Below are positions 1 to 64,000 of a stretch of 64,000 nt of DNA, piece after piece. The position numbers were made by a program, and so were the translations under genes. The DNA is from Marinobacter sp. (lineage in GTDB: Bacteria > Pseudomonadota > Gammaproteobacteria > Pseudomonadales > Oleiphilaceae), in the NCBI GenBank assembly GCA_014359475.1, contig JACIZI010000001.1, forward strand, positions 186,001 through 250,000. The letters are read 5' to 3'. Every line of letters begins with the position of its first letter. Position 1 is the first letter of the stretch. The notes beneath the pieces are model-generated. The model ran no database searches and had not been told where the DNA came from. It saw only the letters and a list, made by a program, of their open reading frames with translations.

Positions 1-38
1 TGCGTCAACATCGCTGCTGATCATTGATAGAGGCAAAA

Positions 39-959
39 ATGCACGATCACAGTCACGACCATAGCCATCATTTCGACACCCATAACCGCTCCTTTGCGAT
101 TGCTGTGCTTCTCAACATCCTGTTTGTCGTCATTGAAGTGGTGTACGGGGTTATATCCGGCTCGCTGGCACTGCTTGCCGATGCCGGCCACAACCTCAGT
201 GATGTAATGGGGTTGATCATGGCCTGGGCAGCCAGCTGGCTGGCCAGCAAAGCGGCAACCTACGGCAAGACCTATGGCCTGAAGAAAACGACCATTCTGG
301 CGGCACTGTTCAATGCTCTGATTCTGATTGCTGCTGTCGGTGGTATCACCTGGGAGGCCGTTCAGCGCCTGACAGATCCTGCCGACGTTGCCGGGCTGAC
401 CGTGGTGATCGTGGCTGGCATTGGCGTATTGATCAACGGCGCAACCATGATGCTTTTTCTCAAGGGGCAGAAAGGCGACATCAATATCCGGGGCGCTTTT
501 TTGCATATGGCCGCAGATACCGCAGTGTCAGTAGGTGTCGTAATCTCCGGCACGATACTGATGTTTACCAACCTGACGTTAATTGATCCGATCGTGAGCC
601 TCGTTATTGCCATTGTGATCTTTGCGGGCACCTGGCAGTTGCTGAAGGACTCCGTAAACCTGGCGGTAGATGCCGTTCCCAAGGGCATTGACCCTTTCGC
701 TGTGCACGAACGCCTCGAAAGTTTGCCCGGCGTACAATCGGCCCATCACCTTCACATCTGGGCGCTGAGTACCACCGAAAATGCGCTGACCGTTCACCTG
801 GTGAAACCAGACCCGGAGAGTGACGACCAGGTAATCAGTAAGGCCGCTGAAATGCTGAATGAGCAATTTGGCATCCAGCATACGACCATCCAGTACGAGC
901 GCGTTAACGAACACTGCCCGACGGTTGCCCACTGCGGGACGCAGACTCACAGTCCCTGA
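39..959 (+). CDS. CDF family cation (zinc) efflux transporter
   Basis: A cation diffusion facilitator that exports Zn2+ or related divalent metals across the inner membrane in exchange for protons. The protein (306 residues) begins with a His/Asp-rich stretch (MHDHSHDHSHH), followed by about six membrane segments. The HxxxD metal motif is seen in the second helix (His51, Asp55, in ADAGHNLSD) and again in the fifth helix (HMAAD). The cytoplasmic C-terminal dimer domain follows, with HHLHIW. I chose the ATG at 39 over the upstream TTG at 24 because AGAGG lies just before it. The family (CzcD/ZitB type) is secure; metal specificity is inferred from the family. The gene converges with the dehydrogenase gene at 1020. 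Confidence 0.93.
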   Translation: MHDHSHDHSHHFDTHNRSFAIAVLLNILFVVIEVVYGVISGSLALLADAGHNLSDVMGLIMAWAASWLASKAATYGKTYGLKKTTILAALFNALILIAAVGGITWEAVQRLTDPADVAGLTVVIVAGIGVLINGATMMLFLKGQKGDINIRGAFLHMAADTAVSVGVVISGTILMFTNLTLIDPIVSLVIAIVIFAGTWQLLKDSVNLAVDAVPKGIDPFAVHERLESLPGVQSAHHLHIWALSTTENALTVHLVKPDPESDDQVISKAAEMLNEQFGIQHTTIQYERVNEHCPTVAHCGTQTHSP

Positions 960-979
960 TCCACGTGACGATGGAAGTC

Positions 980-1008
980 AGGTGCGCGACTACGATTTCT
1001 GCGCACCT
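980..1008. terminator. Hairpin between convergent genes
   Basis: Perfect 8-bp stem AGGTGCGC/GCGCACCT around a 13-nt loop, placed between the stops of two convergent genes (959 and 1020). It has no clear T-run on either side, so a terminator role is inferred from position only. Confidence 0.4.
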
Positions 1009-1019
1009 TGCCTGAAGGG

Positions 1020-1790
1020 TTAACGAGCGGTGTAGCCGCCGTCGATGACCAGTTCGCTGCCGGTTACAAACTTTGACTCATCTGATGCCAGGTAAACGAT
1101 ACCCCAGGCGATATCGTCCGGCTCTCCCATATGACCGACCGGGTGTAGTTCGGCGGTTGCCTGTTTTGCCGCTTCCAGGTCCTGACCTGTGGTCTTGAGG
1201 TGGCCTTCCACCATGGGGGTCCAGATAAATCCCGGGTGGACGGAGTTCACGCGGATGTTTTCTGTGGCGTAAAGCATGGCATCGGTTTTCGACATCAGGC
1301 GCACGGCACCTTTGGAAGCGTGATACGACGGCGTATCCGGCGCGCCGACCAGCCCGTAGATGGATGAAAGGTTAATAATGCTGCCTGCACCGGCCTTTTT
1401 CATAAGTGGAATGGCGTGTTTTGTGCAGAAAAATACGCCTTTTACGTTGACGTTTTGTACGCGATCCCACTCTTCTTCCGTGAGTTCATGAGTTGGTTTG
1501 TTCGTGCCTGAAATACCTGCATTGTTAACCAGCACGGTCAGGCTGCCGTAGGTTTCGACGACCTTGTCGAGGGCTTCGCTTACCTGTTTCTCGTTGCTGA
1601 CATCACAGTGCCAATAAGCGGCGATCAGACCACGTTCGGTCAGTGATTGTGCCAGCTCCTGCCCTTCCTGGTCCTTGCAGTCCAGTATGGCAACGGCAGC
1701 GCCCTGCTCGGCCATTCTGGTAACAGTTGCAGCTCCGATACCAACGGAACCGCCGGTTACTGCGGCTACTTTTCCTTTGAGTCTTTCCAT
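1020..1790 (-). CDS. SDR family NAD(P)-dependent oxidoreductase
   Basis: A classical short-chain dehydrogenase of 256 residues that oxidises or reduces an alcohol/carbonyl substrate; the substrate cannot be told from sequence. Seen directly are the cofactor motif TGGSVGIG (12-19), NNAG (89-92) and the catalytic Ser142 or 143, Tyr156 and Lys160 (YHASK). The C-terminal part has the usual PGFIWTPM and DGGYTAR segments. The ATG at 1790 is preceded by GGAG at a 7-nt spacing. The gene stands alone on this strand and is not part of an obvious operon. It resembles cyclopentanol or 3-hydroxyacyl-type dehydrogenases, but I would not assign one. Confidence 0.9.
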   Translation of the reverse strand: MERLKGKVAAVTGGSVGIGAATVTRMAEQGAAVAILDCKDQEGQELAQSLTERGLIAAYWHCDVSNEKQVSEALDKVVETYGSLTVLVNNAGISGTNKPTHELTEEEWDRVQNVNVKGVFFCTKHAIPLMKKAGAGSIINLSSIYGLVGAPDTPSYHASKGAVRLMSKTDAMLYATENIRVNSVHPGFIWTPMVEGHLKTTGQDLEAAKQATAELHPVGHMGEPDDIAWGIVYLASDESKFVTGSELVIDGGYTAR

Positions 1791-1894
1791 GATGACGCTC
1801 CAGCTTATCAGTGGCGGCGGGATGAACTCCGGCTATCAGCATAGTCCTGAAGACCGGGGTCGGGATTGGCTCTGGTGTCTGCAACCAGCAGACA

Positions 1895-2536
1895 TCAGAG
1901 CCTCTTGAATTCATCGATATGGGCGTAGCCGGTAAAACGTTCGCCGGACCATTGCAGCACATAGTGTCCTGCCTGTGTGACCGGTGTGGTGGCGGTCGGT
2001 CGCAGTAATGCGATGGCCTCAGAGCCCGGGTTGCGGACGGAATTGTAGAGAATCCCGTACTCGTTCTGTTCAAGTAGTCCGCTGGCAAGGTTTTGACTGG
2101 CCCGGTAATCCGTATCATGGTGATATTCATTCTGGCCGCGTATGTCCAGCAGGGGTTCGGTCACTTGCCCTGTATAGCACCGGACGGTCGCAGACACCTC
2201 ATTGGTGAGCCCCCAGCCTCGCCAAACCTGCCCGGTATGCCAGGCCCACTCCCGGATAGCCGTTTCGGCGGAATCTCCGGCGTAGTAGGCACCGCGCTGA
2301 GCCTTGTTAAAACGCCCTTCCCTCGGGTAGCAGAAGGAGGCCATCACCGGACTCCAGCCAGGGCCGGCGCGGTAATCTTCCCCGGCAATAAATCGTGGCC
2401 AGTTGACCACCCGATCGCTGGTTTCGGACTCAAGCTCGGCCAGCAACAGGCTCTCGGGACTTTCAAAACAGTCGATTGGTGGGTGTTTGCTATGAATAAC
2501 CCGGTGGTGCTTCCATTCTGGCCTGATGTATTTCAC
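1895..2536 (-). CDS. RES domain toxin of a RES-Xre toxin-antitoxin pair
   Basis: A 213-residue RES-family protein. RES toxins are NAD+-degrading or ADP-ribosylating enzymes that stop growth when free of their antitoxin. The conserved polar residues for which the family is named are visible: the Arg of GRFN (Arg75), Tyr84/Tyr85 in GAYYAG and Glu96 in AIREWAWH, with a Ser/Asn-rich C-terminal segment (GILYNSVRNPGSEAIAL). The start is a GTG with GGAAGGG upstream. The gene follows the Xre/MbcA-type antitoxin gene by 23 bp, the standard antitoxin-first order for these modules. Function is inferred from family and context. Confidence 0.85.
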   Translation of the reverse strand: MKYIRPEWKHHRVIHSKHPPIDCFESPESLLLAELESETSDRVVNWPRFIAGEDYRAGPGWSPVMASFCYPREGRFNKAQRGAYYAGDSAETAIREWAWHTGQVWRGWGLTNEVSATVRCYTGQVTEPLLDIRGQNEYHHDTDYRASQNLASGLLEQNEYGILYNSVRNPGSEAIALLRPTATTPVTQAGHYVLQWSGERFTGYAHIDEFKRL

Positions 2537-2559
2537 GGTGCCCTTCCCTGTGCTTGAGG

Positions 2560-3006
2560 TTAACCTCGCATGGCATCCAGATTGCGACGGATATAGTAAA
2601 GCGCCTCCATGGAACCCTGCCGGATCAGATAGTCACGGATTGACTGACCCTGCAGCCCCATCAGGTCCACGGGTTTCTGGAACCATTCCCAGGCAAGTTC
2701 TTCATGCCCGTCCGGGGTAATCAGCGTCAGTGCCTTGTGAATCCCGAGCAGCAGGCTGATGCGCTCCATGACATCGCGGGACAGCTCAATTGCCTCCTGC
2801 TGATGAACCTTGCGCTGCCAGTGGGTCAGTGTGCGCCGACCAAAGCCACCCAGTAACACGGCGAGATCGTCCATGGTCAGCCCCCAGCGCTCGCGGTTGG
2901 AGAACAACCAGCGCAGGCCCGCCGCACCATGGCGTGAGGTGAAGTGCTGGCCGTTATTGACGGGAGGCTGGAGGTCGAATGGCTGTTGAGTCTGCGCGGC
3001 GTGCAT
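2560..3006 (-). CDS. Xre/MbcA/ParS-type antitoxin
   Basis: A 148-residue antitoxin partner of the RES protein. The N-terminal half carries a degenerate helix-turn-helix (LTMDDLAVLLGGFGRRTLTHWQ). The C-terminal half fits the MbcA/ParS toxin-binding domain (formerly DUF2384), including SRDVMERISLLLGIHKAL and the final YYIRRNLDAMRG. It begins at an ATG with GAGAGG upstream and is the first gene of the two-gene unit. Family knowledge says such proteins neutralise the toxin and repress their own promoter; a small dyad lies 25-40 bp upstream of the start, which fits autoregulation. Confidence 0.82.
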   Translation of the reverse strand: MHAAQTQQPFDLQPPVNNGQHFTSRHGAAGLRWLFSNRERWGLTMDDLAVLLGGFGRRTLTHWQRKVHQQEAIELSRDVMERISLLLGIHKALTLITPDGHEELAWEWFQKPVDLMGLQGQSIRDYLIRQGSMEALYYIRRNLDAMRG

Positions 3007-3030
3007 TACATGGCCTCTCTGAGCAGTTAC

Positions 3031-3046
3031 CTGACTATATCGTCAG
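3031..3046. promoter_or_regulatory. Putative operator/-10 region of the RES-Xre module
   Basis: Short dyad CTGAC-TATATC-GTCAG upstream of the antitoxin start. On the minus strand it contains TATAGT, a good -10 hexamer. An operator overlapping the -10 is typical for autoregulated toxin-antitoxin modules; no clear -35 was found. Confidence 0.4.
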
Positions 3047-3175
3047 TCTAGCTCAATGGCTCTCTGTGGGCAATAATTCCCGTATTTATGGTATTTGCGC
3101 AATTATGCCCGAGGCGTCAGGTGTCGGGCGAAGGAAGCGCGCCCGGGCCGGAAGCCCGCACGCGACTTGCGATGC

Positions 3176-3730
3176 TCAGAAGCGGAAAGTTGCACCGAGG
3201 CTGAGGGCATCGATGGTTACATCGTCGCTGTCGTAATAGCGCATATACTCGATATTACCGGCCAGTTGCGGCGTGATGTCCATGTTCACACCCAGGCCGT
3301 AGGAAATATCCGAGTCATCATCGGTACTGGACCCTAACCGGCCCGCATCGACTTCAACTTCTACTCTGGTGAAGCCCAGTATCGCATAAGGCGTGGCGGG
3401 GCTTTCATTGGCCAGATTCAGGGTGGTGTAGCCACCGAAGAAGTTGTCCAGGGAATAGTCGACCCTGTTAATGGTGTCATCTACAACCCCAAAGCCCGCG
3501 CGGGCCTCCAGCCCGAAGTAAGGCGTGACCAGCCCGCCCACCTTACCGGAAAGTGTCCCGGTATCGGCATCGCCGCCATTCCCGGCATCAATGTTCACAA
3601 AGCTGTAGTTCAGCCCCCCGTAGAGTGCTGCACCACCGGATTTGTATATATCCTGTGCCATGGCGGGTGCGGCGGTGAGGCCTGCCAGGGCGGTAAAGCC
3701 CATTGCCAAAGGTAGTTTGTGAATCGTCAT
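3176..3730 (-). CDS. Small outer-membrane beta-barrel protein
   Basis: A 184-residue secreted protein that looks like an eight-stranded OmpA/OmpW-like barrel. The first 26 residues form a signal peptide (MTIHKLPLAMGFTALAGLTAAPAMAQ), and the rest alternates polar and aromatic residues (GGAALYGGLNYSF, YFGLEARAGFG, YMRYYDSDD). It ends in a C-terminal phenylalanine (FRF), the usual signal for barrel assembly. An upstream start at 3766 is possible, but the ATG at 3730 has GGAG at proper spacing and starts the signal peptide directly. It lies about 130 bp downstream of the first phosphorylase gene and is probably transcribed separately. The specific role is unknown. Confidence 0.8.
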   Translation of the reverse strand: MTIHKLPLAMGFTALAGLTAAPAMAQDIYKSGGAALYGGLNYSFVNIDAGNGGDADTGTLSGKVGGLVTPYFGLEARAGFGVVDDTINRVDYSLDNFFGGYTTLNLANESPATPYAILGFTRVEVEVDAGRLGSSTDDDSDISYGLGVNMDITPQLAGNIEYMRYYDSDDVTIDALSLGATFRF

Positions 3731-3860
3731 AGCGTGACTCCGTTGTTGATTGTGGCTTGCTTCCATACTCTAACATGCCTTATCAACTGTGGATTTACTA
3801 CCGCATTTACCGAAATACCGCTGTATTAACAGTGAATTAATGAGGCGGAAAGGTTGCACT

Positions 3861-6368
3861 TCAGCGTAGCCAGAGAATCGAGGCATCTTCCAGAGGAAGG
3901 TTCAGCCGTGGGTCCTCCACCCTCAGCCTGGGGGTGTAATGCCCTTCCGGTCGCGCTGGCACCTCACATTCATAGAGAAAGCCGTTGGCGGACCCGGGCA
4001 AAGACTCTTTCATGGTCATCGGATGGACGATCCGGGGGCCGTGTTCGGATTCCTCTGCCACAAGTTCCGCAGCCACAAGGGCTTGCTGCAAGCCGTCCAG
4101 GTAGACCTCCAGGGTGAAAAGCTGCGTATCCCGCTGACGGGTGCAGCCAAAAGCGCTGAACCGCAGTCTCGGCCAGTGGGTTTGAATAGCGGTTTGCTGA
4201 TTGGCAAGCGCGTGGGCTGTTTCAGGTGTTCGCAGCTTTCCGTTATTAATCATGGGCTGGTAGAACGCTTCCACATATTCTCTCACCATCCGGTTGGCAG
4301 AGTAGAGCGCGGTGAGGCGGTTCATACTGGCTCTTACTTTCCGTAACCATTCTTTGGGCAAAGCCTGTTGGTCTACCCGGTAAAACTCCGGGATCACCTC
4401 TTTTTCCAGTAACTCATAAAGCTCTCGTGCGTCTGTCGGGTCGTGCTCTGCCGTTCGGCTGAGTTCACTTAACGTCGCGCCCGGGCGTATCGCCCAGCCG
4501 AGGTCGGGGTGCCAGGCTTCACCCCACCAGCCATCATACTGGGACAAATTCAGTCCCCCGTTGACCAGCACCTTCATGCCACTGGTGCCGCAGGCTTCCC
4601 ATGGGTGGCGAGGTGTATTCAGCCAGACATCCACCCCCTGGACGAATTGGGCGGCCACTCCGAGGTCGTAATCCTCGATAAATATAATGCGGCCCTCCAC
4701 CCCGGGTTGGCGGATAAACTGCTGCCACTGGCGGATCAACTGTTTGCCTTTGTGATCCTGCGGGTGGGCCTTGCCGGCTATGATGATTTGCAGGGGTCGG
4801 TCCCGGTCGTTCAGCAGGGCCATTAGCCGTTGAGGCTCCCGGAGTAACAGATCCGGTCGTTTATATTCCGTAAACCGCCGGGCAAACCCCAGGGTCAGGG
4901 TTTCCGCGTCCAGCAGCAATCCGCAGGCGGCATCGGGGTTGTTTTCCAGTTGTTGCTCACAGTGCTGACTTGCCAACCGGCGACGCAGGTAGTGGATCAG
5001 CCTGGCCCGCTGTTCTCTGCGCATCTCCCAGAGTTCCGAGTCAGAAACACAGTTGATCGGCGTGGTATCCGGCATTGCCCAGCGCCAGCGCTCCTTGCCA
5101 CAGGCACCGGTCCATACCGCATCAGACTGGGGCGAATCCCAGCTGGGTGTGTGCACACCGTTTGTCACATACTCCACGGGTATATCTTCGGTCGGCCAGC
5201 GCGGAAACAGTGGCTGGAAAATATGCCGGGAAACCGTCTGGTGTATCGCACTGACACCGTTTACCCGGCCACTCATCGCCAGGGCAAGCCAGCCCATGTT
5301 GAGGTGTTCCGGGTCGCCTTGGTCCCGCTGACTCAGAGCCGCCAGTTGCAGGTCGCTTACTCCCCGACCCTTCAGCCAGGGGGACAGATAAAGCCGGATC
5401 AGCTCAAGCGGGAATATATCAAACCCGGAGGCAACCGGTGTGTGTGTGGTAAAAAGGTTGGTCGGCCGGGTTGCCATGCGGGCAGTTGCAAAGTCGCTGC
5501 CGTGTACATGCTGCCATTCGAGGGCGCGTTCAACCAGCGCCAGGGCTGAGTGCCCCTCGTTAATATGGCAGACCGAATGGGGAATTCCTGCCTGGCGAAG
5601 CAATTTCATGCCGCCTATACCTAGGACCATTTCCTGCTGTAGCCGCTTTTCCGAGTCTCCGGTATAAAGTTCACTGGTAATACCCCGGTCACCGGGTTCG
5701 TTTCGTGGGTCGTTACTGTCCAGCAGCAACAGTCGGCACCGACCGACGCTGGCTGTCCAGGCCCTTAATCGAACCAGGCGACCGGGAAACGGTACCGTCA
5801 CCCTTAACCACTCACCGCTTTCATCCCGCAAGGGGGTTACCGGAAGCATGGTGGGATCATTGTAAGGGTAGAATTCGAGTTGCTCGCCATTCGAGCCGAT
5901 GGCCTGGCGGAAATAACCCTGCTGATAAAGCAGCCCTACCGCGGTGACCGGTATGCCAAGATCACTGGCCGCCTTCAGGTAATCTCCGGCCAATACGCCG
6001 AGACCGCCACTGTATAACGGCAGGGATTCGCTGATCCCGAACTCCATGCAAAAGTATGCAATGCCCTGCTCAAGGCTGCCCGGACAGGTTTCTGAATACC
6101 AGGTGGGCTCCACCAGAAATTCCTGATGGCATTTGACCTGTTCCTGATAGAGCTGCTGAAAGGCCGGGTCAGCCCCGAGTTTCTCCAGGGTTTCACCGGG
6201 TACACTGTTCAGCACCAGCCAGGCATTGCGGGTAGCCTCCCAGGTTTCGGCATCCAGTGCCCGCCAGAGTTCATCGCTGCCATGGTGCCAGCTCCAGCGC
6301 AAATCCAGCGCCAGAGTAAGTAGCCCGGTCAGGGAGTCGGGAAGCCATCGAGTTGCGTAACTGTCCAT
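3861..6368 (-). CDS. glgP: Alpha-glucan phosphorylase (first copy, DUF3417 type)
   Basis: Releases glucose-1-phosphate from glycogen or maltodextrin using phosphate and pyridoxal phosphate (GT35). The 835-residue protein has the N-terminal DUF3417 segment (LDLRWSWHHGSDELWRALD) found in the shorter phosphorylase subfamily (TIGR02094-like). The PLP-binding lysine motif GTSGMKVLVNGGLNLS is present. FARRFTEYKRPDLLL and FCMEFGISESLPLYSGGLG are also characteristic. It is the last gene of the minus-strand glycogen run and sits downstream of the PilZ gene. A second paralogue (14878-17433) lies in the divergent operon and differs in the PLP motif (GTSGEKAALNG), so the two may prefer different glucans. 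Confidence 0.92.
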   Translation of the reverse strand: MDSYATRWLPDSLTGLLTLALDLRWSWHHGSDELWRALDAETWEATRNAWLVLNSVPGETLEKLGADPAFQQLYQEQVKCHQEFLVEPTWYSETCPGSLEQGIAYFCMEFGISESLPLYSGGLGVLAGDYLKAASDLGIPVTAVGLLYQQGYFRQAIGSNGEQLEFYPYNDPTMLPVTPLRDESGEWLRVTVPFPGRLVRLRAWTASVGRCRLLLLDSNDPRNEPGDRGITSELYTGDSEKRLQQEMVLGIGGMKLLRQAGIPHSVCHINEGHSALALVERALEWQHVHGSDFATARMATRPTNLFTTHTPVASGFDIFPLELIRLYLSPWLKGRGVSDLQLAALSQRDQGDPEHLNMGWLALAMSGRVNGVSAIHQTVSRHIFQPLFPRWPTEDIPVEYVTNGVHTPSWDSPQSDAVWTGACGKERWRWAMPDTTPINCVSDSELWEMRREQRARLIHYLRRRLASQHCEQQLENNPDAACGLLLDAETLTLGFARRFTEYKRPDLLLREPQRLMALLNDRDRPLQIIIAGKAHPQDHKGKQLIRQWQQFIRQPGVEGRIIFIEDYDLGVAAQFVQGVDVWLNTPRHPWEACGTSGMKVLVNGGLNLSQYDGWWGEAWHPDLGWAIRPGATLSELSRTAEHDPTDARELYELLEKEVIPEFYRVDQQALPKEWLRKVRASMNRLTALYSANRMVREYVEAFYQPMINNGKLRTPETAHALANQQTAIQTHWPRLRFSAFGCTRQRDTQLFTLEVYLDGLQQALVAAELVAEESEHGPRIVHPMTMKESLPGSANGFLYECEVPARPEGHYTPRLRVEDPRLNLPLEDASILWLR

Positions 6369-6390
6369 AGTTAAAGGTAGATCTCCTTGG

Positions 6391-6747
6391 TTATGCTTGC
6401 TGACGAAGTGCCTCGGAATTCAAGGACAACGGGTGCATGCGTAACCAGTCAATCAGTGACGCAATGGTGAAGCTGTCATTATCCAAACCCGAAAAATCCA
6501 GGCCCAGTCCCTTGTCGTCCTTGCGGACGACGTGGACGTTCAGTCGTCGGCGTTGATGGTCACTGTTGCCGGGATAACCAAATTCCAGTTCAAGCTTCTG
6601 ATTCAGGCCTACATCGGTGTAGTCGGTAGCGACATACAGGCCGACTCTCGAGGCATTGTGAACCTGCCCGGTAGCGATTGGCAGGCCTTTGCGATAAACC
6701 AGCAACGGTAACTTGCCCGTTGTGCGTTGGCTCAGTCTGTGTTCCAT
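6391..6747 (-). CDS. PilZ domain protein in the glycogen operon
   Basis: A small single-domain PilZ protein of 118 residues, predicted to bind cyclic di-GMP. Both sequence hallmarks are present: RxxxR near the N-terminus (HRLSQRT) and NxSxxG about 25 residues later (NASRVG). The reading frame is open upstream to a TTG at 6837, but the ATG at 6747 has CAGGA upstream and begins just before the PilZ core. It lies between malQ and the first phosphorylase gene on the same strand, with small gaps (about 20 and 100 bp), so it is probably co-transcribed. A c-di-GMP effector among glycogen enzymes suggests control of glucan metabolism by that messenger; this is inference. Confidence 0.82.
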   Translation of the reverse strand: MEHRLSQRTTGKLPLLVYRKGLPIATGQVHNASRVGLYVATDYTDVGLNQKLELEFGYPGNSDHQRRRLNVHVVRKDDKGLGLDFSGLDNDSFTIASLIDWLRMHPLSLNSEALRQQA

Positions 6748-6844
6748 AGCGATGTCCTGATGCGGCAGTATCAATAATTGCGGATTGAGAGCTTCATCAT
6801 TCCTCAGTTCGCGTTGTCTCCTATTGATGCTGATCAAAAATCGA

Positions 6845-8323
6845 TCATTCGCACAGGCGGTCTGACTGCACAGCGAGTTCCCTCACTCTGCCCGCGAGCT
6901 CCGCAGTGCACTGGTCGCGACTCATGCGCCATAGCCAGTTGTCCTTGATAGTGCCGGGCGTATTGAAACGGGCTTCGCTGCCCAGCGCCAGGTAGTCCTG
7001 CAAGGGTGCAATCGCCACCGCACAGGGCGATCGGAACGCCGCTGCAATAACCGGCCAGGGCATGTCATCGCCGTTTGTTCCCAGCTCCCGGTTTACACAC
7101 TGTCGTGTGGCACCATCCAGGGCCTGGTACCAGCCCGACGTGGTGTCATTATCGTGGGTACCTGTGTAGACAAGGTCTTCGGGGTGATGGTTCCCCGGCA
7201 GATGGGGGTTATCCGGGCTGCCATCAAAGGCGAACTGGAGAACCACCATACCGGGCAGACCGAAATCCTTTCGCAGCTTTTCCTCATCCGGACCGATAAC
7301 GCCGAGGTTTTCCGCAACCAGCTTAAGATCCGGAAACCGCTGGAAACAGGCTTCAAGAAAAGCGGCTCCGGGACCAGGCACCCAATGCCCGTTGACCGGC
7401 TCCGGCTGGTCTGCGGGTATCTCCCAGAACGCCTGCAGGCCGCGGAAATGGTCCAGCCGGACCAGATCAAACAGTCGTTGCTGGCTGGCAAGTCGGTCCA
7501 GCCACCACTGGTAGCCATCTTTTTCCATAACGGCCCATTCATACAAAGGGTTGCCCCAGTGCTGACCGCGGTCAGAGAAATAATCCGGCGGCACCCCGGC
7601 CACGACCGTGGGCCTGCCCTCCCCGTCCAGTTTGAACAGCTCGCGGTTGGCCCATACATCGGCACTGTCATGCGCCACGAAGATTGGTATATCCCCGAAC
7701 AGCAGAATGCCCCGGGCTTTGCCATATTCCCGCAGAGCCTGCCACTGATCGTGGAACAGATACTGCTCGAAGGCAATCCGGTTAATGCGGGTCTGGTGTC
7801 TGGCGGCCATGTGTTGTAAAGCTGCCGGGTGGCGATCGCGCAAAGGCTCTGGCCAGCTAAGCCAGTGATCCCTTTCCAGGGTTTCCCGGATTGCGCCAAA
7901 CAGGCAGAAATCCTCAAGCCAGTACCGGTTGCGGTCCCGGAATGATGAAAATCCATTCCGCGTCAGACGGTCACCGGTGGCTTTTCCCGCAAAGAAGCGC
8001 TCAGCCGCACTGCCCAGCAGCTCCTGACGACTTATCTGATCAAGCTCACCATCTTCCAGCAGGCCACAGCCGGTCAACTCCTTCAGGTCGATCAGCGCGG
8101 GGTTGCCTGCGTGTGCGCTGAGTGACTGGTAGGGGGAGAGGTCCGGATGGGTGGGACCAAGGGGCAGGGTTTGCCAAAGGGTCAACCCGGCATGCTGCAT
8201 AAAATCCATGAACTCCCGGGCGGAGCGCCCCAGCACCCCGTACTGGCCCGGCAAGGCGGTAGGATGAAGCAATACGCCAGCCCGCCGCCGGTCCAGCACA
8301 TTGTCCGCAGGCTTATGGATCAT
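6845..8323 (-). CDS. malQ: 4-alpha-glucanotransferase (amylomaltase)
   Basis: Transfers alpha-1,4-glucan segments between chains (GH77), rearranging maltodextrins. The 492-residue length is typical of the short bacterial form. Visible motifs are PTALPGQYGVLG near the start, the nucleophile region VRLDHFRGLQAFWEIP, the acid/base region LVAENLGVIGPD and the third acidic site YTGTHDNDTTSGWY. Its ATG overlaps the stop of the GH57 gene by four bases (ATGA), so translation is probably coupled. It would produce longer chains for the phosphorylases and branching enzyme in the cluster. Confidence 0.95.
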   Translation of the reverse strand: MIHKPADNVLDRRRAGVLLHPTALPGQYGVLGRSAREFMDFMQHAGLTLWQTLPLGPTHPDLSPYQSLSAHAGNPALIDLKELTGCGLLEDGELDQISRQELLGSAAERFFAGKATGDRLTRNGFSSFRDRNRYWLEDFCLFGAIRETLERDHWLSWPEPLRDRHPAALQHMAARHQTRINRIAFEQYLFHDQWQALREYGKARGILLFGDIPIFVAHDSADVWANRELFKLDGEGRPTVVAGVPPDYFSDRGQHWGNPLYEWAVMEKDGYQWWLDRLASQQRLFDLVRLDHFRGLQAFWEIPADQPEPVNGHWVPGPGAAFLEACFQRFPDLKLVAENLGVIGPDEEKLRKDFGLPGMVVLQFAFDGSPDNPHLPGNHHPEDLVYTGTHDNDTTSGWYQALDGATRQCVNRELGTNGDDMPWPVIAAAFRSPCAVAIAPLQDYLALGSEARFNTPGTIKDNWLWRMSRDQCTAELAGRVRELAVQSDRLCE

Positions 8324-10050
8324 GGAGCTTTCCCGGCATCATCGTGCCCGGGTCGCATGGCGCCGCCCCGGGCCGGTTCGCCGCTACCCTGACTCAGTTG
8401 CTGGAATACCGCAGGCGGCGCAGGGTAGTTAATCAGTTCATAGAGGTTGACCAGCTGCCGGCGGTAAAGATGCTCAAAATCGCTGACAATCTGTGCCGGG
8501 TTGTAATCACCGAACCACCAGAACCAGTCCGAGCCCTCGCAAATTGCCAGTTGTTCGCTGGCGGCCTGCTTTTGTTCCGCGCTCAGGCTGCCATTATCCA
8601 TCACCCGGTCAAAATGAGTCTTGGCATCACACAGAAGGTCCCAGGCGCGGTTTTTGTCCGCATCGCCAATCCATGTTGAAAAGGTGCCGTAAATCCAGCT
8701 TCCCGCTACCAGGTGCGGCAAGTGAACGACGGGATGCTTGCCGGAATCGGCTAGCCCGGAGTAGGTGGTCAGTTGCAGGGTGGGGTGATCCGTCAGCACC
8801 TGGTAGAGTTCATCCAGGAAGTACCGTGCGTTTTCCGGGTAGTATTCCCAGGCATTTTCTCCGTCCATGATGATGGAAATCACCGGCCGGTTTTTACCCT
8901 TATGATGGCCGGCAATGGCTTCCATGTGACTGACCAGATCCCCCACCGCATCTTTGGCATGCCAGTCCGCATAGGTAAAGCCAATCAGGTCAGAAAGCCC
9001 GTCATCCCGAAAGTACACCTTCAGGGCGGAGTCCCCGAAACTGAAAGGCTTATGGACGGACGCGTCGGCAATGTCCGTGCCCTGCTCTTGCGCCTCCCTC
9101 AGACTGTTATGCAGAACCGAGTCGCCGCTGGCGGTCCAGCTGAAGCCGGCCTGTTCGATATGGCCCAGTGTTGCCTGACTGAGCCCGCCTTCGGACGCCC
9201 AACACCCGGCCGGTTCCGTACCGAAAAAGCGCTGGAACACCTCCCTCGCCCTGGACAGCTGCCACTCGGTTCTCGACTCTCCCCCCGGGTAACGTTCATG
9301 AGCGGGCAGAATAATGTCCGGCATGGCTTCCCGGGCCGAACCCAGCTCCAGCAACAGCGGCAGCATGGCATGGGTATACGGGCTGACGGATAATTCCACC
9401 TGCCCCGTCGATGCAAGATGCCGGTAGCGTGGCACTATGCCGGACAGCACCTCGAAAATCACGTTCAGCAATGCACGGCGATCATCCAGGCTGAACTGTC
9501 TGCCTTTTTCCTGCAGGCTCTGGATGCAGCGGCTTTCCTGCCGTATGTGTTCACCCATCCATCCCAGGTGATACCACACCAGTAAATCTGCCAGTAGTTG
9601 CGGAGAAATATAGGCTTGCAGTTCTGGTTTGCGGCGGTACATATCAGCCAGAGTGGCCAGTCTCTCGTATGCCGGGAAGCGCTTGATGATGCGTTCCTTG
9701 TTGGCTCGCAGGCATTTTTCCATCAGACCCAGAAACGCCGGCGACCCGGGTTCCGGCAGCGGATCAGCCGCCAGCGCATCCAGGAGCGGATCACCGATGG
9801 AGCCGGTGCCGTGCCGCCACTGTTCGATATGGATCAGGTAGGTCTCGATCTGCTCCAGCAGCACCGGAGCGAAATTGACCACCGCTTTCGCGTTGGGGTG
9901 CGCCTCAAGGTGGGCTGCCATATCGCTGTAATCCTTGAGTGCATGCAGGTACACCCAGGGAAACAGGAACTGGCCGGTGCGGCGATCCTGATAGGACGGC
10001 TGGTGCATATGCCAGCAGATAACAACCGGTGTTTTCTGTTCAGAGGCCAT
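8320..10050 (-). CDS. Glycoside hydrolase family 57 alpha-glucan enzyme
   Basis: A 576-residue GH57 enzyme acting on alpha-glucan, either an amylase or a glucan-transferring/branching type. Conserved region 1 is seen as [11 protein letters not shown]. The nucleophile region has Gly-x-Trp-x-x-Glu ([10 protein letters not shown]), and the acid/base region is [12 protein letters not shown]. The long middle section [13 protein letters not shown]-like ([15 protein letters not shown]) is typical of the mixed-specificity GH57 group. It overlaps glgC by 11 bp upstream and malQ by 4 bp downstream, so these genes form a tight operon. The exact reaction is not readable from the sequence; presence next to glgC favours a role in glycogen handling. 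Confidence 0.88.
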
Positions 10051-11305
10051 GAGGATAGTCCTGTCCGAGTAGTTCCGGGGTAATCAGCACGACACCGCCC
10101 GGCGATACATGGAAGCGTGCGCGATCCTGTTCGGGATTGATCCCGATATTCGTGCCGTCGGGAATACGGCAGCCCCGGTCAATCAGGGCTCGATGGATAC
10201 GGCAGTTCCGGCCGATCTCCACATCGGGATAGATAACGGAATCGGAAATTTCACTGTACGAGTGAACACGCACCTGGGAGAAAAGCAGGGAATGCCGCAC
10301 CAGTGCCCCGGATACAATGCAACCACCGGCCACCATGGAATCCACGGCCATACCGCGGCGGTTTGCATCGTCGAACACGAATTTGGCCGGCGGCAGTTGC
10401 TCCTGATAGGTCCAGATCGGCCAGTGTGAGTCGTAAAGATTAAGCTCGGGGCTGACGCCGATCAGTTCCAGATTGGCCCGCCACAGGGAATCCACTGTGC
10501 CCACATCCCGCCAGTAGGCGGGCTTGTCCTGCAGCGGATCCCGGAACGGAAAAGCAATGACCCGGCGCCTGGAAATCACGGAGGGAATCACATCCTTCCC
10601 GAAGTCGTGTGATGAACGGGTTTCCTGCTCTTGGTCCCGCAGCAGCTCATCACAGAGCACCGGTGTACTGAAGACATAGATACCCATGGATACCAGGGCC
10701 TTGTCCGGCTGACCCGGTATGGGCTCGGGGGTTTCAGGTTTTTCTACAAAACGGGTAATCCGCAGCTCTTCATCAACAGACATCACTCCGAACGCGGAGG
10801 CTTCTTCCAGAGGAACCTCAATGCACCCGACAGTGATATCGGCCCCGCTTTCGACATGGGCGGCAAGCATAGTGCCGTAATCCATCTTGTAGACATGGTC
10901 ACCCGCCAGAATCAGAACATATTCCGGCTTATGGCTACGGATGATATCCAGGTTCTGGAGGACAGCATCAGCTGTACCTTCGTACCAGGAAGTCTCAATA
11001 CGCTGCTGGGCGGGCAACAGCTCCACAAATTCATCCAGCTCACCTCGTAAAAACCCCCAACCGCGCTGGATATGGCGGATCAGGGAATGGGATTTGTACT
11101 GGGTGATCACCCCTACCTGCCCGATGCCGGAATTGATGCAATTGGACAGGGGAAAGTCGATGATCCGGAACTTGCCGCCGAAAGGCACTGCTGGTTTTGC
11201 GCGCCAGCGAGTAAGATCGTGCAACCTTGAACCGCGGCCGCCGGCAAGCACCAATGCAAGGGTTTGGCGGGTAAGACGACTGACAAAACGCTTTGCCGTA
11301 TGCAT
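10040..11305 (-). CDS. glgC: Glucose-1-phosphate adenylyltransferase
   Basis: Makes ADP-glucose from glucose-1-phosphate and ATP, the committed step of glycogen synthesis. The 421-residue protein has the nucleotidyltransferase loop [13 protein letters not shown], the following [15 protein letters not shown], the catalytic region [12 protein letters not shown] and the sugar-phosphate region [10 protein letters not shown] left-handed beta-helix with [20 protein letters not shown]-type repeats ends the protein ([15 protein letters not shown] seen). I chose the ATG at 11305, which has AAGGA upstream; an extension to 11359 adds residues unlike the family. It is first in the minus-strand glycogen operon and divergent from glgB. 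Confidence 0.95.
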
Positions 11306-11505
11306 AGTGAGGATCCTTACACATGACACCCCGGCTGACCGCCAAACCACCAGGGCCATTAAAATGTAGACGAGTTACACTATAAAAACACATTATCACG
11401 GATTTATGACGTAGACTTGTTTTGGGGCATTTTTTTGTGCAGCCTTTCTGGCATCAAACGGATTCTGAATCAAACCGGACGTGACAGTCTATGGAGTGAC
11501 AGCCT
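11306..11505. promoter_or_regulatory. Divergent promoter region glgC / glgB
   Basis: 200 bp between the divergent starts of glgC and glgB, more A/T-rich than the flanking genes, with TACACTATAAAAACAC near the middle. Both glycogen operons must be transcribed from here. I could not fix individual -10/-35 pairs with confidence. Confidence 0.5.
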
Positions 11506-13155
11506 ATGGAAAGTGCAGACCCCAGCGATTTCGACCTTCACCTGTTCTCGGAAGGACGCCACTGGCATATTTACAATGTTCTGGGTGCGCACCCATGCAG
11601 GCGCGCCGGTGAGGAAGGTGTGCGCTTTGCCGTCTGGGCTCCGGAAGCAAGGGGGGTCAGCGTGGCTGGTGATTTCAATGACTGGCAGGCGGGCGAACAC
11701 CCCATGACCTGTCATGGGGGCTACGGGGTCTGGTCCTGTTTCGTGCCGGGCATTGGGCCGGGCAGCCTCTATAAATTTGCCATCACCACCGCCAGTGGTG
11801 AGCAACTGCTGAAGACGGATCCCTACGGTCAGTTGTTTGAGCTGCGACCGGCAACCGCTGCCGTGGTTACCTGCCGTGGCGGGTACGAATGGACGGATGG
11901 CGACTGGCTGGTGCAGCGCGCCCACCGGAACTGGCAGGCCTCGCCCCTGTCGGTTTACGAGGTTCACGCCGCATCCTGGAGACACCATGGTTCCGGGCGC
12001 TGGCTCAATTACCGGGAGCTGGCGGATCAGTTGATTCCCTATGTGGTTGAGATGGGCTTTACCCACATTGAGCTGCTGCCGGTAACCGAGCACCCGCTGG
12101 ACGAATCCTGGGGCTACCAGACTACCGGTTACTACGCGCCAACCCGGCGCTTCGGTGAGCCGGATGACCTTCGCTATCTGGTGGATCAGTGTCATGAACA
12201 CGGAATCGGAGTCATCCTGGACTGGGTGCCAGGGCACTTCCCTAACGATCACCACGCCCTGGCCCGCTTTGATGGCAGTGCCCTTTATGAACATGAAGAT
12301 CCCCGCAAAGGCCAGCACCAGGACTGGGGCACGCTGATCTATAACTATGGCCGCAATGAAGTCCGCAACTTCCTCATTGGCAGCGCGCTGTTCTGGCTGG
12401 ATACCTTTCATATCGACGGACTGCGGGTGGATGCGGTGGCCTCCATGCTTTACCTGAACTATTCCCGCAAGGATGGTGAGTGGGAACCCAACATTTATGG
12501 GGGTTGTGAAAATCTGGAGGCCATCAACTTTCTCCGGGAGCTGAATCAGGCCTGCCATAGCCGTTTTCCCGGCGTGCTGGTGTGCGCCGAAGAATCCACC
12601 TCGTGGCCGGGGGTGACCCGTTCTGCGGAGACCGGCGGACTGGGTTTCGACCTGAAGTGGAACATGGGCTGGATGCACGACACCCTGGACTACCTCCAGC
12701 AGGATCCGGTTTATCGTCAGTACCATCACGACAAACTCACATTCGGTTTGCTTTACGCCTTCTCTGAGCGTTTTCTCCTGCCGCTATCCCACGACGAGGT
12801 GGTGCATGGCAAAGGCAGCCTGATCAACAAGATGGCCGGTGACGAATGGCAACAACGGGCCTCCCTGCGCCTGCTATTCAGTTACCTGTTTACCTACCCC
12901 GGCGCCAAGCTGGTATTCATGGGCGGCGAATTTGGTCAGCGACGGGAATGGAGCGAATCCCGGGAGCTGGACTGGCACCTTCTGTCCAGTCCAGGGCACG
13001 ATGGCATCCGGCGGGCCGTGCAGGACCTGAACGGGATATACCGGCACCGGGTGTCGCTGTATGGCGGGGGTTTCTCGCAGGAGGGTTTCGAATGGATTGA
13101 TTGCCACGACTCATCCCAGTCTGTGGTCAGCTTTCTCCGCGGGGGGGGCGGATAA
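11506..13155 (+). CDS. glgB: 1,4-alpha-glucan branching enzyme, interrupted by an in-frame stop
   Basis: Introduces alpha-1,6 branches into glycogen (GH13). The frame from ATG 11506 runs 549 codons to a TAA at 13153-13155, directly after a run of eight G. All three catalytic acids lie upstream of that stop: nucleophile region [14 protein letters not shown], acid/base [10 protein letters not shown] and the third site [13 protein letters not shown]. An N-terminal CBM48-like domain ([23 protein letters not shown]) precedes the barrel. The missing C-terminal beta domain is encoded immediately after the stop in the same frame (13156-13392). The intact protein would be about 627 residues. The break may be a true mutation or a sequencing error at the homopolymer plus a second small indel. 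Confidence 0.88.
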
Positions 13156-13392
13156 ACGACAGTGATTGTCATGAATTTCACCCCGGTACCCCGGCATCAT
13201 TATCGGATTGGTGTCCCGGAACCGGGCATCTGGCAGGAAATCTTCAATTCCGACTCGGAATACTATGGGGGCAGCAATCTGGGCAATCCCTACCCGATTC
13301 AGGCCCAGGACAGACCCTGGATGAACCGGAACTGGTCACTGGAACTGACCCTGCCCCCGCTGGGAGCGCTGATTCTGAGGGTGGCGCCGTGA
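13156..13392 (+). pseudogene. glgB: C-terminal fragment of glgB after the stop
   Basis: About 78 codons in the same frame as the upstream glgB, starting right after TAA 13153-13155. They encode MNFTPVPRHHYRIGVPEPG and end LTLPPLGALILRVAP, the standard C-terminus of branching enzymes. The terminal TGA overlaps the GTG start of glgA (GTGA, 13389-13392), so the original glgB-glgA coupling is intact. A GTG at 13162 could in principle restart translation, but a separate C-domain has no known activity. Confidence 0.85.
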
Positions 13393-14885
13393 CCCGTGTG
13401 CTATTCACCACGAGTGAACTGTATCCACTGGTTAAAACGGGCGGCCTGGCGGATGTATCCGGCAGCCTGCCCGCCGCACTGAAGACAGCAGGAGTGGATG
13501 TGCGGATACTGCTGCCCGGTTACCCTGCTGCGATGTCGCAGGCCAGGCAACAGTCCGCGACTTCATTGCCCAGCCTGCAGGTGGGGCAATACGAAGTGAC
13601 ATTGTGGGAAATCCGGCTGCCGGAAACCAGGGTGCCGGTCTGGCTGGTGGACTGTCCTCCCATGTTCGACCGGAGCGGCAGCCTCTACCACAACCCGGAG
13701 GGGCACGAGTGGTGGGACAATGCCCACCGGTTTGCCTTGTTTGCCCGGGTAGCTGTACTGCTGGCCACCGGCAGCGCCGGCACGGACTGGATTCCCGATC
13801 TGGTGCATTGTAACGACTGGCAGAGCGGCCTGATCCCGGTCTGGCTGGCTACCCTGCCCCAGGCACCGGCCACTGTATTCACCATTCACAACCTCGCCTA
13901 TCAGGGGTTGTTCGACCACGACACCTTCCGGGCCCTGGGGTTGCCTGACTCGTTATGGCATTGGGAGCGGCTCGAATTTCATGGCATGCTGTCGTTCATC
14001 AAGGGCGGTCTGGTGTACAGCGACCGGATCACCACCGTCAGCCCGGGTTATGCAAGGGAAATACAGACACCGGAATTTGGTTACGGCCTGGACGACCTCC
14101 TCAGGCACCGGCGGGAGCACCTGAGCGGCATTCTCAATGGTATCGATACCGATGTGTGGAATCCCGCCACCGACAGGCTCATTGCCAAACGCTTTAAATC
14201 CGGTCAGTGGAACAAAAAGGCATTGTGTAAGCGGTCGCTGCTCCGGGAAACCGGCCTGACCAATGATAATGGTGAGGCACCGCTGATTGGTTTTATCGGT
14301 CGCCTGGTCGAGCAAAAAGGTGTCGACTGGCTGCTGGAGGTGATGCCGGGCTGGCTTGAGAAAGGCTGTCGGTTCGTGATTCTTGGTTCCGGTGAGCAAC
14401 ACTACGAAGAACCACTGCAGCGGCTTGCGGAAGCCTGGCCGGGAAGGGTGTCCGTAACTTTCGGCTATGATGAAGCCCTGTCCCATCGTATCACCGCCGG
14501 CTGCGACGCCCTTGTGATGCCCTCAAGGTTTGAGCCGTGTGGCCTGAACCAGCTGTACAGTCTTCGCTACGGAACTGTGCCGATTGTGCATCGGGTAGGT
14601 GGTCTGGCGGACACCGTGCTGGACCCGGAGGAGGCGGGACCGGATCAGGCCAATGGCTTCTGTTTCTCCAGCCCGGGTGCCGCCGGTCTGAATGAGTCGC
14701 TGGGCAGAGCGCTGGCCGCTTTCTCCGATAAGCCTTACTGGCAACGCCTGCAGGCTAATGGCATGGCCCGGGACTTTTCCTGGACCCGCAGCGCCCGAGA
14801 CTATCAGCTACTCTACCAGAGCATTCTTCCTGACCATGTTTCCGACCGGCTGTACCCACCCTATGGAGGAAAACACCATGCATAA
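13389..14885 (+). CDS. glgA: Glycogen synthase (ADP-glucose type)
   Basis: Extends alpha-1,4-glucan from ADP-glucose (GT5). The start is the GTG at 13389, giving MTRVLFTTSELYPLVKTGGLADVSG with the KTGGL substrate-binding motif. The 498-residue protein then shows VHCNDWQSGLIP, VFTIHNLAYQG, IGFIGRLVEQKGVDWL and the GT-B C-terminal motif PSRFEPCGLNQLYSLRYGTVPIV (E and PCGLNQ seen). The same frame is open upstream to 13101, but that part matches glgB in another frame and is not real coding for GlgA. It overlaps glgB by 4 bp and the following phosphorylase by 8 bp. It is translationally coupled in the plus-strand operon. Confidence 0.95.
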   Translation: MTRVLFTTSELYPLVKTGGLADVSGSLPAALKTAGVDVRILLPGYPAAMSQARQQSATSLPSLQVGQYEVTLWEIRLPETRVPVWLVDCPPMFDRSGSLYHNPEGHEWWDNAHRFALFARVAVLLATGSAGTDWIPDLVHCNDWQSGLIPVWLATLPQAPATVFTIHNLAYQGLFDHDTFRALGLPDSLWHWERLEFHGMLSFIKGGLVYSDRITTVSPGYAREIQTPEFGYGLDDLLRHRREHLSGILNGIDTDVWNPATDRLIAKRFKSGQWNKKALCKRSLLRETGLTNDNGEAPLIGFIGRLVEQKGVDWLLEVMPGWLEKGCRFVILGSGEQHYEEPLQRLAEAWPGRVSVTFGYDEALSHRITAGCDALVMPSRFEPCGLNQLYSLRYGTVPIVHRVGGLADTVLDPEEAGPDQANGFCFSSPGAAGLNESLGRALAAFSDKPYWQRLQANGMARDFSWTRSARDYQLLYQSILPDHVSDRLYPPYGGKHHA

Positions 14886-17433
14886 GGCGACAGAGTTCCG
14901 GCTTGAAGCCAACCCCCGCGTTCCGGAGTCCCTCGGACGTCTGGAGGAGCTTGCCAATGACCTGTTTTACAGTTGGGACCACGGAGTACGCAGCCTGTTC
15001 GCACGCATCGACCTGACGCTGTGGCAGAAGGTAGAACATAACCCGAAGTTGTTCCTGCGCCGGGTAGCCCAGGAGCGGCTGGATGAAGCCGCCAGCGACC
15101 GGGCTTTTTTATCCGAATACCGGCGTGTTCTCAGCAGTTACGATACCTACCTGGAGGCCGGGCCTGAGAAGGAAGTCAGCGATGCCCTGGATCCCGATAA
15201 ATCACTGGTTGCGTATTTTTGCGCGGAGTTTGGCTTCCATGAGAGTTTTCCCATCTACTCCGGCGGGCTCGGAATTCTGGCGGGTGACCACTGCAAGGCA
15301 GCAAGTGACCTGGCCCTGCCATTTGTAGCGGTCGGGCTGCTCTATCAGCAGGGCTACTTTATTCAGCGTATTGATGGTACCGGGCAGCAGATTGCCCGCT
15401 ACTACTCCCATTCCAGCGACGAATTGCCCATCACGCTTGTCGAGACCGGTGGCGAGCCCCTGAAGGTGTCAGTGCCCTTCCCGGGCCGGACGGTCACAGC
15501 CCGGGTATGGCAGGCCCGGGTCGGGCATATCCGGCTCTATCTGCTGGACAGCAACACCCCGGAAAACAATCCGGACGATCAGGCTCTGACGCTGCAACTG
15601 TATGGTGGTGACCAGAACACCCGGATCAGTCAGGAAATGTTGCTGGGCATCGGGGGCGTTCGGGCCCTGGCGGCACTCGGACTGCAACCAACGGTCTGGC
15701 ACATCAACGAGGGACACGCGGCGTTCCAGATTCTGGAGCGTTGCCGGCAAACCATGGAGGCGACCGGGCTGGAATTTGATGCAGCCCTGGAGGCTGTCGC
15801 CACTGCCACACTGTTCACCACCCATACCCCGGTGCCTGCCGGCCATGACATCTTTCCGGCGGATCTGGTCCAGCATGCCCTGGGCCCTTACCTGGAGGAT
15901 TCCGGGATGGCGTTCGATCCGGTATTCGCTCTGGGATCAAAAGCCGATGGGGATGGTTTCAATATGACCAGCCTGGGCCTGCGGGGGTCCCGCTACCACA
16001 ATGGGGTGAGCCGGATCCATGGTGGCGTGGCATCCCGCATGGAGGGGGATATCTGGCCACAGATTCCGCCCGATGAAAACCCCATCGGCTACATTACCAA
16101 CGGTGTGCACGTGCCTACCTTCCTGGCCCCGGAATGGGCCAGCCTGTTTGATATCCGCGCGCCTACCTGGCGGAGCGAGCTACGGAATCCTGAGTTCTGG
16201 GAGTTCGTGGAACGGATCCCGGATTACCATTTCTGGAGTGTGCACAAGGCCCTCAAGCAGCAGATGTCCGAGTTTATTGTACGCAGGCTGGACCGCCAGC
16301 ATCGCCGCAACGGCATTGGTCATTCGGTAACCGGGCGCATGACCCGGCATCTGCTTTCCACGGACAAGGACGCATTGGTGATTGGTTTTGCCCGTCGCTT
16401 TGCCACCTACAAACGGGCCACCCTGTTGTTTTCGGACCTGGAGCGGCTGGAACGGATCGTCACCGACGAAAACCGTCCGGTGGTACTGGTTTTTGCCGGC
16501 AAGGCGCACCCCCAGGACAAGCCCGGCCAGCAACTCATCAAAGTTATCCATGAACTGTCCATGCAGCCGGCTTTGCTGGGCCATGTGATCCTGCTGGAGA
16601 ATTATGACCAGGCCATGGCCCGCCGCCTGCTCAGCGGCGTGGATGTGTGGCTGAACACGCCCGAGTATCCCAAGGAAGCCAGTGGCACCTCCGGAGAAAA
16701 GGCCGCACTGAATGGTGCCCTGAATCTCAGTGTACTGGATGGCTGGTGGGGTGAGGGTTACGACGGCAACAATGGCTGGTCCATACCGCCCAGGGATACG
16801 GAGCTGGATGCCGATTTCCGGAACCGGGAGGAAGCAAGAGACCTGCTGGACCTTCTGGAATTTGAAGTCGTTCCCGTGTATTACGACCGGGCCGCCCAGG
16901 GCTATTCGTCCCGGTGGGTTTCGCGGTCCAAGGCCGCCATGAAAACCATCACCCCCCGCTTCAACAGCCAGCGAATGGTGATGGATTATGTCACCCGTTT
17001 TTATCAGCCGGCATCCTCGCTGGGCCAGTCTCTGCTGGCGGATAACGGCCGCCCGGCCGCCGAACTGGCCGCCTGGAAAGCCCGGGTAAGAGATGCCTGG
17101 TCCGGGGTGGCTGTCAGGCTGGTGGACTGCATGGACAGCCGCTGCGCCCACGACGAGACAGTTCCGGTCAGGGTCGAGGTCACCATGAATGGCCTGACGG
17201 AACAGGATATTCGGGTGGAATGTGTGGTGAGCCCGGACTGTGTCGGCAGTTATGAGTCCGCCGGAGAAGATGTGATCGCGTTGAAAAAAGAGAGCGACTC
17301 CGACGGCAAGACCGTATTCAGCACTCGTATGCAACCACCCTATCCCGGGCTGCAAACGATACGCTTGCGGGTCTACCCGTATCACACCGCGCTCACCCAC
17401 CGATTTGAAATGGGGGCCATGCTCTGGGCCTGA
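14878..17433 (+). CDS. glgP: Alpha-glucan phosphorylase (second copy, DUF3417 type)
   Basis: A second GT35 phosphorylase of 851 residues. The start is the ATG at 14878 with a strong GGAGGAAAA ribosome site inside the end of glgA. The N-terminal DUF3417 region is present (LEELANDLFYSWDHGVRSLF), followed by FCAEFGFHESFPIYSGGLG, HINEGHAAFQ and FARRFATYKRATLL. The PLP lysine lies in GTSGEKAALNGALNLS. It has a longer N-terminal section and a C-terminal Ig-like segment (VPVRVEVTMNGL). It is the last gene of glgB-glgA-glgP and ends 22 bp from the convergent acyltransferase gene. Its pairing with biosynthetic genes suggests trimming of nascent glycogen. Confidence 0.92.
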   Translation: MHKATEFRLEANPRVPESLGRLEELANDLFYSWDHGVRSLFARIDLTLWQKVEHNPKLFLRRVAQERLDEAASDRAFLSEYRRVLSSYDTYLEAGPEKEVSDALDPDKSLVAYFCAEFGFHESFPIYSGGLGILAGDHCKAASDLALPFVAVGLLYQQGYFIQRIDGTGQQIARYYSHSSDELPITLVETGGEPLKVSVPFPGRTVTARVWQARVGHIRLYLLDSNTPENNPDDQALTLQLYGGDQNTRISQEMLLGIGGVRALAALGLQPTVWHINEGHAAFQILERCRQTMEATGLEFDAALEAVATATLFTTHTPVPAGHDIFPADLVQHALGPYLEDSGMAFDPVFALGSKADGDGFNMTSLGLRGSRYHNGVSRIHGGVASRMEGDIWPQIPPDENPIGYITNGVHVPTFLAPEWASLFDIRAPTWRSELRNPEFWEFVERIPDYHFWSVHKALKQQMSEFIVRRLDRQHRRNGIGHSVTGRMTRHLLSTDKDALVIGFARRFATYKRATLLFSDLERLERIVTDENRPVVLVFAGKAHPQDKPGQQLIKVIHELSMQPALLGHVILLENYDQAMARRLLSGVDVWLNTPEYPKEASGTSGEKAALNGALNLSVLDGWWGEGYDGNNGWSIPPRDTELDADFRNREEARDLLDLLEFEVVPVYYDRAAQGYSSRWVSRSKAAMKTITPRFNSQRMVMDYVTRFYQPASSLGQSLLADNGRPAAELAAWKARVRDAWSGVAVRLVDCMDSRCAHDETVPVRVEVTMNGLTEQDIRVECVVSPDCVGSYESAGEDVIALKKESDSDGKTVFSTRMQPPYPGLQTIRLRVYPYHTALTHRFEMGAMLWA

Positions 17434-17455
17434 CCGGCCCCGGCTTTGCGGGCTG

Positions 17456-18640
17456 TCAACCGGTCATGGCGGAGTGTTTCAGGGCACTGACCACCGGGTT
17501 GGCGTACATGTCCAGAAAATAGGGCCTTGCTGCCTCGGGGCATGCCTCCATCCGGTGCCTGAGTTCTGTCTCCGCAGCTTTCAGGTCCGCCCGTGACCGG
17601 GTATCCGCGGTGGCCACTTCGTCCGCCGGTTCTGCTGTGCATCCGGAGGGTTGCCGCTGCCGCATCTTGAGGTTGTAGGCCGCCAGATTGGAGGCATGAA
17701 GGTGGTAGTTACTCTGGATATCATGATCAATGCGTTCTGCCATCAGCCGTGGAAGCTCCGGCGCATTGGTTACCGGTTTTCCGAAGTGCACATGCACGTG
17801 CCCCTTAAAGCCAGTCAGGCCTTTGATTATCTGGGCGCTGTCCTCATCAGGGGCCTTCTGGTACTGACCGGTGCGAGCCCTTTCCTCGAGTTCTTTCGCT
17901 TTGTCGACATCGCAGGGGTCGTACTCATAGGCGATGGATACCGGCACAATGTGCAGACGGTTCATGGCTTCTGCAAACGACAAGCCGCTTTTTTTGCAGC
18001 TCATGTAGAACATCTTGATGATCGCCGGATCGGTCACATCCAGGCCGTCTTTCGCCCTGCCCTCTCGCTGGGCAATCCAGATACTGTGATTGTCGTTGAT
18101 ACTGTGATTGATAAACCCGGACAGGGTCAGGAACGCATTCCGCATTTCCCTGGGGCTGGCAACGTTACGACGCACCACAAAACTCTTGTTGAGGCGCATC
18201 ATTTCCGCGAAAACCCGGTTGGACAGAAGGTTATCCCCAATGGCGATGCGGGTGGTGGTGAAACCGTTAGAGAACAGCAAGTAGTTGACCAGCATCGGGT
18301 CAAAGACAATGTCCCGATGATTCGACACGAACAGGTGGGCGCTGTGCTTGTCAAGGTTCTCCAGGCCGCTATGGGTTACACGGGTGGTGGTGCTCCCGAT
18401 CAGGCTGCTGACCTGTTCGGAGAGCTGTGCCTGCATATCATCCACCCGCTGAATTCCGGAAAAACGCGACTCCAGCCAGCGTCGCACCCGGACACGCACC
18501 AGCGGTGCAAGCCAGCGCGCCAGTAACGGGGACCGAAAGCGGGCAATCATGTCCAGAAACTCCCGGTCCTCCAGTAAACGGCGAATAACCGCGGGGGCTT
18601 CTGCGTCTGAGTAGGGGCGAATAGCGTCGAAATCCTGCAT
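17456..18640 (-). CDS. PlsC-like glycerol-phosphate acyltransferase family protein
   Basis: A 394-residue acyltransferase of the lysophosphatidate acyltransferase superfamily, probably acting on a glycerolipid at the inner membrane. The catalytic block is SNHRDIVFDPML, where His and Asp are five residues apart rather than the four of canonical HxxxxD. A second block FVVRRN and third block IWIAQREGRAKDG correspond to the usual PlsC motifs. A fourth, VPVSIAYEYDP, follows. I placed the start at the ATG 18640 (MQDFDAIRPYSD), preceded by CAGG; an upstream extension to 18724 looks non-coding. The substrate is not known. It converges with the phosphorylase gene. Confidence 0.8.
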   Translation of the reverse strand: MQDFDAIRPYSDAEAPAVIRRLLEDREFLDMIARFRSPLLARWLAPLVRVRVRRWLESRFSGIQRVDDMQAQLSEQVSSLIGSTTTRVTHSGLENLDKHSAHLFVSNHRDIVFDPMLVNYLLFSNGFTTTRIAIGDNLLSNRVFAEMMRLNKSFVVRRNVASPREMRNAFLTLSGFINHSINDNHSIWIAQREGRAKDGLDVTDPAIIKMFYMSCKKSGLSFAEAMNRLHIVPVSIAYEYDPCDVDKAKELEERARTGQYQKAPDEDSAQIIKGLTGFKGHVHVHFGKPVTNAPELPRLMAERIDHDIQSNYHLHASNLAAYNLKMRQRQPSGCTAEPADEVATADTRSRADLKAAETELRHRMEACPEAARPYFLDMYANPVVSALKHSAMTG

Positions 18641-18789
18641 GGGCAACCTGTTGCGTGTTTTGGTCAGTATTGTAGCGGCCAGCGAGTGCCCTGTCTTGAC
18701 TGGCGGTTGCATCGATAGTCCCATGGACAGGAAGGGTTTCTGGTATCATGCACTTTTCTTCAAACCGGACCGGATGCATTTGCCCAGCC

Positions 18790-20643
18790 ATGGATTTTGA
18801 CCTGCTCGCCACTGAACCGCCCACCACCACCGGACGCACACCTGAAGAAGTGCTGCATAAGGTGTTCGGTTACGAGTCATTCCGCCCCTTGCAGGGCGAG
18901 GCGGTGCGCGAGCTGGTGAACGGCGGTGATGTACTGGTACTGATGCCTACCGGCGGTGGCAAGTCCCTTTGCTATCAGGTGCCGGCACTGGTCCGGTCCG
19001 GCACGGCAGTGGTGATCTCACCACTGATCGCGCTGATGCAGGATCAGGTGTCTGCCCTCCGCGAGCTGGGTGTGAACGCTGCGTTTCTCAATTCCACCAT
19101 GGATATGATGGAGGCGAGGGACACGGAAAACGCCCTGCTGACCGGCGAACTGGATCTCCTCTATTGTGCCCCGGAGCGGTTGATCCAGCCCCGCACCCGG
19201 GCGCTTCTGCAGGATTGCAGACTGGCCCTGTTTGCCATTGATGAGGCCCACTGTGTATCCCAGTGGGGCCACGATTTCCGCTCTGATTATCTTGAGCTGA
19301 GCATGCTGGCCCGGGAATTTCCCGGTGTGCCCCGCATCGCCCTCACCGCCACGGCAGATGAACGCACCCGCAAGGAAATTGCCGAGCGGCTTTCCCTTAC
19401 CGAGGCAAAACACTTTATCGGTGGTTTCGACCGCCCCAATATCCAGTACCGTATTGCCCCGAAAACCAGTGCAAACCGCCAGTTGCTGGACTTTATAAAA
19501 TCCGAGCATGACGGTGACTCAGGCATTGTGTACTGCATGTCCCGCAATAAGGTGGATACGGTTGCAAGGCAGTTGCAGGACAAAGGCTTTACCGCACTGC
19601 CCTACCACGCGGGCCTGCCCGCGCCCGAGCGAGCCCGCAATCAGGAGCGATTCCTGCGGGAAGACGGCGTGATCGTAGTGGCCACCATTGCGTTCGGTAT
19701 GGGCATCGACAAGCCGGATGTGCGATTTGTTGCCCACCTGGATCTGCCCAAAAGTCTGGAAGCCTATTACCAGGAAACCGGTCGTGCCGGGCGTGATGGA
19801 AAGCCCTCCACCGCATGGATGGTGTATGGCCTGCAGGATGTCATCAAACTTCGGCAAATGCTGGAAGGCTCGCAGGGTAACGAGCATTTCAAACGGGTTG
19901 AGCGCCAAAAGCTCGATGCCATGCTGGGGCTGTGTGAAGTCACCACCTGCCGCCGCAAGGTTTTGCTCAGGTATTTTGGTGACCACCTGGAGGAGCCTTG
20001 TGGTAACTGCGATACCTGCCTGAATCCGCCGAAAACCTGGGATGGCACAGTAGCCGTACAGAAAGCCCTTTCCTGTGTCTTCCGGACCGGACAGCGGTTT
20101 GGTGTTACCTACCTGATTGATGTGCTGCGGGGTGTCGAGAATGAGCGCATTATCCGGCAGGGCCACAATCGGGTGTCCACTTTCGGTATCGGGCAGGATC
20201 TGTCAGCGGCGGAATGGAAAACGGTGTTCCGGCAACTGGTCGCCAATGGATTCCTGCGGGCCGATCCGGAAGGGTTTGGTTCCCTGCAACTCACCGAGTC
20301 CTGTCGGCCCTTGCTGCGCGGCGAACGGAAAACGGAACTGAGACTGGATCCGGTACAGACGAAAGCAGCAAAGCGTTCCGGTATAACCAGACGTCGGCCA
20401 ACCACTGAGAACATCGCCGATCCGGCCGGATGGGAAGCATTGCGCGCGCGCCGCAAGGAGCTGGCGGACCAACAGGGGGTACCGCCCTACGTTATCTTCC
20501 ACGATGCCACTTTGATGGAAATGCTGGAACGAAAACCTCAGAATCTGGATGAACTTTCCACTATAAATGGTGTGGGAGCTGCAAAACTGGACAAATACGG
20601 CGAAGCCTTCCTCGAGGTGGTCCGGTGCATCTCAGTCCGATAA
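18790..20643 (+). CDS. recQ: ATP-dependent DNA helicase RecQ
   Basis: A 3'-5' DNA helicase involved in recombination and replication repair. From the ATG at 18790 it has 617 residues, close to E. coli RecQ (609). Visible are helicase motif 0 (FRPLQGEAV), Walker A ([16 protein letters not shown]), DEAH box ([15 protein letters not shown]), motif VI ([10 protein letters not shown]) and the zinc-binding RecQ-C segment (Cys in TTCRRK, CGNCDTC). A C-terminal HRDC domain ends in [16 protein letters not shown]. An in-frame ATG at 18748 adds 14 residues that look unrelated to the family. Confidence 0.96.
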
Positions 20644-20706
20644 GCGACTCCGGCGCGTAAACTGTTCTACACTGGTTTCAGTATTACTCAGGGATCGATC
20701 AATCTG

Positions 20707-21624
20707 ATGCAGCCGTTTCATTCCGCCTTTCTGTTCATCGCCGCACTGCTGAGCTTTCTTCTGCTGACTGCAGGCCCCGTCGCAGCGGCAGACCATTCGA
20801 AAAGCTATACCCTCTGGTACCGCAACTACGACAGTGGTGCCGTTCGGTCTTTGCTTGAACTGGCCTTGAATAAGACCCCCGAGTATGGTGACTACCGGTT
20901 ACTGCGCAGTGACGAAATGGCCCAGGGCCGGGCCCTCCGGGAGCTGGCCCGAAAAGAGTCCGGCTCACTGGACATCGCTACCGTTGCGACCACGCTGGAG
21001 CGGGAACAGCAACTCAATGCCGTACCGGTGCCGATCGATGGCGGCCTGCTCGGGTTCCGGGTATGTGTGACAACGCCGGAAAAACTGGAGAGGTTTGAGG
21101 GCATCGCCTCCCTTGAAGATCTGCGCAACAGGGGTATCGTGATCGGCCAGGGAGCACACTGGCCGGACACGCCCATTCTTGAGGCAGCCGGTATACCGGT
21201 GGTCACCCATTCCCGCTACGAGGTGTTATTCGGGATGCTTGAGAAAGGACGCTTCGACTGCTTTGCCCGCGGTGTCAGTGAGGTACTTTACGATCTCGAG
21301 CGACACGCCAACAAGGACCTGGTAATTGAACCGGATCTGTTGATCGCCTACCCCATGCCTTCCTTTTTCTTCACCGCGCCCGACGACCATGAGACCGCCC
21401 AACGTATTCAGCTAGGCCTGGAGCGGGCCATCAAGGATGGCAGTTTCGCGGTTTTTCTGCAGACCTGGTACGGCCGCCCGGTGAAGGAGCTGCATCTGAA
21501 CCGGCGCATTACCATTGAGTTGCCTAACCCTTATCTGCCAGAAGAATCCGCAATAATCGGCCGGCGCACCCTGGACGCACTGCGTCAGCGGATAGATACT
21601 TCGATACGCTTGTCAGACCTGTAA
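20707..21624 (+). CDS. Periplasmic substrate-binding-like protein
   Basis: A 305-residue exported protein with a clear signal peptide (about 1-28, ending PVAAADHSK). The mature part resembles family 3 extracellular solute-binding proteins, with two lobes and a GVSEVLYDLERH-type hinge region. No ABC permease or ATPase gene adjoins it, so it may work as a sensor or orphan binding protein. It lies between recQ and the nitrilase fusion gene, each with its own spacing. The ligand is not readable; fold assignment is moderate and is based on general resemblance. Confidence 0.65.
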   Translation: MQPFHSAFLFIAALLSFLLLTAGPVAAADHSKSYTLWYRNYDSGAVRSLLELALNKTPEYGDYRLLRSDEMAQGRALRELARKESGSLDIATVATTLEREQQLNAVPVPIDGGLLGFRVCVTTPEKLERFEGIASLEDLRNRGIVIGQGAHWPDTPILEAAGIPVVTHSRYEVLFGMLEKGRFDCFARGVSEVLYDLERHANKDLVIEPDLLIAYPMPSFFFTAPDDHETAQRIQLGLERAIKDGSFAVFLQTWYGRPVKELHLNRRITIELPNPYLPEESAIIGRRTLDALRQRIDTSIRLSDL

Positions 21625-21705
21625 GCGCACTTGTAGTCCCCCCCCTTTGCCGGTCATCTGATAGACTTGGCCAGAACGTTTCTAACTTCCGGGAGCTGCC
21701 CCTGT

Positions 21706-23241
21706 ATGGCCCATGATGAACTCCACCTGAACCTCCGCAACCTGACCCTGCAAGACTATGATCAGCTCCAGTTGCTGATGGACCAGATCTACGACGATAT
21801 CGGCGGCGCCTGGCCCAGGGATACCATCAATGCCCTGGTAGAGCAGTTCCCGGATGGGCAGATCTGTATCGAGGATTCAGGAGAGCTGGTGGCGGTGGCG
21901 CTTACCGTTCGCGTCAAGTATGAGCGTTTCAGCAACCCACACACCTACGATGACCTGATTCTCCGTAACGAAAAGATCAGGCACGATGCTTCCGGCGACT
22001 CCCTGTACGGCCTGGATGTGTTGGTGCACCCGGAATACCGGGGTTACCGGCTGGGCCGCCGGCTCTACGAAGCACGCAAGGAACTCTGTCGTTCCATGAA
22101 TCTCCGTGCCATTCTGGCCGGCGGGCGGGTTCCGGGTTACCACAAGTACTCGGACCAGTACTCGCCGGCGGAATATATTGAGCGAGTCGACCGCAAGGAA
22201 ATCTATGACCCGATTCTGACCTTCCAGCTGTCTAACGACTTCCAGGTCACCCGGCTGATGCACAAGTATCTGCCGGAGGACGAGAAGTCTCTGGGCTATG
22301 CCACTCTTCTGGAATGGCGGAACATTCTCTACACCCCACCCTCCTCGGTGATTAACGTCAAGAAGACTCAGGTGCGCATGGGTGCGGTGCAGTGGCAGAT
22401 GCGGGAGTTCCATTCCGTGGAGGAAGTGCTCAAGCAGGTGGAGTATTTCGTTGATGCCCTGTCCGATTACAAGAGCGACTTTGCCCTGTTTCCGGAGTTT
22501 TTCAACGCGCCCCTGATGGGCCTGACCGACCAGATGGACCAGACGCGCGCGATCCGTTTCCTGGCAGGCTTTACCGAACAGTTCCGGAACGAGATGTCCG
22601 AAATGGCGGTCAGCTATAATATCAACATCATTACGGGCTCCATGCCCCTGCTGGCCAATGACCGTCTCTACAATGTGTCCTACCTGTGTCACCGGGATGG
22701 CCGTGTGGATGAGCAACGCAAGATTCACATCACCCCCCATGAGCGCCGGGACTGGGTCATTGAGGGGGGGGAAACCTTTGACGTATTTGAAACCGATGCA
22801 GGAAATGTTGCCATACTGATCTGCTACGACATCGAATTTCCGGAGCTTGGCCGCATGGCCGCAGAGAAGAACGTGGATATTATCTGTGTACCTTTCTGGA
22901 CAGACACCAAGAACGGCTATCTGCGGGTCCGCCATTGTGCCCAGGCCCGGGCCATCGAGAACGAGTGTTACGTTGTAATCACCGGCAGCGTTGGCAACCT
23001 CCCCAAGGTAGAGAACCTGGACGTTCAGTATGCCCAGTCCTCGGTTTTCTCACCCTCGGATTTTGCCTTCCCCCATGATGCGGTGATGGCGGAGACCACG
23101 CCAAATACTGAGATGATCATGTTCTCAGACATGGACCTCGAAAAACTGATTCTGGTACGTAACGAAGGTTCCGTCACCAACCTGAAGGACCGGCGCACTG
23201 ACCTGTACCAACTGGCCGGTCCTTCAGGTAAAAAGCGGTAA
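21706..23241 (+). CDS. GNAT acetyltransferase / carbon-nitrogen hydrolase fusion
   Basis: A two-domain protein of 511 residues. The N-terminal part (about 10-190) is GNAT-like, with the acetyl-CoA loop region LVHPEYRGYRLGRRLYEARKE (VHPEYRGYRLGRRLY seen). The C-terminal part (about 215-505) is a nitrilase-superfamily amidohydrolase with the triad Glu264 (FPEFF), Lys339 (QRKIHITPHE) and Cys373 (ILICYDIEFPE). Such fusions are known in proteobacteria but their substrates are mostly unassigned. The ATG at 21706 is preceded by GGGAG; a TTG at 21667 is less likely. The gene is followed by a 180-bp gap and has no clear operon partner. Confidence 0.88.
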   Translation: MAHDELHLNLRNLTLQDYDQLQLLMDQIYDDIGGAWPRDTINALVEQFPDGQICIEDSGELVAVALTVRVKYERFSNPHTYDDLILRNEKIRHDASGDSLYGLDVLVHPEYRGYRLGRRLYEARKELCRSMNLRAILAGGRVPGYHKYSDQYSPAEYIERVDRKEIYDPILTFQLSNDFQVTRLMHKYLPEDEKSLGYATLLEWRNILYTPPSSVINVKKTQVRMGAVQWQMREFHSVEEVLKQVEYFVDALSDYKSDFALFPEFFNAPLMGLTDQMDQTRAIRFLAGFTEQFRNEMSEMAVSYNINIITGSMPLLANDRLYNVSYLCHRDGRVDEQRKIHITPHERRDWVIEGGETFDVFETDAGNVAILICYDIEFPELGRMAAEKNVDIICVPFWTDTKNGYLRVRHCAQARAIENECYVVITGSVGNLPKVENLDVQYAQSSVFSPSDFAFPHDAVMAETTPNTEMIMFSDMDLEKLILVRNEGSVTNLKDRRTDLYQLAGPSGKKR

Positions 23242-23423
23242 GAGGGGGACAGTTGGCCCGCAGGGACTGCCCCGTGACTTGAAGAGCTGTGTGAAAGCCT
23301 TAGTGTATAGGACTGTTCCAATTGCAATTTTATTTTTACTGACTATTGTTTAATCAATAAGTGCCAGCATAAAGCGCAGCGAGCCCCGGTGGCACACAGC
23401 GCTTACTGATCAGAGACCCACTG

Positions 23424-23825
23424 ATGAATGAACCACTGCCAGACCTGGTTGCTACATTCCGCGTCCGCCGGGGGCTGTTCCGGCGTGAGACAGTCGAAGC
23501 AGGTGTGTTTGAGTTGGATGATTACGGCTGCGTGCTGAAATCCGACAAGGTGTTTGAGCCTGGCGACAGCCTGGTGTTTGACCTGGTAATGGATATGCCC
23601 TTTGATGATATCCGTGCCGAGGGGCTCAAAGGCCTTGTCACAGAGCGTAGAAAGCACTGCAGTAATTTCTTCTATTCTATTGATTTTAAAACGAACTCTT
23701 CCGAGAAGGATCCACTGATCGCTGACAAGCTGCGGCGTATACGTGAGGTGCTGGACAAGAAACAGTCACTCAGGTCCCGTCGCGGCTCCGGTGGAGCGCT
23801 TTCCGGAATGAGAGAAATGGCGTAA
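23424..23825 (+). CDS. PilZ-like small protein
   Basis: A 133-residue soluble protein with no signal peptide. Its central part (GVFELDDYGCVLKSDKVFEPGDSLVFDLVM, in short pieces) has the beta-barrel pattern of PilZ domains, but the arginine pair and D/NxSxxG motif are not clearly retained. It may therefore be a degenerate PilZ protein that does not bind c-di-GMP. The C-terminal tail is Arg/Ser/Gly-rich (SLRSRRGSGGALSG). It is followed 40 bp later by the helical HhH-protein gene on the same strand. Function unknown. Confidence 0.6.
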   Translation: MNEPLPDLVATFRVRRGLFRRETVEAGVFELDDYGCVLKSDKVFEPGDSLVFDLVMDMPFDDIRAEGLKGLVTERRKHCSNFFYSIDFKTNSSEKDPLIADKLRRIREVLDKKQSLRSRRGSGGALSGMREMA

Positions 23826-23865
23826 CTTACGGCTTTAAACCAATCCCGCAATCAGGAGCGTTACC

Positions 23866-24516
23866 ATGGCCAAGAAAGCCACTCCCCCCAGTGTTGACAA
23901 GATCGTCAAAAAAGTGAACAAGGAACTCGAGAAAACCGCCCGGCAGATTGAAAGCCTGATTAATGATGCCCTGAAACAGCTGGACGCCCTGCAGAACCAG
24001 ATTCACGAACCGATCCAACGGCTACTGAAAGAAGCCGACGAACTGCGGGAGCGGGAAATGAAGCGCCTGCATGACGAGTTCGAGCGCCGGCTGGGTGAAT
24101 TCCACGAGCTTCAGGGGACCGTCCTGGAGCGCCTGGGCCTGGCCTCCAAAGAAGCAGAAAAGAAAGTCGGGAAGCTGGCAAACAAGGCCAGCGACAAACT
24201 GCCCGGTACAGAGGGCAAGACCGCAGCGGCGCCAGCCAGCAAAACAACGGGCAAAAAGTCTGCAGCCAAAAAAACCACAGCAAAGAAAGCGGCCTCTGCC
24301 AGCTCCGCCGGGCCTGCAGCCAAAGCAGCGGACCATTCCGACCTGACCCGCGTCAAGGGCATTGGGCCTGCGACCGCGCAGAAGATGAAGAATGCCGGCA
24401 TCACCTCAATTGAGCAGATCGCGAATCCGGGCCCGGAAGACGAGGAAAAGCTTCAGGCATTCTCCAGCCTGAGAGGCTTCAGCACACTGCGTGAAGAAGC
24501 CAAGAAAGTCCTTTAA
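23866..24516 (+). CDS. Helical Lys/Ala-rich protein with C-terminal helix-hairpin-helix
   Basis: A 216-residue protein of unknown function. Residues 1-105 are amphipathic helix with coiled-coil character (KIVKKVNKELEKTARQIES), resembling phasins or phasin-like proteins. Residues about 105-155 are a low-complexity Lys/Ala linker (AAKKTTAKKAA), like histone-H1-type tails of some bacterial DNA-binding proteins. Residues about 158-216 form a helix-hairpin-helix unit (VKGIGPATAQKMKNAGITSIEQIANP). The start has CAGGAG upstream. Its TAA shares a base with the ATG of the SelD fusion (TAATG), which implies translational coupling. A DNA- or polymer-granule-associated role is possible but not shown. Confidence 0.72.
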   Translation: MAKKATPPSVDKIVKKVNKELEKTARQIESLINDALKQLDALQNQIHEPIQRLLKEADELREREMKRLHDEFERRLGEFHELQGTVLERLGLASKEAEKKVGKLANKASDKLPGTEGKTAAAPASKTTGKKSAAKKTTAKKAASASSAGPAAKAADHSDLTRVKGIGPATAQKMKNAGITSIEQIANPGPEDEEKLQAFSSLRGFSTLREEAKKVL

Positions 24517-26792
24517 TGCAGCAGAACGATCAGCCTGTATTACGGGATATTGTCCTGGTAGGCGGCGGGCACAGTCATGTAGGCGTCCTTAAACGCTTTG
24601 CCATGCAGCCGGTTCCGGGTGTGCGCCTTACGCTCATCTGCCGGGATACTCACACGCCCTACTCCGGCATGCTGCCCGGCTACGTGGCAGGTCACTACAG
24701 CTATGATGATGTCCACATCGATCTCAGCAAGCTGGCCGAGTATGCCGGAGCACGGTTTTACCGTGATGAGGTCATCGGGCTTGACCGCGCCAACCGCCGC
24801 ATAAAATGCCGGGGGCGGCCAGATGTCCCCTACGACATCCTGTCCATCAATATCGGCTCATCTCCCCGCGTATCGGAAGTGCCCGGTGCCTCAGAGTACT
24901 CGGTTCCTGTCAAACCCATCAACGGCTTCAACAGCCGCTGGCTGTCCCTGCTCCAGCGTATTGAGGATCATGCAGGACCGATGACCATTGCCGTGGTTGG
25001 CGGTGGCGCCGGCGGCGTGGAACTGACCCTGGCGATGCAGTATCGGCTGCAGCATGCGCTGGGCCGTGCGGGCAAGGATCCGGAGCTGGTGCGATTCCAT
25101 CTGTTTGATTCGTCAGACCAGATTCTGGCCACCCACAATCCGCGGGTCCGCAAGATTTTCCAGAACAAGCTGAGTGAGCGTGGGGTAATCATGCACCTGG
25201 GCTCCCCGGTCAGCCGTGTGGGCAATCAACGGCTTGAAACCGCTGCGGGTGAAACCCTGGAAGCGGACGAAGTGTTGTGGGTAACCCGTGCGGGTGGCCC
25301 GGCGTGGCTGGAGCAAACGGGGCTCGCACTGGATGACGGTGGCTTTATCCGGGTCAGGGATACACTGCAGACCGAAACCGACGAGACCATTTTTGCGGCC
25401 GGTGACATCGCCAACATGGTCAACCATCCCCGTGAAAAGGCCGGGGTGTTTGCCGTACGGCAGGGGCCGCCGCTGGCGGGTAACCTCAAACGGCTGGCCC
25501 GTGGCAAGCCGCCCAAGCCATTCCGCCCCCAGACCAGATGGCTGGCGCTGATCAGCACCGGTGATCAGTTCGCAGTCGCTTCGCGGGGCAAACATTGTTT
25601 TTCCGGTGCCTGGGTGTGGCGCTGGAAAGACTGGATTGACCGCCGGTTCATGGAGAAGTTTACCGACCTTCCGCCGATGGAGGAAACCGCTCGCCTACCG
25701 GACACTTCCGCAGCCCAGAATGCCGAAGAAGCGTCCCAGGCCATTTCAGCAGTGGCCATGCGCTGCGGAGGCTGTGGCGCCAAGGTGGGCAGTACCGTGC
25801 TGTCCCGGGCGCTGGGCAACCTGAATCCGATTGAGCGGGACGACATTATCGTGGGTCTGCATGCCCCCGACGATGCCGCCGTACTGCGGGTACCCCCGGG
25901 CAAGGCGGTGGTGCACACGGTGGATTTTTTCCGGGCGTTTATTGATGACCCCTATATTTTCGGCAAGGTGGCTGCCAATCATAGTCTGGGAGATGCCTTT
26001 GCCATGGGCGCAGAAGCTCAGAGTGCCACGGCCGTTGCCACGGTGCCCTATGGGATCGAATCGAAGGTGGAGGACGTCGTATTCCAGATGATGTCGGGTG
26101 CCGTGGAGGTCCTCAACGAAGCCGGTTGTGCGCTGGTGGGCGGGCACACTGGTGAAGGCAGGGAGCTCGCTCTTGGATTTGCCGTCAATGGCCTGATCGA
26201 TCCGGACAAGGTGATGAGCAAAGGTGGTCTCCGGGCCGGCGATGCCCTGATTCTTACCAAACCGATTGGTACTGGCACCCTGTTTGCTGCCCATGCACGC
26301 CTGGCGGCAAAAGGCCGCTGGATCGACTCTGCCCTCGCCTCCATGATCCAGTCTAACCAGACAGCCGCCCGGTGTTTGCTGGAATTCGGCTCCAGGGCCT
26401 GTACCGACGTGACCGGTTTCGGGCTGCTGGGTCATCTGGTGGAAATGACCCGTCCTTCGGGCGTGGATGCGCAACTGTCTCTCTCCGCAATTCCGGTGTT
26501 GCCCGGTGCCGAACAGACTGCAGCGGCGGGCATTCTGAGCTCCCTGCAACCGGCCAATATCCGGCTGCGGCGGGGTATCCGAAACCAGCAGGACTGGGTG
26601 CAACACCCCCGGTACCCGCTGATTTTCGATCCCCAGACCGCCGGCGGCCTGCTGGCCAGCGTGCCGGCAGAACGGGCCGGGGAATGCGTTCAACAACTGA
26701 AAGCTCTGGGCTACCCTCACACCGCCATTATTGGTCGGATCACGGCGCAGGATGAGCAGGGGCCGATTGAGCCCATCACCCTGACAGAGTAG
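24516..26792 (+). CDS. selD: Bifunctional FAD/NAD oxidoreductase - selenide, water dikinase
   Basis: A 758-residue fusion. Residues about 1-370 form a pyridine nucleotide-disulfide oxidoreductase-like domain (TIGR03169 type) with DIVLVGGGHSHVG, the second nucleotide fold AVVGGGAGGVELTLA and IFAAGDIANMVNHP. Residues about 405-755 are SelD, which makes selenophosphate from selenide and ATP. The catalytic Cys420 and Lys423 are in CGGCGAKVG, so this is a cysteine rather than a selenocysteine form. HTGEGRELALGFAVNG, DVTGFGLLGHL and DPQTAGGLLAS are further SelD blocks. The fused reductase may generate or deliver the reduced selenium; that is inference. It overlaps the 3' end of the convergent senB-like gene by 17 bp. 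Confidence 0.95.
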   Translation: MQQNDQPVLRDIVLVGGGHSHVGVLKRFAMQPVPGVRLTLICRDTHTPYSGMLPGYVAGHYSYDDVHIDLSKLAEYAGARFYRDEVIGLDRANRRIKCRGRPDVPYDILSINIGSSPRVSEVPGASEYSVPVKPINGFNSRWLSLLQRIEDHAGPMTIAVVGGGAGGVELTLAMQYRLQHALGRAGKDPELVRFHLFDSSDQILATHNPRVRKIFQNKLSERGVIMHLGSPVSRVGNQRLETAAGETLEADEVLWVTRAGGPAWLEQTGLALDDGGFIRVRDTLQTETDETIFAAGDIANMVNHPREKAGVFAVRQGPPLAGNLKRLARGKPPKPFRPQTRWLALISTGDQFAVASRGKHCFSGAWVWRWKDWIDRRFMEKFTDLPPMEETARLPDTSAAQNAEEASQAISAVAMRCGGCGAKVGSTVLSRALGNLNPIERDDIIVGLHAPDDAAVLRVPPGKAVVHTVDFFRAFIDDPYIFGKVAANHSLGDAFAMGAEAQSATAVATVPYGIESKVEDVVFQMMSGAVEVLNEAGCALVGGHTGEGRELALGFAVNGLIDPDKVMSKGGLRAGDALILTKPIGTGTLFAAHARLAAKGRWIDSALASMIQSNQTAARCLLEFGSRACTDVTGFGLLGHLVEMTRPSGVDAQLSLSAIPVLPGAEQTAAAGILSSLQPANIRLRRGIRNQQDWVQHPRYPLIFDPQTAGGLLASVPAERAGECVQQLKALGYPHTAIIGRITAQDEQGPIEPITLTE

Positions 26793-27768
26793 CCCTCTCC
26801 AGAGCGAGATCGATTGCCCGTAACAAACTGGCCTGCTCCCTTTCCGGGGTGAAACTTGCAGCCAGGGCCGCCACCCGTGCTTGCAGTGACGCCAGAAATT
26901 CCGGTTCCCACTCGGCCCGCAGCAGCAAATCGGCTAATGCCTGCTCATCCCTGACGGGAAAGTAGCCGGGATACGCTGTTCCCAGCAGACCGATATTGCC
27001 GGGGATCTCAGATGCAATAACGGGAATCCCGGCCCGGCAGGCTTCGGAAACCACATTGGCGCCGCCCTCCATCACTGAACTGATCACCATCAGCCGGGAG
27101 TCGAGCAGCAGGTTCATGGTCGCTTGCCTGTCCAGTTCGCCAACCCATTGAAACCGCTCATTGTCCGCCTCTTCCTGCTGTGCCAAGGCTGCCCATTGCT
27201 GGTTATGCGCCCGTCCCGCGGCGACGACGCGGATTCTGCTTTCAGGTGGCAGTTTACGGGCCGCCAGTGCAGCCCTCAGGGAGTCTTTTTCATCACGCAG
27301 GTGCCCTATAACGCTGACCAGAAATGGTTCCTCCGGGTCAGCGCCGCACGTAGTGTTCATGCACGATGCTGCGGGATGCGGTGCGGACTGCAGGACGGTG
27401 ACCAGCTTGTCCCGGAAAGGCTCCGGAATAGCCTGGCCTGCCAATCGGTGCAGGCCAATCAGGCTGTCCGCGAGAGCCATGGATCCCAGCGTGGCATCCG
27501 GGTAGCGGTGTTGGTGGTCGTATATGTCCGTGCCGGTGAGCGCGACCACCAGTGGCATATCAGGAAACAGATGGCGAATTTTCAGTATGTCCCCGTGGCT
27601 TCGCCAGGCATGCAGAGCCAGCACAAGATCACAGGCCTGGCCGGCGAAGGCGGTTTCCACGCTCACCTGATACCCCGCCCTTTCCAGCAAAACAGCCCAG
27701 CGTTCGGCAGTAGCCCGGTTGCCGGCACGGGAGCCGGGAGGAGCCGGGGTAATAATCAGGATATTCAT
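26776..27768 (-). CDS. senB: SenB-like selenosugar synthase (TIGR04348 glycosyltransferase)
   Basis: A 330-residue GT-B glycosyltransferase matching the pattern I associate with SenB/TIGR04348: PAPPGSRAGNRATAERWA at the N-terminus, LALHAWRS, VALTGTDIYDHQ, and the C-terminal nucleotide-sugar region MEGGANVVSEACRAGIPVIAS. SenB from the selenoneine pathway joins selenophosphate to a UDP-sugar to give a selenosugar. Location tail-to-tail with selD supports a selenium role. No selenoneine synthase (SenA, EgtB-like) gene is present within this window. The ATG at 27768 was preferred over the TTG at 27777, although neither has a strong ribosome site. Confidence 0.82.
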   Translation of the reverse strand: MNILIITPAPPGSRAGNRATAERWAVLLERAGYQVSVETAFAGQACDLVLALHAWRSHGDILKIRHLFPDMPLVVALTGTDIYDHQHRYPDATLGSMALADSLIGLHRLAGQAIPEPFRDKLVTVLQSAPHPAASCMNTTCGADPEEPFLVSVIGHLRDEKDSLRAALAARKLPPESRIRVVAAGRAHNQQWAALAQQEEADNERFQWVGELDRQATMNLLLDSRLMVISSVMEGGANVVSEACRAGIPVIASEIPGNIGLLGTAYPGYFPVRDEQALADLLLRAEWEPEFLASLQARVAALAASFTPEREQASLLRAIDLALERATLSG

Positions 27769-27902
27769 GTCATTCAATTGCTCGTCTTATTCCACCGCAC
27801 ACTGAGCCAGGGGCCCGCGGGTAGCGTAAAGCTGTTCAGTTGTGACCGGATTCACGATATCCTGAGCCACTTACGTAAAACACGGATGATAATGGAGCTT
27901 AC

Positions 27903-28781
27903 ATGATCCTGAACAATATACGGAAACTGATCGGTGCAGTAACCCTCGCCGCCATCTCCGCAACCGCCAGTGCGGCCCCGCCGTTTGTGTTCACCGCCAT
28001 TCCGGATGAGGATGAGACGAAACTGGTCGAGCGATTCCGGGGCGTAGCGGATTATCTTGAAGAGCAGCTTGGTGTTGAAGTGCGTTATATCCCGGTAAAA
28101 TCCTATGCCGCAGCGGTATCCGCCTTTCGTAACAATCAGGTCCAGCTGGCCTGGTTCGGTGGCCTTTCCGGGGTGCAGGCCCGCCGCCTGGTGCCGGGCT
28201 CTGAAGCTCTGGCCCAGGGCAAGGAAGACGTATCCTTCCACACTTATTTTATTGCCAATACCGCGACCGGTATGGAGCCGGTTGACACCCTGGGCGAGCT
28301 GGAAGGCAAGCTTGACGATCTGACCTTCACTTTTGGCTCCAAAGGCTCCACCTCCGGGCGCCTGATGCCCGAATATTACCTGCGCGAGACTTTCGGCAAA
28401 GCTCCGGAGGATATCTTTGCCCGGGTCGGTTTCAGTGGCAATCATACCCGTACATTGCGCCTGGTGGAGTCCGGTACTTATGATATGGGTGCCCTGAACT
28501 TCAAGGTCTGGGACAAGGAACTGGAAGCGGGCAACATCGACACCGATGCTGTCCGGATTGTCTGGAAAACGCCGGCCTATCCGGATTATCAATGGACCAT
28601 CCGCGGTGATGTGAACGAGCGTTACGGCCAGGGGTTCAAAGAGAAGGTTCGTCAGGCACTGCTCGAACTGGAAGACCCGGAACTGCTGGAAAGTTTTCCC
28701 CGGTCCGGCTTTATCCCGGCCAGCAACAAGGATTACGCACCAATTGAAGCTGTGGGCGAGCAGATCGGAATCCTGGATTGA
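27903..28781 (+). CDS. Selenate/phosphonate-type ABC transporter, substrate-binding protein
   Basis: A 292-residue periplasmic binding protein with a signal peptide (about 1-24, ending SATASA). The fold is PhnD-like: FTAIPDEDETKLVERFRGVADYLEEQL-type start (IPDEDETKLVERF seen), VQLAWFGGLSG and FGSKGSTSGRLMP. It resembles the putative selenate-binding family that NCBI models near SelD fusions (TIGR04553). The start has GGAG upstream. Its stop overlaps the ATPase start (TGATG). Location beside selD and senB makes a selenium oxyanion a better guess than phosphonate, but the ligand is inferred. Confidence 0.82.
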   Translation: MILNNIRKLIGAVTLAAISATASAAPPFVFTAIPDEDETKLVERFRGVADYLEEQLGVEVRYIPVKSYAAAVSAFRNNQVQLAWFGGLSGVQARRLVPGSEALAQGKEDVSFHTYFIANTATGMEPVDTLGELEGKLDDLTFTFGSKGSTSGRLMPEYYLRETFGKAPEDIFARVGFSGNHTRTLRLVESGTYDMGALNFKVWDKELEAGNIDTDAVRIVWKTPAYPDYQWTIRGDVNERYGQGFKEKVRQALLELEDPELLESFPRSGFIPASNKDYAPIEAVGEQIGILD

Positions 28782-29431
28782 TGGCGGGATTTGAACTGCG
28801 GGATCTGTCAGCATCCTTTGCGGGCAAGCGGGTCATTGGCCCGCTTTCACTGACCGTTTGGGAGGGTGAAAAAGTTGCCCTTGTGGGCAAGAGTGGTGCT
28901 GGCAAATCCACCCTGGTGAACCTCATCCACCAGCAGCTTGACCAGCAGACTTCCCTGGTTCCACAGGAACTGGGGCTGGTCAACGCCCTGCCGGTGTTCC
29001 ATAACGTCTTTATGGGCCAGTTGGACCAGCATCCTGCCTGGTACGCCACCCTGACGTTGATACGGCCTTTTGCCAGAGACCGTGAGGCGATCCGTTCGCT
29101 GCTTGCGGATCTGGACATGGCGGAGAAGCTCTGGACACCGTCGATGTCCCTGTCCGGCGGTCAGCGCCAGCGGGTGGCCATCGCCCGGGCGATCTGGCGG
29201 AACGCCTCCATATTGCTTGCAGACGAGCCTGTCTCCGCTCTCGACGGTCCCATGGCCCACCGGGTGATGCAGTTGCTGGTGGCAAAATTCGGGACCAGTG
29301 TCATCGCCTTGCACGATGTGGAGCTGGCCCTGCGCTACTGCAATCGCATCGTCGGCATTCAGGATGGCCATGTGGCCCTGGACGAGCCCAGCGAGCGCCT
29401 GCAGGCCTCTGACATCATGACACTCTACTGA
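28781..29431 (+). CDS. Selenate/phosphonate-type ABC transporter, ATP-binding protein
   Basis: The 216-residue ATPase of the importer. Walker A is GKSGAGKSTLVN, the Q-loop region LVPQELGLVNALPV, the signature LSGGQRQRVAIARA, Walker B ILLADEP and the H-loop VIALHDVELAL. The ATG at 28781 overlaps the binding-protein stop by one base. It is shorter than PhnC proteins (about 250-260), lacking some C-terminal residues. It works with the fused permease that follows 14 bp later. Confidence 0.9.
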   Translation: MAGFELRDLSASFAGKRVIGPLSLTVWEGEKVALVGKSGAGKSTLVNLIHQQLDQQTSLVPQELGLVNALPVFHNVFMGQLDQHPAWYATLTLIRPFARDREAIRSLLADLDMAEKLWTPSMSLSGGQRQRVAIARAIWRNASILLADEPVSALDGPMAHRVMQLLVAKFGTSVIALHDVELALRYCNRIVGIQDGHVALDEPSERLQASDIMTLY

Positions 29432-29445
29432 GTCCGGTTGGTCTG

Positions 29446-30912
29446 ATGCTGTCTTATCCCGTTGTCCGCACCAGTCTCCTTTTTGTCGCCATTGCGATCG
29501 GCGGATTGTTTTTCGCGGATATTGCAATTACCGCTTCCAATCCCTGGCGCGACCTGGGTAACTTCTTTCTGGGCGTGATGACCCCGGATTTCTTCAGCAC
29601 GGAAGGGCTGCTGACGGCCCTGCTGCGGACAGTGGCGTTTGCGTTTGTCGGTGTGGCCCTGGGCAGCGTATTCGGGTTTTTGCTCTCCCTGGTCTACGAC
29701 CGGCTACCGGTGCGCATCTTCAGTGCCTTTATCCGGGCCATCCATGAATTGTTCTGGGCCCTGATTTTTCTTCAGTTTTTCGGTTTTCACCCGCTGACAG
29801 GCGTATTGGCCATCGCCATTCCCTACGCCGGCATCTTTGCCAAGGTGTATTCGGAAATACTCGACGAAGCCGACCCGTCACCGGCCCGCACCCTGCCTCC
29901 CGGCACGGGCGCACTGGCCCGTTTTCTGTATACCCGGATACCTGACTGCTGGGACCAGATCCGTACCTATACCGCCTACCGCCTGGAGTGCGGGCTGAGA
30001 TCCAGCGCAATTCTCGGCTTTGTCGGCCTTCCGACGCTGGGCTTTTATCTGGAATCCTCCTTCTCCCAGGGCAGCTATTCCGAAGCCGGTGCGATGCTGG
30101 TACTTTTCTATGTACTGATTGCCACGATTCCCCTCTGGGTGCGCCCCCGTTTGTTGCCGGTCTACCTGGCCGGTGCACCTTTCTTTCTCGGGGAGGGGTT
30201 GCCAATTGTGTGGGGCAACGTGGCGCGCTTTTTTACCGAGGATATCGTGCCGGCCCCCATTCGCAGCGGAGAGGGTATCGAGGCATTGGGCAGCTGGTTT
30301 GGTGAGCTGATGTTACAGGCTGCCCTGCCCGGTATCTGGAACACCCTGATACTCACCCAGATAGCCCTGGTGGCCACCGGCATTCTCACGCTGCTGGTTT
30401 TTCCGCTGATTTCCAACCATTTTGGTGGGCCGGTGCGTCGCACTGCGGGGCATGTGTTCCTGGTGATCGCCCGTTCGACACCGGAATACATTCTCGCCTA
30501 TATACTGCTCCAGCTCTGGGGTCCATCCATGCTCCCGGCCGTGGTGGCACTGGCGCTCCACAACGGTGGCATTATCGGGCACCTGATCGGCCGGCAGACC
30601 AACGGCATCCGCCTCCGCCCGGACGCGCCCGTGGGGTTCCGTCGCTATAGCTGGGAGCTGGTGCCCCGGATATACCGCTCGTTTCTGGCATTCCTGTTTT
30701 ACCGCTGGGAAATCATCATGCGGGAAACCGCCATTCTGGGCATATTGGGCATTTACACACTGGGGTTCTATGTGGACAGCGCCATCCAGAATATCCAGTT
30801 CGACAAGGCCATAGTGCTGATCGTGATTACCGCACTGCTGAATATTGGCATTGACACCCTGGGCCGTTTCATCCGCCGGCGCCTGGCGCTGCAGACCATG
30901 CCCACCTGCTGA
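29446..30912 (+). CDS. Selenate/phosphonate-type ABC transporter, double permease
   Basis: A 488-residue inner-membrane protein made of two PhnE-like permease halves in one chain. The first half covers about 1-240 and the second about 270-488. Each has a cytoplasmic coupling-loop region (first: YSEILDEADPSPART; second: GRQTNGIRLRPDAP). About eleven to twelve hydrophobic segments are visible. In most phosphonate systems two separate PhnE chains or a homodimer are used, so the fusion gives a fixed pair. It is the last gene of the transport operon and is followed by a GC-rich hairpin. Confidence 0.87.
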   Translation: MLSYPVVRTSLLFVAIAIGGLFFADIAITASNPWRDLGNFFLGVMTPDFFSTEGLLTALLRTVAFAFVGVALGSVFGFLLSLVYDRLPVRIFSAFIRAIHELFWALIFLQFFGFHPLTGVLAIAIPYAGIFAKVYSEILDEADPSPARTLPPGTGALARFLYTRIPDCWDQIRTYTAYRLECGLRSSAILGFVGLPTLGFYLESSFSQGSYSEAGAMLVLFYVLIATIPLWVRPRLLPVYLAGAPFFLGEGLPIVWGNVARFFTEDIVPAPIRSGEGIEALGSWFGELMLQAALPGIWNTLILTQIALVATGILTLLVFPLISNHFGGPVRRTAGHVFLVIARSTPEYILAYILLQLWGPSMLPAVVALALHNGGIIGHLIGRQTNGIRLRPDAPVGFRRYSWELVPRIYRSFLAFLFYRWEIIMRETAILGILGIYTLGFYVDSAIQNIQFDKAIVLIVITALLNIGIDTLGRFIRRRLALQTMPTC

Positions 30913-30915
30913 AAT

Positions 30916-30934
30916 CCCGCCGTGCAATGGCGGG
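30916..30934. terminator. Hairpin after the transporter operon
   Basis: CCCGCC-GTGCAAT-GGCGGG stem-loop four bases after the permease stop and before a convergent gene end. No T-run follows, so termination activity is uncertain. Confidence 0.35.
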
Positions 30935-30962
30935 CGGTGTCACCCACCGGAGCGCAGCAGGT

Positions 30963-31292
30963 TTACGGCGTGGTGCTGCCAAGCGGCGTTTTCCTCGCCG
31001 CCGGCACCTTAACTTCAACTTCCCAGTCTTTACCTTGCAGAATCATCTCTTCTGACCCGTTTACCCTGGCAACACTGATAGTCGGACGGGTGAAGGTGCC
31101 ATCTTCCTGCCGTTCCATCGACTCGACATCCACAGAACGAACCAGGTACGCATTGTCTCCGGAGACCACGCGGGTGTTATGGGTCAGACCGAATATAAAG
31201 CGGCAGTAATCGAGTTTCAGCTGCACCAGGTCATGCTCTGCCTTTTGAATCTTCCGTAACAGAACGGCCTGCACGCTGTCGGCGTAATCCAT
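30963..31292 (-). CDS. Conserved hypothetical protein
   Basis: A 109-residue soluble protein with no signal peptide or membrane segment. The first 45 residues look helical (AVLLRKIQKAEHDLVQLKLDYC) and the remainder rich in beta-strand pattern (ARVNGSEEMILQGKDWEVEVKVP). The start ATG has AAGGA upstream, which supports a real gene. It is convergent with the transporter operon and is not clearly co-transcribed with its neighbour. I do not recognise the family. Confidence 0.6.
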   Translation of the reverse strand: MDYADSVQAVLLRKIQKAEHDLVQLKLDYCRFIFGLTHNTRVVSGDNAYLVRSVDVESMERQEDGTFTRPTISVARVNGSEEMILQGKDWEVEVKVPAARKTPLGSTTP

Positions 31293-31384
31293 GGGTGTTT
31301 TCCTTGTTACCAGTGGTCCGGATGGTAATTATTGTGGCGTGATTGTACACAAAAAGACCAGATTGTCACATTCCGGTAACCGGA

Positions 31385-31960
31385 CTATGGAGCCTTGAAC
31401 CATAGCCTTAATGAATCATCATGGAGCGGTTGCTGGCCGGCATAAAGGCTGATGTTCCAGACCATATCGCCTTCCTCGGTACAGAAAGGTGCCACAAACT
31501 CTGCCTGCCATTGGCCCGCTGATTTGCGACTCAGAGGCACGGGGTATTCGCCCATGTACATGGACTCGCCGGTCAGGATCGCCAGCACCGGTGCCTCCCC
31601 GTCCGGACCGGTCAGGCTCAGCGTGTGGCTGACGCCTTCCGCTGCACGTTCGCCGCTTTCCAGCACCGCCGCATACCGCCCCTGACCGGTATCCCAGTGA
31701 CAGCCTCCGTCCGTCTGCAAACTGCATCCCACCACCGGGCCGGACGTATCCACGCCGGGCATCAAACGTGGAAGAATCACCAACGTGGCAATCATTGCCA
31801 CCACAAATATCGCAGCACTCGATTTTCTGATCAAAAAACCGCTCCGGAACGTAACTTTGAGAACGTCATTATGCCGGTTCCTGCGGTGTAGCGGAAATAC
31901 CGGGGTTACCAGCGGCTTCCCCACGTGCGAAAATGCGGCGCTTCCTAAATTACCGGACAC
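31385..31960 (-). CDS. Hypothetical single-pass membrane protein
   Basis: A protein with one N-terminal membrane anchor ([17 protein letters not shown]) and a periplasmic beta-rich domain of about 130 residues ([32 protein letters not shown], ending LWFKAP). Two Cys near the anchor and one later (FCTEEGD) could form disulfides. The GTG at 31960 is the longest start; a TTG at 31834 with CGGAG upstream would place the anchor right at the N-terminus and may be the true one. It is divergent from the ABC-2 exporter. Family not recognised. Confidence 0.55.
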
Positions 31961-31971
31961 AGGAATCCACC

Positions 31972-32892
31972 GTGCAACCTGACATCTTGGTCAAGAATCT
32001 CTACAAGGTTTACGAGGACGGTCACCAGGCACTCAAGAACATCAACCTGGAAATCCACAAAGGAGAAATCTTCGCCCTGCTCGGCCCCAATGGCGCGGGC
32101 AAGACTACCCTTATCAGTATTATCTGCGGCATCGTCAACCTGACCGAAGGCAAGGTCGAAGCCGCTGGCCATGATATTATCCGTGACTACCGCAAGGCCC
32201 GGGCCAGCATCGGACTGGTGCCCCAGGAACTGCATACCGATTCCTTCGAAAACGTCTGGGCGGCGGTCTCATTTACCCGGGGCCTGTTCGGTAAGGCTCC
32301 GAACCCTGCCCATATCGAAAAGGTACTGAAAGATCTGTCGCTCTGGGATAAGCGCAATAACCGTATCATGTCCCTGTCCGGCGGCATGAAACGCAGGCTG
32401 ATGATCGCCAAGGCTCTGTCCCACGAACCGGACATCCTGTTCCTGGATGAGCCCACCGCGGGTGTGGATGTGGAACTGCGCAGGGATATGTGGGAAATGG
32501 TGCGGCAGCTGCGGGAGAACGGCGTGACCATTATTCTGACCACCCACTACATTGAAGAAGCCGAGGAAATGGCCGACCGCATCGGCGTGATCCGTCAGGG
32601 AGAAATCATCCTTGTGGAAAACAAGGAGACCCTGATGAGCAAGCTGGGCAAAAAAGAGCTGCGCCTGCATCTGCAGCAACCCCTGGAGAGCCTGCCCGGT
32701 GAGCTGACCCTGGAACCGGTGGAACTGTCCGAAGACGGCTACGAACTGATCTATACCTTCGATTCCCAGCAGGAGCAGGCCGGCGTGGCCAGACTGCTGA
32801 GAACCCTGGGTGACCTGGGCATTGAATACCGCGACCTGCGTACCCGGGAAAGCTCCCTTGAGGAGATTTTTGTCGGCCTTGTCCACGAATAA
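31972..32892 (+). CDS. ABC-2 type exporter, ATP-binding protein
   Basis: The 306-residue ATPase of an ABC-2 exporter (CcmA/drug-exporter class). Walker A is [12 protein letters not shown], signature [15 protein letters not shown], Walker [13 protein letters not shown] and H-loop [14 protein letters not shown]. After the ATPase fold comes an accessory C-terminal domain ([13 protein letters not shown] onward) ending in LEEIFVGLV, typical of this class. The GTG at 31972 has AGGA at good spacing; an ATG at 31933 is possible. It is followed 22 bp later by its permease gene. The substrate is not known. Confidence 0.88.
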
Positions 32893-32914
32893 GTGATTCT
32901 TAACCGGAGACTGT

Positions 32915-33676
32915 ATGAACCTCTACGGTGTGCGAGCAATTTACAAATTTGAAATGAACCGCATGTGGCGGACCCTGATGCAGAGTGTCGCCTCACCGGT
33001 GATTTCCACCTCACTCTACTTTGTGGTGTTCGGTTCGGCCATCGGCTCCCGCATGGGAGACATCGAGGGTATAAGCTATGGGGCCTTTATCATCCCGGGC
33101 CTGGTGATGCTGTCATTGTTGATGCAGAGCATTTCCAATGCCTCTTTCGGCATCTATATGCCAAAGTTTTCCGGCACCATTTATGAGGTGCTCTCGGCAC
33201 CGGTCTCCTATTTCGAAGTGGTGCTGGGCTACGTGGGTGCAGCGACCACCAAGTCGGTAATTCTGGGGCTGATTATCCTGGCGACCGCCAGGCTGTTTGT
33301 GGATTACACGGTACTGCACCCCTTGTGGATGTTTCTCTTTCTGATTCTCACAGCCGTCACCTTCAGCCTGTTCGGCTTTATCATCGGCATCTGGGCCGAC
33401 GGTTTTGAGAAACTCCAGGTCGTGCCGCTGATGATTGTGACTCCACTGGTGTTCCTGGGCGGTACATTTTACTCCATCGATATGCTTCCGGAGGTCTGGC
33501 AGACCATCACCCTGTTCAACCCGGTGGTATACCTGATCAGCGGCTTCCGCTGGGCATTCTATGGCGTATCGGATGTGCATATCATGGTCAGTGTGGGGAT
33601 GATTCTGGTATTCCTCAGCCTGTGCATGGGGGCCATCTGGTGGATCTTCAAAACCGGCTACCGGCTCCGCTCCTGA
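32915..33676 (+). CDS. ABC-2 type exporter, permease
   Basis: A 253-residue membrane protein with six hydrophobic segments, matching ABC-2 permeases (YadH type). Visible features are the N-terminal helix [32 protein letters not shown], the central [11 protein letters not shown] and [13 protein letters not shown], and the terminal [19 protein letters not shown] lies before the ATG. Its TGA overlaps the ATG of the DUF192 gene by one base. It forms an exporter with the ATPase before it. Confidence 0.9.
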
Positions 33677-34206
33677 TGCTCAGGCTGAAGGTGGCTGCCT
33701 CGCTGCTGACCATTCTGGTGGCCAGTTCCGCGTGGGCGCGGGACACAATGCAGCTTTGTGTCGCCGCCGCGGAGCCTCAGCCTGGCGTGGCCCACACCCT
33801 GACCGTTGAAATCGCCCGCACGCCGGAAGAACGCCGACGGGGGCTTATGGACCGGGAATCCCTGGCTGCGCAACAGGGCATGCTGTTCGTATTCGCAAAT
33901 GATCGGCCGGCAAACAGTGGCTTCTGGATGTACCGTACCCTGATCCCCCTGGATATCGCCTACCTGAACGCCGCGGGTACCATTGTGGCAATACGCAACA
34001 TGACCCCTTGCCCAGCCGGGAGCAGCAACTGCCCGACCTACGAACCAGGCACCAAATACCGTTACGCACTGGAAGTGAACGGGGGATATTTCGCGGCGAG
34101 GGGTATTGCAGCGGGTGGCAGCGTTTGGGGCAGTGGGCAAGCCGGGTGCGCCTCCCCGCCCGATCCGGCAGCCAAACGGTTGTTATCGGAACAACAGGCA
34201 CCATAG
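33676..34206 (+). CDS. DUF192 domain secreted protein
   Basis: A 176-residue exported protein. The first 22 residues form a signal peptide (LLTILVASSAWARD), and the mature part is a DUF192 beta-rich domain with TPEERRRGLMDRESL, GMLFVFANDRPANSGFWMYRTLIPLDIAYL and YALEVNGGYF (short pieces seen). Two Cys (CPAGSSNC) are close to each other in a loop, which is not universal in the family. The function of DUF192 proteins is not established. The start overlaps the permease stop (TGATG), so it is part of the exporter operon. Confidence 0.85.
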   Translation: MLRLKVAASLLTILVASSAWARDTMQLCVAAAEPQPGVAHTLTVEIARTPEERRRGLMDRESLAAQQGMLFVFANDRPANSGFWMYRTLIPLDIAYLNAAGTIVAIRNMTPCPAGSSNCPTYEPGTKYRYALEVNGGYFAARGIAAGGSVWGSGQAGCASPPDPAAKRLLSEQQAP

Positions 34207-34238
34207 TTCACTGTAAAGACGTCTTTGAAGGAGACCAG

Positions 34239-34388
34239 ATGAATAACCGATTGCTACTGAGAGCCCTGGTGGCCATCGCCATCATTGGTGGCGGACTTTA
34301 CGTGATCATCCAGGATGACCCGGCAACCCCGGAAGGGGATATCAAGAACATACACCCGTTTGCGGAACAGAGCGGCCCGGCAGGATGA
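34239..34388 (+). CDS. Small single-pass membrane protein (49 aa)
   Basis: A short gene with a strong ribosome site (GAAGGAG, 5 bp before the ATG). The 49-residue product has one hydrophobic helix (LRALVAIAIIGGGLYVII) followed by an acidic tail (DDPATPEGDIKN). It lies 32 bp after the DUF192 gene on the same strand and is probably in the same transcript. Family not recognised; the ribosome site and typical small-protein layout support it. Confidence 0.6.
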   Translation: MNNRLLLRALVAIAIIGGGLYVIIQDDPATPEGDIKNIHPFAEQSGPAG

Positions 34389-34461
34389 CAGGCAATATTT
34401 TCTCTGAAATAGCAACCAGGTATGTCCGGCTGTTGTGGCGACTCAATGAATGGTGGCCAAT

Positions 34462-34482
34462 GCGTGAGACGCCCGTTCACGC
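34462..34482. terminator. Hairpin between convergent genes
   Basis: GCGTGA-GACGCCCGT-TCACGC stem-loop lying directly against the stop of the minus-strand pyruvate-kinase-like gene and about 75 bp after the small membrane protein gene. A T-rich tract is absent, so the call rests on position. Confidence 0.3.
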
Positions 34483-36369
34483 TTAAGTAGTCAGATGCGC
34501 CAGCTTGAGCTCCCTGAGCATTGGGCGCCGCTTTCTTTGATGGCTTTGCATGCGCTTAAAAATATTATCCAGCGCCTCCACAGCCTCAATGATGTGAGGT
34601 CCCTTGTTTAGCATCACGCATTCTGCTCTGTGCCCCATAACAGCGTCTGATATTTCAGCCCGGGATGGCGCGCCTTTTTGAGCCAGATTCTCAAGCACCT
34701 GGGTTGCCCAGATCACAGGCACATGGGCCGCTTCACAGACCGATAATATTTCTTCCTGAAGCTCGGCAAGGCGTTCATAGCCGCACTCCACAGCCAGATC
34801 ACCCCGGGCAATCATTACGCCGCAGCATGGCCACTGCATGGCGGAAAGCAACATCTCCGGAAGGTGCTCAAACCCTTTCCGGGTTTCCACTTTGAGCACG
34901 ATTGCCAGCTTTTCTGCGCCAAGATTCTTGAGCTGTCCCTGTAACAACCGGACATCTGCAACTGAATTCGCAAATGACATCTCCACAGCATCGGCATGTT
35001 CTGCAATGAATGGAAGGTTTCCGAGGTCCTCTTCGGTCAGTGCATCAACCTCCAGCTGGCTGTCAGGAAGGTTGATGCCCTTCCCGCTGCGGAGCTTGCT
35101 TCCTTCCGGACGGGCATGGTGAATCCTTACCCGGAATCGGTCAGGTTCAGTTTTTTCAATGACACCACCGATCTTCCCATCATCAAACCAGATGGTTTCT
35201 CCCGGGCGAACCTGTGAAACTATCCTTGGCAACGTGCAACTGATGGTTGCCGGCTTGACAAGGTTGCCCGCAGAGTCCCTTTCCTCACAGTGCCCCTGAA
35301 CCGGATCTGACGTCACCAGAAGGATGTCGTCTCTCTTCAGGCGCAACACGCCGGCCTGGGGCGGGAAGTCCTGTATTTCCGCATGCAGTCTTTGCGACCG
35401 CACGCCATTCTTGAGGTGCAACTTTGTTCCAGGTCTCACGTAACAAGCCTTGATGCTTTCTACACAACACCCGGACTCAGAAGCGTCCACCACCGTCCAT
35501 TTGCGGGATTTTTTTCTGGCGTCCGTCAGTGCTATCTCGTCACAATGACTCAGGCATTTTAAAAAGCTCTCCGACACCTGGAATTCGGCTGCACAGCCTT
35601 CCGGAGCAGTAGAAGGGTTTTCGGAGGACGTGAGCCAAACCCGGGCCGGGATTACCGTAATTCCGTAGTCATCCTTCCTGGGACGGACATGGACAACTTT
35701 TGCTCCCGGCTCAATATCACCAGTTCGTATCTTGGGTCCGCCAAGATCCATGAAGACGCGGCAGTTCCGCCCGTGGTCCTGCTCCGCGATACGAAGATTA
35801 CTGATCATGGCTTGCCAGGTCTCCGGGCTGTCATGCGCACAGTTAATCCGCATGCAATTCATCCCCTTCGCCAGCAATTGGTGAATGAGGTCCGGGTTCC
35901 GGGCAGCCTCAGTCGGCATGGTAACCATGATGCGGACATTGCGTTCGTTCTGGACGGTTCCGAGCAGTTGCCCGGCGTGATCAGTGAGAAGCCTGGAACC
36001 ATCCTCGATGGCAGAGGCTGTACCGTCACCCTCATCCCCGACGGGGCTCTGCTGCCCCAGAGTCGCTGCCAGAACACGAATAATGGCATTGAGAGTGGCA
36101 AGTACACACGATTCAGCGCGCCCCAGAGAGGATAGTCCCAGCGACGCAAGTCTTTGTTGCAAAGGCCGGATATCGTGCTGTCTGAGTGAAAGATAGTGCA
36201 GAAGGTTTCTCGCGCCGGCCACATAGACCGGGTCAATATCGTCCAGGAGGTTTTTATGAGCGGCAGCTTCTTTGATGACAGTGTCACGGAGTCTGACCAG
36301 GTCTTCGAGAAGGCTTCCAACCTCTTCAATTTCAGACGAGGTCAGTGTTGATTTTGATGTTTCACCCAT
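34483..36369 (-). CDS. Pyruvate-kinase-like protein with N-terminal extension and no C-domain
   Basis: A 628-residue protein whose core matches pyruvate kinase: MRINCAHDSPE (substrate-binding Arg and Asn), VFMDLGGPKIRTG, the catalytic-lysine strand IVLKVETRKGFEHL, the metal site MIARGDLAVECGYERL and VIWATQVLENLAQKGAPSRAEISDAV (pieces seen). About 150 residues precede the core, forming a helical domain not found in normal pyruvate kinases. The sequence stops about 45 residues after the barrel, so the usual allosteric C-terminal domain is absent. The B-domain region is expanded. The ATG 36369 has GAGAGG upstream; an in-frame start at 36414 is less likely. Whether it has pyruvate kinase activity is uncertain. 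Confidence 0.82.
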   Translation of the reverse strand: MGETSKSTLTSSEIEEVGSLLEDLVRLRDTVIKEAAAHKNLLDDIDPVYVAGARNLLHYLSLRQHDIRPLQQRLASLGLSSLGRAESCVLATLNAIIRVLAATLGQQSPVGDEGDGTASAIEDGSRLLTDHAGQLLGTVQNERNVRIMVTMPTEAARNPDLIHQLLAKGMNCMRINCAHDSPETWQAMISNLRIAEQDHGRNCRVFMDLGGPKIRTGDIEPGAKVVHVRPRKDDYGITVIPARVWLTSSENPSTAPEGCAAEFQVSESFLKCLSHCDEIALTDARKKSRKWTVVDASESGCCVESIKACYVRPGTKLHLKNGVRSQRLHAEIQDFPPQAGVLRLKRDDILLVTSDPVQGHCEERDSAGNLVKPATISCTLPRIVSQVRPGETIWFDDGKIGGVIEKTEPDRFRVRIHHARPEGSKLRSGKGINLPDSQLEVDALTEEDLGNLPFIAEHADAVEMSFANSVADVRLLQGQLKNLGAEKLAIVLKVETRKGFEHLPEMLLSAMQWPCCGVMIARGDLAVECGYERLAELQEEILSVCEAAHVPVIWATQVLENLAQKGAPSRAEISDAVMGHRAECVMLNKGPHIIEAVEALDNIFKRMQSHQRKRRPMLRELKLAHLTT

Positions 36370-36687
36370 TTGCCACCTCTCGCGACTTGCTGCCTGGCTC
36401 ACCATTACTGCCATGCTTCCTGAAATGCAGGCTGACTAAAAACGCCCGTCAGTACACTGTCGGCAAGTGACATTGCAGAGTCATGAAGCTTTTATTGCGT
36501 TTCCGGGAAATTCCATGGGTGCCATTTCAGTGTGGCGTACCGGCACTCCTGTCATAAACGCTCTGGCATACTCTGCACCGGTTCCCTATTTCCGGGTGGT
36601 ACCTCTCCGGGTGACATGTATTGGGGCTTGCCACGAATAGTGGTACTGTCAGGTACCTCGTTCACAACGCCACAAGGAGTTCTGCAA
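36370..36687. other. Divergent intergenic region (pyruvate-kinase-like / nnrU)
   Basis: 318 bp between divergent starts. It must hold both promoters, but I found no hexamer pair I would trust. A frame open from 36532 into nnrU lacks coding character before the ATG 36688 and is not taken as coding. No RNA gene or repeat was seen. Confidence 0.4.
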
Positions 36688-37257
36688 ATGACCACACTGA
36701 TTGTTGGTCTGGTTCTGTTTCTCGGTGTACATTCGCTTTCCATCGTTAACGAGCCTTTGCGTAACCGACTGAACGCGTCCATGGGCGAGCTGACCTTCAA
36801 AGGGCTCTATTCCGCAGTATCCCTTGCAGGCCTGATCCTGATCGTCTGGGGTTACAGTGACGCGCGGATGGATCCCACCGTGATCTACACGCCGCCTGGT
36901 TGGCTAAAGCATGTGGCCTTCCTGCTTCTGGTCCCGGTATTCCCTTTGGTGTTCGCCACCTACTTCCCGGGGAAAATCAAGACAAAACTGGGGCACCCCA
37001 TGCTGGTTGCCGTCAAACTCTGGGCCCTGGCACACCTTCTCGCGAACGGGATGCTCCACGATATTCTGCTGTTCGGTTCCTTCCTGGCCTGGGCCGTGGT
37101 CGACCGGGTATCGATGAAACGCAGAGCACAGCGGGCCATCCCCACGCTGCCCGCCACCAAAGCCAATGACGCGATCGCCGTCGTCGGTGGTCTTGCGGTG
37201 TATGTGATCATGGTATTGTGGGCTCATCAGTGGCTCTTTGGGGTAGCGCCGGCCTGA
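36688..37257 (+). CDS. NnrU family membrane protein
   Basis: A 189-residue inner-membrane protein with about six helices, matching the NnrU family. Characteristic are GLVLFLGVHSLSIV, FKGLYSAVSLAGLILIVWGYSDAR and HPMLVAVKLWALAHLLANG. NnrU was named from a gene near nitric oxide/nitrite reductase genes, but its function is not established and related proteins occur widely. The ATG 36688 has AAGGAG at 9-nt spacing. No nitrogen-oxide genes adjoin it here. Confidence 0.88.
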   Translation: MTTLIVGLVLFLGVHSLSIVNEPLRNRLNASMGELTFKGLYSAVSLAGLILIVWGYSDARMDPTVIYTPPGWLKHVAFLLLVPVFPLVFATYFPGKIKTKLGHPMLVAVKLWALAHLLANGMLHDILLFGSFLAWAVVDRVSMKRRAQRAIPTLPATKANDAIAVVGGLAVYVIMVLWAHQWLFGVAPA

Positions 37258-37346
37258 ATGGCCGGCACACAAGCTGATCAGAACCCCTGGACTGCACGAC
37301 GTAACCAAGTCATGCCGCGGCATCTGCTCGGGCGAAGGCCTGGGGA

Positions 37347-38441
37347 CTAAGCCATAACGTAGCGCGCCCTGCCCTGTTTCTTTGCACAATACAGCGCTTC
37401 GTCGGCCCTCCGGATCATGTCGTCCATTGACTCAAATTCGCTGGCAAGCCCCTGGCAAATCCCAATGGAACAGCTGAGCACCCTGCTCCCGGGGCTGTCC
37501 TCGTTTGGCACAGCAAGCTGCTGCCATTGACTGAGAATATCTGCGGCAAGCCGCTCACACCGACCCGCATCCTCTGCGTCGATCACAGCCATGAATTCCT
37601 CGCCACCATAACGCCCGAGAATATCCGTCTGCCGTTTGAATATTTGTCGCATGATGTCAGCCTGAATACGAATAGCCCAATCGCCCTTCTGGTGACCATA
37701 GCGATCGTTGAACTGCTTGAAATGATCCAGGTCCATCATGAACACGGCAAGGCGCTGATTGGAACGCTGCTGCAACGCAAAGAAGCGCTCCGATTCACTC
37801 CTCAGTGCACGCCGGTTGAGTAACTCAGTAAGGCCATCCTCGGTGCTCAGGTCAACCAGCTGCGCATTGGCATCTTCAAGCTGCTCCAGCAATTGATCGA
37901 TCCTGTACCTGCCAATTACACCGATAAAAAGCGAGCCAGCTACGAACCCGGCATTCATCCATGTTCGCTCGCCGTAGACGAAATCCAAGAGCATCAAACC
38001 GACAAAGCCAAGCGAACTGAGCAGCATAGTGATTAACGCGTAACGGAAGGTCATTCCGAAAACAAAAAAACCGAAGAAAGCGTAAAGCAAGGTGCCCTCA
38101 TACGGAAAGCTGAATGCCGCCTGTTCCCAGGCCAGGTGAATCATATAGTAATTGGCGTAGGTGATGCTCAGGACTGTCACCAGAAATGCAGCTTGGGCAA
38201 ACTGAAGAAATTGCGGAAAAAAGGTGAAGGCGAGCAAGCCACCAAGAATCGGAAGCTGAATGAGGACTCTGTTGGTGATGTAAGCGTCCGCCAGTCCCGG
38301 CGGGAGCAGTTGAAGGTCACCAATCATGAACAGGGCAATCAGAATACCGCCAACGACGATAGATAAACGCAACATAAGCACGTTGCGTGGGGATATAGCT
38401 TTTGATTCAACTGAAGGAGCCGGCATAAAAGTAGAACTCAC
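37347..38441 (-). CDS. Membrane-bound diguanylate cyclase (GGDEF)
   Basis: Makes cyclic di-GMP from two GTP. The 364-residue protein has an N-terminal membrane part (about 20-178, roughly six helices), a short coiled segment (LLEQLEDANAQLVDLS) and a GGDEF domain. The active site is GGEEF at 279-283. An inhibitory site RQTD (270-273) lies five residues before it, so the enzyme is likely product-inhibited. No EAL domain is present. The start is a GTG at 38441; an ATG five codons later is also possible. With the PilZ proteins in the window it fits local c-di-GMP signalling, though no direct link can be shown. Confidence 0.92.
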   Translation of the reverse strand: MSSTFMPAPSVESKAISPRNVLMLRLSIVVGGILIALFMIGDLQLLPPGLADAYITNRVLIQLPILGGLLAFTFFPQFLQFAQAAFLVTVLSITYANYYMIHLAWEQAAFSFPYEGTLLYAFFGFFVFGMTFRYALITMLLSSLGFVGLMLLDFVYGERTWMNAGFVAGSLFIGVIGRYRIDQLLEQLEDANAQLVDLSTEDGLTELLNRRALRSESERFFALQQRSNQRLAVFMMDLDHFKQFNDRYGHQKGDWAIRIQADIMRQIFKRQTDILGRYGGEEFMAVIDAEDAGRCERLAADILSQWQQLAVPNEDSPGSRVLSCSIGICQGLASEFESMDDMIRRADEALYCAKKQGRARYVMA

Positions 38442-38630
38442 AGCGCATTTGTTATTCTTTGTACCGGCCAGATCTAATCAGATTTCTGGCTGCATAACCA
38501 GTCTTTCATCGATTCAAACGAGGTACTTCGCACGTTGGTTGCACCTCCCTGCACCATTTGGGAAATCTTCCGTGAAAACGCACCAGCTCAGAGCAACACT
38601 TTCGGGCAAGGTGGACGCCAAGCCTGCCTG

Positions 38631-38647
38631 TTGTGCTTTTTGCACAA
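38631..38647. promoter_or_regulatory. Perfect dyad, candidate operator upstream of codB
   Basis: TTGTGC-TTTTT-GCACAA, a perfect 6-bp inverted repeat about 45 bp upstream of the sigma-54-like element. The half-site order (GTGC then GCAC) is the reverse of the NtrC consensus, so I do not call it an NtrC site. It could bind a local activator, including the small HTH protein encoded between codB and codA. Confidence 0.4.
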
Positions 38648-38691
38648 TGCTGCCATGTTTAATTTGCAGACAGCCCCTCAATACATGGCTC

Positions 38692-38706
38692 TGGCATAAA
38701 TGTTGC
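38692..38706 (+). promoter_or_regulatory. Sigma-54-like promoter of codB
   Basis: TGGCAT-AAATG-TTGC with the GG and GC exactly 12 bp apart, as in -24/-12 promoters (TGGCAC-N5-TTGC). It ends about 40 bp before the codB ATG. A nitrogen-controlled promoter fits genes that release ammonia from cytosine. Confidence 0.55.
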
Positions 38707-38745
38707 CGGCTGTCTTCGTGTTATTCACGACACGGAGAAATCGCC

Positions 38746-40029
38746 ATGACGACCGAACCAACCCCGCAAGAACAGGATTACCCTCTCAGTCCGGTCCCCA
38801 TGGATCAGCGCAAAAGCGTCTGGTCGATGGGACTGGTGCTTATTGGCTTTACCTTCTTCACCGCCACCATGTGGGCCGGTGGGAGTGTGGGTGTCGCCTT
38901 CGACTTTTCCACGATGTTGATGGTGCTGGCCATCGGTAACCTGCTGTTGGGTGCCTACGCCGCAGGGCTTGGATATATCGCCGCAAAGAGCGGCCTGAAC
39001 ACGGCCTTGATGAGCCGGTTCACCTTTGGCGAGATTGGCAGCAAACTTTCCGACCTTATCCTCGGTTTTACCCAGATTGGCTGGTACGCCTGGGGCACAG
39101 CCACCATGGCGATCCTGCTGGTAAAACTTACCGGGATGCCGGAGGGAATGACCACCTCGCTCATGGTGCTGTTTGGTTTCGCATTCTGTGTAACCGCGTT
39201 TATCGGTTATCGCGGCCTTGAGTGGCTGTCTCGAATTGCCGTGCCCGCCATGATTATTCTGGTGGCCGTCAGCATGGTCATCGCCACCTCCGACGCCGGC
39301 GGCCTGAGCGGGCTGCTGGCCATTACACCAACCGATGAGATGAGCGTTGCAGCGGCAATCACACTGGTTTTCGGCACCTTTGTGAGCGGCGGAACTCAGG
39401 CTACCAACTGGACCCGCTTCGCCAAGTCCGGAAAAACTGCCGTGATCGCAACACTGCTTGCCTTCTTCCTCGGAAACGGGTTAATGACCCTGATTGGCGC
39501 CTTCGGAGCGCTGGTCTATCAGCAGGCTGATATTGTCGACATCATGGTCGCGCAAGGCCTGGCAACGCTGGGCATCCTGATGCTGTTCCTGAACCTGTGG
39601 ACCACCCAGGACAACACGGTTTACAACTTTGCGGTAGCAGGCTGCAACCTGATCCGTACCCGCCACCGAAAGGCTGTTACCATTGCTGGTGCGGCGATCG
39701 GTACTGTATTGGCAGTACTGGGCATGTACGAATGGCTGATCCCCTTCCTGATTTTGCTTGGCACCTTTATCCCACCGATTGGTGGTGTCATCATGGCCAG
39801 CTACTTTGTCGGCTATAAACGCCAGTACCCGGATCTGACCACGGCTACACTTCCAGCCTTCAACTTCCCGGGACTCGCCGCCTACGCTATCGGCTCAGCA
39901 GCCGCTTATACTTCTCCCTGGATCGCACCCATTGTGGGAGTCATCGTTGCTGCCCTGAGCTACAGCCTGATTCTGATTGTCGGCGAAGCGGTCCGTGAAC
40001 GTAAGGCACAGGTAATGGGAGCCATTTAA
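38746..40029 (+). CDS. codB: Cytosine permease
   Basis: Imports cytosine across the inner membrane (NCS1 family). The 427-residue protein has about twelve hydrophobic segments. Family features seen are the start region LSPVPMDQRKSVWSMG, GGSVGVAFDFSTML, GLNTALMSRFTFGEIGSKL and TFVSGGTQATNWTRFAKSG (pieces). The ATG 38746 has CACGGAG upstream. It is first in codB-HTH-codA, and the next gene starts immediately after its TAA. Cytosine as substrate is supported by codA in the same operon. Confidence 0.93.
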   Translation: MTTEPTPQEQDYPLSPVPMDQRKSVWSMGLVLIGFTFFTATMWAGGSVGVAFDFSTMLMVLAIGNLLLGAYAAGLGYIAAKSGLNTALMSRFTFGEIGSKLSDLILGFTQIGWYAWGTATMAILLVKLTGMPEGMTTSLMVLFGFAFCVTAFIGYRGLEWLSRIAVPAMIILVAVSMVIATSDAGGLSGLLAITPTDEMSVAAAITLVFGTFVSGGTQATNWTRFAKSGKTAVIATLLAFFLGNGLMTLIGAFGALVYQQADIVDIMVAQGLATLGILMLFLNLWTTQDNTVYNFAVAGCNLIRTRHRKAVTIAGAAIGTVLAVLGMYEWLIPFLILLGTFIPPIGGVIMASYFVGYKRQYPDLTTATLPAFNFPGLAAYAIGSAAAYTSPWIAPIVGVIVAALSYSLILIVGEAVRERKAQVMGAI

Positions 40030-40251
40030 GTGACACTGCGATGCCGGGATGTTCTGGCGGACTCTGACGAACTGCTGGAAGCCTGGATCGCCTGCCGGGG
40101 CAACCAGAGTGCCATGGCAGGGGCGCTTGGCTGCCACAGGAACACCGTACGTAACCGAATGAACCAGCTCACTGGACTGTTGGCAGACCAGACCAAACCG
40201 GGTGATCCTTTTAAAGCACTTCTTTTGGCTCACCTCTTACTGAAGCCATAA
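40030..40251 (+). CDS. Miniature PucR-type helix-turn-helix protein
   Basis: A 73-residue protein consisting of little more than the PucR C-terminal HTH domain (RGNQSAMAGALGCHRNTVRNRMNQLTGLL). Full PucR-type regulators carry a large N-terminal sensor domain that is absent here. The GTG start abuts the codB stop (TAAGTG), so it is part of the operon by translational coupling. It may regulate codBA or be a remnant of a longer regulator. The clean frame and position between codB and codA favour a working gene. Confidence 0.75.
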   Translation: MTLRCRDVLADSDELLEAWIACRGNQSAMAGALGCHRNTVRNRMNQLTGLLADQTKPGDPFKALLLAHLLLKP

Positions 40252-40280
40252 GCGCTCTTGAGCCATTTGCCGGAGATACC

Positions 40281-41537
40281 ATGTCGACACAACTGAATGC
40301 CATAGTGAACGCACGTTTGCAGGGCCGAAATGGGCTGCACAGACTCGATATCAGCAACGGCTGTTTTTCGGGCATCGCCGCCCAGCCTCACACCACCACC
40401 GCCCAAGAGGATGAACTGGATGCCCAGGGCAACCTTGTTACACCCGCGTTCGTGGAACCACACATTCATCTCGACGCTGCCATGACAGCGGGGGAACCCC
40501 GCTGGAACAAAAGCGGCACCCTGTTTGAAGGCATTGAATGCTGGTCCGAACGCAAGACAACGCTGAGTCACGACGATGTCATCAACCGTGCCACCCAGAC
40601 ACTGAAGCTGTTTGCCGCCCATGGCATCCAGTACGTCCGTACCCACGTGGATGTTACCGATCCGAAGCTGACCGCACTCAAGGCCATGCTAGAGGTTCGC
40701 GAACAAACTTCGGCCTTTGTTGATCTGCAGATCGTCGCTTTTCCCCAGGAAGGCATCTGGTCTTTTAAAAACGGTCGGGAACTCATGGAGGAGTCGGTCC
40801 GCCTTGGTGCGGACGTGGTGGGCGGTATTCCCCACTTCGAGTTTACCCGGGACTACGGAGCGGAGTCCGTCCGCTGGCTGATGGAATTGGCACACAACAA
40901 CGACCGACTGGTGGATGTACACTGCGATGAAATTGATGATCCGGAATCCCGGTTTCTGGAAGTTCTGGCGGCTGAGGCACTGAGGCTCGACTACGGCTCC
41001 AGAGTATCCGCCAGCCACACTTGCGCCATGGGCTCCTACAACGATGCCTATTGCGGCCGTCTGTTCCGGTTGTTGAAAAGGGCCGGTCTGCGTTTCCTTT
41101 CCATGCCTACCGAGAGCCTGCATTTGCAGGGCCGTTTCGACAGCTACCCGAAACGTCGTGGCATTACCCGAGTCGCGGAACTCCTTGATGCAGGACTCAA
41201 GGTCGCCTTCGGTCAGGATTCCATCCGTGACCCCTGGTACCCCATGGGTAATGGCAACATGCTGCGGACCCTTGACGTCGGCCTGCACGCCTGCCATATG
41301 CTCGGAATGAGCCGCATCGACCGCTCAATTGAACTGATCACCGAGAACGGAGCGGCAGCACTTGATCTTGAGGAGTATGGGATAGCGGAAGGGATGCCAG
41401 CACGATGCATCGTTCAACAAGGGGCTACGCCCTATGAAGTGCTGCTCGGACAAATGCCGGTACTGGCTTCGGTTCGAGACGGGCAGATTCTGGTCCGCAG
41501 AAAAGCCAGCCAGCCAGAGAAAGACCTGATGCTCTAA
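40281..41537 (+). CDS. codA: Cytosine deaminase
   Basis: Converts cytosine to uracil and ammonia. The 418-residue protein keeps the amidohydrolase metal ligands and catalytic residues at the E. coli CodA positions: His61 and His63 (HIHLD), His214 and Glu217 (HCDEID), His246 (SHTC) and Asp313 (GQDSIRDPWYP). CCGGAG lies before the ATG. It is the third gene of the cytosine operon and gives usable nitrogen, consistent with the sigma-54-like promoter upstream. About 30 bp downstream lies the convergent VapC-type toxin gene. Confidence 0.96.
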   Translation: MSTQLNAIVNARLQGRNGLHRLDISNGCFSGIAAQPHTTTAQEDELDAQGNLVTPAFVEPHIHLDAAMTAGEPRWNKSGTLFEGIECWSERKTTLSHDDVINRATQTLKLFAAHGIQYVRTHVDVTDPKLTALKAMLEVREQTSAFVDLQIVAFPQEGIWSFKNGRELMEESVRLGADVVGGIPHFEFTRDYGAESVRWLMELAHNNDRLVDVHCDEIDDPESRFLEVLAAEALRLDYGSRVSASHTCAMGSYNDAYCGRLFRLLKRAGLRFLSMPTESLHLQGRFDSYPKRRGITRVAELLDAGLKVAFGQDSIRDPWYPMGNGNMLRTLDVGLHACHMLGMSRIDRSIELITENGAAALDLEEYGIAEGMPARCIVQQGATPYEVLLGQMPVLASVRDGQILVRRKASQPEKDLML

Positions 41538-41569
41538 AAAACGCGGCGGGACCCGCTACCGGGCCCCTA

Positions 41570-41971
41570 TCACCAAATTGACCGAACGTGCTTGTACGCC
41601 CGGATGTTTTCGTCTGCTGTTACCAGCGGCACATTGAAGTGTCTGGCGAGGGCGGTAATCATCCGGTCGGCCGGGTCTTTGTGGAAGTCTCCCGGCAAAC
41701 GTGTTGATTCAACGCCCACCACCTCATCAACAGGTACAAACTTCACCCCCTCAATTTCACGGACGGTTTCAAGCCAGTCATCGAGGTTCATCCCCAGAGT
41801 CAGACGGTCACGTCCGACAAGCAGGGCGATCTCCCACGCCGATATTGCCGAGATCAAGATGAGTCCGTCCTCATCCTGCTGCTCGTGATCTACTGCCGCC
41901 CTGGCGTTCGGGGAAAGCTGGCTGTCACCATTTACCCACCAAATCAGGGTGTGAGTGTCGAGAACGATCAA
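41570..41971 (-). CDS. vapC: PIN domain toxin (VapC family)
   Basis: A 133-residue PIN-domain ribonuclease toxin. The acidic active-site residues are visible: Asp in IVLDTHTLIWW, Glu in SAWEIALL, Asp in HKDPADRMI and Asp in LVTADENI. The start is best placed at TTG 41971, which has GGGAGG at 7-nt spacing and overlaps the antitoxin stop (TTGA). A further TTG at 41986 is possible. Such toxins cleave specific RNAs such as tRNA; the target here is unknown. Confidence 0.88.
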   Translation of the reverse strand: MIVLDTHTLIWWVNGDSQLSPNARAAVDHEQQDEDGLILISAISAWEIALLVGRDRLTLGMNLDDWLETVREIEGVKFVPVDEVVGVESTRLPGDFHKDPADRMITALARHFNVPLVTADENIRAYKHVRSIW

Positions 41972-42204
41972 CCCAGAGCCTCCCAATCGTCTTCAGCAAC
42001 CGGCTCTGTCGGGTTCCTGAACTCCAGAACACTCCCGCGCAACCGCTCAAGAGGCGACCGCTTATCGCTCCGGTAGCGTCGGATCTCTACAGTTGGCTGA
42101 CCGCGATCCGTAACCACTAGCGACTCTCCAGAGGTCTCAACCTTGCGGAAATACTCAAGTGCCTTTGCCTTGAATTGTGATTTCGTTACCTGTTCCTGGT
42201 TCAT
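41968..42204 (-). CDS. Phd/YefM-type antitoxin
   Basis: A 78-residue antitoxin that pairs with the PIN toxin. The N-terminal Phd/YefM fold is seen in QFKAKALEYFRKVETSGESLVVTDRGQPTVEI (short pieces), and the C-terminal tail (LEFRNPTEPVAEDDWEALG) would bind the toxin. Antitoxin-first order with a 4-bp overlap is standard. The ATG 42204 lacks a strong ribosome site; in-frame starts at 42210 (GTG) and 42240 (ATG) exist. Confidence 0.83.
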   Translation of the reverse strand: MNQEQVTKSQFKAKALEYFRKVETSGESLVVTDRGQPTVEIRRYRSDKRSPLERLRGSVLEFRNPTEPVAEDDWEALG

Positions 42205-42323
42205 GGACACACCATGGTCATTGGGTATGGTCACCACCATAGATCAGCATAGTGACTACCGCAAGTGGTCATTTCAATTTTCGACTTCTACGCCGATGTG
42301 GATCGTTTGCATTGGTAACTCTG

Positions 42324-43637
42324 TCAGTTGGTGAACGGTTTGAAGGCATCGAGAAAGGTCTGGAAATCCCGTTCCACACACTCTGTGTAATGGGTGGCAA
42401 TCGCTCTCACCAAAGCAACGAATTCGCCCTCCCTGTCTTTCGTCAGTCTCTTCAGAGTCTCTTCGAACATAAACGGCCGATCCGGGTTCAGGGGGCGACT
42501 GGCGCGCTTGTGTTCCGTTGCGAGGATTTCACCCCAGGTGCCGGCCATCTTCAGGAAATGCTTTTTCTTATCAAGCTTCTCTGTGGGAAAATCATCCTTG
42601 AAGGGTGACCGCTCCCTGACCGAGAACACTTGATCCTCGTATTCCAGCCAGCCCAGGTATTGGTCCGGGTGCTCTGCCAGGGCGCGGAATGCCGCTTCGT
42701 GCCTTACGCCCTCATTGGGATAGACCCGCCGGTAGGCCTGCAGTTCCGGTTCTGACATGGCAAGCAACAAGGCCGGCCCACCCTGTTCCTTGATGTCGAG
42801 GATGATGTCATCGTTCTGCGACCCGTCCTCGCCTTCAATCAGGGCATAGAATCGCATGGTGCCAAGGGAACCGGTGCCGGCACTGATACGGCGAACCACG
42901 TCCTTGAGCCGGTAGAAGTCATGTTCGCCACCCTGCTCTCTTTTTTCTCTATAGGCCTCGAACGATGCCACGAACTGTTTGCGGGCGACCGGAGACAAAC
43001 GCTTGAGCTTGGGGTTGCTGGCATCGAAAGCCCGCTTGCCGTTTTTTTGCAGGCGCGTCCACTTTTTCAGCATGCGTTCACGACTCTTTTTTCTGGCAAC
43101 CTTCTGCAGGAATTTCCTGAGCGGTTTGCCGGCGGTATCGGCGGTGTAATGCACTTCCCGCTCCAGATCTCCCTTGCTGTAGTCTGTCGCGGTCTTGAGA
43201 TAAGCTTTCACAAGCGCATCAATGGCCTTTGCACACGTGGAATCATCAAAATTGCCATTGGCCCGGGTATCCAACACAAGGCTGACCGCCAGACGCCAGA
43301 GGTCGTACTGGTAATCCGAAACCACGGCATCATCAAAGTCGTCCAGCCCATAGATCACGTCGCCGTCGTGATTGGCAAAAGCCCCGAAGTTATACACATG
43401 GGCATCACCCTGTATCCACGTCTGGGTTCCGGCCACCCCGCCAAACAGGGCAAACCGCCAGTCGTTATACATGTCCTGCCAGAACAGATGGCTGGTACCC
43501 CGGAAAAACCGGTAGGACGATTCAGCCATGGCCGCAAACTTTTTCCGGCGGGCCGGTGCATCGAGATCGGCGTTGCTCTCGGTGATTGCCTGAATGACCT
43601 GTTGATCGCGATTGTGAAGCGTCAGGTCCTTGATCAT
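42324..43637 (-). CDS. DUF2252 domain protein
   Basis: A 437-residue soluble protein of the DUF2252 family. Characteristic stretches are FFRGTSHLFWQDMY, GDAHVYNFGAF and YGLDDFDDAVVSDYQYDLWRL, which resemble a phosphotransferase (kinase-like) active site with conserved Asp and His. No substrate is established for the family. The ATG 43637 has AGAGAG upstream. It stands alone between the toxin-antitoxin pair and the tRNA gene. Confidence 0.9.
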   Translation of the reverse strand: MIKDLTLHNRDQQVIQAITESNADLDAPARRKKFAAMAESSYRFFRGTSHLFWQDMYNDWRFALFGGVAGTQTWIQGDAHVYNFGAFANHDGDVIYGLDDFDDAVVSDYQYDLWRLAVSLVLDTRANGNFDDSTCAKAIDALVKAYLKTATDYSKGDLEREVHYTADTAGKPLRKFLQKVARKKSRERMLKKWTRLQKNGKRAFDASNPKLKRLSPVARKQFVASFEAYREKREQGGEHDFYRLKDVVRRISAGTGSLGTMRFYALIEGEDGSQNDDIILDIKEQGGPALLLAMSEPELQAYRRVYPNEGVRHEAAFRALAEHPDQYLGWLEYEDQVFSVRERSPFKDDFPTEKLDKKKHFLKMAGTWGEILATEHKRASRPLNPDRPFMFEETLKRLTKDREGEFVALVRAIATHYTECVERDFQTFLDAFKPFTN

Positions 43638-43803
43638 ATTTGACTCTCTTCGCTGGTTTGGACATTTGAAACGAGCCTAACACGGACGAGGGTGACTGAT
43701 CTCGCGCCAGATTAAGGTAACAGTGACCAATGTCCCGGCATTAAGCATCGGTAAGGTTGGCCCGGGCGGCGAAGAGGTAGGGGGAAGTCTGTAACTATTT
43801 AAT

Positions 43804-43890
43804 TGGTGCCCGGAGCCGGACTTGAACCGGCACGACCTAACGGTCGAGAGATTTTAAGTCTCTTGTGTCTACCAATTTCACCATCCGGGC
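43804..43890 (-). tRNA. tRNA-Leu (anticodon UAA)
   Basis: An 87-nt tRNA with the 3' CCA encoded. The acceptor stem is GCCCGGA/TCCGGGC with an A discriminator. The anticodon loop CTTAAAA between AGAGA and TCTCT gives UAA. The T-loop GTTCAAGTC is typical, and a long variable arm (CGACCGTTAGGTCG) marks it as a class II leucine tRNA. No integrase or attachment site duplication was seen beside it. Confidence 0.96.
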
Positions 43891-43966
43891 ATATCGGTGG
43901 GGAGTCGAGGGGCAGGATTGTATAAGGGCTCGGTTTATAACGCAATTGCCGGTGACCCCTTCCCTC

Positions 43967-44587
43967 CTAGATATGCCGGGCACGGCCCTTGTAGATGTAG
44001 CCGGCGATTTTGGGGGCTTTGGGTACGTAGAGGTTTTCCAGTTCCATTATGCGGAAGCCGGCCTGCTGGATGAGCTCGGTAATCGGCCGGTTCAGGTGGC
44101 AGCCGCCGGCAACCTTTTTCCAGGCCGGGGTAATGCGGTTCTGCCAGGTGCGGGTGCTTTGGTGGGGCGATTGACCGTGTTCCAGGAACAGCAGCTCCCC
44201 GTCCGGGCGCAGTACCCGTTTCATCTGTTCCAGCGCCGCTTGCCAGTCCGGGATGGTGCACAGGGTAAAGGTCAGCAGTACGGTGTCCACGGAGTTGTCT
44301 GCCAGAGGAATCTGTTCGCCGGGGAGGTCCAGCCATTCCACCTTAACCTTGCTTTTGGCGAGGTTGGGCCGGGCCTTTTTCCGCATGCCACGGGAAGGCT
44401 CCAGGCCGTAGACAAGATCCACCTTGTCAGCATCATAGAATTCCAGGTTAAGGCCGGAGCCCATACCCACTTCCAGCACAGTGCCACGGGCCTGGGGGAC
44501 CACCTGGCTGCGCAGATTCATTACCTGGCCCATGGAGCAGGCACGGTCTATGATGTGAGGCAGTATCTTTTCTTCGTAAAGGCTCAT
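43967..44587 (-). CDS. Class I SAM-dependent methyltransferase
   Basis: A 206-residue methyltransferase with the SAM-binding motif VLEVGMGSGLNLEFY, the acidic residue after strand 2 (YGLEPS), VDTVLLTFTLCTIPDW and LRPDGELLFLEHG. It resembles the UbiE/methyltransferase-11 type and the PMT/MT11 group found near membrane lipid genes. The ATG 44587 has only a weak ribosome site; an extension to 44641 is possible. It is divergent from the cydABDC operon. The substrate is unknown. Confidence 0.85.
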   Translation of the reverse strand: MSLYEEKILPHIIDRACSMGQVMNLRSQVVPQARGTVLEVGMGSGLNLEFYDADKVDLVYGLEPSRGMRKKARPNLAKSKVKVEWLDLPGEQIPLADNSVDTVLLTFTLCTIPDWQAALEQMKRVLRPDGELLFLEHGQSPHQSTRTWQNRITPAWKKVAGGCHLNRPITELIQQAGFRIMELENLYVPKAPKIAGYIYKGRARHI

Positions 44588-44601
44588 TGTGTATCCCGAT
44601 C

Positions 44602-44615
44602 TTGATATAAAGCAA
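44602..44615. promoter_or_regulatory. FNR/ANR-like box upstream of cydA
   Basis: TTGAT-ATAA-AGCAA, one mismatch from the FNR/ANR consensus TTGAT-N4-ATCAA, about 200 bp before cydA and next to the methyltransferase start. Oxygen control of bd oxidase genes by such regulators is well known; the site itself is only predicted. Confidence 0.4.
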
Positions 44616-44815
44616 GGGTGTGACAATCTGTCCCATGGCAACGTTTAGCGCATAAACAGTACCATGATTTGCTCAGGGCGCATAAGCGCACTGACACTCT
44701 GCCGCTAATAATAAAGGAGCCAGCCAGAGGCTCCAACATACCACGGGAAGGCAGCCCTCAGGGGCACATTCATGTGCATGTGTCGTGTCGAGTTCAATTA
44801 CCGGAGGACTTCAGA

Positions 44816-46234
44816 ATGGAGCTGGATCCAGTTCTGCTCTCACGCATTCAGTTTGCGTTCGTGGTGTCGTTCCACGCTATCTTCCCGGTGTTTACCATCG
44901 GTCTTGCTTCCTTCATTGCGGTACTTGAGGCCCTGGCCTTCAAGACGGACGATAACCTCTGGATAAAGCTGTCCGCCTTCTGGACCAAGGTGTTTGCCGT
45001 GGTGTTCGGTATGGGGGTCGTGTCGGGCATTGTGATGTCGTTCCAGTTCGGCACCAACTGGAGTAACTTTGCCCAGGCTTCGGCCAATTTTCTCGGGCCG
45101 GTGCTCAGCTATGAGGTGATAACGGCTTTCTTCCTGGAGGCGGCGTTCCTCGGCGTTCTGCTGTTTGGCAGGGACAAAGTGCCGCCGGGTGTGCACTTGT
45201 TGTCTGCAGTAATGGTGGCACTGGGAACCTTTATATCCTCCTTCTGGATTCTCTCGGCCAATAGCTGGATGCAGACCCCGGCGGGTACCGGGTTTCAGGA
45301 TGGCACCTTCCATGTGGTGTCATGGAGCGAGGCCATTTTTAATCCGTCTTTCCCCTATCGCTTTGCCCATATGGTCATTGCCTCCTTCCTGACCGGTAGC
45401 TTTGTGGTGGCCGGTGTGAGCGCCTGGTACCTGCTGCGGAACCGGGAGGTGCAGGCCAATCGCAAGGCGTTATCCATCTGCCTCTGGTTTCTGCTGATTA
45501 TCGCACCGGCTCAGTTGGTGGTAGGTGATTTACATGGCCTGAATACCCTGGAGCATCAGCCCACCAAGGTGGCAGCCATGGAGGGCAACTGGGAAACCTC
45601 TCGCCATGTGCCTTTATTACTGTTTGCGATGCCAGACCAGGAAAATGAGACAAACCATTTTGAAATCGGTATTCCTTCACTGGCGAGCTTCATTCTGACT
45701 CATGAGTGGGATGGCGAGGTGCCCGGGCTCAAGGCAGTGCCGGCTGCAGAGCGGCCACCAGTCGCGATCGTGTTCTGGTCGTTCCGTATTATGGTGGGTC
45801 TGGGCATGCTGATGATTCTGTTCGCCCTCGCTGGGCTGGTGCTGCGGGCCGGCGGTCGTTACTGGCGTACTCACTGGTTTCTGCAGGGGTTGCGGGCGAT
45901 GAGTGTTGCTCCGTTTATAGCGGTTCTGACTGGCTGGTTTGTGACGGAAACCGGGCGCGCTCCCTGGCTCGTTTACGGAATGATGACACACACGGAGGCA
46001 GTGACACCTTCTCTGACCGGTGGCATGGCGCTGTTTACACTGATTGGCTATATCGTGGTTTACTCGCTGGTGTTCTCCGCCGGGGCTTATTACCTGATGC
46101 GGGTACTTTATCTGGGGCTGGAGGAGCCGGACCACGAGGAACCGGATACCGACCGCCCGGCCCGTCCCCTGTCGGCTGCTCACGTGTCATTCGAGTACAA
46201 CTCTGACACCGCTGATCACAAAGGAGGTCACTGA
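44816..46234 (+). CDS. cydA: Cytochrome bd-type quinol oxidase subunit I (CIO type)
   Basis: Catalytic subunit of a terminal oxidase that reduces O2 with quinol electrons. The 472-residue protein has the heme-ligand His20 in FVVSFHAIFP, a second ligand region YRFAHMVIASF and the proton/heme pocket acids in YEVITAFFLEAAFLG. The quinol loop is short, as in the cyanide-insensitive (CioA) group, with GWFVTETGRAPWLVYG after it. The ATG 44816 has ACCGGAGGA upstream; a longer frame before it is not needed. It starts the cydABDC operon. Confidence 0.94.
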   Translation: MELDPVLLSRIQFAFVVSFHAIFPVFTIGLASFIAVLEALAFKTDDNLWIKLSAFWTKVFAVVFGMGVVSGIVMSFQFGTNWSNFAQASANFLGPVLSYEVITAFFLEAAFLGVLLFGRDKVPPGVHLLSAVMVALGTFISSFWILSANSWMQTPAGTGFQDGTFHVVSWSEAIFNPSFPYRFAHMVIASFLTGSFVVAGVSAWYLLRNREVQANRKALSICLWFLLIIAPAQLVVGDLHGLNTLEHQPTKVAAMEGNWETSRHVPLLLFAMPDQENETNHFEIGIPSLASFILTHEWDGEVPGLKAVPAAERPPVAIVFWSFRIMVGLGMLMILFALAGLVLRAGGRYWRTHWFLQGLRAMSVAPFIAVLTGWFVTETGRAPWLVYGMMTHTEAVTPSLTGGMALFTLIGYIVVYSLVFSAGAYYLMRVLYLGLEEPDHEEPDTDRPARPLSAAHVSFEYNSDTADHKGGH

Positions 46235-46236
46235 TT

Positions 46237-47238
46237 ATGGAAATGTTCGATCTTGCCCTGATCTGGGCCTTCATCATTGGTTTTGGCATCATCATGTACG
46301 TGCTGATGGACGGGTTTGACCTGGGTGTTGGCATTCTGTTCCCCTTTGCCCCCTCCGAGGAAGACCGGGACACCATGATGAACTCGGTGGCGCCGGTGTG
46401 GGACGGTAACGAAACATGGCTGGTGCTGGGGGGTGCCGGGCTGCTGGCCGCTTTCCCGCTGGTCTATTCCATCGTATTGCCGGCCCTCTATATCGGTGTC
46501 TTCCTGCTGCTCGCGGGTCTGATTTTCCGGGGTGTGGCGTTTGAGTTCCGGTTCAAGGCCAAAGCCTCCCGCTACCTTTGGAACTGGGCATTTGCCGGCG
46601 GCTCCACCATTGCAGGTTTTGCCCAGGGTGCTGTGGTGGGTGCGTATATTCAGGGGTTCAATACCGAAAACGGTGTGTATGTGGGTGGTGCACTCGACTG
46701 GCTGACCCCTTTCACCGTGCTGACCGGTCTCGGGTTGCTGGCCGGCTATGCGCTGCTGGGCGCCACCTGGCTGATCCTCAAGACCGAGGGACGGCTGCAG
46801 GCATGGGCCCGGCGCATCACCCTGCCGCTCTTGCTCTGTGTGCTGGCTGTGTTTGCGCTGATCAGTGTGTGGACACCCTTCGTGAATGAGCATGTCATGC
46901 AGCGGTGGTTCTCTGGTGTGTCACTGATCTGGGCATTGCCGCTGCTGGCTGTTGCCTGTGCCTTCCAGATCTTCCGCTCCGTTCGCAAGGGCTTTGAGGC
47001 CATGCCGTTTATGGCCACCATGGGGCTGTTCATATTCACTTATCTGGGGCTGCTGGTCAGTCGCTGGCCTTATGTGGTGCCACCGGAGTACACCCTGTGG
47101 GAGGCTGCATCCGCCTATAACTCGCAGTTGTTCCTGCTGCTTGGGCTGCTGTTTGTGATTCCCATTGTGCTGACCTATACCGCCTGGACCTATTGGGTAT
47201 TCCGGGGCAAGGTGCGGGCCGGCGAAGGGTATCACTGA
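46237..47238 (+). CDS. cydB: Cytochrome bd-type quinol oxidase subunit II
   Basis: Partner subunit of CydA, 333 residues, with about eight to nine membrane helices. The family start MYVLMDGFDLGVGILFPF and WDGNETWLVLGGAGLLAAFP are present, as is GVAFEFRFKA. The ATG has AAAGGAGGT upstream, inside the end of cydA. It is cotranscribed between cydA and cydD. Confidence 0.94.
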   Translation: MEMFDLALIWAFIIGFGIIMYVLMDGFDLGVGILFPFAPSEEDRDTMMNSVAPVWDGNETWLVLGGAGLLAAFPLVYSIVLPALYIGVFLLLAGLIFRGVAFEFRFKAKASRYLWNWAFAGGSTIAGFAQGAVVGAYIQGFNTENGVYVGGALDWLTPFTVLTGLGLLAGYALLGATWLILKTEGRLQAWARRITLPLLLCVLAVFALISVWTPFVNEHVMQRWFSGVSLIWALPLLAVACAFQIFRSVRKGFEAMPFMATMGLFIFTYLGLLVSRWPYVVPPEYTLWEAASAYNSQLFLLLGLLFVIPIVLTYTAWTYWVFRGKVRAGEGYH

Positions 47239-47258
47239 CGGATGCCGGGCGGATCGGC

Positions 47259-48983
47259 ATGAGTGAGTCTGCAACCTCTGGCCGCCTCGACCAGAAACGG
47301 GTCCGTGACTGGCTGTCGCAACTGGCCGCTCCGGCCCGCCCCATGATTCGTGGAACCGTGGCATGGGGCATGGCCGCCGGTGCCCTGACGATTGCACAAA
47401 TGGGCCTGCTCGCCTGGATCATTCATCAGGCAGTGGTGGAGTCGGTTGAGGTCAGCGAACTGACCGTCCCGTTCATGGCGTTGCTGGCGGTACTGCTTGC
47501 CCGGGCCCTGTGCCAGGGACTGCAGGCACGCTACGCCGCGGTTTCCAGTCGCCGGATACGCAATTCTCTGCGCCGGTCCTTCACCAGGCGCTTGCATGCC
47601 GCCGGCCCTGTGGCACTGGGTACGGAATCCCCGGCTACCCTTGCCCGGGAATGGCTGGATCATGTGGATGCCCTGCACGGCTACTTTGCTCGATTTCTGC
47701 CGCAAATGCTGCTGGCCGGGCTGGTCCCACTGATGATTCTTATGGTGGTGTTCTGGCTCGACTGGCTGGCCGGGGTGTTCCTGCTTCTTGCAGCACCGCT
47801 GATTCCCTTGTTTATGGCCCTGGTGGGAATGGGTGCAGAAAAGCTTAATCAGCAGCATTTTCGCACCATCAGCCGTTTATCCGGCCAGTTTCTGGATCGT
47901 ATCCGGGCACTGACCACCCTACAATTGTTTGCTGCCGATCGCAGAGCGGCCGATCTTCTGCAGGAACGGTCGGATGCCTACCGTCGGATAACCATGAAAA
48001 CCCTGCGGCTAGCCTTTCTGTCTTCGGCCGTCCTGGAGTTCTTTTCCTCGGTGGCTATCGCTGTTATCGCCATTTATATCGGCTTCGGGCTGCTCGGTTA
48101 TATCCATTTTGGACCTGCCGATTCTCTTACCCTGTTCTCCGGGCTGCTGGTGCTGATGCTCGCCCCAGAGTTTTTTCAGCCCCTGCGACTGCTGGCCCAG
48201 CATTACCATGACCGGGCCGCAGCGCTGGGTGCCGCAGCCGAGCTTCTGGACAGGCTTGAGGATTTACCCGACAAGGCAGTGCAGAAACATGAGAATGTTC
48301 GCAATGCAGATCCGGGTGCCGGCATTGTCCTTGATCAGGTCAGTGCTGGCTTTTACCCCGGCCAGCCGGTGTTCAGCGAGTTGTTTTTAACCCTCGAATC
48401 CGGCTCGGTGACCGCATTGACCGGACCCAGTGGCGGCGGAAAGTCTACCCTGCTGCATCTGCTCGCCGGGTTCCTGAAGCCCGATCAGGGGGAGGTGCGG
48501 ATATTTGGTTTGGCGCCCGGCGAGGTGCGCTTTGGCTGGCTTGGCCAGCAGCCTTTCCTGGTGCATGGCACCTGGGCCGACAATCTGCGCCTGACCACCC
48601 CGGATGCCTCGGATGTGGCGATCGAGACGGCGTTGCGGCAACTCGGACTTGGCGGACTGATTGACGAACGCCCCGAGGGCATCAACAGCCCGGTGTCGGA
48701 ATCCGGTGCCGGACTGTCTGGTGGTCAGGGACGACGGCTGTCGCTGGCGCGGATCCTGGTGGCGAACTATGACCTGATCCTGATGGATGAACCCACTGCC
48801 GGGCTGGACCCGGACAGTGAGGTCTATGTCATTGAGGCGTTGCACAAGCTGGCGGTGCAGGGGAAAACCCTGGTGTTCTCCACCCATCAACCGGCACTGC
48901 TGACCCTGGCGGATCACATCTTGTCTGTATCCGGTCGCGGTCAGGTTCTGGATACAAGTCGGGGAGGCAGGCACTATGAATGA
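47259..48983 (+). CDS. cydD: Thiol/heme-linked ABC exporter subunit CydD
   Basis: One half of the CydDC exporter needed to assemble cytochrome bd, transporting cysteine/glutathione or heme-related cargo. The 574-residue protein has an N-terminal six-helix membrane domain (about 30-320) and a C-terminal ATPase with Walker A GPSGGGKSTLLHLL, signature LSGGQGRRLSLARIL, Walker B LILMDEPTAGLD and H-loop FSTHQPALL. The ATG 47259 is the first start that fits CydD length; the frame is open from 47193. Its TGA overlaps the cydC start by 8 bp. Confidence 0.92.
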   Translation: MSESATSGRLDQKRVRDWLSQLAAPARPMIRGTVAWGMAAGALTIAQMGLLAWIIHQAVVESVEVSELTVPFMALLAVLLARALCQGLQARYAAVSSRRIRNSLRRSFTRRLHAAGPVALGTESPATLAREWLDHVDALHGYFARFLPQMLLAGLVPLMILMVVFWLDWLAGVFLLLAAPLIPLFMALVGMGAEKLNQQHFRTISRLSGQFLDRIRALTTLQLFAADRRAADLLQERSDAYRRITMKTLRLAFLSSAVLEFFSSVAIAVIAIYIGFGLLGYIHFGPADSLTLFSGLLVLMLAPEFFQPLRLLAQHYHDRAAALGAAAELLDRLEDLPDKAVQKHENVRNADPGAGIVLDQVSAGFYPGQPVFSELFLTLESGSVTALTGPSGGGKSTLLHLLAGFLKPDQGEVRIFGLAPGEVRFGWLGQQPFLVHGTWADNLRLTTPDASDVAIETALRQLGLGGLIDERPEGINSPVSESGAGLSGGQGRRLSLARILVANYDLILMDEPTAGLDPDSEVYVIEALHKLAVQGKTLVFSTHQPALLTLADHILSVSGRGQVLDTSRGGRHYE

Positions 48984-50502
48984 GTTGCGCCCCTGGCTTG
49001 CCCTGCTCTTCCGCCGCCCTGGCCGGCTGCTCAATGGCGGTCTGCTGATGCTGGTCACGCTGATTTCCGGTATTGGTCTGCTGGCCCTGTCCGGCTGGTT
49101 TATCACGGCCACGGCGCTGACGGGTTTGCTGCTGGCTGCCGGTGTGCAAGCCAGCATCAACCTCTATGTCCCCGGTGGTGGTATCCGGTTGTTTGCGGTC
49201 TCGCGTACGATTGGCCGCTATCTGGAGCGTCTCTACAACCACGACACGGTGCTGCGCTTACTCAGTGATATCCGGGTATTTCTGTTCCGTCAGTTGTCAG
49301 AAAAGCCGGCGGCACACCGGGCTGCGCAACCGTCCTCACGCTGGCTGTCGCGGTTTATCAATGACGTCGATCAGCTGGATGCGCTCTACCTGCGCCTGGT
49401 CGCACCACCGCTGTTGGCACTGTTGCTGACCATGCTTATCGGAGCGGTTGCGCTCTGGGTGTTCGGGGCTTTTACGTTTCTGCTGGTATGCGGGTTGTTA
49501 ACAGTGGGCCTGTTGGTGGCCACCCTGCTGGCCTGGAGGATAAACCGGCAGCGGGCTGGCAGAGAAGATGCGCAGCGGGATCAGCTTCGCAGCCATATTA
49601 TTGAGCACCTGGACGGACTGGCGGAACTCCAGGCGGCCGGCCGCGCGGGCAGGCATGGGGCGCGGCTGTTGCGGATCGCCAGCCAGATCACCCGGGAACG
49701 GGCCAGTTCGGATACCACCGGAGCCTGGGTGGCATCCATTACCCAGCTACTGGTGAACCTTGCGGTGGTCGCTGCACTGTGGTCAGGCCTGGCCCTGTTT
49801 CAGCAGGACCAGGTCAGTGCTCCATTGCTGGTTCTGCTTCCCCTGGCGGTTATGGGCCTGGGGGAAATCTACTCGGCACTGCCTGAGCCCTTTAGCCGTC
49901 TGGGCGCGACCATTGCCGCCGCCCGACGCATCAATGAGCAGTGCCTGGTGGCATCTGCTGCGCCGCCAGTGCGCGCCTTGCCGGACGGGGGTGCTGCACT
50001 GGTGCTGGATAAGGTGCGGCTGATGAAGGAGCAGCATACGGTGCTGAACTGTTTCAGCCTCTGCGTGAATCAGGGAGAAAGAGTTGCTATTACCGGAAGG
50101 TCCGGCGTGGGCAAGTCGACCCTGGCAGAAGCCATCGCCGGCCTGGTGGAGCCGGTAGCCGGACAGGTCCGCAGTATTCCCCTGGCATTTATGACCCAGA
50201 ATACCGTGATTCTTGAGGACAGCCTGGCGGCCAACCTTCGCATGGCAGCGCCGGACGCAACGGATAAAAGCCTTTGGCGGTTGCTGGAAGCGGTGGAGCT
50301 GCAAGACCGTTTCAGTGCTGAAAAGGACGGGCTGGAGACCTGGCTGGGCACAGCAGGGCGCAGACTGTCGGGCGGTGAGGCGCGCCGCGTGGCGCTTGCG
50401 AGAGTGCTGCTGACGCCGGCGAAACTGTTGGTACTGGATGAACCGTTTACCGGGGTGGACCCGGCGCGGCGGGAACGCATTGCCAGAGCTGTGGAGCCAT
50501 AG
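48976..50502 (+). CDS. cydC: ABC exporter subunit CydC, truncated by an amber codon
   Basis: The second half of CydDC. The frame has 508 codons from ATG 48976 (GGGGAGG upstream) to TAG 50500-50502. Present are the membrane domain, Walker A GRSGVGKSTLAEAI, signature LSGGEARRVALARVL and Walker B LLVLDEPFTGVDP. The H-loop histidine is missing from this product: it lies just after the stop, where the same frame continues for 26 codons (TLIALGHGKDAL, CDRIVLLG) to a second TAG at 50581-50583. A CAG to TAG change would explain the break. It could be a real null allele or a sequencing error. Confidence 0.9.
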   Translation: MNELRPWLALLFRRPGRLLNGGLLMLVTLISGIGLLALSGWFITATALTGLLLAAGVQASINLYVPGGGIRLFAVSRTIGRYLERLYNHDTVLRLLSDIRVFLFRQLSEKPAAHRAAQPSSRWLSRFINDVDQLDALYLRLVAPPLLALLLTMLIGAVALWVFGAFTFLLVCGLLTVGLLVATLLAWRINRQRAGREDAQRDQLRSHIIEHLDGLAELQAAGRAGRHGARLLRIASQITRERASSDTTGAWVASITQLLVNLAVVAALWSGLALFQQDQVSAPLLVLLPLAVMGLGEIYSALPEPFSRLGATIAAARRINEQCLVASAAPPVRALPDGGAALVLDKVRLMKEQHTVLNCFSLCVNQGERVAITGRSGVGKSTLAEAIAGLVEPVAGQVRSIPLAFMTQNTVILEDSLAANLRMAAPDATDKSLWRLLEAVELQDRFSAEKDGLETWLGTAGRRLSGGEARRVALARVLLTPAKLLVLDEPFTGVDPARRERIARAVEP

Positions 50503-50583
50503 CTGAAAGGCAGGACGCTGATCGCACTGGGGCACGGCAAGGATGCTCTGCCCCCCTGCGATCGCATTGTTTTGCTGGGATAG
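50503..50583 (+). pseudogene. cydC: Residual C-terminus of cydC after the amber codon
   Basis: 26 codons plus stop in frame with cydC, encoding LKGRTLIALGHGKDAL and CDRIVLLG, which is the H-loop strand and end expected of an ABC exporter ATPase. It has no start of its own. Confidence 0.8.
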
Positions 50584-50609
50584 TTGCCTTGGTTAGTTAT
50601 CTGGGACAG

Positions 50610-51839
50610 TTACCGGGTTTCCAGCAGCTCGAAGGTCAGGCCCGCATTGCCGGTGAGCCGCTCCAGCAGCTTGCCGTCCAGCAATGATGCCGGAGTCCAG
50701 AATCCACCGGGCTGATCTGGCACGTCGTTGGCCAGGCACACGGCTGCCTCACCCAGCATCTTACTGGTGCTGCCATAACCCGGATCCCGGTCGCCAGTGA
50801 CCTTGGTGATCAGCGTGCGACCGTCTTCGGTCTTACCGACAAAACGCAGATCATAAAAGCCTTTCTCCTGGTTCTCGGGACTTGGACCCTCGCCCGGACT
50901 GGGCACCAGCTTTTCTACCAGCCAGCGGGTGGGGCCAATGGCAGCGGCGGTAAAGAAGGCCCCCATGGCACCGGTAAGGCCGTAGGCCCGCAGGCGACCT
51001 TTGACGCCTGTGCCCACCATCATCGCCTCGTCGTAGGTGAACTCCTTGCCATAACTGGCCTGCTGCAGGGCGTTGGAGCGGTGCACCACTCGGGTATTGA
51101 TGGCTCCCATGACAAACGGAGCCAACCACACAGCAAAGTCCTTGTCATACTCAGCCGCTTTGATAGAGGGCTGACGGCGGTTGGAGTGATGCTGTTTCGG
51201 GCAGATGGAGAAGGGATTGGCCAGCTCCTTGCGCAACTGAGGGTCGGAGCCGGCTTCCCTGGCAAGGTTTATCATGCTGGCCACGGTGCCGCCGGACAGC
51301 CCGCCCTTGGCAACTTTTACCCGCATGCGCACATCCAGGGCCGGTTGACCAAACTGCGCCTGCGCCTGCTGCTGCAGGAACCAGACACCCATATCGGACG
51401 GAATTGAATCAAAGCCACAACAATGGACGATACGGGCTCCGGAGGATTTGGCCTTGTCCTCATATTTTTCGATCATCTTGCGGATCCACTGCACTTCGCC
51501 GGTCAGGTCGCAGTAATCAGTACCGGTTTCAGCGCATACCCGCACCAGTGGCTCACCATAAAGAGCGTAAGGTCCAACGGTGGAGACCACTACCCGGGTT
51601 TGCACGCAGAGGTTCTTCAGTGCGGTTTCATCACTGGCATCGGCGATAATCACCGGCAGGTCTTTGGCGGAGCTGCCAAGGCTTTCTTTCAGGTCATGAA
51701 GCTTCTTTTCCGAACGGCCACCGATGCCCCACTTCAGGGCTTTCCCTACGCCATAGGTACGGTGCAAATAGTCGGTCAGAATCTTGCCGACAAAGCTTGT
51801 GGACCCAAAGACTATGATATCCAAATGTTCCGTGCTCAT
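50610..51839 (-). CDS. Saccharopine dehydrogenase-like / trans-acting enoyl reductase family protein
   Basis: A 409-residue NAD(P)-binding protein. The Rossmann start IIVFGSTSFVGKILTDYL and GIGGRSEKKL are clear, as are TVGPYALYGEPLV and HCCGFDSIPSDMGVWFLQ. This group includes mycobacterial trans-acting enoyl reductases, but in gammaproteobacteria the substrate is unknown. The ATG 51839 is preceded by a GAGGTC stretch. It stands alone between cydC and two small membrane proteins on the other strand. Confidence 0.85.
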   Translation of the reverse strand: MSTEHLDIIVFGSTSFVGKILTDYLHRTYGVGKALKWGIGGRSEKKLHDLKESLGSSAKDLPVIIADASDETALKNLCVQTRVVVSTVGPYALYGEPLVRVCAETGTDYCDLTGEVQWIRKMIEKYEDKAKSSGARIVHCCGFDSIPSDMGVWFLQQQAQAQFGQPALDVRMRVKVAKGGLSGGTVASMINLAREAGSDPQLRKELANPFSICPKQHHSNRRQPSIKAAEYDKDFAVWLAPFVMGAINTRVVHRSNALQQASYGKEFTYDEAMMVGTGVKGRLRAYGLTGAMGAFFTAAAIGPTRWLVEKLVPSPGEGPSPENQEKGFYDLRFVGKTEDGRTLITKVTGDRDPGYGSTSKMLGEAAVCLANDVPDQPGGFWTPASLLDGKLLERLTGNAGLTFELLETR

Positions 51840-52012
51840 GGTGTGACCTCGTGCCTTGCTCTGTTTATGTGCTATGCATTGTGGGTCGGCTCAGGCTTTC
51901 TGGCAAACGGGTTTTCCCCGGGATGCGGGGGAAGCTGTCTCCCCGGCCAATCGTCTTTAGGGACCAATCGGGCAGACTGATGCCACGCAATATCAATCCG
52001 GAGAATCCACCA

Positions 52013-52342
52013 ATGGATTACCTGTTACTGATCGTCAGTCTTGTGTTGCTTGCAGTCTGCGTTTTTTTGTACATACGGATAAAGGACCAGCAGGCGGTGA
52101 TTGATGAACTGCTCGAAGCCAACTCGGATCCAGTGCCCGATGCCGTCCCCGAGATGATCCTCACCCTGCGCGTGAAGGATCCGATCAGTCTGGCCAAGCA
52201 GCAGTCCCAGTCAGCCCGCAAGCTCGCTGACCGTCTGCCAGTGATGGTTACCCGCATGGTTTACCAGGAAGTGCGCAAGGAGCTGGAAAAAGAACTTGGT
52301 GAGCGGGAAATCGACGCTGAAATCAATGTCGAGTATCGCTAG
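52013..52342 (+). CDS. Small membrane-anchored protein
   Basis: A 109-residue protein with an N-terminal membrane helix (YLLLIVSLVLLAVCVFLYI) and a cytoplasmic part ending in a charged helix (YQEVRKELEKELGEREIDAEINVEYR, pieces seen). CCGGAG lies 9 nt before the ATG. It is followed 14 bp later by another small membrane protein, so the two probably act together. No family is recognised. Confidence 0.6.
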   Translation: MDYLLLIVSLVLLAVCVFLYIRIKDQQAVIDELLEANSDPVPDAVPEMILTLRVKDPISLAKQQSQSARKLADRLPVMVTRMVYQEVRKELEKELGEREIDAEINVEYR

Positions 52343-52356
52343 GAGGAACACTGAAC

Positions 52357-52821
52357 ATGTTGCTGACTTCCGTATGCCTGCTGTTGGTAGCCGCCTCGTG
52401 CACCCTGCTGGTGAAAACGATCCGACATTACCATGCAGCTAACCGCCGGGTGATTGCTCTGCGCTCCCGGGCCCTGGTACAGCAAAGCGAAATCCAGAAA
52501 AAGCGTCTGGATCTGCTGGAAACCCGCAATCGCAGCAAAGTGCTGGAAGATACGGTAAGTAACGGCGCTGCAGCCGTGGAAAAGATGCACCGGACTCTGA
52601 CCAACGCCACCTTCGGTTTGATCGACCGTTTTTCCAGTGATGATAAATTCCGGGAAAGCGCCCGCAAGGCAAGGGAAACTCACGACCAGACATCCGACAA
52701 GATCTATAGTGCTCTGCACACCACGAACAAGGCGGCGCATTTGCTGGCTGATATGCTACTCACCAAACGAACGGAAAACCGTATTCGCCGGAGTCACTCA
52801 CGGCGCAGGGATCAGGACTGA
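52357..52821 (+). CDS. Small membrane-anchored coiled-coil protein
   Basis: A 154-residue protein with an N-terminal hydrophobic segment (LTSVCLLLVAASCTLLV) and a long helical part (QQSEIQKKRLDLLETRNRS, KVLEDTVSNGAAAVEKMH) that looks coiled-coil. The C-terminus is very basic (RIRRSHSRRRDQD). AGGAGG stands upstream. It is the second gene of a two-gene unit and ends before a strong bidirectional terminator. No family is recognised. Confidence 0.6.
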   Translation: MLLTSVCLLLVAASCTLLVKTIRHYHAANRRVIALRSRALVQQSEIQKKRLDLLETRNRSKVLEDTVSNGAAAVEKMHRTLTNATFGLIDRFSSDDKFRESARKARETHDQTSDKIYSALHTTNKAAHLLADMLLTKRTENRIRRSHSRRRDQD

Positions 52822-52843
52822 CCGGCATTTTGCTTCAAGTAGC

Positions 52844-52872
52844 AAAAAGGCACCCCGCGGGGTGCCCTTTTT
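52844..52872. terminator. Bidirectional Rho-independent terminator
   Basis: AAAAAGGCACCCC followed directly by GCGGGGTGCCCTTTTT forms a near-perfect GC-rich stem with A and T runs on the two sides. It stands between the convergent ends of the coiled-coil gene (52821) and etfA (52889) and can serve both. Confidence 0.85.
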
Positions 52873-52888
52873 GTGAACTGCCTGAAAG

Positions 52889-53830
52889 TTAAACGACTTT
52901 CTTCAGTTCTTCTTCCAGCTGCGGTACTGCTTCAAACAGATCCGCGACCAGACCGTAGTCTGCTACCTGGAAAATCGGGGCCTCTTCGTCCTTGTTGATC
53001 GCTACGATCACCTTGGAGTCAGACATGCCCGCCAGGTGCTGGATGGCGCCGGAGATACCCACGGCAACGTACAGCTGCGGAGCAACGATCTTGCCGGTCT
53101 GGCCTACCTGCATGTCGTTCGGCACAAAGCCGGCATCAACCGCTGCACGGGATGCGCCCACGGCGGCGCCGAGGATGTCTGCAACCTGCTCCAGCATTTT
53201 GAAGTTGTCACCGTTCTGCATGCCGCGACCACCGGAGATAACGATGTCGGCACTGCCCAGGTCCGGACGGTCGGACTCGGCCATCTGCTCGCTGATGAAG
53301 GTGGAAACGCCTGCATCCTTGACAATGTCGACGTTTTCAACGGTAGCGGAACCGCCTTCAGCGGCTACAGGATCAAACGCGGTCGGACGAACGGTCACAA
53401 CCTTGATGCTGTCGCTGGATTTCACGGTCGCAATGGCGTTACCGGCGTAGATCGGACGAACAAAGGTGTCGTCAGACTCCACTCGAATAATGTCGGATAC
53501 CTGCGCAACGTCCAGCAGCGCAGCAACGCGCGGCATGAAGTCTTTACCAGCGGTGCCGGCACCGGCCAGGATGTGGCTGTAGTTCTTGCCCACTTCGGCA
53601 ATCAGCTCGCCCAGGTTCTCAGCCAGGAAGTGGCCGTAGGCGGCGTTGTCGGCAACCAGAACCTTGTTAACGCCTTCGGCCTTGGCCGCTGCTTCGCCAA
53701 CGGCACCGCAGTTTTCGCCGGCAACCAGAACGTCGATATCGCCACCGATCGCCTTGGCAGCTGCTACAACATTCAGAGTAGACTGCTTCAGGCTGCTGTT
53801 GTCGTGTTCAGCAATTACCAGGATGCTCAT
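52889..53830 (-). CDS. etfA: Electron transfer flavoprotein alpha subunit
   Basis: The 313-residue alpha subunit that binds FAD and, with EtfB, accepts electrons from acyl-CoA dehydrogenases. The C-terminal FAD-binding region is clear (SADIVISGGRGMQ, QLYVAVGISGAIQHLAGM, AINKDEEAPIFQVADYG). The N-terminal domain starts MSILVIAEHDNSSLKQST. It starts one base after the etfB stop, on the same strand. Electrons go to ETF-ubiquinone oxidoreductase, encoded just upstream on the other strand. Confidence 0.96.
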   Translation of the reverse strand: MSILVIAEHDNSSLKQSTLNVVAAAKAIGGDIDVLVAGENCGAVGEAAAKAEGVNKVLVADNAAYGHFLAENLGELIAEVGKNYSHILAGAGTAGKDFMPRVAALLDVAQVSDIIRVESDDTFVRPIYAGNAIATVKSSDSIKVVTVRPTAFDPVAAEGGSATVENVDIVKDAGVSTFISEQMAESDRPDLGSADIVISGGRGMQNGDNFKMLEQVADILGAAVGASRAAVDAGFVPNDMQVGQTGKIVAPQLYVAVGISGAIQHLAGMSDSKVIVAINKDEEAPIFQVADYGLVADLFEAVPQLEEELKKVV

Positions 53831-54580
53831 TCAGATCACCTTCGCTTCGTTCTTCAGTTTATCGACCAGCTCGGCTACGTCGGCTACCTTGATACCTGCT
53901 TCACGGGAGGCAGGTGCTTCCACTTTCAGAGTGGTCAGGCGCGGAGCAATGTCGACACCCAGGTCGGCCGGGCTCATGGAGTCCAGCGGCTTCTTCTTGG
54001 CCTTCATGATGTTCGGCAGAGAGGCGTAGCGCGGCTCATTCAGACGAAGGTCGGTGGTAACCACCGCCGGCAGATTCAGGCCGACGGTAACCAGACCACC
54101 ATCCACTTCACGGGTCACGTTGACCTTGTCGCCTTCAACCACGACTTCGGATGCGAAAGTGCCCTGCCCCATCCCGGTCAGCGCAGCCAGCATCTGGCCG
54201 GTCTGGTTGTTGTCGGTGTCGATGGATTGTTTGCCAAGGATAACCAGCTTGGGCTCCTCCTTCTCCACAACAGACTTGAGCAGCTTGGCCGCTTCGAGGG
54301 ACTGTACCTCTTCGTCTGTTTCAACGTGGATGCCACGGTCAGCGCCCAGAGCCAGAGCAGTACGGATCTGCTCCTGAGCAGCCTTGGGACCGATGGAAAC
54401 AACCACGATCTCACTGGCAACACCTTTTTCCTTCAGTCGAACCGCCTCTTCTACAGCGATCTCGCAGAAAGGGTTCATTGCCATCTTGACGTTGGCCAGG
54501 TCAACACCGGTATTGTCCGGCTTGACGCGAACCTTTACGTTGTAGTCGATTACTCGTTTTACAGCGACCAGAACCTTCAT
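53831..54580 (-). CDS. etfB: Electron transfer flavoprotein beta subunit
   Basis: The 249-residue beta subunit, which binds AMP and forms the dimer with EtfA. Visible are [19 protein letters not shown] at the start, [38 protein letters not shown] (pieces) and the conserved [18 protein letters not shown]. It precedes etfA directly and is divergent from the ETF-QO gene. The shared intergenic region contains a PsrA-type operator. Confidence 0.96.
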
Positions 54581-54982
54581 AGATTCCTCGTTCTTCTACG
54601 ATGGGTTTAAATGACTCGCAAAACTGGATTTTGCGGTACCTAATGTCAGGGCGACATAATACTGACGGCAAAGGTGAGTCGGGTCAATAGTCCCGGCCAA
54701 CACTGGCTCCGGTTATTCCGGCCAATCAAAGCCACCTTTATCTACCGACAATGGGCGGCGGACATTCCGCTCACCTGACAGCTGAATCGTCAGTCACAAT
54801 GCCAAAACCTGACGCACAATTCAAACGAACGTTTGTTTGAAATGCAAAATAACGGTATGCTTTTGGCATGAAACACCGGTATTTCCTTGTCCGGGGAGTC
54901 GTCTGACAGCATTTTTACCGGTATGATAGCGCCTGTTAATTACCGCAGGCAAAAACATATAAAGACGTTTGAGGAGACCACC
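54581..54982. other. Divergent intergenic region etfB / ETF-QO gene
   Basis: 402 bp that must hold both promoters. A PsrA-like palindrome lies at 54822-54835 (listed separately). TATGAT near 54922 could be a -10 for the ETF-QO gene. A frame open from 54887 into the ETF-QO gene begins before its best start and is not taken as coding. I see no other element. Confidence 0.55.
54822..54835. promoter_or_regulatory. PsrA-like operator (fatty-acid regulon)
   Basis: CAAAC-GAAC-GTTTG, matching the PsrA-type palindrome (G/CAAAC-N4-GTTTG/C), nested in a wider TTCAAAC...GTTTGAA dyad. It lies between etfBA and the ETF-QO gene, which comparative studies place in PsrA regulons of gammaproteobacteria. Confidence 0.65.
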
Positions 54983-56635
54983 GTGGAACGCGAATCGATG
55001 GAATTTGATGTTCTGATCGTAGGCGGAGGCCCTGCCGGCCTCTCTGCAGCCTGCCGCACCATGCAACTGGCTCAGGAAGCTGGCGAAGAACTGACCGTCT
55101 GTGTTGTTGAAAAGGGTTCCGAGATCGGCGCACATATCCTGGCCGGTACCGTGTTTGAACCAACCGCCCTCAACGAGCTCTTCCCGGACTGGAAAGAGAA
55201 AGGAGCGCCACTGAACACACCGGTTACCCGCGACGACATCTTCCTGCTCAAGAACCAGGACAAGGCGACCAGGATTCCCAATGCCTTTGTGCCAAAGAAC
55301 ATGCACAACCACGGCAACTACATCATCAGCCTGGGCAATCTGTGCCGCTGGCTGGCCGAACAGGCCGAGCAACTGGGCGTAGAGGTATACCCCGGCTTTG
55401 CCGCTGCCGAAACCATCATTGAGGATGGTCAGGTCAAGGGCATCATTACCGGCGACATGGGCGTGGCCCGCGACGGCTCCAAAAAAGAAGGCTACATGCC
55501 GGGCATGGAACTGCGTGCCAAGTATACCCTGTTCACTGAAGGCTGCCGTGGTCACCTTGGCAAGCGCCTGATCAGTGACTTCAAGCTGGACGAAGGCAAG
55601 GATCCCCAGCACTACGGCATCGGTATCAAGGAACTGTGGGACATCGACCCGGCCAAACACGAGCCCGGGCTGGTCATTCACACCACCGGCTGGCCGCTGA
55701 ACGAGTCCGGGTCCACCGGCGGCTCCTTCCTGTATCACCTGGAAGGTGGCCAGGTATATGTGGGCCTGATCACCGACCTGTCCTACAGCAACCCGCACCT
55801 GAGCCCGTTTGAAGAGTTCCAGCGCCTCAAGTACCACCCGGAAATCAAGAAGTATCTTGAGGGCGGCAAGCGCGTATCCTACGGTGCCCGTGCGATTACC
55901 AAAGGCGGCTATAACGCGCTTCCGAAGATGACCTTCCCGGGCGGCCTGCTGCTGGGTTGTGATGCCGGCACCCTGAACAGTTCCAAGATCAAGGGCTCCC
56001 ACACCGCCATGAAGTCCGGCCTGCTGGGGGCGGAAGCGGTGTTCGAGGCACTGAAGAACGGCAAGTCCGGCGAGGAACTGACCGGTTTCTCTGACCGCTT
56101 CGAGAACAGCTGGCTGTACAAGGAGCTCTACGGCGAGCGCAACTTCGGCCCGGCCATGCACAAGTTCGGCAATGTGATAGGCGGCGCAATCGCTTTCTTC
56201 GAGCAGAACATCCTGCGCAGAAGCCTGCCGATCACCTTCCACGATACCACGCCCGACTATGCGACCCTGAAGCCGGCGGATCAGGCCAGGAAGATCGACT
56301 ATCCGAAGCCGGATAACAAACTGACCTTCGACCGTCTGTCCTCGGTGTTCATTTCCAACACCAACCACGAGGAAGATCAGCCGGTTCACCTGAAGCTGAG
56401 CAACCCGGACATCCCCATCCGGGAGAACCTGCCGAAGTACAACGAGCCGGCACAGCGTTACTGTCCTGCGGGTGTGTACGAGGTAATTGAGGCAGAAGAC
56501 GGCAGTGGCAAGAAGTTCCAGATCAACGCCCAGAACTGCGTTCACTGCAAGACCTGCGACATCAAGGACCCGGCCCAGAACATCAACTGGGTAACACCGG
56601 AAGGTGGCGGCGGTCCCAACTACCCGAACATGTAA
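54983..56635 (+). CDS. Electron transfer flavoprotein-ubiquinone oxidoreductase
   Basis: Transfers electrons from ETF to ubiquinone at the inner membrane. The GTG at 54983 has GAGGAG at 6-nt spacing and yields MERESMEFDVLIVGGGPAGLSAACR (pieces), a 550-residue protein of normal length. Also seen are FAD and ETF-contact regions (GSEIGAHILAG, GCRGHLGKRLI), the quinone region (GLLLGCDAGTLNSSKIKGSHTAMKSG) and the 4Fe-4S cluster Cys (RYCPAGVYE, CVHCKTCDIKDP). It ends in a typical NYPNM. It pairs functionally with etfBA on the other side of the operator region. Confidence 0.96.
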   Translation: MERESMEFDVLIVGGGPAGLSAACRTMQLAQEAGEELTVCVVEKGSEIGAHILAGTVFEPTALNELFPDWKEKGAPLNTPVTRDDIFLLKNQDKATRIPNAFVPKNMHNHGNYIISLGNLCRWLAEQAEQLGVEVYPGFAAAETIIEDGQVKGIITGDMGVARDGSKKEGYMPGMELRAKYTLFTEGCRGHLGKRLISDFKLDEGKDPQHYGIGIKELWDIDPAKHEPGLVIHTTGWPLNESGSTGGSFLYHLEGGQVYVGLITDLSYSNPHLSPFEEFQRLKYHPEIKKYLEGGKRVSYGARAITKGGYNALPKMTFPGGLLLGCDAGTLNSSKIKGSHTAMKSGLLGAEAVFEALKNGKSGEELTGFSDRFENSWLYKELYGERNFGPAMHKFGNVIGGAIAFFEQNILRRSLPITFHDTTPDYATLKPADQARKIDYPKPDNKLTFDRLSSVFISNTNHEEDQPVHLKLSNPDIPIRENLPKYNEPAQRYCPAGVYEVIEAEDGSGKKFQINAQNCVHCKTCDIKDPAQNINWVTPEGGGGPNYPNM

Positions 56636-56682
56636 CGGCCTGGCCGTTATCGTCTGGCCGTTATCGTTCGGTAGTGAGCAGA

Positions 56683-56711
56683 AAGCGGCTCCTTGGTGGG
56701 CCGCTTTTTTT
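56683..56711 (+). terminator. Rho-independent terminator of the ETF-QO gene
   Basis: AAAGCGGC and GCCGCTTTTTTT around a short loop (TCCTTGGTGG), 50 bp after the stop. Confidence 0.85.
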
Positions 56712-56738
56712 GTTGCCCTGTTTGTTGGCTTGGGGGTG

Positions 56739-56878
56739 GCCTGATGGCTTATGCCCCAGCCTGTTGGGTTCGGGGGCTGGAGCCGGTCCGGTAACACTTT
56801 TCAGAACACGCCCGTAAACCCATCCCTGGGGGGCTCGGGTCGCGCCGTCCCTGGCGCTCCACGGTTCTGAAAAGTGTT
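56739..56878 (+). repeat. Structured intergenic repeat, copy 1
   Basis: Starts with a 46-bp block (56739-56784) that is exactly repeated, inverted, at 57138-57183. It ends with a hairpin whose arms AACACTTTTCAGAAC (56793-56807) and GTTCTGAAAAGTGTT (56864-56878) are perfect 15-bp complements around 56 bp that include GGGCTCGGGTCG. The same outline in copy 2 has different arm bases that still pair. Confidence 0.85.
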
Positions 56879-57043
56879 CCCGGCCCGTCTCTCATCAACC
56901 TCAGAGATAGAGCCTGCTGAATGATATCCGCTCACTAAGGCCTGCTCTCAGTCCGCATTTGACAGATAATCCAAGTGGCAGACGTCCAGGCCAACAACCT
57001 GGTCTTCGGCGATATCCGTGCAGTTCATGAGAGTCAGGTTGAG

Positions 57044-57183
57044 AAGGCTTTTGAAAACCGTGGAGGGCCAGGGATGGCCCGACCCGAGCCCTACATGGAC
57101 GTACTTGCGGGCGTGTTTTCAAAAGCCTTATCGACCTGGCTCCAGCCCCCGAACCCAACAGGCTGGGGCATAAGCCATCAGGC
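57044..57183 (-). repeat. Structured intergenic repeat, copy 2 (inverted)
   Basis: Reverse-orientation copy. Arms AAGGCTTTTGAAAAC (57044-57058) and GTTTTCAAAAGCCTT (57115-57129) are perfect complements. Compared with copy 1, four of the 15 arm positions differ, and all four are compensated on the other arm. The 46-bp block 57138-57183 is the exact reverse complement of 56739-56784. Confidence 0.85.
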
Positions 57184-57209
57184 ACACCCAAGGCCAAAAC
57201 CGGAAAGCC

Positions 57210-57235
57210 AAAAAAAACGGCCCCAACAGGGACCG
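57210..57235 (-). terminator. Rho-independent terminator of the FKBP gene
   Basis: On the minus strand CGGTCCC-TGTT-GGGGCCG (seven pairs, one G-T) followed by eight T, 27 bp after the FKBP stop. Confidence 0.8.
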
Positions 57236-57262
57236 CTTCAGATACGAACGAGAGAGGCCAGC

Positions 57263-57724
57263 TTAGTGAGCGTGGCCGTGCTCCTGTTCTTCATCGGTGG
57301 CTTCGCGAGCTTCTACCACTTCCACGTCGAAGTGCAGAGTTTCACCCGCCAGCGGATGATTAGCATCGATGGTCACAGTATCATCACCCACTTCCACTAC
57401 CCGAACAACCTGGGGGCCGCCCGGCGTCTGGGCCTGGAACTGCATCCCCGGCTCGATCTGGTCAACGCCTTCGAAGGCAGAACGGGGAACCGGCTGAACC
57501 AGCTCTTCGTTTTTCTCACCGTAACCCTCGGCAGGTTCAACGGAAACCTTCACCTGATCGCCGGCGTTCTTTTCGGTCAGCGCGCTCTCCAGCCCGCCGA
57601 TAATGTTCTGTGCACCTTCCAGGTAGGACAGTGGTTCGCGACCTTCTACACGGGAGGAATCCAGCTCTTCTCCCTGGTCGTTTGTCAGTGTGTAATGGAT
57701 GGTGACAACACGAGGTTGTGCCAT
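57263..57724 (-). CDS. FKBP-type peptidyl-prolyl isomerase (SlyD-like)
   Basis: A 153-residue prolyl isomerase/chaperone of the SlyD/FkpB class, made of an FKBP fold with an inserted flap domain. Seen are VVTIHYTLTNDQGEELDSS, PLSYLEGAQNIIGGLESAL and the flap region VPRSAFEGVDQIEPGMQF; FDVEVVEAREAT ends the fold. A short His-rich tail (EEQEHGHAH) may bind metal, though it is far shorter than in E. coli SlyD. The ATG 57724 has AAGGAG upstream. It is monocistronic with its own terminator. Confidence 0.92.
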   Translation of the reverse strand: MAQPRVVTIHYTLTNDQGEELDSSRVEGREPLSYLEGAQNIIGGLESALTEKNAGDQVKVSVEPAEGYGEKNEELVQPVPRSAFEGVDQIEPGMQFQAQTPGGPQVVRVVEVGDDTVTIDANHPLAGETLHFDVEVVEAREATDEEQEHGHAH

Positions 57725-57923
57725 GTGATCTCCTTGCGTGTCGCAATGACTGTTGGATTTAAAAGGCAATCGAAAGTGTGCGTGAACAGTCAGGCTGCAC
57801 AGAGGGACTCACGACCACCAAGCCTCGTTATTGAGCCAGGCTCGGTAACAAGTACGAAAGCACAGTTTAACAAGTGATGGTCTGCGTTTTCCACCTCAGT
57901 TGATGGTAGCGCGGTGGTGGAAT

Positions 57924-58484
57924 TCAAGCCCCCTGTCCCAGATTAAAGAACTCTCCGTTGCTCCAGATACCCACCTGGTCCGGATTTTGGGGATTTTCAG
58001 TCGCATATTTGGCCAGTTCATACCAGGCATTGGTCACCAGGCGGGCTTCCACGCCGTGGAAAACGCCCACCACCGGACGCGGTTCGTCGCTGTCCGGGTA
58101 ATAGTCCAGTGTCAGCGGATGGTCCGGACCGAGCTCGAGGGTTTCCCCCATGTTGGTAGTAACAGATACAACCTGCTCACGGCCCTGCCCGGTTACCTGC
58201 GGGCTGTGGGCCAGTAAAGGCGTGTCTTCCACCTTTATGCGCCATTTTTCGACGGGAGTGACCAGATAGTGCTCGCCGTCCTCTTCCCTGCGCAGAATGG
58301 TAGAAAAAAGCCGGGCAATGGACTCCCGCCCCAGTGGCTTGCCCTGGTACATCCACACACCATCCCGGGTAATGCGGATGTCGATGTCACCGGAAAGCTC
58401 CGGGTGCCATTTATCAATAGGCGGGCGGCCCGTGGCGGCGGTTTCCTGTACATCCTTTGCGATCGCTTCGGGTTTCCTGGACAT
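57924..58484 (-). CDS. DUF1285 domain protein
   Basis: A 186-residue soluble protein of the DUF1285 family. Characteristic parts are PPIDKWHPELSGDIDIRI, GVWMYQGKPLGRESIARLF and HYLVTPVEKWRIKVED. Function is unknown. The ATG 58484 has GGGAG at 7-nt spacing; an ATG six bases earlier (58490) is too close to it. It is the last gene of the gpsA-sixA-DUF1285 run. Confidence 0.85.
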   Translation of the reverse strand: MSRKPEAIAKDVQETAATGRPPIDKWHPELSGDIDIRITRDGVWMYQGKPLGRESIARLFSTILRREEDGEHYLVTPVEKWRIKVEDTPLLAHSPQVTGQGREQVVSVTTNMGETLELGPDHPLTLDYYPDSDEPRPVVGVFHGVEARLVTNAWYELAKYATENPQNPDQVGIWSNGEFFNLGQGA

Positions 58485-58558
58485 TGGCATTCTCCCGTCA
58501 GTCAAACTTGGAGTCCGCAGAGCCTGCTCGGGGCGCAACGGCACGGCGCCGGGGCTGG

Positions 58559-59011
58559 TCAGGGCAGGAACTGGGCTTTCACATCGGCGCATCCCGGGCC
58601 AACGATGGGCATATCCAGAACCACTGCCTGGCCGGTCATGTAAGGTATCCCCCGGCGATGCCCGTCCACCAGTAAGGTAGACAGGGAGCCGACCAGCGGC
58701 ATATGGGACACAATCATCAGATCTTCGGGGGTGTCGTCTTCAGTCAGGTGATTGAGGCATTCGCCGGGATCATCGTCCGGAGTAATAAACGAACGCTCCT
58801 CGACCGGGCAGTTGAGGATTTCAGAAACAATGGCAGCGGTCTGCCGGGCCCGGACCAGCGGGCTGCTCCACATGGCGTGGGGTCGCCAATCGGACGCCGC
58901 GATTTCCCGGGCAACCCGGGCGACGGATTCGCGGCCGTGTTCGGTGAGCTCCCTTTCCTGGTCGAGGGAGTGCCAGCCAGCCTCTCCGTGCCGCATGATG
59001 ATCAGCTTCAC
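58559..59011 (-). CDS. sixA: Phosphohistidine phosphatase SixA
   Basis: A 150-residue histidine phosphatase acting on phosphohistidine of HPt-type proteins or PTS components. The RHG motif is at 7-9 with the nucleophile His8 (IIMRHGEAG), as in E. coli SixA. WSSPLVRARQTA carries the second conserved Arg and VSHMPLVGSL the second His. The start is a GTG with AGGAGG upstream. It follows gpsA by 20 bp. Confidence 0.93.
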   Translation of the reverse strand: MKLIIMRHGEAGWHSLDQERELTEHGRESVARVAREIAASDWRPHAMWSSPLVRARQTAAIVSEILNCPVEERSFITPDDDPGECLNHLTEDDTPEDLMIVSHMPLVGSLSTLLVDGHRRGIPYMTGQAVVLDMPIVGPGCADVKAQFLP

Positions 59012-59031
59012 CTTGCGTCCTCCTGTTCTGG

Positions 59032-60102
59032 TCAGTGGCTCAGGGTTCTTGGCAGTATGAACTCTACGTCGGAATTCTGTATTGCCATCATCAGGCTGTT
59101 AATCACCGCATTGATGGACGCGCCTTCATAGAGGATTTCGTACAGCCCGCGCACCAGTGGCATATAAATACCAACGGCTTCGGCTTTTTCCTTGACCAGT
59201 TTGAGGGTATAAATCCCTTCTGCCACCTGGCCAAGCTCTGCCACTGCCTCGTCCAGTTGCCGGCCCCTGCCAACGGCATAACCAACACGGAAGTTACGGC
59301 TTTTTGATGAAGTGCAGGTGACAATCAGGTCCCCTACGCCCGCCAGTCCCATGAAAGTCATGGGGTTGGCGCCCAGGCTGACGGCGAAGCGGCTCATCTC
59401 GGCCAGGCCGCGGGTCATCAGCATGGCCTTGGCGTTCTCGCCCATGCCCAGAGCAGCTGCCATGCCGGCTACAATGGCATAGATGTTCTTGAGAGCCCCC
59501 GCCAACTCGACGCCGTAAATATCCACATTGGCGTAAACCCGGAAATACTGACAACCCAGCAGATCCTGCACGGCACGACGCAGGTCCGGGTCCTTGGCGG
59601 CAATCACAGTGGCGGTAAGCTCTTCACTGGCAACTTCCGCCGCCAGGTTAGGCCCGCTGAGTACGCCACAGCGGGCCCTGGGTATTTCTTCCTGGAGAAT
59701 TTCGCTCATCAGCCGGAATCCCTGGGCCTCAATGCCCTTGGTCAGACTTATAACGAACTGGTGTTCGCGGAACGCTGTGTTATTTTCCCGGATCACGGTC
59801 CGGAACGCTTTGCTGGGAATGGCAACAAACACCACATCCGCCTTCTGTACCGCATCCCGGAAATTGGTGGTGGGCAGGATGTCACCGGCCAGTTTGATGC
59901 CGGGCATGTAGCGTTCGTTGGTGCCCTTCTCTGCAACTTCGCGAACCTGTTGTTCGTTCCTCATCCAGAAATGGACAGTGTGGCCGTTACCGGCCAACAC
60001 GCGAGTCATGGCGGTACCGAAGCTTCCACCCCCCAGCACGGCGACGTGTTTGCCGGTTCTGCCAGACGGTGAATTCCCGGGATCGTTATGATTCTCAGAC
60101 AT
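59032..60102 (-). CDS. gpsA: Glycerol-3-phosphate dehydrogenase (NAD(P)+)
   Basis: Reduces dihydroxyacetone phosphate to sn-glycerol-3-phosphate, the precursor of membrane phospholipids. The 356-residue protein has the dinucleotide motif AVLGGGSFGTAMTRVLAGNGH, FVAIPSKAFR, LTKGIE, the catalytic Lys in LAGALKNIYAIVAGM, and GLAGVGDLIVTCTSSKSRN. It starts at ATG 60102. It is 50 bp downstream of the STAS-protein gene and just upstream of sixA. Confidence 0.96.
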   Translation of the reverse strand: MSENHNDPGNSPSGRTGKHVAVLGGGSFGTAMTRVLAGNGHTVHFWMRNEQQVREVAEKGTNERYMPGIKLAGDILPTTNFRDAVQKADVVFVAIPSKAFRTVIRENNTAFREHQFVISLTKGIEAQGFRLMSEILQEEIPRARCGVLSGPNLAAEVASEELTATVIAAKDPDLRRAVQDLLGCQYFRVYANVDIYGVELAGALKNIYAIVAGMAAALGMGENAKAMLMTRGLAEMSRFAVSLGANPMTFMGLAGVGDLIVTCTSSKSRNFRVGYAVGRGRQLDEAVAELGQVAEGIYTLKLVKEKAEAVGIYMPLVRGLYEILYEGASINAVINSLMMAIQNSDVEFILPRTLSH

Positions 60103-60155
60103 GGTTCATTATTATCCTGTGGGAAGATGTTACCCGAAACAGATGAACTGCCGGC

Positions 60156-60647
60156 TCAGCCCGGCTCCTCACATTCCAGAGCACGCACCAGATTCTTGAA
60201 TTCCTCCCGGTTCTTGCTGTTGAGGCCCATCAGTACCTTGTGGGCATCCAGCACCTTGTCCCGCACTTGCTGCTCACTGGCCCGCAATACCGGGATCTCT
60301 TCAAGCTCTTCAATACGGGAAGCGGGCTCACGGACAATGATAAATATCTTGTCAAAACCCATGGAGGTAATGATGCGGGTAATATCAGGATTGGTGGAGA
60401 TGAGTGTCGGCAGGAAATGACTGCGCTCCTGGGCCGCCATGGCAATTTTCGCCAGTAAACCGAGGGTAGTGCTGTCAATAATATCCGTTTCTGTCAGGTC
60501 AATGACCACGGTTTTGAACTGCGGATCCTGGGTAATCGACTCAACCAGATTGTCCAGCGTCGAACACAGGTTCAGCCGGATTTCACCGATAAACTTCAGG
60601 ACATAAATGCCCTGTTTTTCAGCCTGCAGGATTTTGTAACCAGCCAT
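60156..60647 (-). CDS. STAS-domain anti-sigma factor antagonist (HsbA-like)
   Basis: A 163-residue protein with an N-terminal STAS domain (about 1-105), including the phosphorylatable serine site in DIIDSTTLGLLAKI (Ser59). About 55 residues follow, largely helical (REPASRIEELEEIPVLRASEQQVRD, in pieces). The order of a PP2C response regulator followed by a STAS protein resembles the HsbR-HsbA pair of Pseudomonas aeruginosa, which controls motility and biofilm. The ATG 60647 is chosen, although its ribosome site is weak. Confidence 0.83.
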   Translation of the reverse strand: MAGYKILQAEKQGIYVLKFIGEIRLNLCSTLDNLVESITQDPQFKTVVIDLTETDIIDSTTLGLLAKIAMAAQERSHFLPTLISTNPDITRIITSMGFDKIFIIVREPASRIEELEEIPVLRASEQQVRDKVLDAHKVLMGLNSKNREEFKNLVRALECEEPG

Positions 60648-60663
60648 TATTTCGCTGCCACTA

Positions 60664-61893
60664 TTACGACTTTGTCTTTGCCAGTTCAGACTCGTCTGAT
60701 TCAACCCTTAAGGGCATGGTATCAGTAACCGATACGATAGCGATATCATCCGGCAATTCGGTCATCTCATCGAGATGCAGTGCCTCACTGAGTGCGGCGA
60801 TAGTGTGACGACCTCCGGACACGAGTTCAAGTAAAGTCTTCTCTTTTATATCAAGGCTTTTGGCCTCGATGACTTCCAGAATTCCATCCGAGAACAGCAA
60901 TAGATGGAAAGGCCGGTCCAGCTCGACATTGTACACCTCCCACTCCGGTTCTTTGAAAAGCCCTACCGGCAAGCCTCTGCCTTCCAGAAACCGGGTCTCC
61001 CCGTCTTCAAAGCACAACAAGGGCATGGGGAAGTGGGCGCCCACGGCGTACTGCATGGTGCGTTCCGAGAGCGTGATAATGCCGACAAATAAAGTGACAT
61101 GCTTGCCCAGCCCGGTATCCAGCAGTTCCGAGTTGATGCGTTGCAGGAAGCGCTCGGGATACAGTATATCGTCGCTGGAGCCCCGCCGCAGGTTGCGTTG
61201 CAGCCGGTTGCTCAGGTTCTTCAGCAATACCGTGACGAAGGCCGAACTGGCCCCGTGCCCCGAGACATCTGCCACATAAACCAGCACCTTGTCCCGGGAC
61301 AGGGAAAAATAATCCAGAAAATCTCCGCTGAGGAACAGGGATGGCTTGATCATGTGGTCAATGGACAGGCCATCAATCACCTGATCCCGGTCCGGCAGCA
61401 TTTTAAGCTGCACCTTGCGGCCGGCCCGCTGATCCGCCCGCAATTCGGAGATGCCGGCGCGCAGATCCCGGTTGGCCTCTTCCAGTTCCTGTCGGTACAA
61501 CTGGTTGAGGCGGTTGACCCTTACCCGGTCAAACAACTTGCCGAGAACATCCTCCAGGGCATCCTTGCCGTCACAATATGGCTTGAGAACAGCATCAGCG
61601 GCCCCTGCCCGCAGGGCAGCGACCAGGGTGTCGGCATCCCGCCCGGCTGTACACAGCACGATGGGGGTGAAAGACTCCATATCCGTCAGACGGTTGGAGA
61701 GCTCTTCTATGGCCTGCGGCGACAAGTCGGCAAAAATGACATCGGGCGTAGCCTCCTCGAACAGGCTGCGCGCCGAGGAGACGTCCGGGTACCCGGTGAC
61801 ATAGAAGCCACGGGATTCCAGATACCGGCCCAGCTCCATGCGGGATTTTTCATCCGCATCAATTATCAAAATGCGCTCGGTGCGCGAAACCAT
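60664..61893 (-). CDS. Response regulator with PP2C-type phosphatase domain (HsbR-like)
   Basis: A 409-residue protein with a receiver domain (phosphoacceptor Asp56, in VIFADLSPQ; acidic pair at 12 and 14), a coiled linker (about 130-165, LNQLYRQELEEANRDLRA) and a SpoIIE/PP2C phosphatase domain. The phosphatase metal sites are FLSGDFLDYFSL, VADVSGHGASSAF and ELPDDIAIVSV. It would dephosphorylate the downstream STAS protein when activated. It starts at ATG 61893 and precedes the STAS gene by 16 bp, so both are in one operon. Confidence 0.9.
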   Translation of the reverse strand: MVSRTERILIIDADEKSRMELGRYLESRGFYVTGYPDVSSARSLFEEATPDVIFADLSPQAIEELSNRLTDMESFTPIVLCTAGRDADTLVAALRAGAADAVLKPYCDGKDALEDVLGKLFDRVRVNRLNQLYRQELEEANRDLRAGISELRADQRAGRKVQLKMLPDRDQVIDGLSIDHMIKPSLFLSGDFLDYFSLSRDKVLVYVADVSGHGASSAFVTVLLKNLSNRLQRNLRRGSSDDILYPERFLQRINSELLDTGLGKHVTLFVGIITLSERTMQYAVGAHFPMPLLCFEDGETRFLEGRGLPVGLFKEPEWEVYNVELDRPFHLLLFSDGILEVIEAKSLDIKEKTLLELVSGGRHTIAALSEALHLDEMTELPDDIAIVSVTDTMPLRVESDESELAKTKS

Positions 61894-62015
61894 GGCAAGA
61901 GCCCTAAACTACCAGCGGTAAACAACTATTCGCTTTTATACCCGTTTGGTATCTATTCTGGCATGCCCCTGTGATATAACAAGGCCTGTTTGATGAATTC
62001 CGGAGTTTCTCACCC

Positions 62016-63470
62016 ATGCGAAGCGCAGTGAATGACCTGCTGGGGGCCTATGACAAGCTGATTATGGACCCTGTTCACGGTGGCATCCCCCTCTACCGGC
62101 ACGAGATACAGGTTATCGACCACCCGCTGTTCCAGCGCCTGCGTAACATCTGCCAGAACGACATCCTGAGCCTGGTGTTTCCCGGCGCCACCCACTCCCG
62201 CTTCCTGCACAGCATCGGTGTGATGCACGTGGGCACCCGGATGTTCCGGGCAATGATTGATGCCTATCTCAAAGAACGCCAGCTCAGCGACCGGGTGGAC
62301 CTGAGTCTCAGCCAGCTGGATGCCATTGATTACCTGGCCAAAACCATCCGCCTGGGCTGCCTGCTCCATGACAGCGGGCACTCGAGTTTCTCCCACCAGT
62401 TTACCCAGGCCCGAAAAATCCGCGAGCTGATGTCTCATCCACAGCGGTTCGAGGATCTCTGGCGTGGTGTCGATTATCGCCAGTACCATTCCGAGGCACC
62501 GGCGGAACTGGAACATGAGCATTATTCCGTGCGGGTTGCCCATGAAGTGCTGTCTTCCATCGACCTGGAAAGCGCCGGGCTGCACGCGGTGGACGTGATC
62601 GGGATTATGGAAACCACCGAGGTCACTCCCTCCGAAGCATTCTGTCGCCACGCGAAAGCCTTCTGGTCGTTTATCGCCGGCGGGGATGCGGACACCGGCA
62701 TAATGGATGACGGGGATACGCCAGCACTGGTGATGGGCCTGCTTTCGTCAATCGTTTCCGGTGAGATCGATGCAGACCGGGCGGATTATATGCTGCGGGA
62801 CGGCTTCCATTCCTCGGTAACCATCGGAGGCTTCAATCTGGATCACTTGTTGTCCAATCTGCGCTTTGGCTGGGACGTGCAGGAACCCTGGATGGGCCTG
62901 GCGATTACACAGAAAGGCCTGGGAGCCCTGGAAGACTTCGTTTACAGCCGTTACCAGATGTACCGCAAAGTGTACGCCCACAAAACCGCCCTGGGCTTTG
63001 ACTGGGTTCTCCGCGAAGCCATCAATGAGGTACTGGAAGACCCGGAACACTTCCGCTGGATCGACACCTGCCTGAGCGATATGCGCTTTTTTGCGGAACT
63101 GACGGACAGTTTTTTCTGGGAGGCCTTCCGTAAGGTGGCAAGGCAGAAGCCGCGGAGTTATTCCCGCTTTATTGTGGACCGGGTGAGGCTGCGTCACCTC
63201 GACACGAGGGAAGGCCTTTCGGCTGACCAGATCCGGGAGCACAGCCATTACCTGGCAACCGCACTGGGCCAGGAGCCGGAGAATGTCATCACTTGCTCCA
63301 TGCGCGCCAGATTCTCCAATATTCAGGACAACTTTAACGGTATCAAGGTACTGGTGCGGGATCCGGTCACCCGCAAGCGCTCACTGCGCCGTATTACCGA
63401 AGTGAGCGCGTTTTTCAGTAAATTCGGCGACGGCACCATTACCCACTTTTATCTGGAGCCCAGCCCGTAA
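62016..63470 (+). CDS. HD domain phosphohydrolase (dNTPase-like)
   Basis: A 484-residue protein of the HD superfamily (COG1078-like, related to SAMHD1/dGTPase). The metal-binding pattern is His65 (FLHSIGV), His118-Asp119 (LLHDSGHSSFSHQF) and a later Asp in GEIDADRADYMLRDGFHS. It starts MDPVHGGIPLY-like (LIMDPVHGGIPLYRHE), typical of the family. The likely activity is dNTP or nucleotide hydrolysis. It is divergent from the HsbR-like gene and its 3' end overlaps the convergent oxidoreductase gene by 32 bp. Confidence 0.9.
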   Translation: MRSAVNDLLGAYDKLIMDPVHGGIPLYRHEIQVIDHPLFQRLRNICQNDILSLVFPGATHSRFLHSIGVMHVGTRMFRAMIDAYLKERQLSDRVDLSLSQLDAIDYLAKTIRLGCLLHDSGHSSFSHQFTQARKIRELMSHPQRFEDLWRGVDYRQYHSEAPAELEHEHYSVRVAHEVLSSIDLESAGLHAVDVIGIMETTEVTPSEAFCRHAKAFWSFIAGGDADTGIMDDGDTPALVMGLLSSIVSGEIDADRADYMLRDGFHSSVTIGGFNLDHLLSNLRFGWDVQEPWMGLAITQKGLGALEDFVYSRYQMYRKVYAHKTALGFDWVLREAINEVLEDPEHFRWIDTCLSDMRFFAELTDSFFWEAFRKVARQKPRSYSRFIVDRVRLRHLDTREGLSADQIREHSHYLATALGQEPENVITCSMRARFSNIQDNFNGIKVLVRDPVTRKRSLRRITEVSAFFSKFGDGTITHFYLEPSP

Positions 63471-64000
63471 GCCGGCCCACCAGATCCGTGGCACTTTCCC
63501 AGGCCGCCTCCACCCGGCCACCGTTGAGCCAGTCGCCGGCAACCCCCAGCCGGTGCTCAGGCCACCAGAAACTGCCCGCACCGGCCCTGCCCGCTTTGGC
63601 ATAAAGCCAGCGGTGGGCGAGGCTCTGGTCGGGCTGCTGTTCCGCCTGAATGATATCCAGAAAGCTGGCGGTCATTTCCCGGATCACATCCTCCGCAGAT
63701 GCCTCCCGGTTGCGTTCGGACCATTCTGCAGTGGCATGCAGCACCAGCCACTGGCCCTCACCTTCTTCCTGCCGTCCGGCCTTGCTGCTGTTATTGGCGA
63801 CCCAGCCCAGCACCGGGTGCTCCAGCTTGCCTCCATCGGTGGGAAATTCAGCATCGCCGCTGAAGTGCAACGCCACGGCCCAACAGGGTTGAAGCTCAAA
63901 GTCAGGCCGGTTCAACTCATCAGCCAGTGATGCCAGAGCACTGTTATTCAGAAGATCCCGGCACTGCTGAACCGGCGCGGTGAGCAATACCGCATCGAAC
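63439..64000 (-). CDS. FAD-dependent amine oxidase/renalase-like protein (C-terminal part)
   Basis: Partial gene: its stop is at 63439-63441 and the frame is open through the end of the window, so the N-terminus with the FAD-binding GxGxxG motif is outside. The visible 187 residues include VLLTAPVQQCRDLL (frame crosses the edge), PCWAVALHFSG, WLVLHATAEWSERNRE and the C-terminal cofactor strand LGVAGDWLNGGRVEAAWESA, which is typical of NAD(P)/FAD-dependent renalase-like oxidoreductases. Substrate unknown. Confidence 0.8.
   Translation of the reverse strand, partial: FDAVLLTAPVQQCRDLLNNSALASLADELNRPDFELQPCWAVALHFSGDAEFPTDGGKLEHPVLGWVANNSSKAGRQEEGEGQWLVLHATAEWSERNREASAEDVIREMTASFLDIIQAEQQPDQSLAHRWLYAKAGRAGAGSFWWPEHRLGVAGDWLNGGRVEAAWESATDLVGRLTGWAPDKSG

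Follow-up and report, generated by a model that had tools for sequence, protein, structure and literature searches.

The window analysed here is a 64-kb stretch (C1:186001-250000) of a Marinobacter genome of 3.69 Mb in 85 contigs that is 99.8% complete. An ORF check of the window recovered all five island genes at the positions given in an initial annotation of this DNA, and a conserved intergenic block lies between two of them:

24516..26792, + strand: fusion of an FAD/NAD(P) oxidoreductase (TIGR03169) and SelD, predicted SelD/SenC role, from profile matches
26776..27777, - strand: SenB selenosugar synthase, from TIGR04348 and conserved residues
27825..27863, no strand assigned: conserved senB/binding-protein intergenic block, read as overlapping divergent promoters, from alignment and pattern
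27903..28781, + strand: periplasmic putative selenium-oxyanion binding protein, from TIGR04553 (414.8 bits) and pocket residues
28781..29431, + strand: ABC ATPase of the importer, with the ORF listed from a TTG at 28778
29446..30912, + strand: fused, double-length PhnE-type permease, from TIGR01097 in two stretches

The fusion protein matched TIGR03169 with 514 bits (cut-off 310) and the SelD model TIGR00476 with 294.5 bits (cut-off 125), and its 468.8 bits to TIGR04369 ('fusion_not_SelD') lie under the cut-off of 700. Aligned to the solved SelD 3u0o, the SelD half keeps the GCG-K active-site motif and the Asp-bearing motifs. The gene is tail-to-tail with senB, such that the two 3' ends share 17 bases. 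The glycosyltransferase belongs to TIGR04348 (384.6 bits, cut-off 300), as had been claimed, and it keeps all of N20, T23, K158 and E231, which matter in mutants of Variovorax paradoxus SenB according to the accessible part of the study (PMC10891094); the EGGAHV motif of the solved SenB reads EGGANV in the window protein. The binding protein passes the TIGR04553 cut-off of 250, while the ATPase (28778-29431) is PhnC-like at 158.2 bits, under the PhnC cut-off of 266.1, with an ATG at 28781 that overlaps the binding-protein stop codon, and the permease is PhnE-like at 200.2 bits over its two stretches, under the TIGR01097 cut-off of 216.7. A profile search of the genome gave no SenA/EgtB-type or MnmH match within the 64-kb window, with all matches on other contigs. 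The initial annotation's observation that neither was in view thus holds for the window; elsewhere in the genome, MnmH has a sole match on contig C12 (352.5 bits, cut-off 219.75).

Identity of the SenA-model match and a one-block relative

Across the whole genome, the SenA model NF041186 gave one match above its cut-off, on contig C7 (430.6 bits, cut-off 420), and lesser matches on C23 (336.9 bits) and C13 (two weak ones, 41 and 30 bits). The C7 protein scored 702.4 bits to the solved selenoxide synthase OvsA (8u41), compared to 165.6-165.8 bits to two solved SenA sequences. In a 38-row tree built from 19 of the 22 SenA matches of other SenB genomes, 7 EgtB-type sequences and 12 chosen OvsA rows, it was placed among the 12 rows of the OvsA clade, which has support 100/99. 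Its active-site signature is YPFMSTLQF / RQAY, as opposed to forms such as YADYSQPLF / RNYY in SenA rows, and it neither groups with the SenA of SenB-bearing genomes nor has the SenA active-site pattern. Judged by these comparisons the C7 protein is an OvsA orthologue, despite passing the SenA cut-off; its nearest named relative is the OvsA of M. nauticus (87%). OvsA forms a C-Se bond on histidine, and by orthology the same putative reaction is assigned to the C7 protein. Since the C7 gene is ovsA and not senA, the predicted product is ovoselenol and not selenoneine. The initial annotation had offered a different selenium metabolite or a senA elsewhere in the genome; the former is now likely ovoselenol, while the latter was rejected because the sole above-cut-off SenA-model match is OvsA by score, clade and signature. 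On C23 the match is an EgtB, with 546.5 bits to TIGR03440, and is followed by EgtD; the two form an ergothioneine pair. We also noted that the OvsA chain 8ux5 differs from 8u41 by Met to Tyr and Gln-Ala to Asn-Phe, exactly at the signature positions, and it is taken to be an engineered active-site variant of OvsA.

Scanning a genome collection with two OvsA sequences yielded 80 loci, mostly from Marinobacter. OvsA is immediately followed by a methyltransferase in 29 of them, and in eight SenB is inside the fetched stretch. At the Vreelandella utahensis locus (L183), OvsA is identical to the 8u41 fragment used for comparison over all 148 residues, and the gene order is permease, an ATPase-sized untyped gap and binding protein, then SenB, OvsA and methyltransferase on the opposite strand, a 193-residue ORF and the SelD fusion. 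Two further loci (L184, L185) have the same order, and two partly covered ones (L186, L189) have it minus the small ORF. Apart from the insertion of ovsA and the methyltransferase gene, the V. utahensis block follows the gene order of the window. For each of its SenB, SelD fusion, binding protein, permease, OvsA and TIGR04345 methyltransferase, the window's genome has a counterpart. In place of a single block with a small gene ahead of the SelD fusion, however, that genome has them in three places: OvsA is encoded on one further contig and the methyltransferase, which is of OvoA type, on another. The selenoneine cluster senABC of V. paradoxus and relatives likewise shares SenB and a SelD (SenC role) with the window, but the window genome has OvsA, with no true SenA found in the profile search. 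All 22 other SenB genomes of the class survey have a SenA-model match of at least 460 bits.

Distribution of pathway genes and control region in Marinobacter

We searched 120 genomes of the window's genus, many of them drafts, for SenB, OvsA, the methyltransferase and the binding protein. SenB was found in 104 and OvsA in exactly the same 104, with the remaining 16 lacking both (Fisher value for co-occurrence 3e-20, which ignores relatedness and covers one genus). The two genes are on different contigs in 79 genomes; in the 25 where they share one, no less than 1.14 Mb separates them along the linear contig. In G422 and G467 the OvsA match is divided between two reading frames, and in G484 a contig end truncates it. 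In 103 of the 104 genomes senB adjoins the binding-protein gene (995-1283 bases from start to start); the exception is G463, which keeps the ATPase and permease genes next to SenB but has the binding-protein gene on a different contig. Among 13 SenB genomes examined more widely, the window's own and 12 others, the SelD fusion adjoins SenB in 11, and G460 encodes SelD separately, at the size of an unfused protein.

Alignment of 43 intergenic pieces, which include the window's own piece twice and some genomes twice, shows conservation of the block between senB and the binding-protein gene. A pattern for the block matches 39 of the 43 loci, or 34 of 37 SenB-group genomes, a circular count given that the pattern was built from them; it misses G416, G424 and G463, the last being the genome whose binding-protein gene has moved. 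The window matches at 27825 with two substitutions, and one SenB-less locus matches weakly. We read the block as putative face-to-face promoters that would couple the expression of senB and the importer. A motif of a shared regulon was also considered and rejected, as the block pattern matched none of the 80 OvsA loci.

Stand-alone TIGR04345-type methyltransferases of the genus (METHYLTRANSFERASE) are of two kinds, and no genome has both. The first kind, in 33 genomes, is directly beside OvsA in every case (gap 16-47 bases). The second, in 68 genomes, is remote from OvsA and 45-52% identical to the first-kind query; among the 67 with an OvsA place, 26 carry it on the OvsA contig at a distance of 236 kb or more, and the rest on another contig. 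Stand-alone methyltransferases were present in 100 of the 104 SenB/OvsA genomes, the other four (G402, G418, G468 and G484) having an OvoA-size protein instead, and in only one of the 16 genomes without SenB and OvsA (G458, 58% complete). The methyltransferase of the window genome is encoded on C23, exceeds the TIGR04345 cut-off of 170 with 319 bits and is of the remote, OvoA-like kind; a search at E 1e-20 gave no OvoA-size match in this genome. In a 31-row tree, 10 remote and 4 OvoA-fused rows formed one clade (100/100) apart from 17 first-kind rows. These results suggest that the original methyltransferase was displaced within the genus by an OvoA-derived one. That the window genome's enzyme is itself a decayed OvoA was rejected, since tblastn with the OvoA of L288-L291 found no OvoA N-terminal remnant upstream in L249. 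The methyltransferase of G483 is identical to that of M. orientalis (L143).

Gene context and ligand pocket of the importer

The importer is more widely distributed than ovoselenol. Its binding protein occurs in 116 of the 120 genus genomes, including 12 without SenB, and in those 12 it adjoins the SelD fusion in seven of the 11 with enough sequence, the twelfth being a short contig. Of 20 genomes checked for SelD, 19 have it, among them two that lack the binding protein (G439 and G449); the importer is therefore not indispensable. Across the class, 15 of 369 genomes surveyed were above the TIGR04553 cut-off; a SelD, SenB or SenA gene was near the binding protein (up to 12 kb) in nine of these, and by tblastn none was near it in the other six. 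Near the under-cut-off matches, a selenium gene was seen in none of seven class genomes, one of which offered a stretch of only 3.7 kb. Plasmids gave 17 records with a binding-protein match, and we examined 11 regions, ten of them annotated. Four of the 11 have a selenium-gene context. On three Paracoccus plasmids the importer is beside formate dehydrogenase, fdhE and selA genes, and in Sphaerotilus the genes for MnmH, ATPase, permease, binding protein and SelD follow one another in an apparent operon. Six annotated plasmid regions held no selenium gene, and tblastn and inspection of the longer ORFs showed none in the unannotated Aeromonas region. Hence a selenium context of the TIGR04553 family is observed in several groups and not everywhere. 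Phosphonate or phosphite genes were annotated in none of the ten annotated plasmid regions, for which the gene table is incomplete, and no linked ones were among ten window proteins that were profile-searched. A phosphonate-type binding protein in a phosphonate operon, which the initial annotation had set against its selenium reading, was thus found in one part only: pocket residues of phosphite type are present, and no phosphonate operon was seen in the regions examined.

The closest solved relatives of the binding protein are the picocyanobacterial PhnD1 proteins (PDB 5LQ5, 5LQ8, 7S6G), which share its family (297 and 337 bits to TIGR04553 for the fragments of 5LQ5 and 7S6G, cut-off 250), all nine pocket positions and 42-44% identity, but which are published as phosphite/phosphate binders. 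For Prochlorococcus PhnD, the available part of Bisson et al. (PMC5700983) gives Y46, S126, T127, S128, H158 and D205 as ligand contacts and Y206 as a cap held by D13 and N176, with D205 taken to indicate a protonated ligand. At these nine positions (D, Y, S, T, S, H, N, D, Y) the window protein is identical to the Prochlorococcus residues as given in that part, at 42% overall identity. Y46, S126, T127, S128, H158 and Y206 are invariant in 78 aligned family rows. Position 205 is Asp in the window protein, as in 59 of 76 non-redundant rows, and Asn in 17, and we therefore rejected D205 as proof of a protonated ligand. Of the under-cut-off relatives, all seven of which were aligned, six keep all nine positions or differ by D205N only, and the one deviation listed beyond this is that of L086, at D13. 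Because the pocket is kept in under-cut-off relatives without a nearby selenium gene, it was likewise rejected as proof of a selenium ligand.

As far as the accessible portion of Shah et al. 2023 goes (PMC10284923), PhnD1 is in all 97 sequenced picocyanobacteria and binds phosphite better than phosphate, with a phosphite Kd of about 0.05-0.12 uM for Pm_PhnD. Our own division of the values in the accessible table gives phosphate/phosphite Kd ratios of about 6- to 52-fold for four Synechococcus proteins and at least 457-fold for Prochlorococcus (PMC10284923). The ligand needs three oxygens in a trigonal arrangement under the tyrosine cap, according to what is available of both papers (PMC10284923, PMC5700983). 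In the same portion of the 2023 paper, two strains did not grow on phosphite and the ocean abundance of PhnD1 was not tied to phosphate; the authors regard this as a paradox and suggest a role for PhnD1 in constitutive phosphate transport (PMC10284923). The string 'selen' is absent from the main text of this paper.

The window importer most likely carries hydrogen selenite. As a trioxo monoanion, this ion falls in one shape class with hydrogen phosphite, from which we infer that TIGR04553 transporters, including the picocyanobacterial PhnDCE with PhnD1, import hydrogen selenite, with phosphite as a mimic in shape and charge. We advance this family-wide reading tentatively and give it a little under an even chance; if true, it would account for the puzzling presence of a high-affinity 'phosphite' transporter in strains unable to use phosphite. 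Three points in the accessible part of the 2023 paper speak against a selenite reading of PhnD1: WH8102 is cited as inducing PhnD1 under phosphorus deficiency, the conserved neighbour of PhnD1 is tesA, and a ligand screen gave shifts only with phosphorus sources (PMC10284923). Viral contigs were also scanned for host contigs, with a picocyanobacterial PhnD1 fragment as the query, and no relative was found among them.

Proposed pathway and competing explanations

SenB, SelD, OvsA and a mercaptohistidine-type N-methyltransferase are all present in the window genome, and this is the gene set of the ovoselenol pathway. With considerable confidence, we propose that the island is the front half of that pathway and that its predicted product is ovoselenol. 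The ABC importer would take up a selenium oxyanion, of which hydrogen selenite is the most likely, and the selenium would be reduced to selenide, perhaps aided by the oxidoreductase domain. By homology to characterised enzymes, SelD would then make selenophosphate and SenB would transfer the selenium to a UDP-sugar. The uptake, activation and selenosugar formation implied by the initial annotation are thus retained as predicted steps, with the importer, SelD and SenB families confirmed. OvsA, encoded on another contig, would make the C-Se bond on histidine, as expected from orthology and the chemistry known for OvsA. The stand-alone TIGR04345 methyltransferase on a third contig may finally N-methylate the OvsA product to ovoselenol, a putative role suggested by its family, its co-distribution and its position in relatives. 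The same SelD may also supply MnmH for tRNA 2-selenouridine, given the presence of MnmH.

The identity of OvsA, the V. utahensis block, the identical distribution of SenB and OvsA and the co-distribution of the methyltransferase speak for ovoselenol. Against it, OvsA and the methyltransferase are unlinked to the island in the window genome, the OvsA match is split in G422 and G467, and in 4 of the 104 genomes the methyl transfer would have to come from an OvoA-size protein. Moreover, the window genome's methyltransferase groups with OvoA-fused ones and not with those beside OvsA (100/100), such that we only infer its substrate. Selenoneine as the product, made by a senA elsewhere in the genome, would draw on the C7 match above the NF041186 cut-off and on EgtD as a supply of hercynine, yet it is extremely improbable, as the C7 protein is OvsA by all three comparisons, the two C13 matches are weak, and the other strong match is EgtB followed by EgtD, so that ergothioneine explains EgtD. 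A general selenium supply for tRNA selenouridine, with SenB as a passenger, would agree with MnmH in the genome, with retention of the binding protein in 12 of the 16 genus genomes without SenB or OvsA, and with its place beside the SelD fusion in most SenB-less regions long enough to tell (7 of 11). It leaves unexplained both the identical distribution of SenB and OvsA and the one-block arrangement in Halomonadaceae, and we regard it as very unlikely. For the importer and SelD alone, such a supply is compatible with the ovoselenol pathway.

The same weighing applies to what the importer carries. A phosphite/phosphate transporter that is beside selenium genes by chance would fit the nine pocket positions shared with Pm_PhnD, a phosphite binder, as well as the WH8102 induction and the argument for a constitutive phosphate transporter, each as given in the accessible part of the source (PMC10284923). 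Chance is hard to reconcile with 103 of 104 senB genes adjoining the binding-protein gene, with the Sphaerotilus operon and the three Paracoccus plasmids, and with phosphonate or phosphite genes annotated in 0 of 10 annotated regions, which makes this explanation unlikely. Selenate has the NCBIfam name of TIGR04553 ('putative selenate') on its side. Nevertheless, the relatives hold three oxygens trigonally under the cap and bind tetraoxo phosphate more weakly than phosphite, as far as the accessible parts of the sources show, and Asp at 205, read there as a sign of a protonated ligand, is present here, though Asn in 17 of 76 rows; selenate is accordingly unlikely, and hydrogen selenite is preferred.

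SenB, SelD fusions, OvsA and TIGR04553 are already named families. Kayrouz et al. reportedly published ovoselenol in 2024 and may already describe the Halomonadaceae block. Literature searches, with most subscription papers outside their reach, returned no paper mentioning TIGR04553 and none joining selenite, phnD and selD, and for Prochlorococcus, selenium and PhnD together none on the topic by title. As far as these searches reach, four points are new: that the pathway is split in the genus, that its methyltransferase was apparently swapped, that the SenA model can mislead, and that the PhnD1 family may import selenite. Within one genus the methyltransferase of the pathway was apparently swapped, and the importer may explain the disputed substrate of a transporter reported in all sequenced picocyanobacteria. 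The OvsA of the window genome scores as SenA with the current model, and databases can hence confuse selenoneine with ovoselenol producers. What appeared to be an orphan selenium island becomes a complete, testable pathway that is apparently the norm in Marinobacter (104 of 120 genomes surveyed).

OvsA and the selenoneine synthase model

The selenoxide synthase OvsA of the ovoselenol pathway, encoded on another contig of the Marinobacter genome (L009, C7:65905-67239), scored 431 bits in a profile search with NF041186, the NCBIfam model for the selenoneine synthase SenA, which is above the curated cut-off of 420, and OvsA genes may therefore carry the annotation of selenoneine synthase in databases. 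In two further genomes of the genus (G422 and G467), the OvsA match was split between two reading frames, which may reflect either sequencing error or decay, and the matches to SenB and the binding protein were open.

OvsA adjoined a SenA-like gene in some gammaproteobacterial MAGs (loci L110, L111, L191, L193, L194, L195 and L200), for example that of a Taylorina symbiont (L195, apparently the surveyed genome G218), with the SenA-model score covering the G218 copy only. This adjacency suggests that a single organism makes both selenium antioxidants.

Ergothioneine genes and the gene upstream of the island

Ergothioneine is likely also a product of the Marinobacter genome, judging from a gene pair on a third contig:

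C23:157947-160243, EgtB-EgtD pair (L010)

Upstream of the selenium island lies one further gene:

window 20707-21624, gene product that appears to carry a signal peptide

This protein had no family match in Pfam or NCBIfam at E 0.001, and looks like a periplasmic binding protein.

Plasmid-borne relatives of the importer

Relatives of the TIGR04553 importer were present on plasmids, including one apparent operon in Sphaerotilus:

L309:3412-8862, mnmH, ATPase, permease, TIGR04553 binding protein and selD

On Paracoccus plasmids (L300, L304 and L306), genes for formate dehydrogenase, fdhE and selA adjoined the importer.
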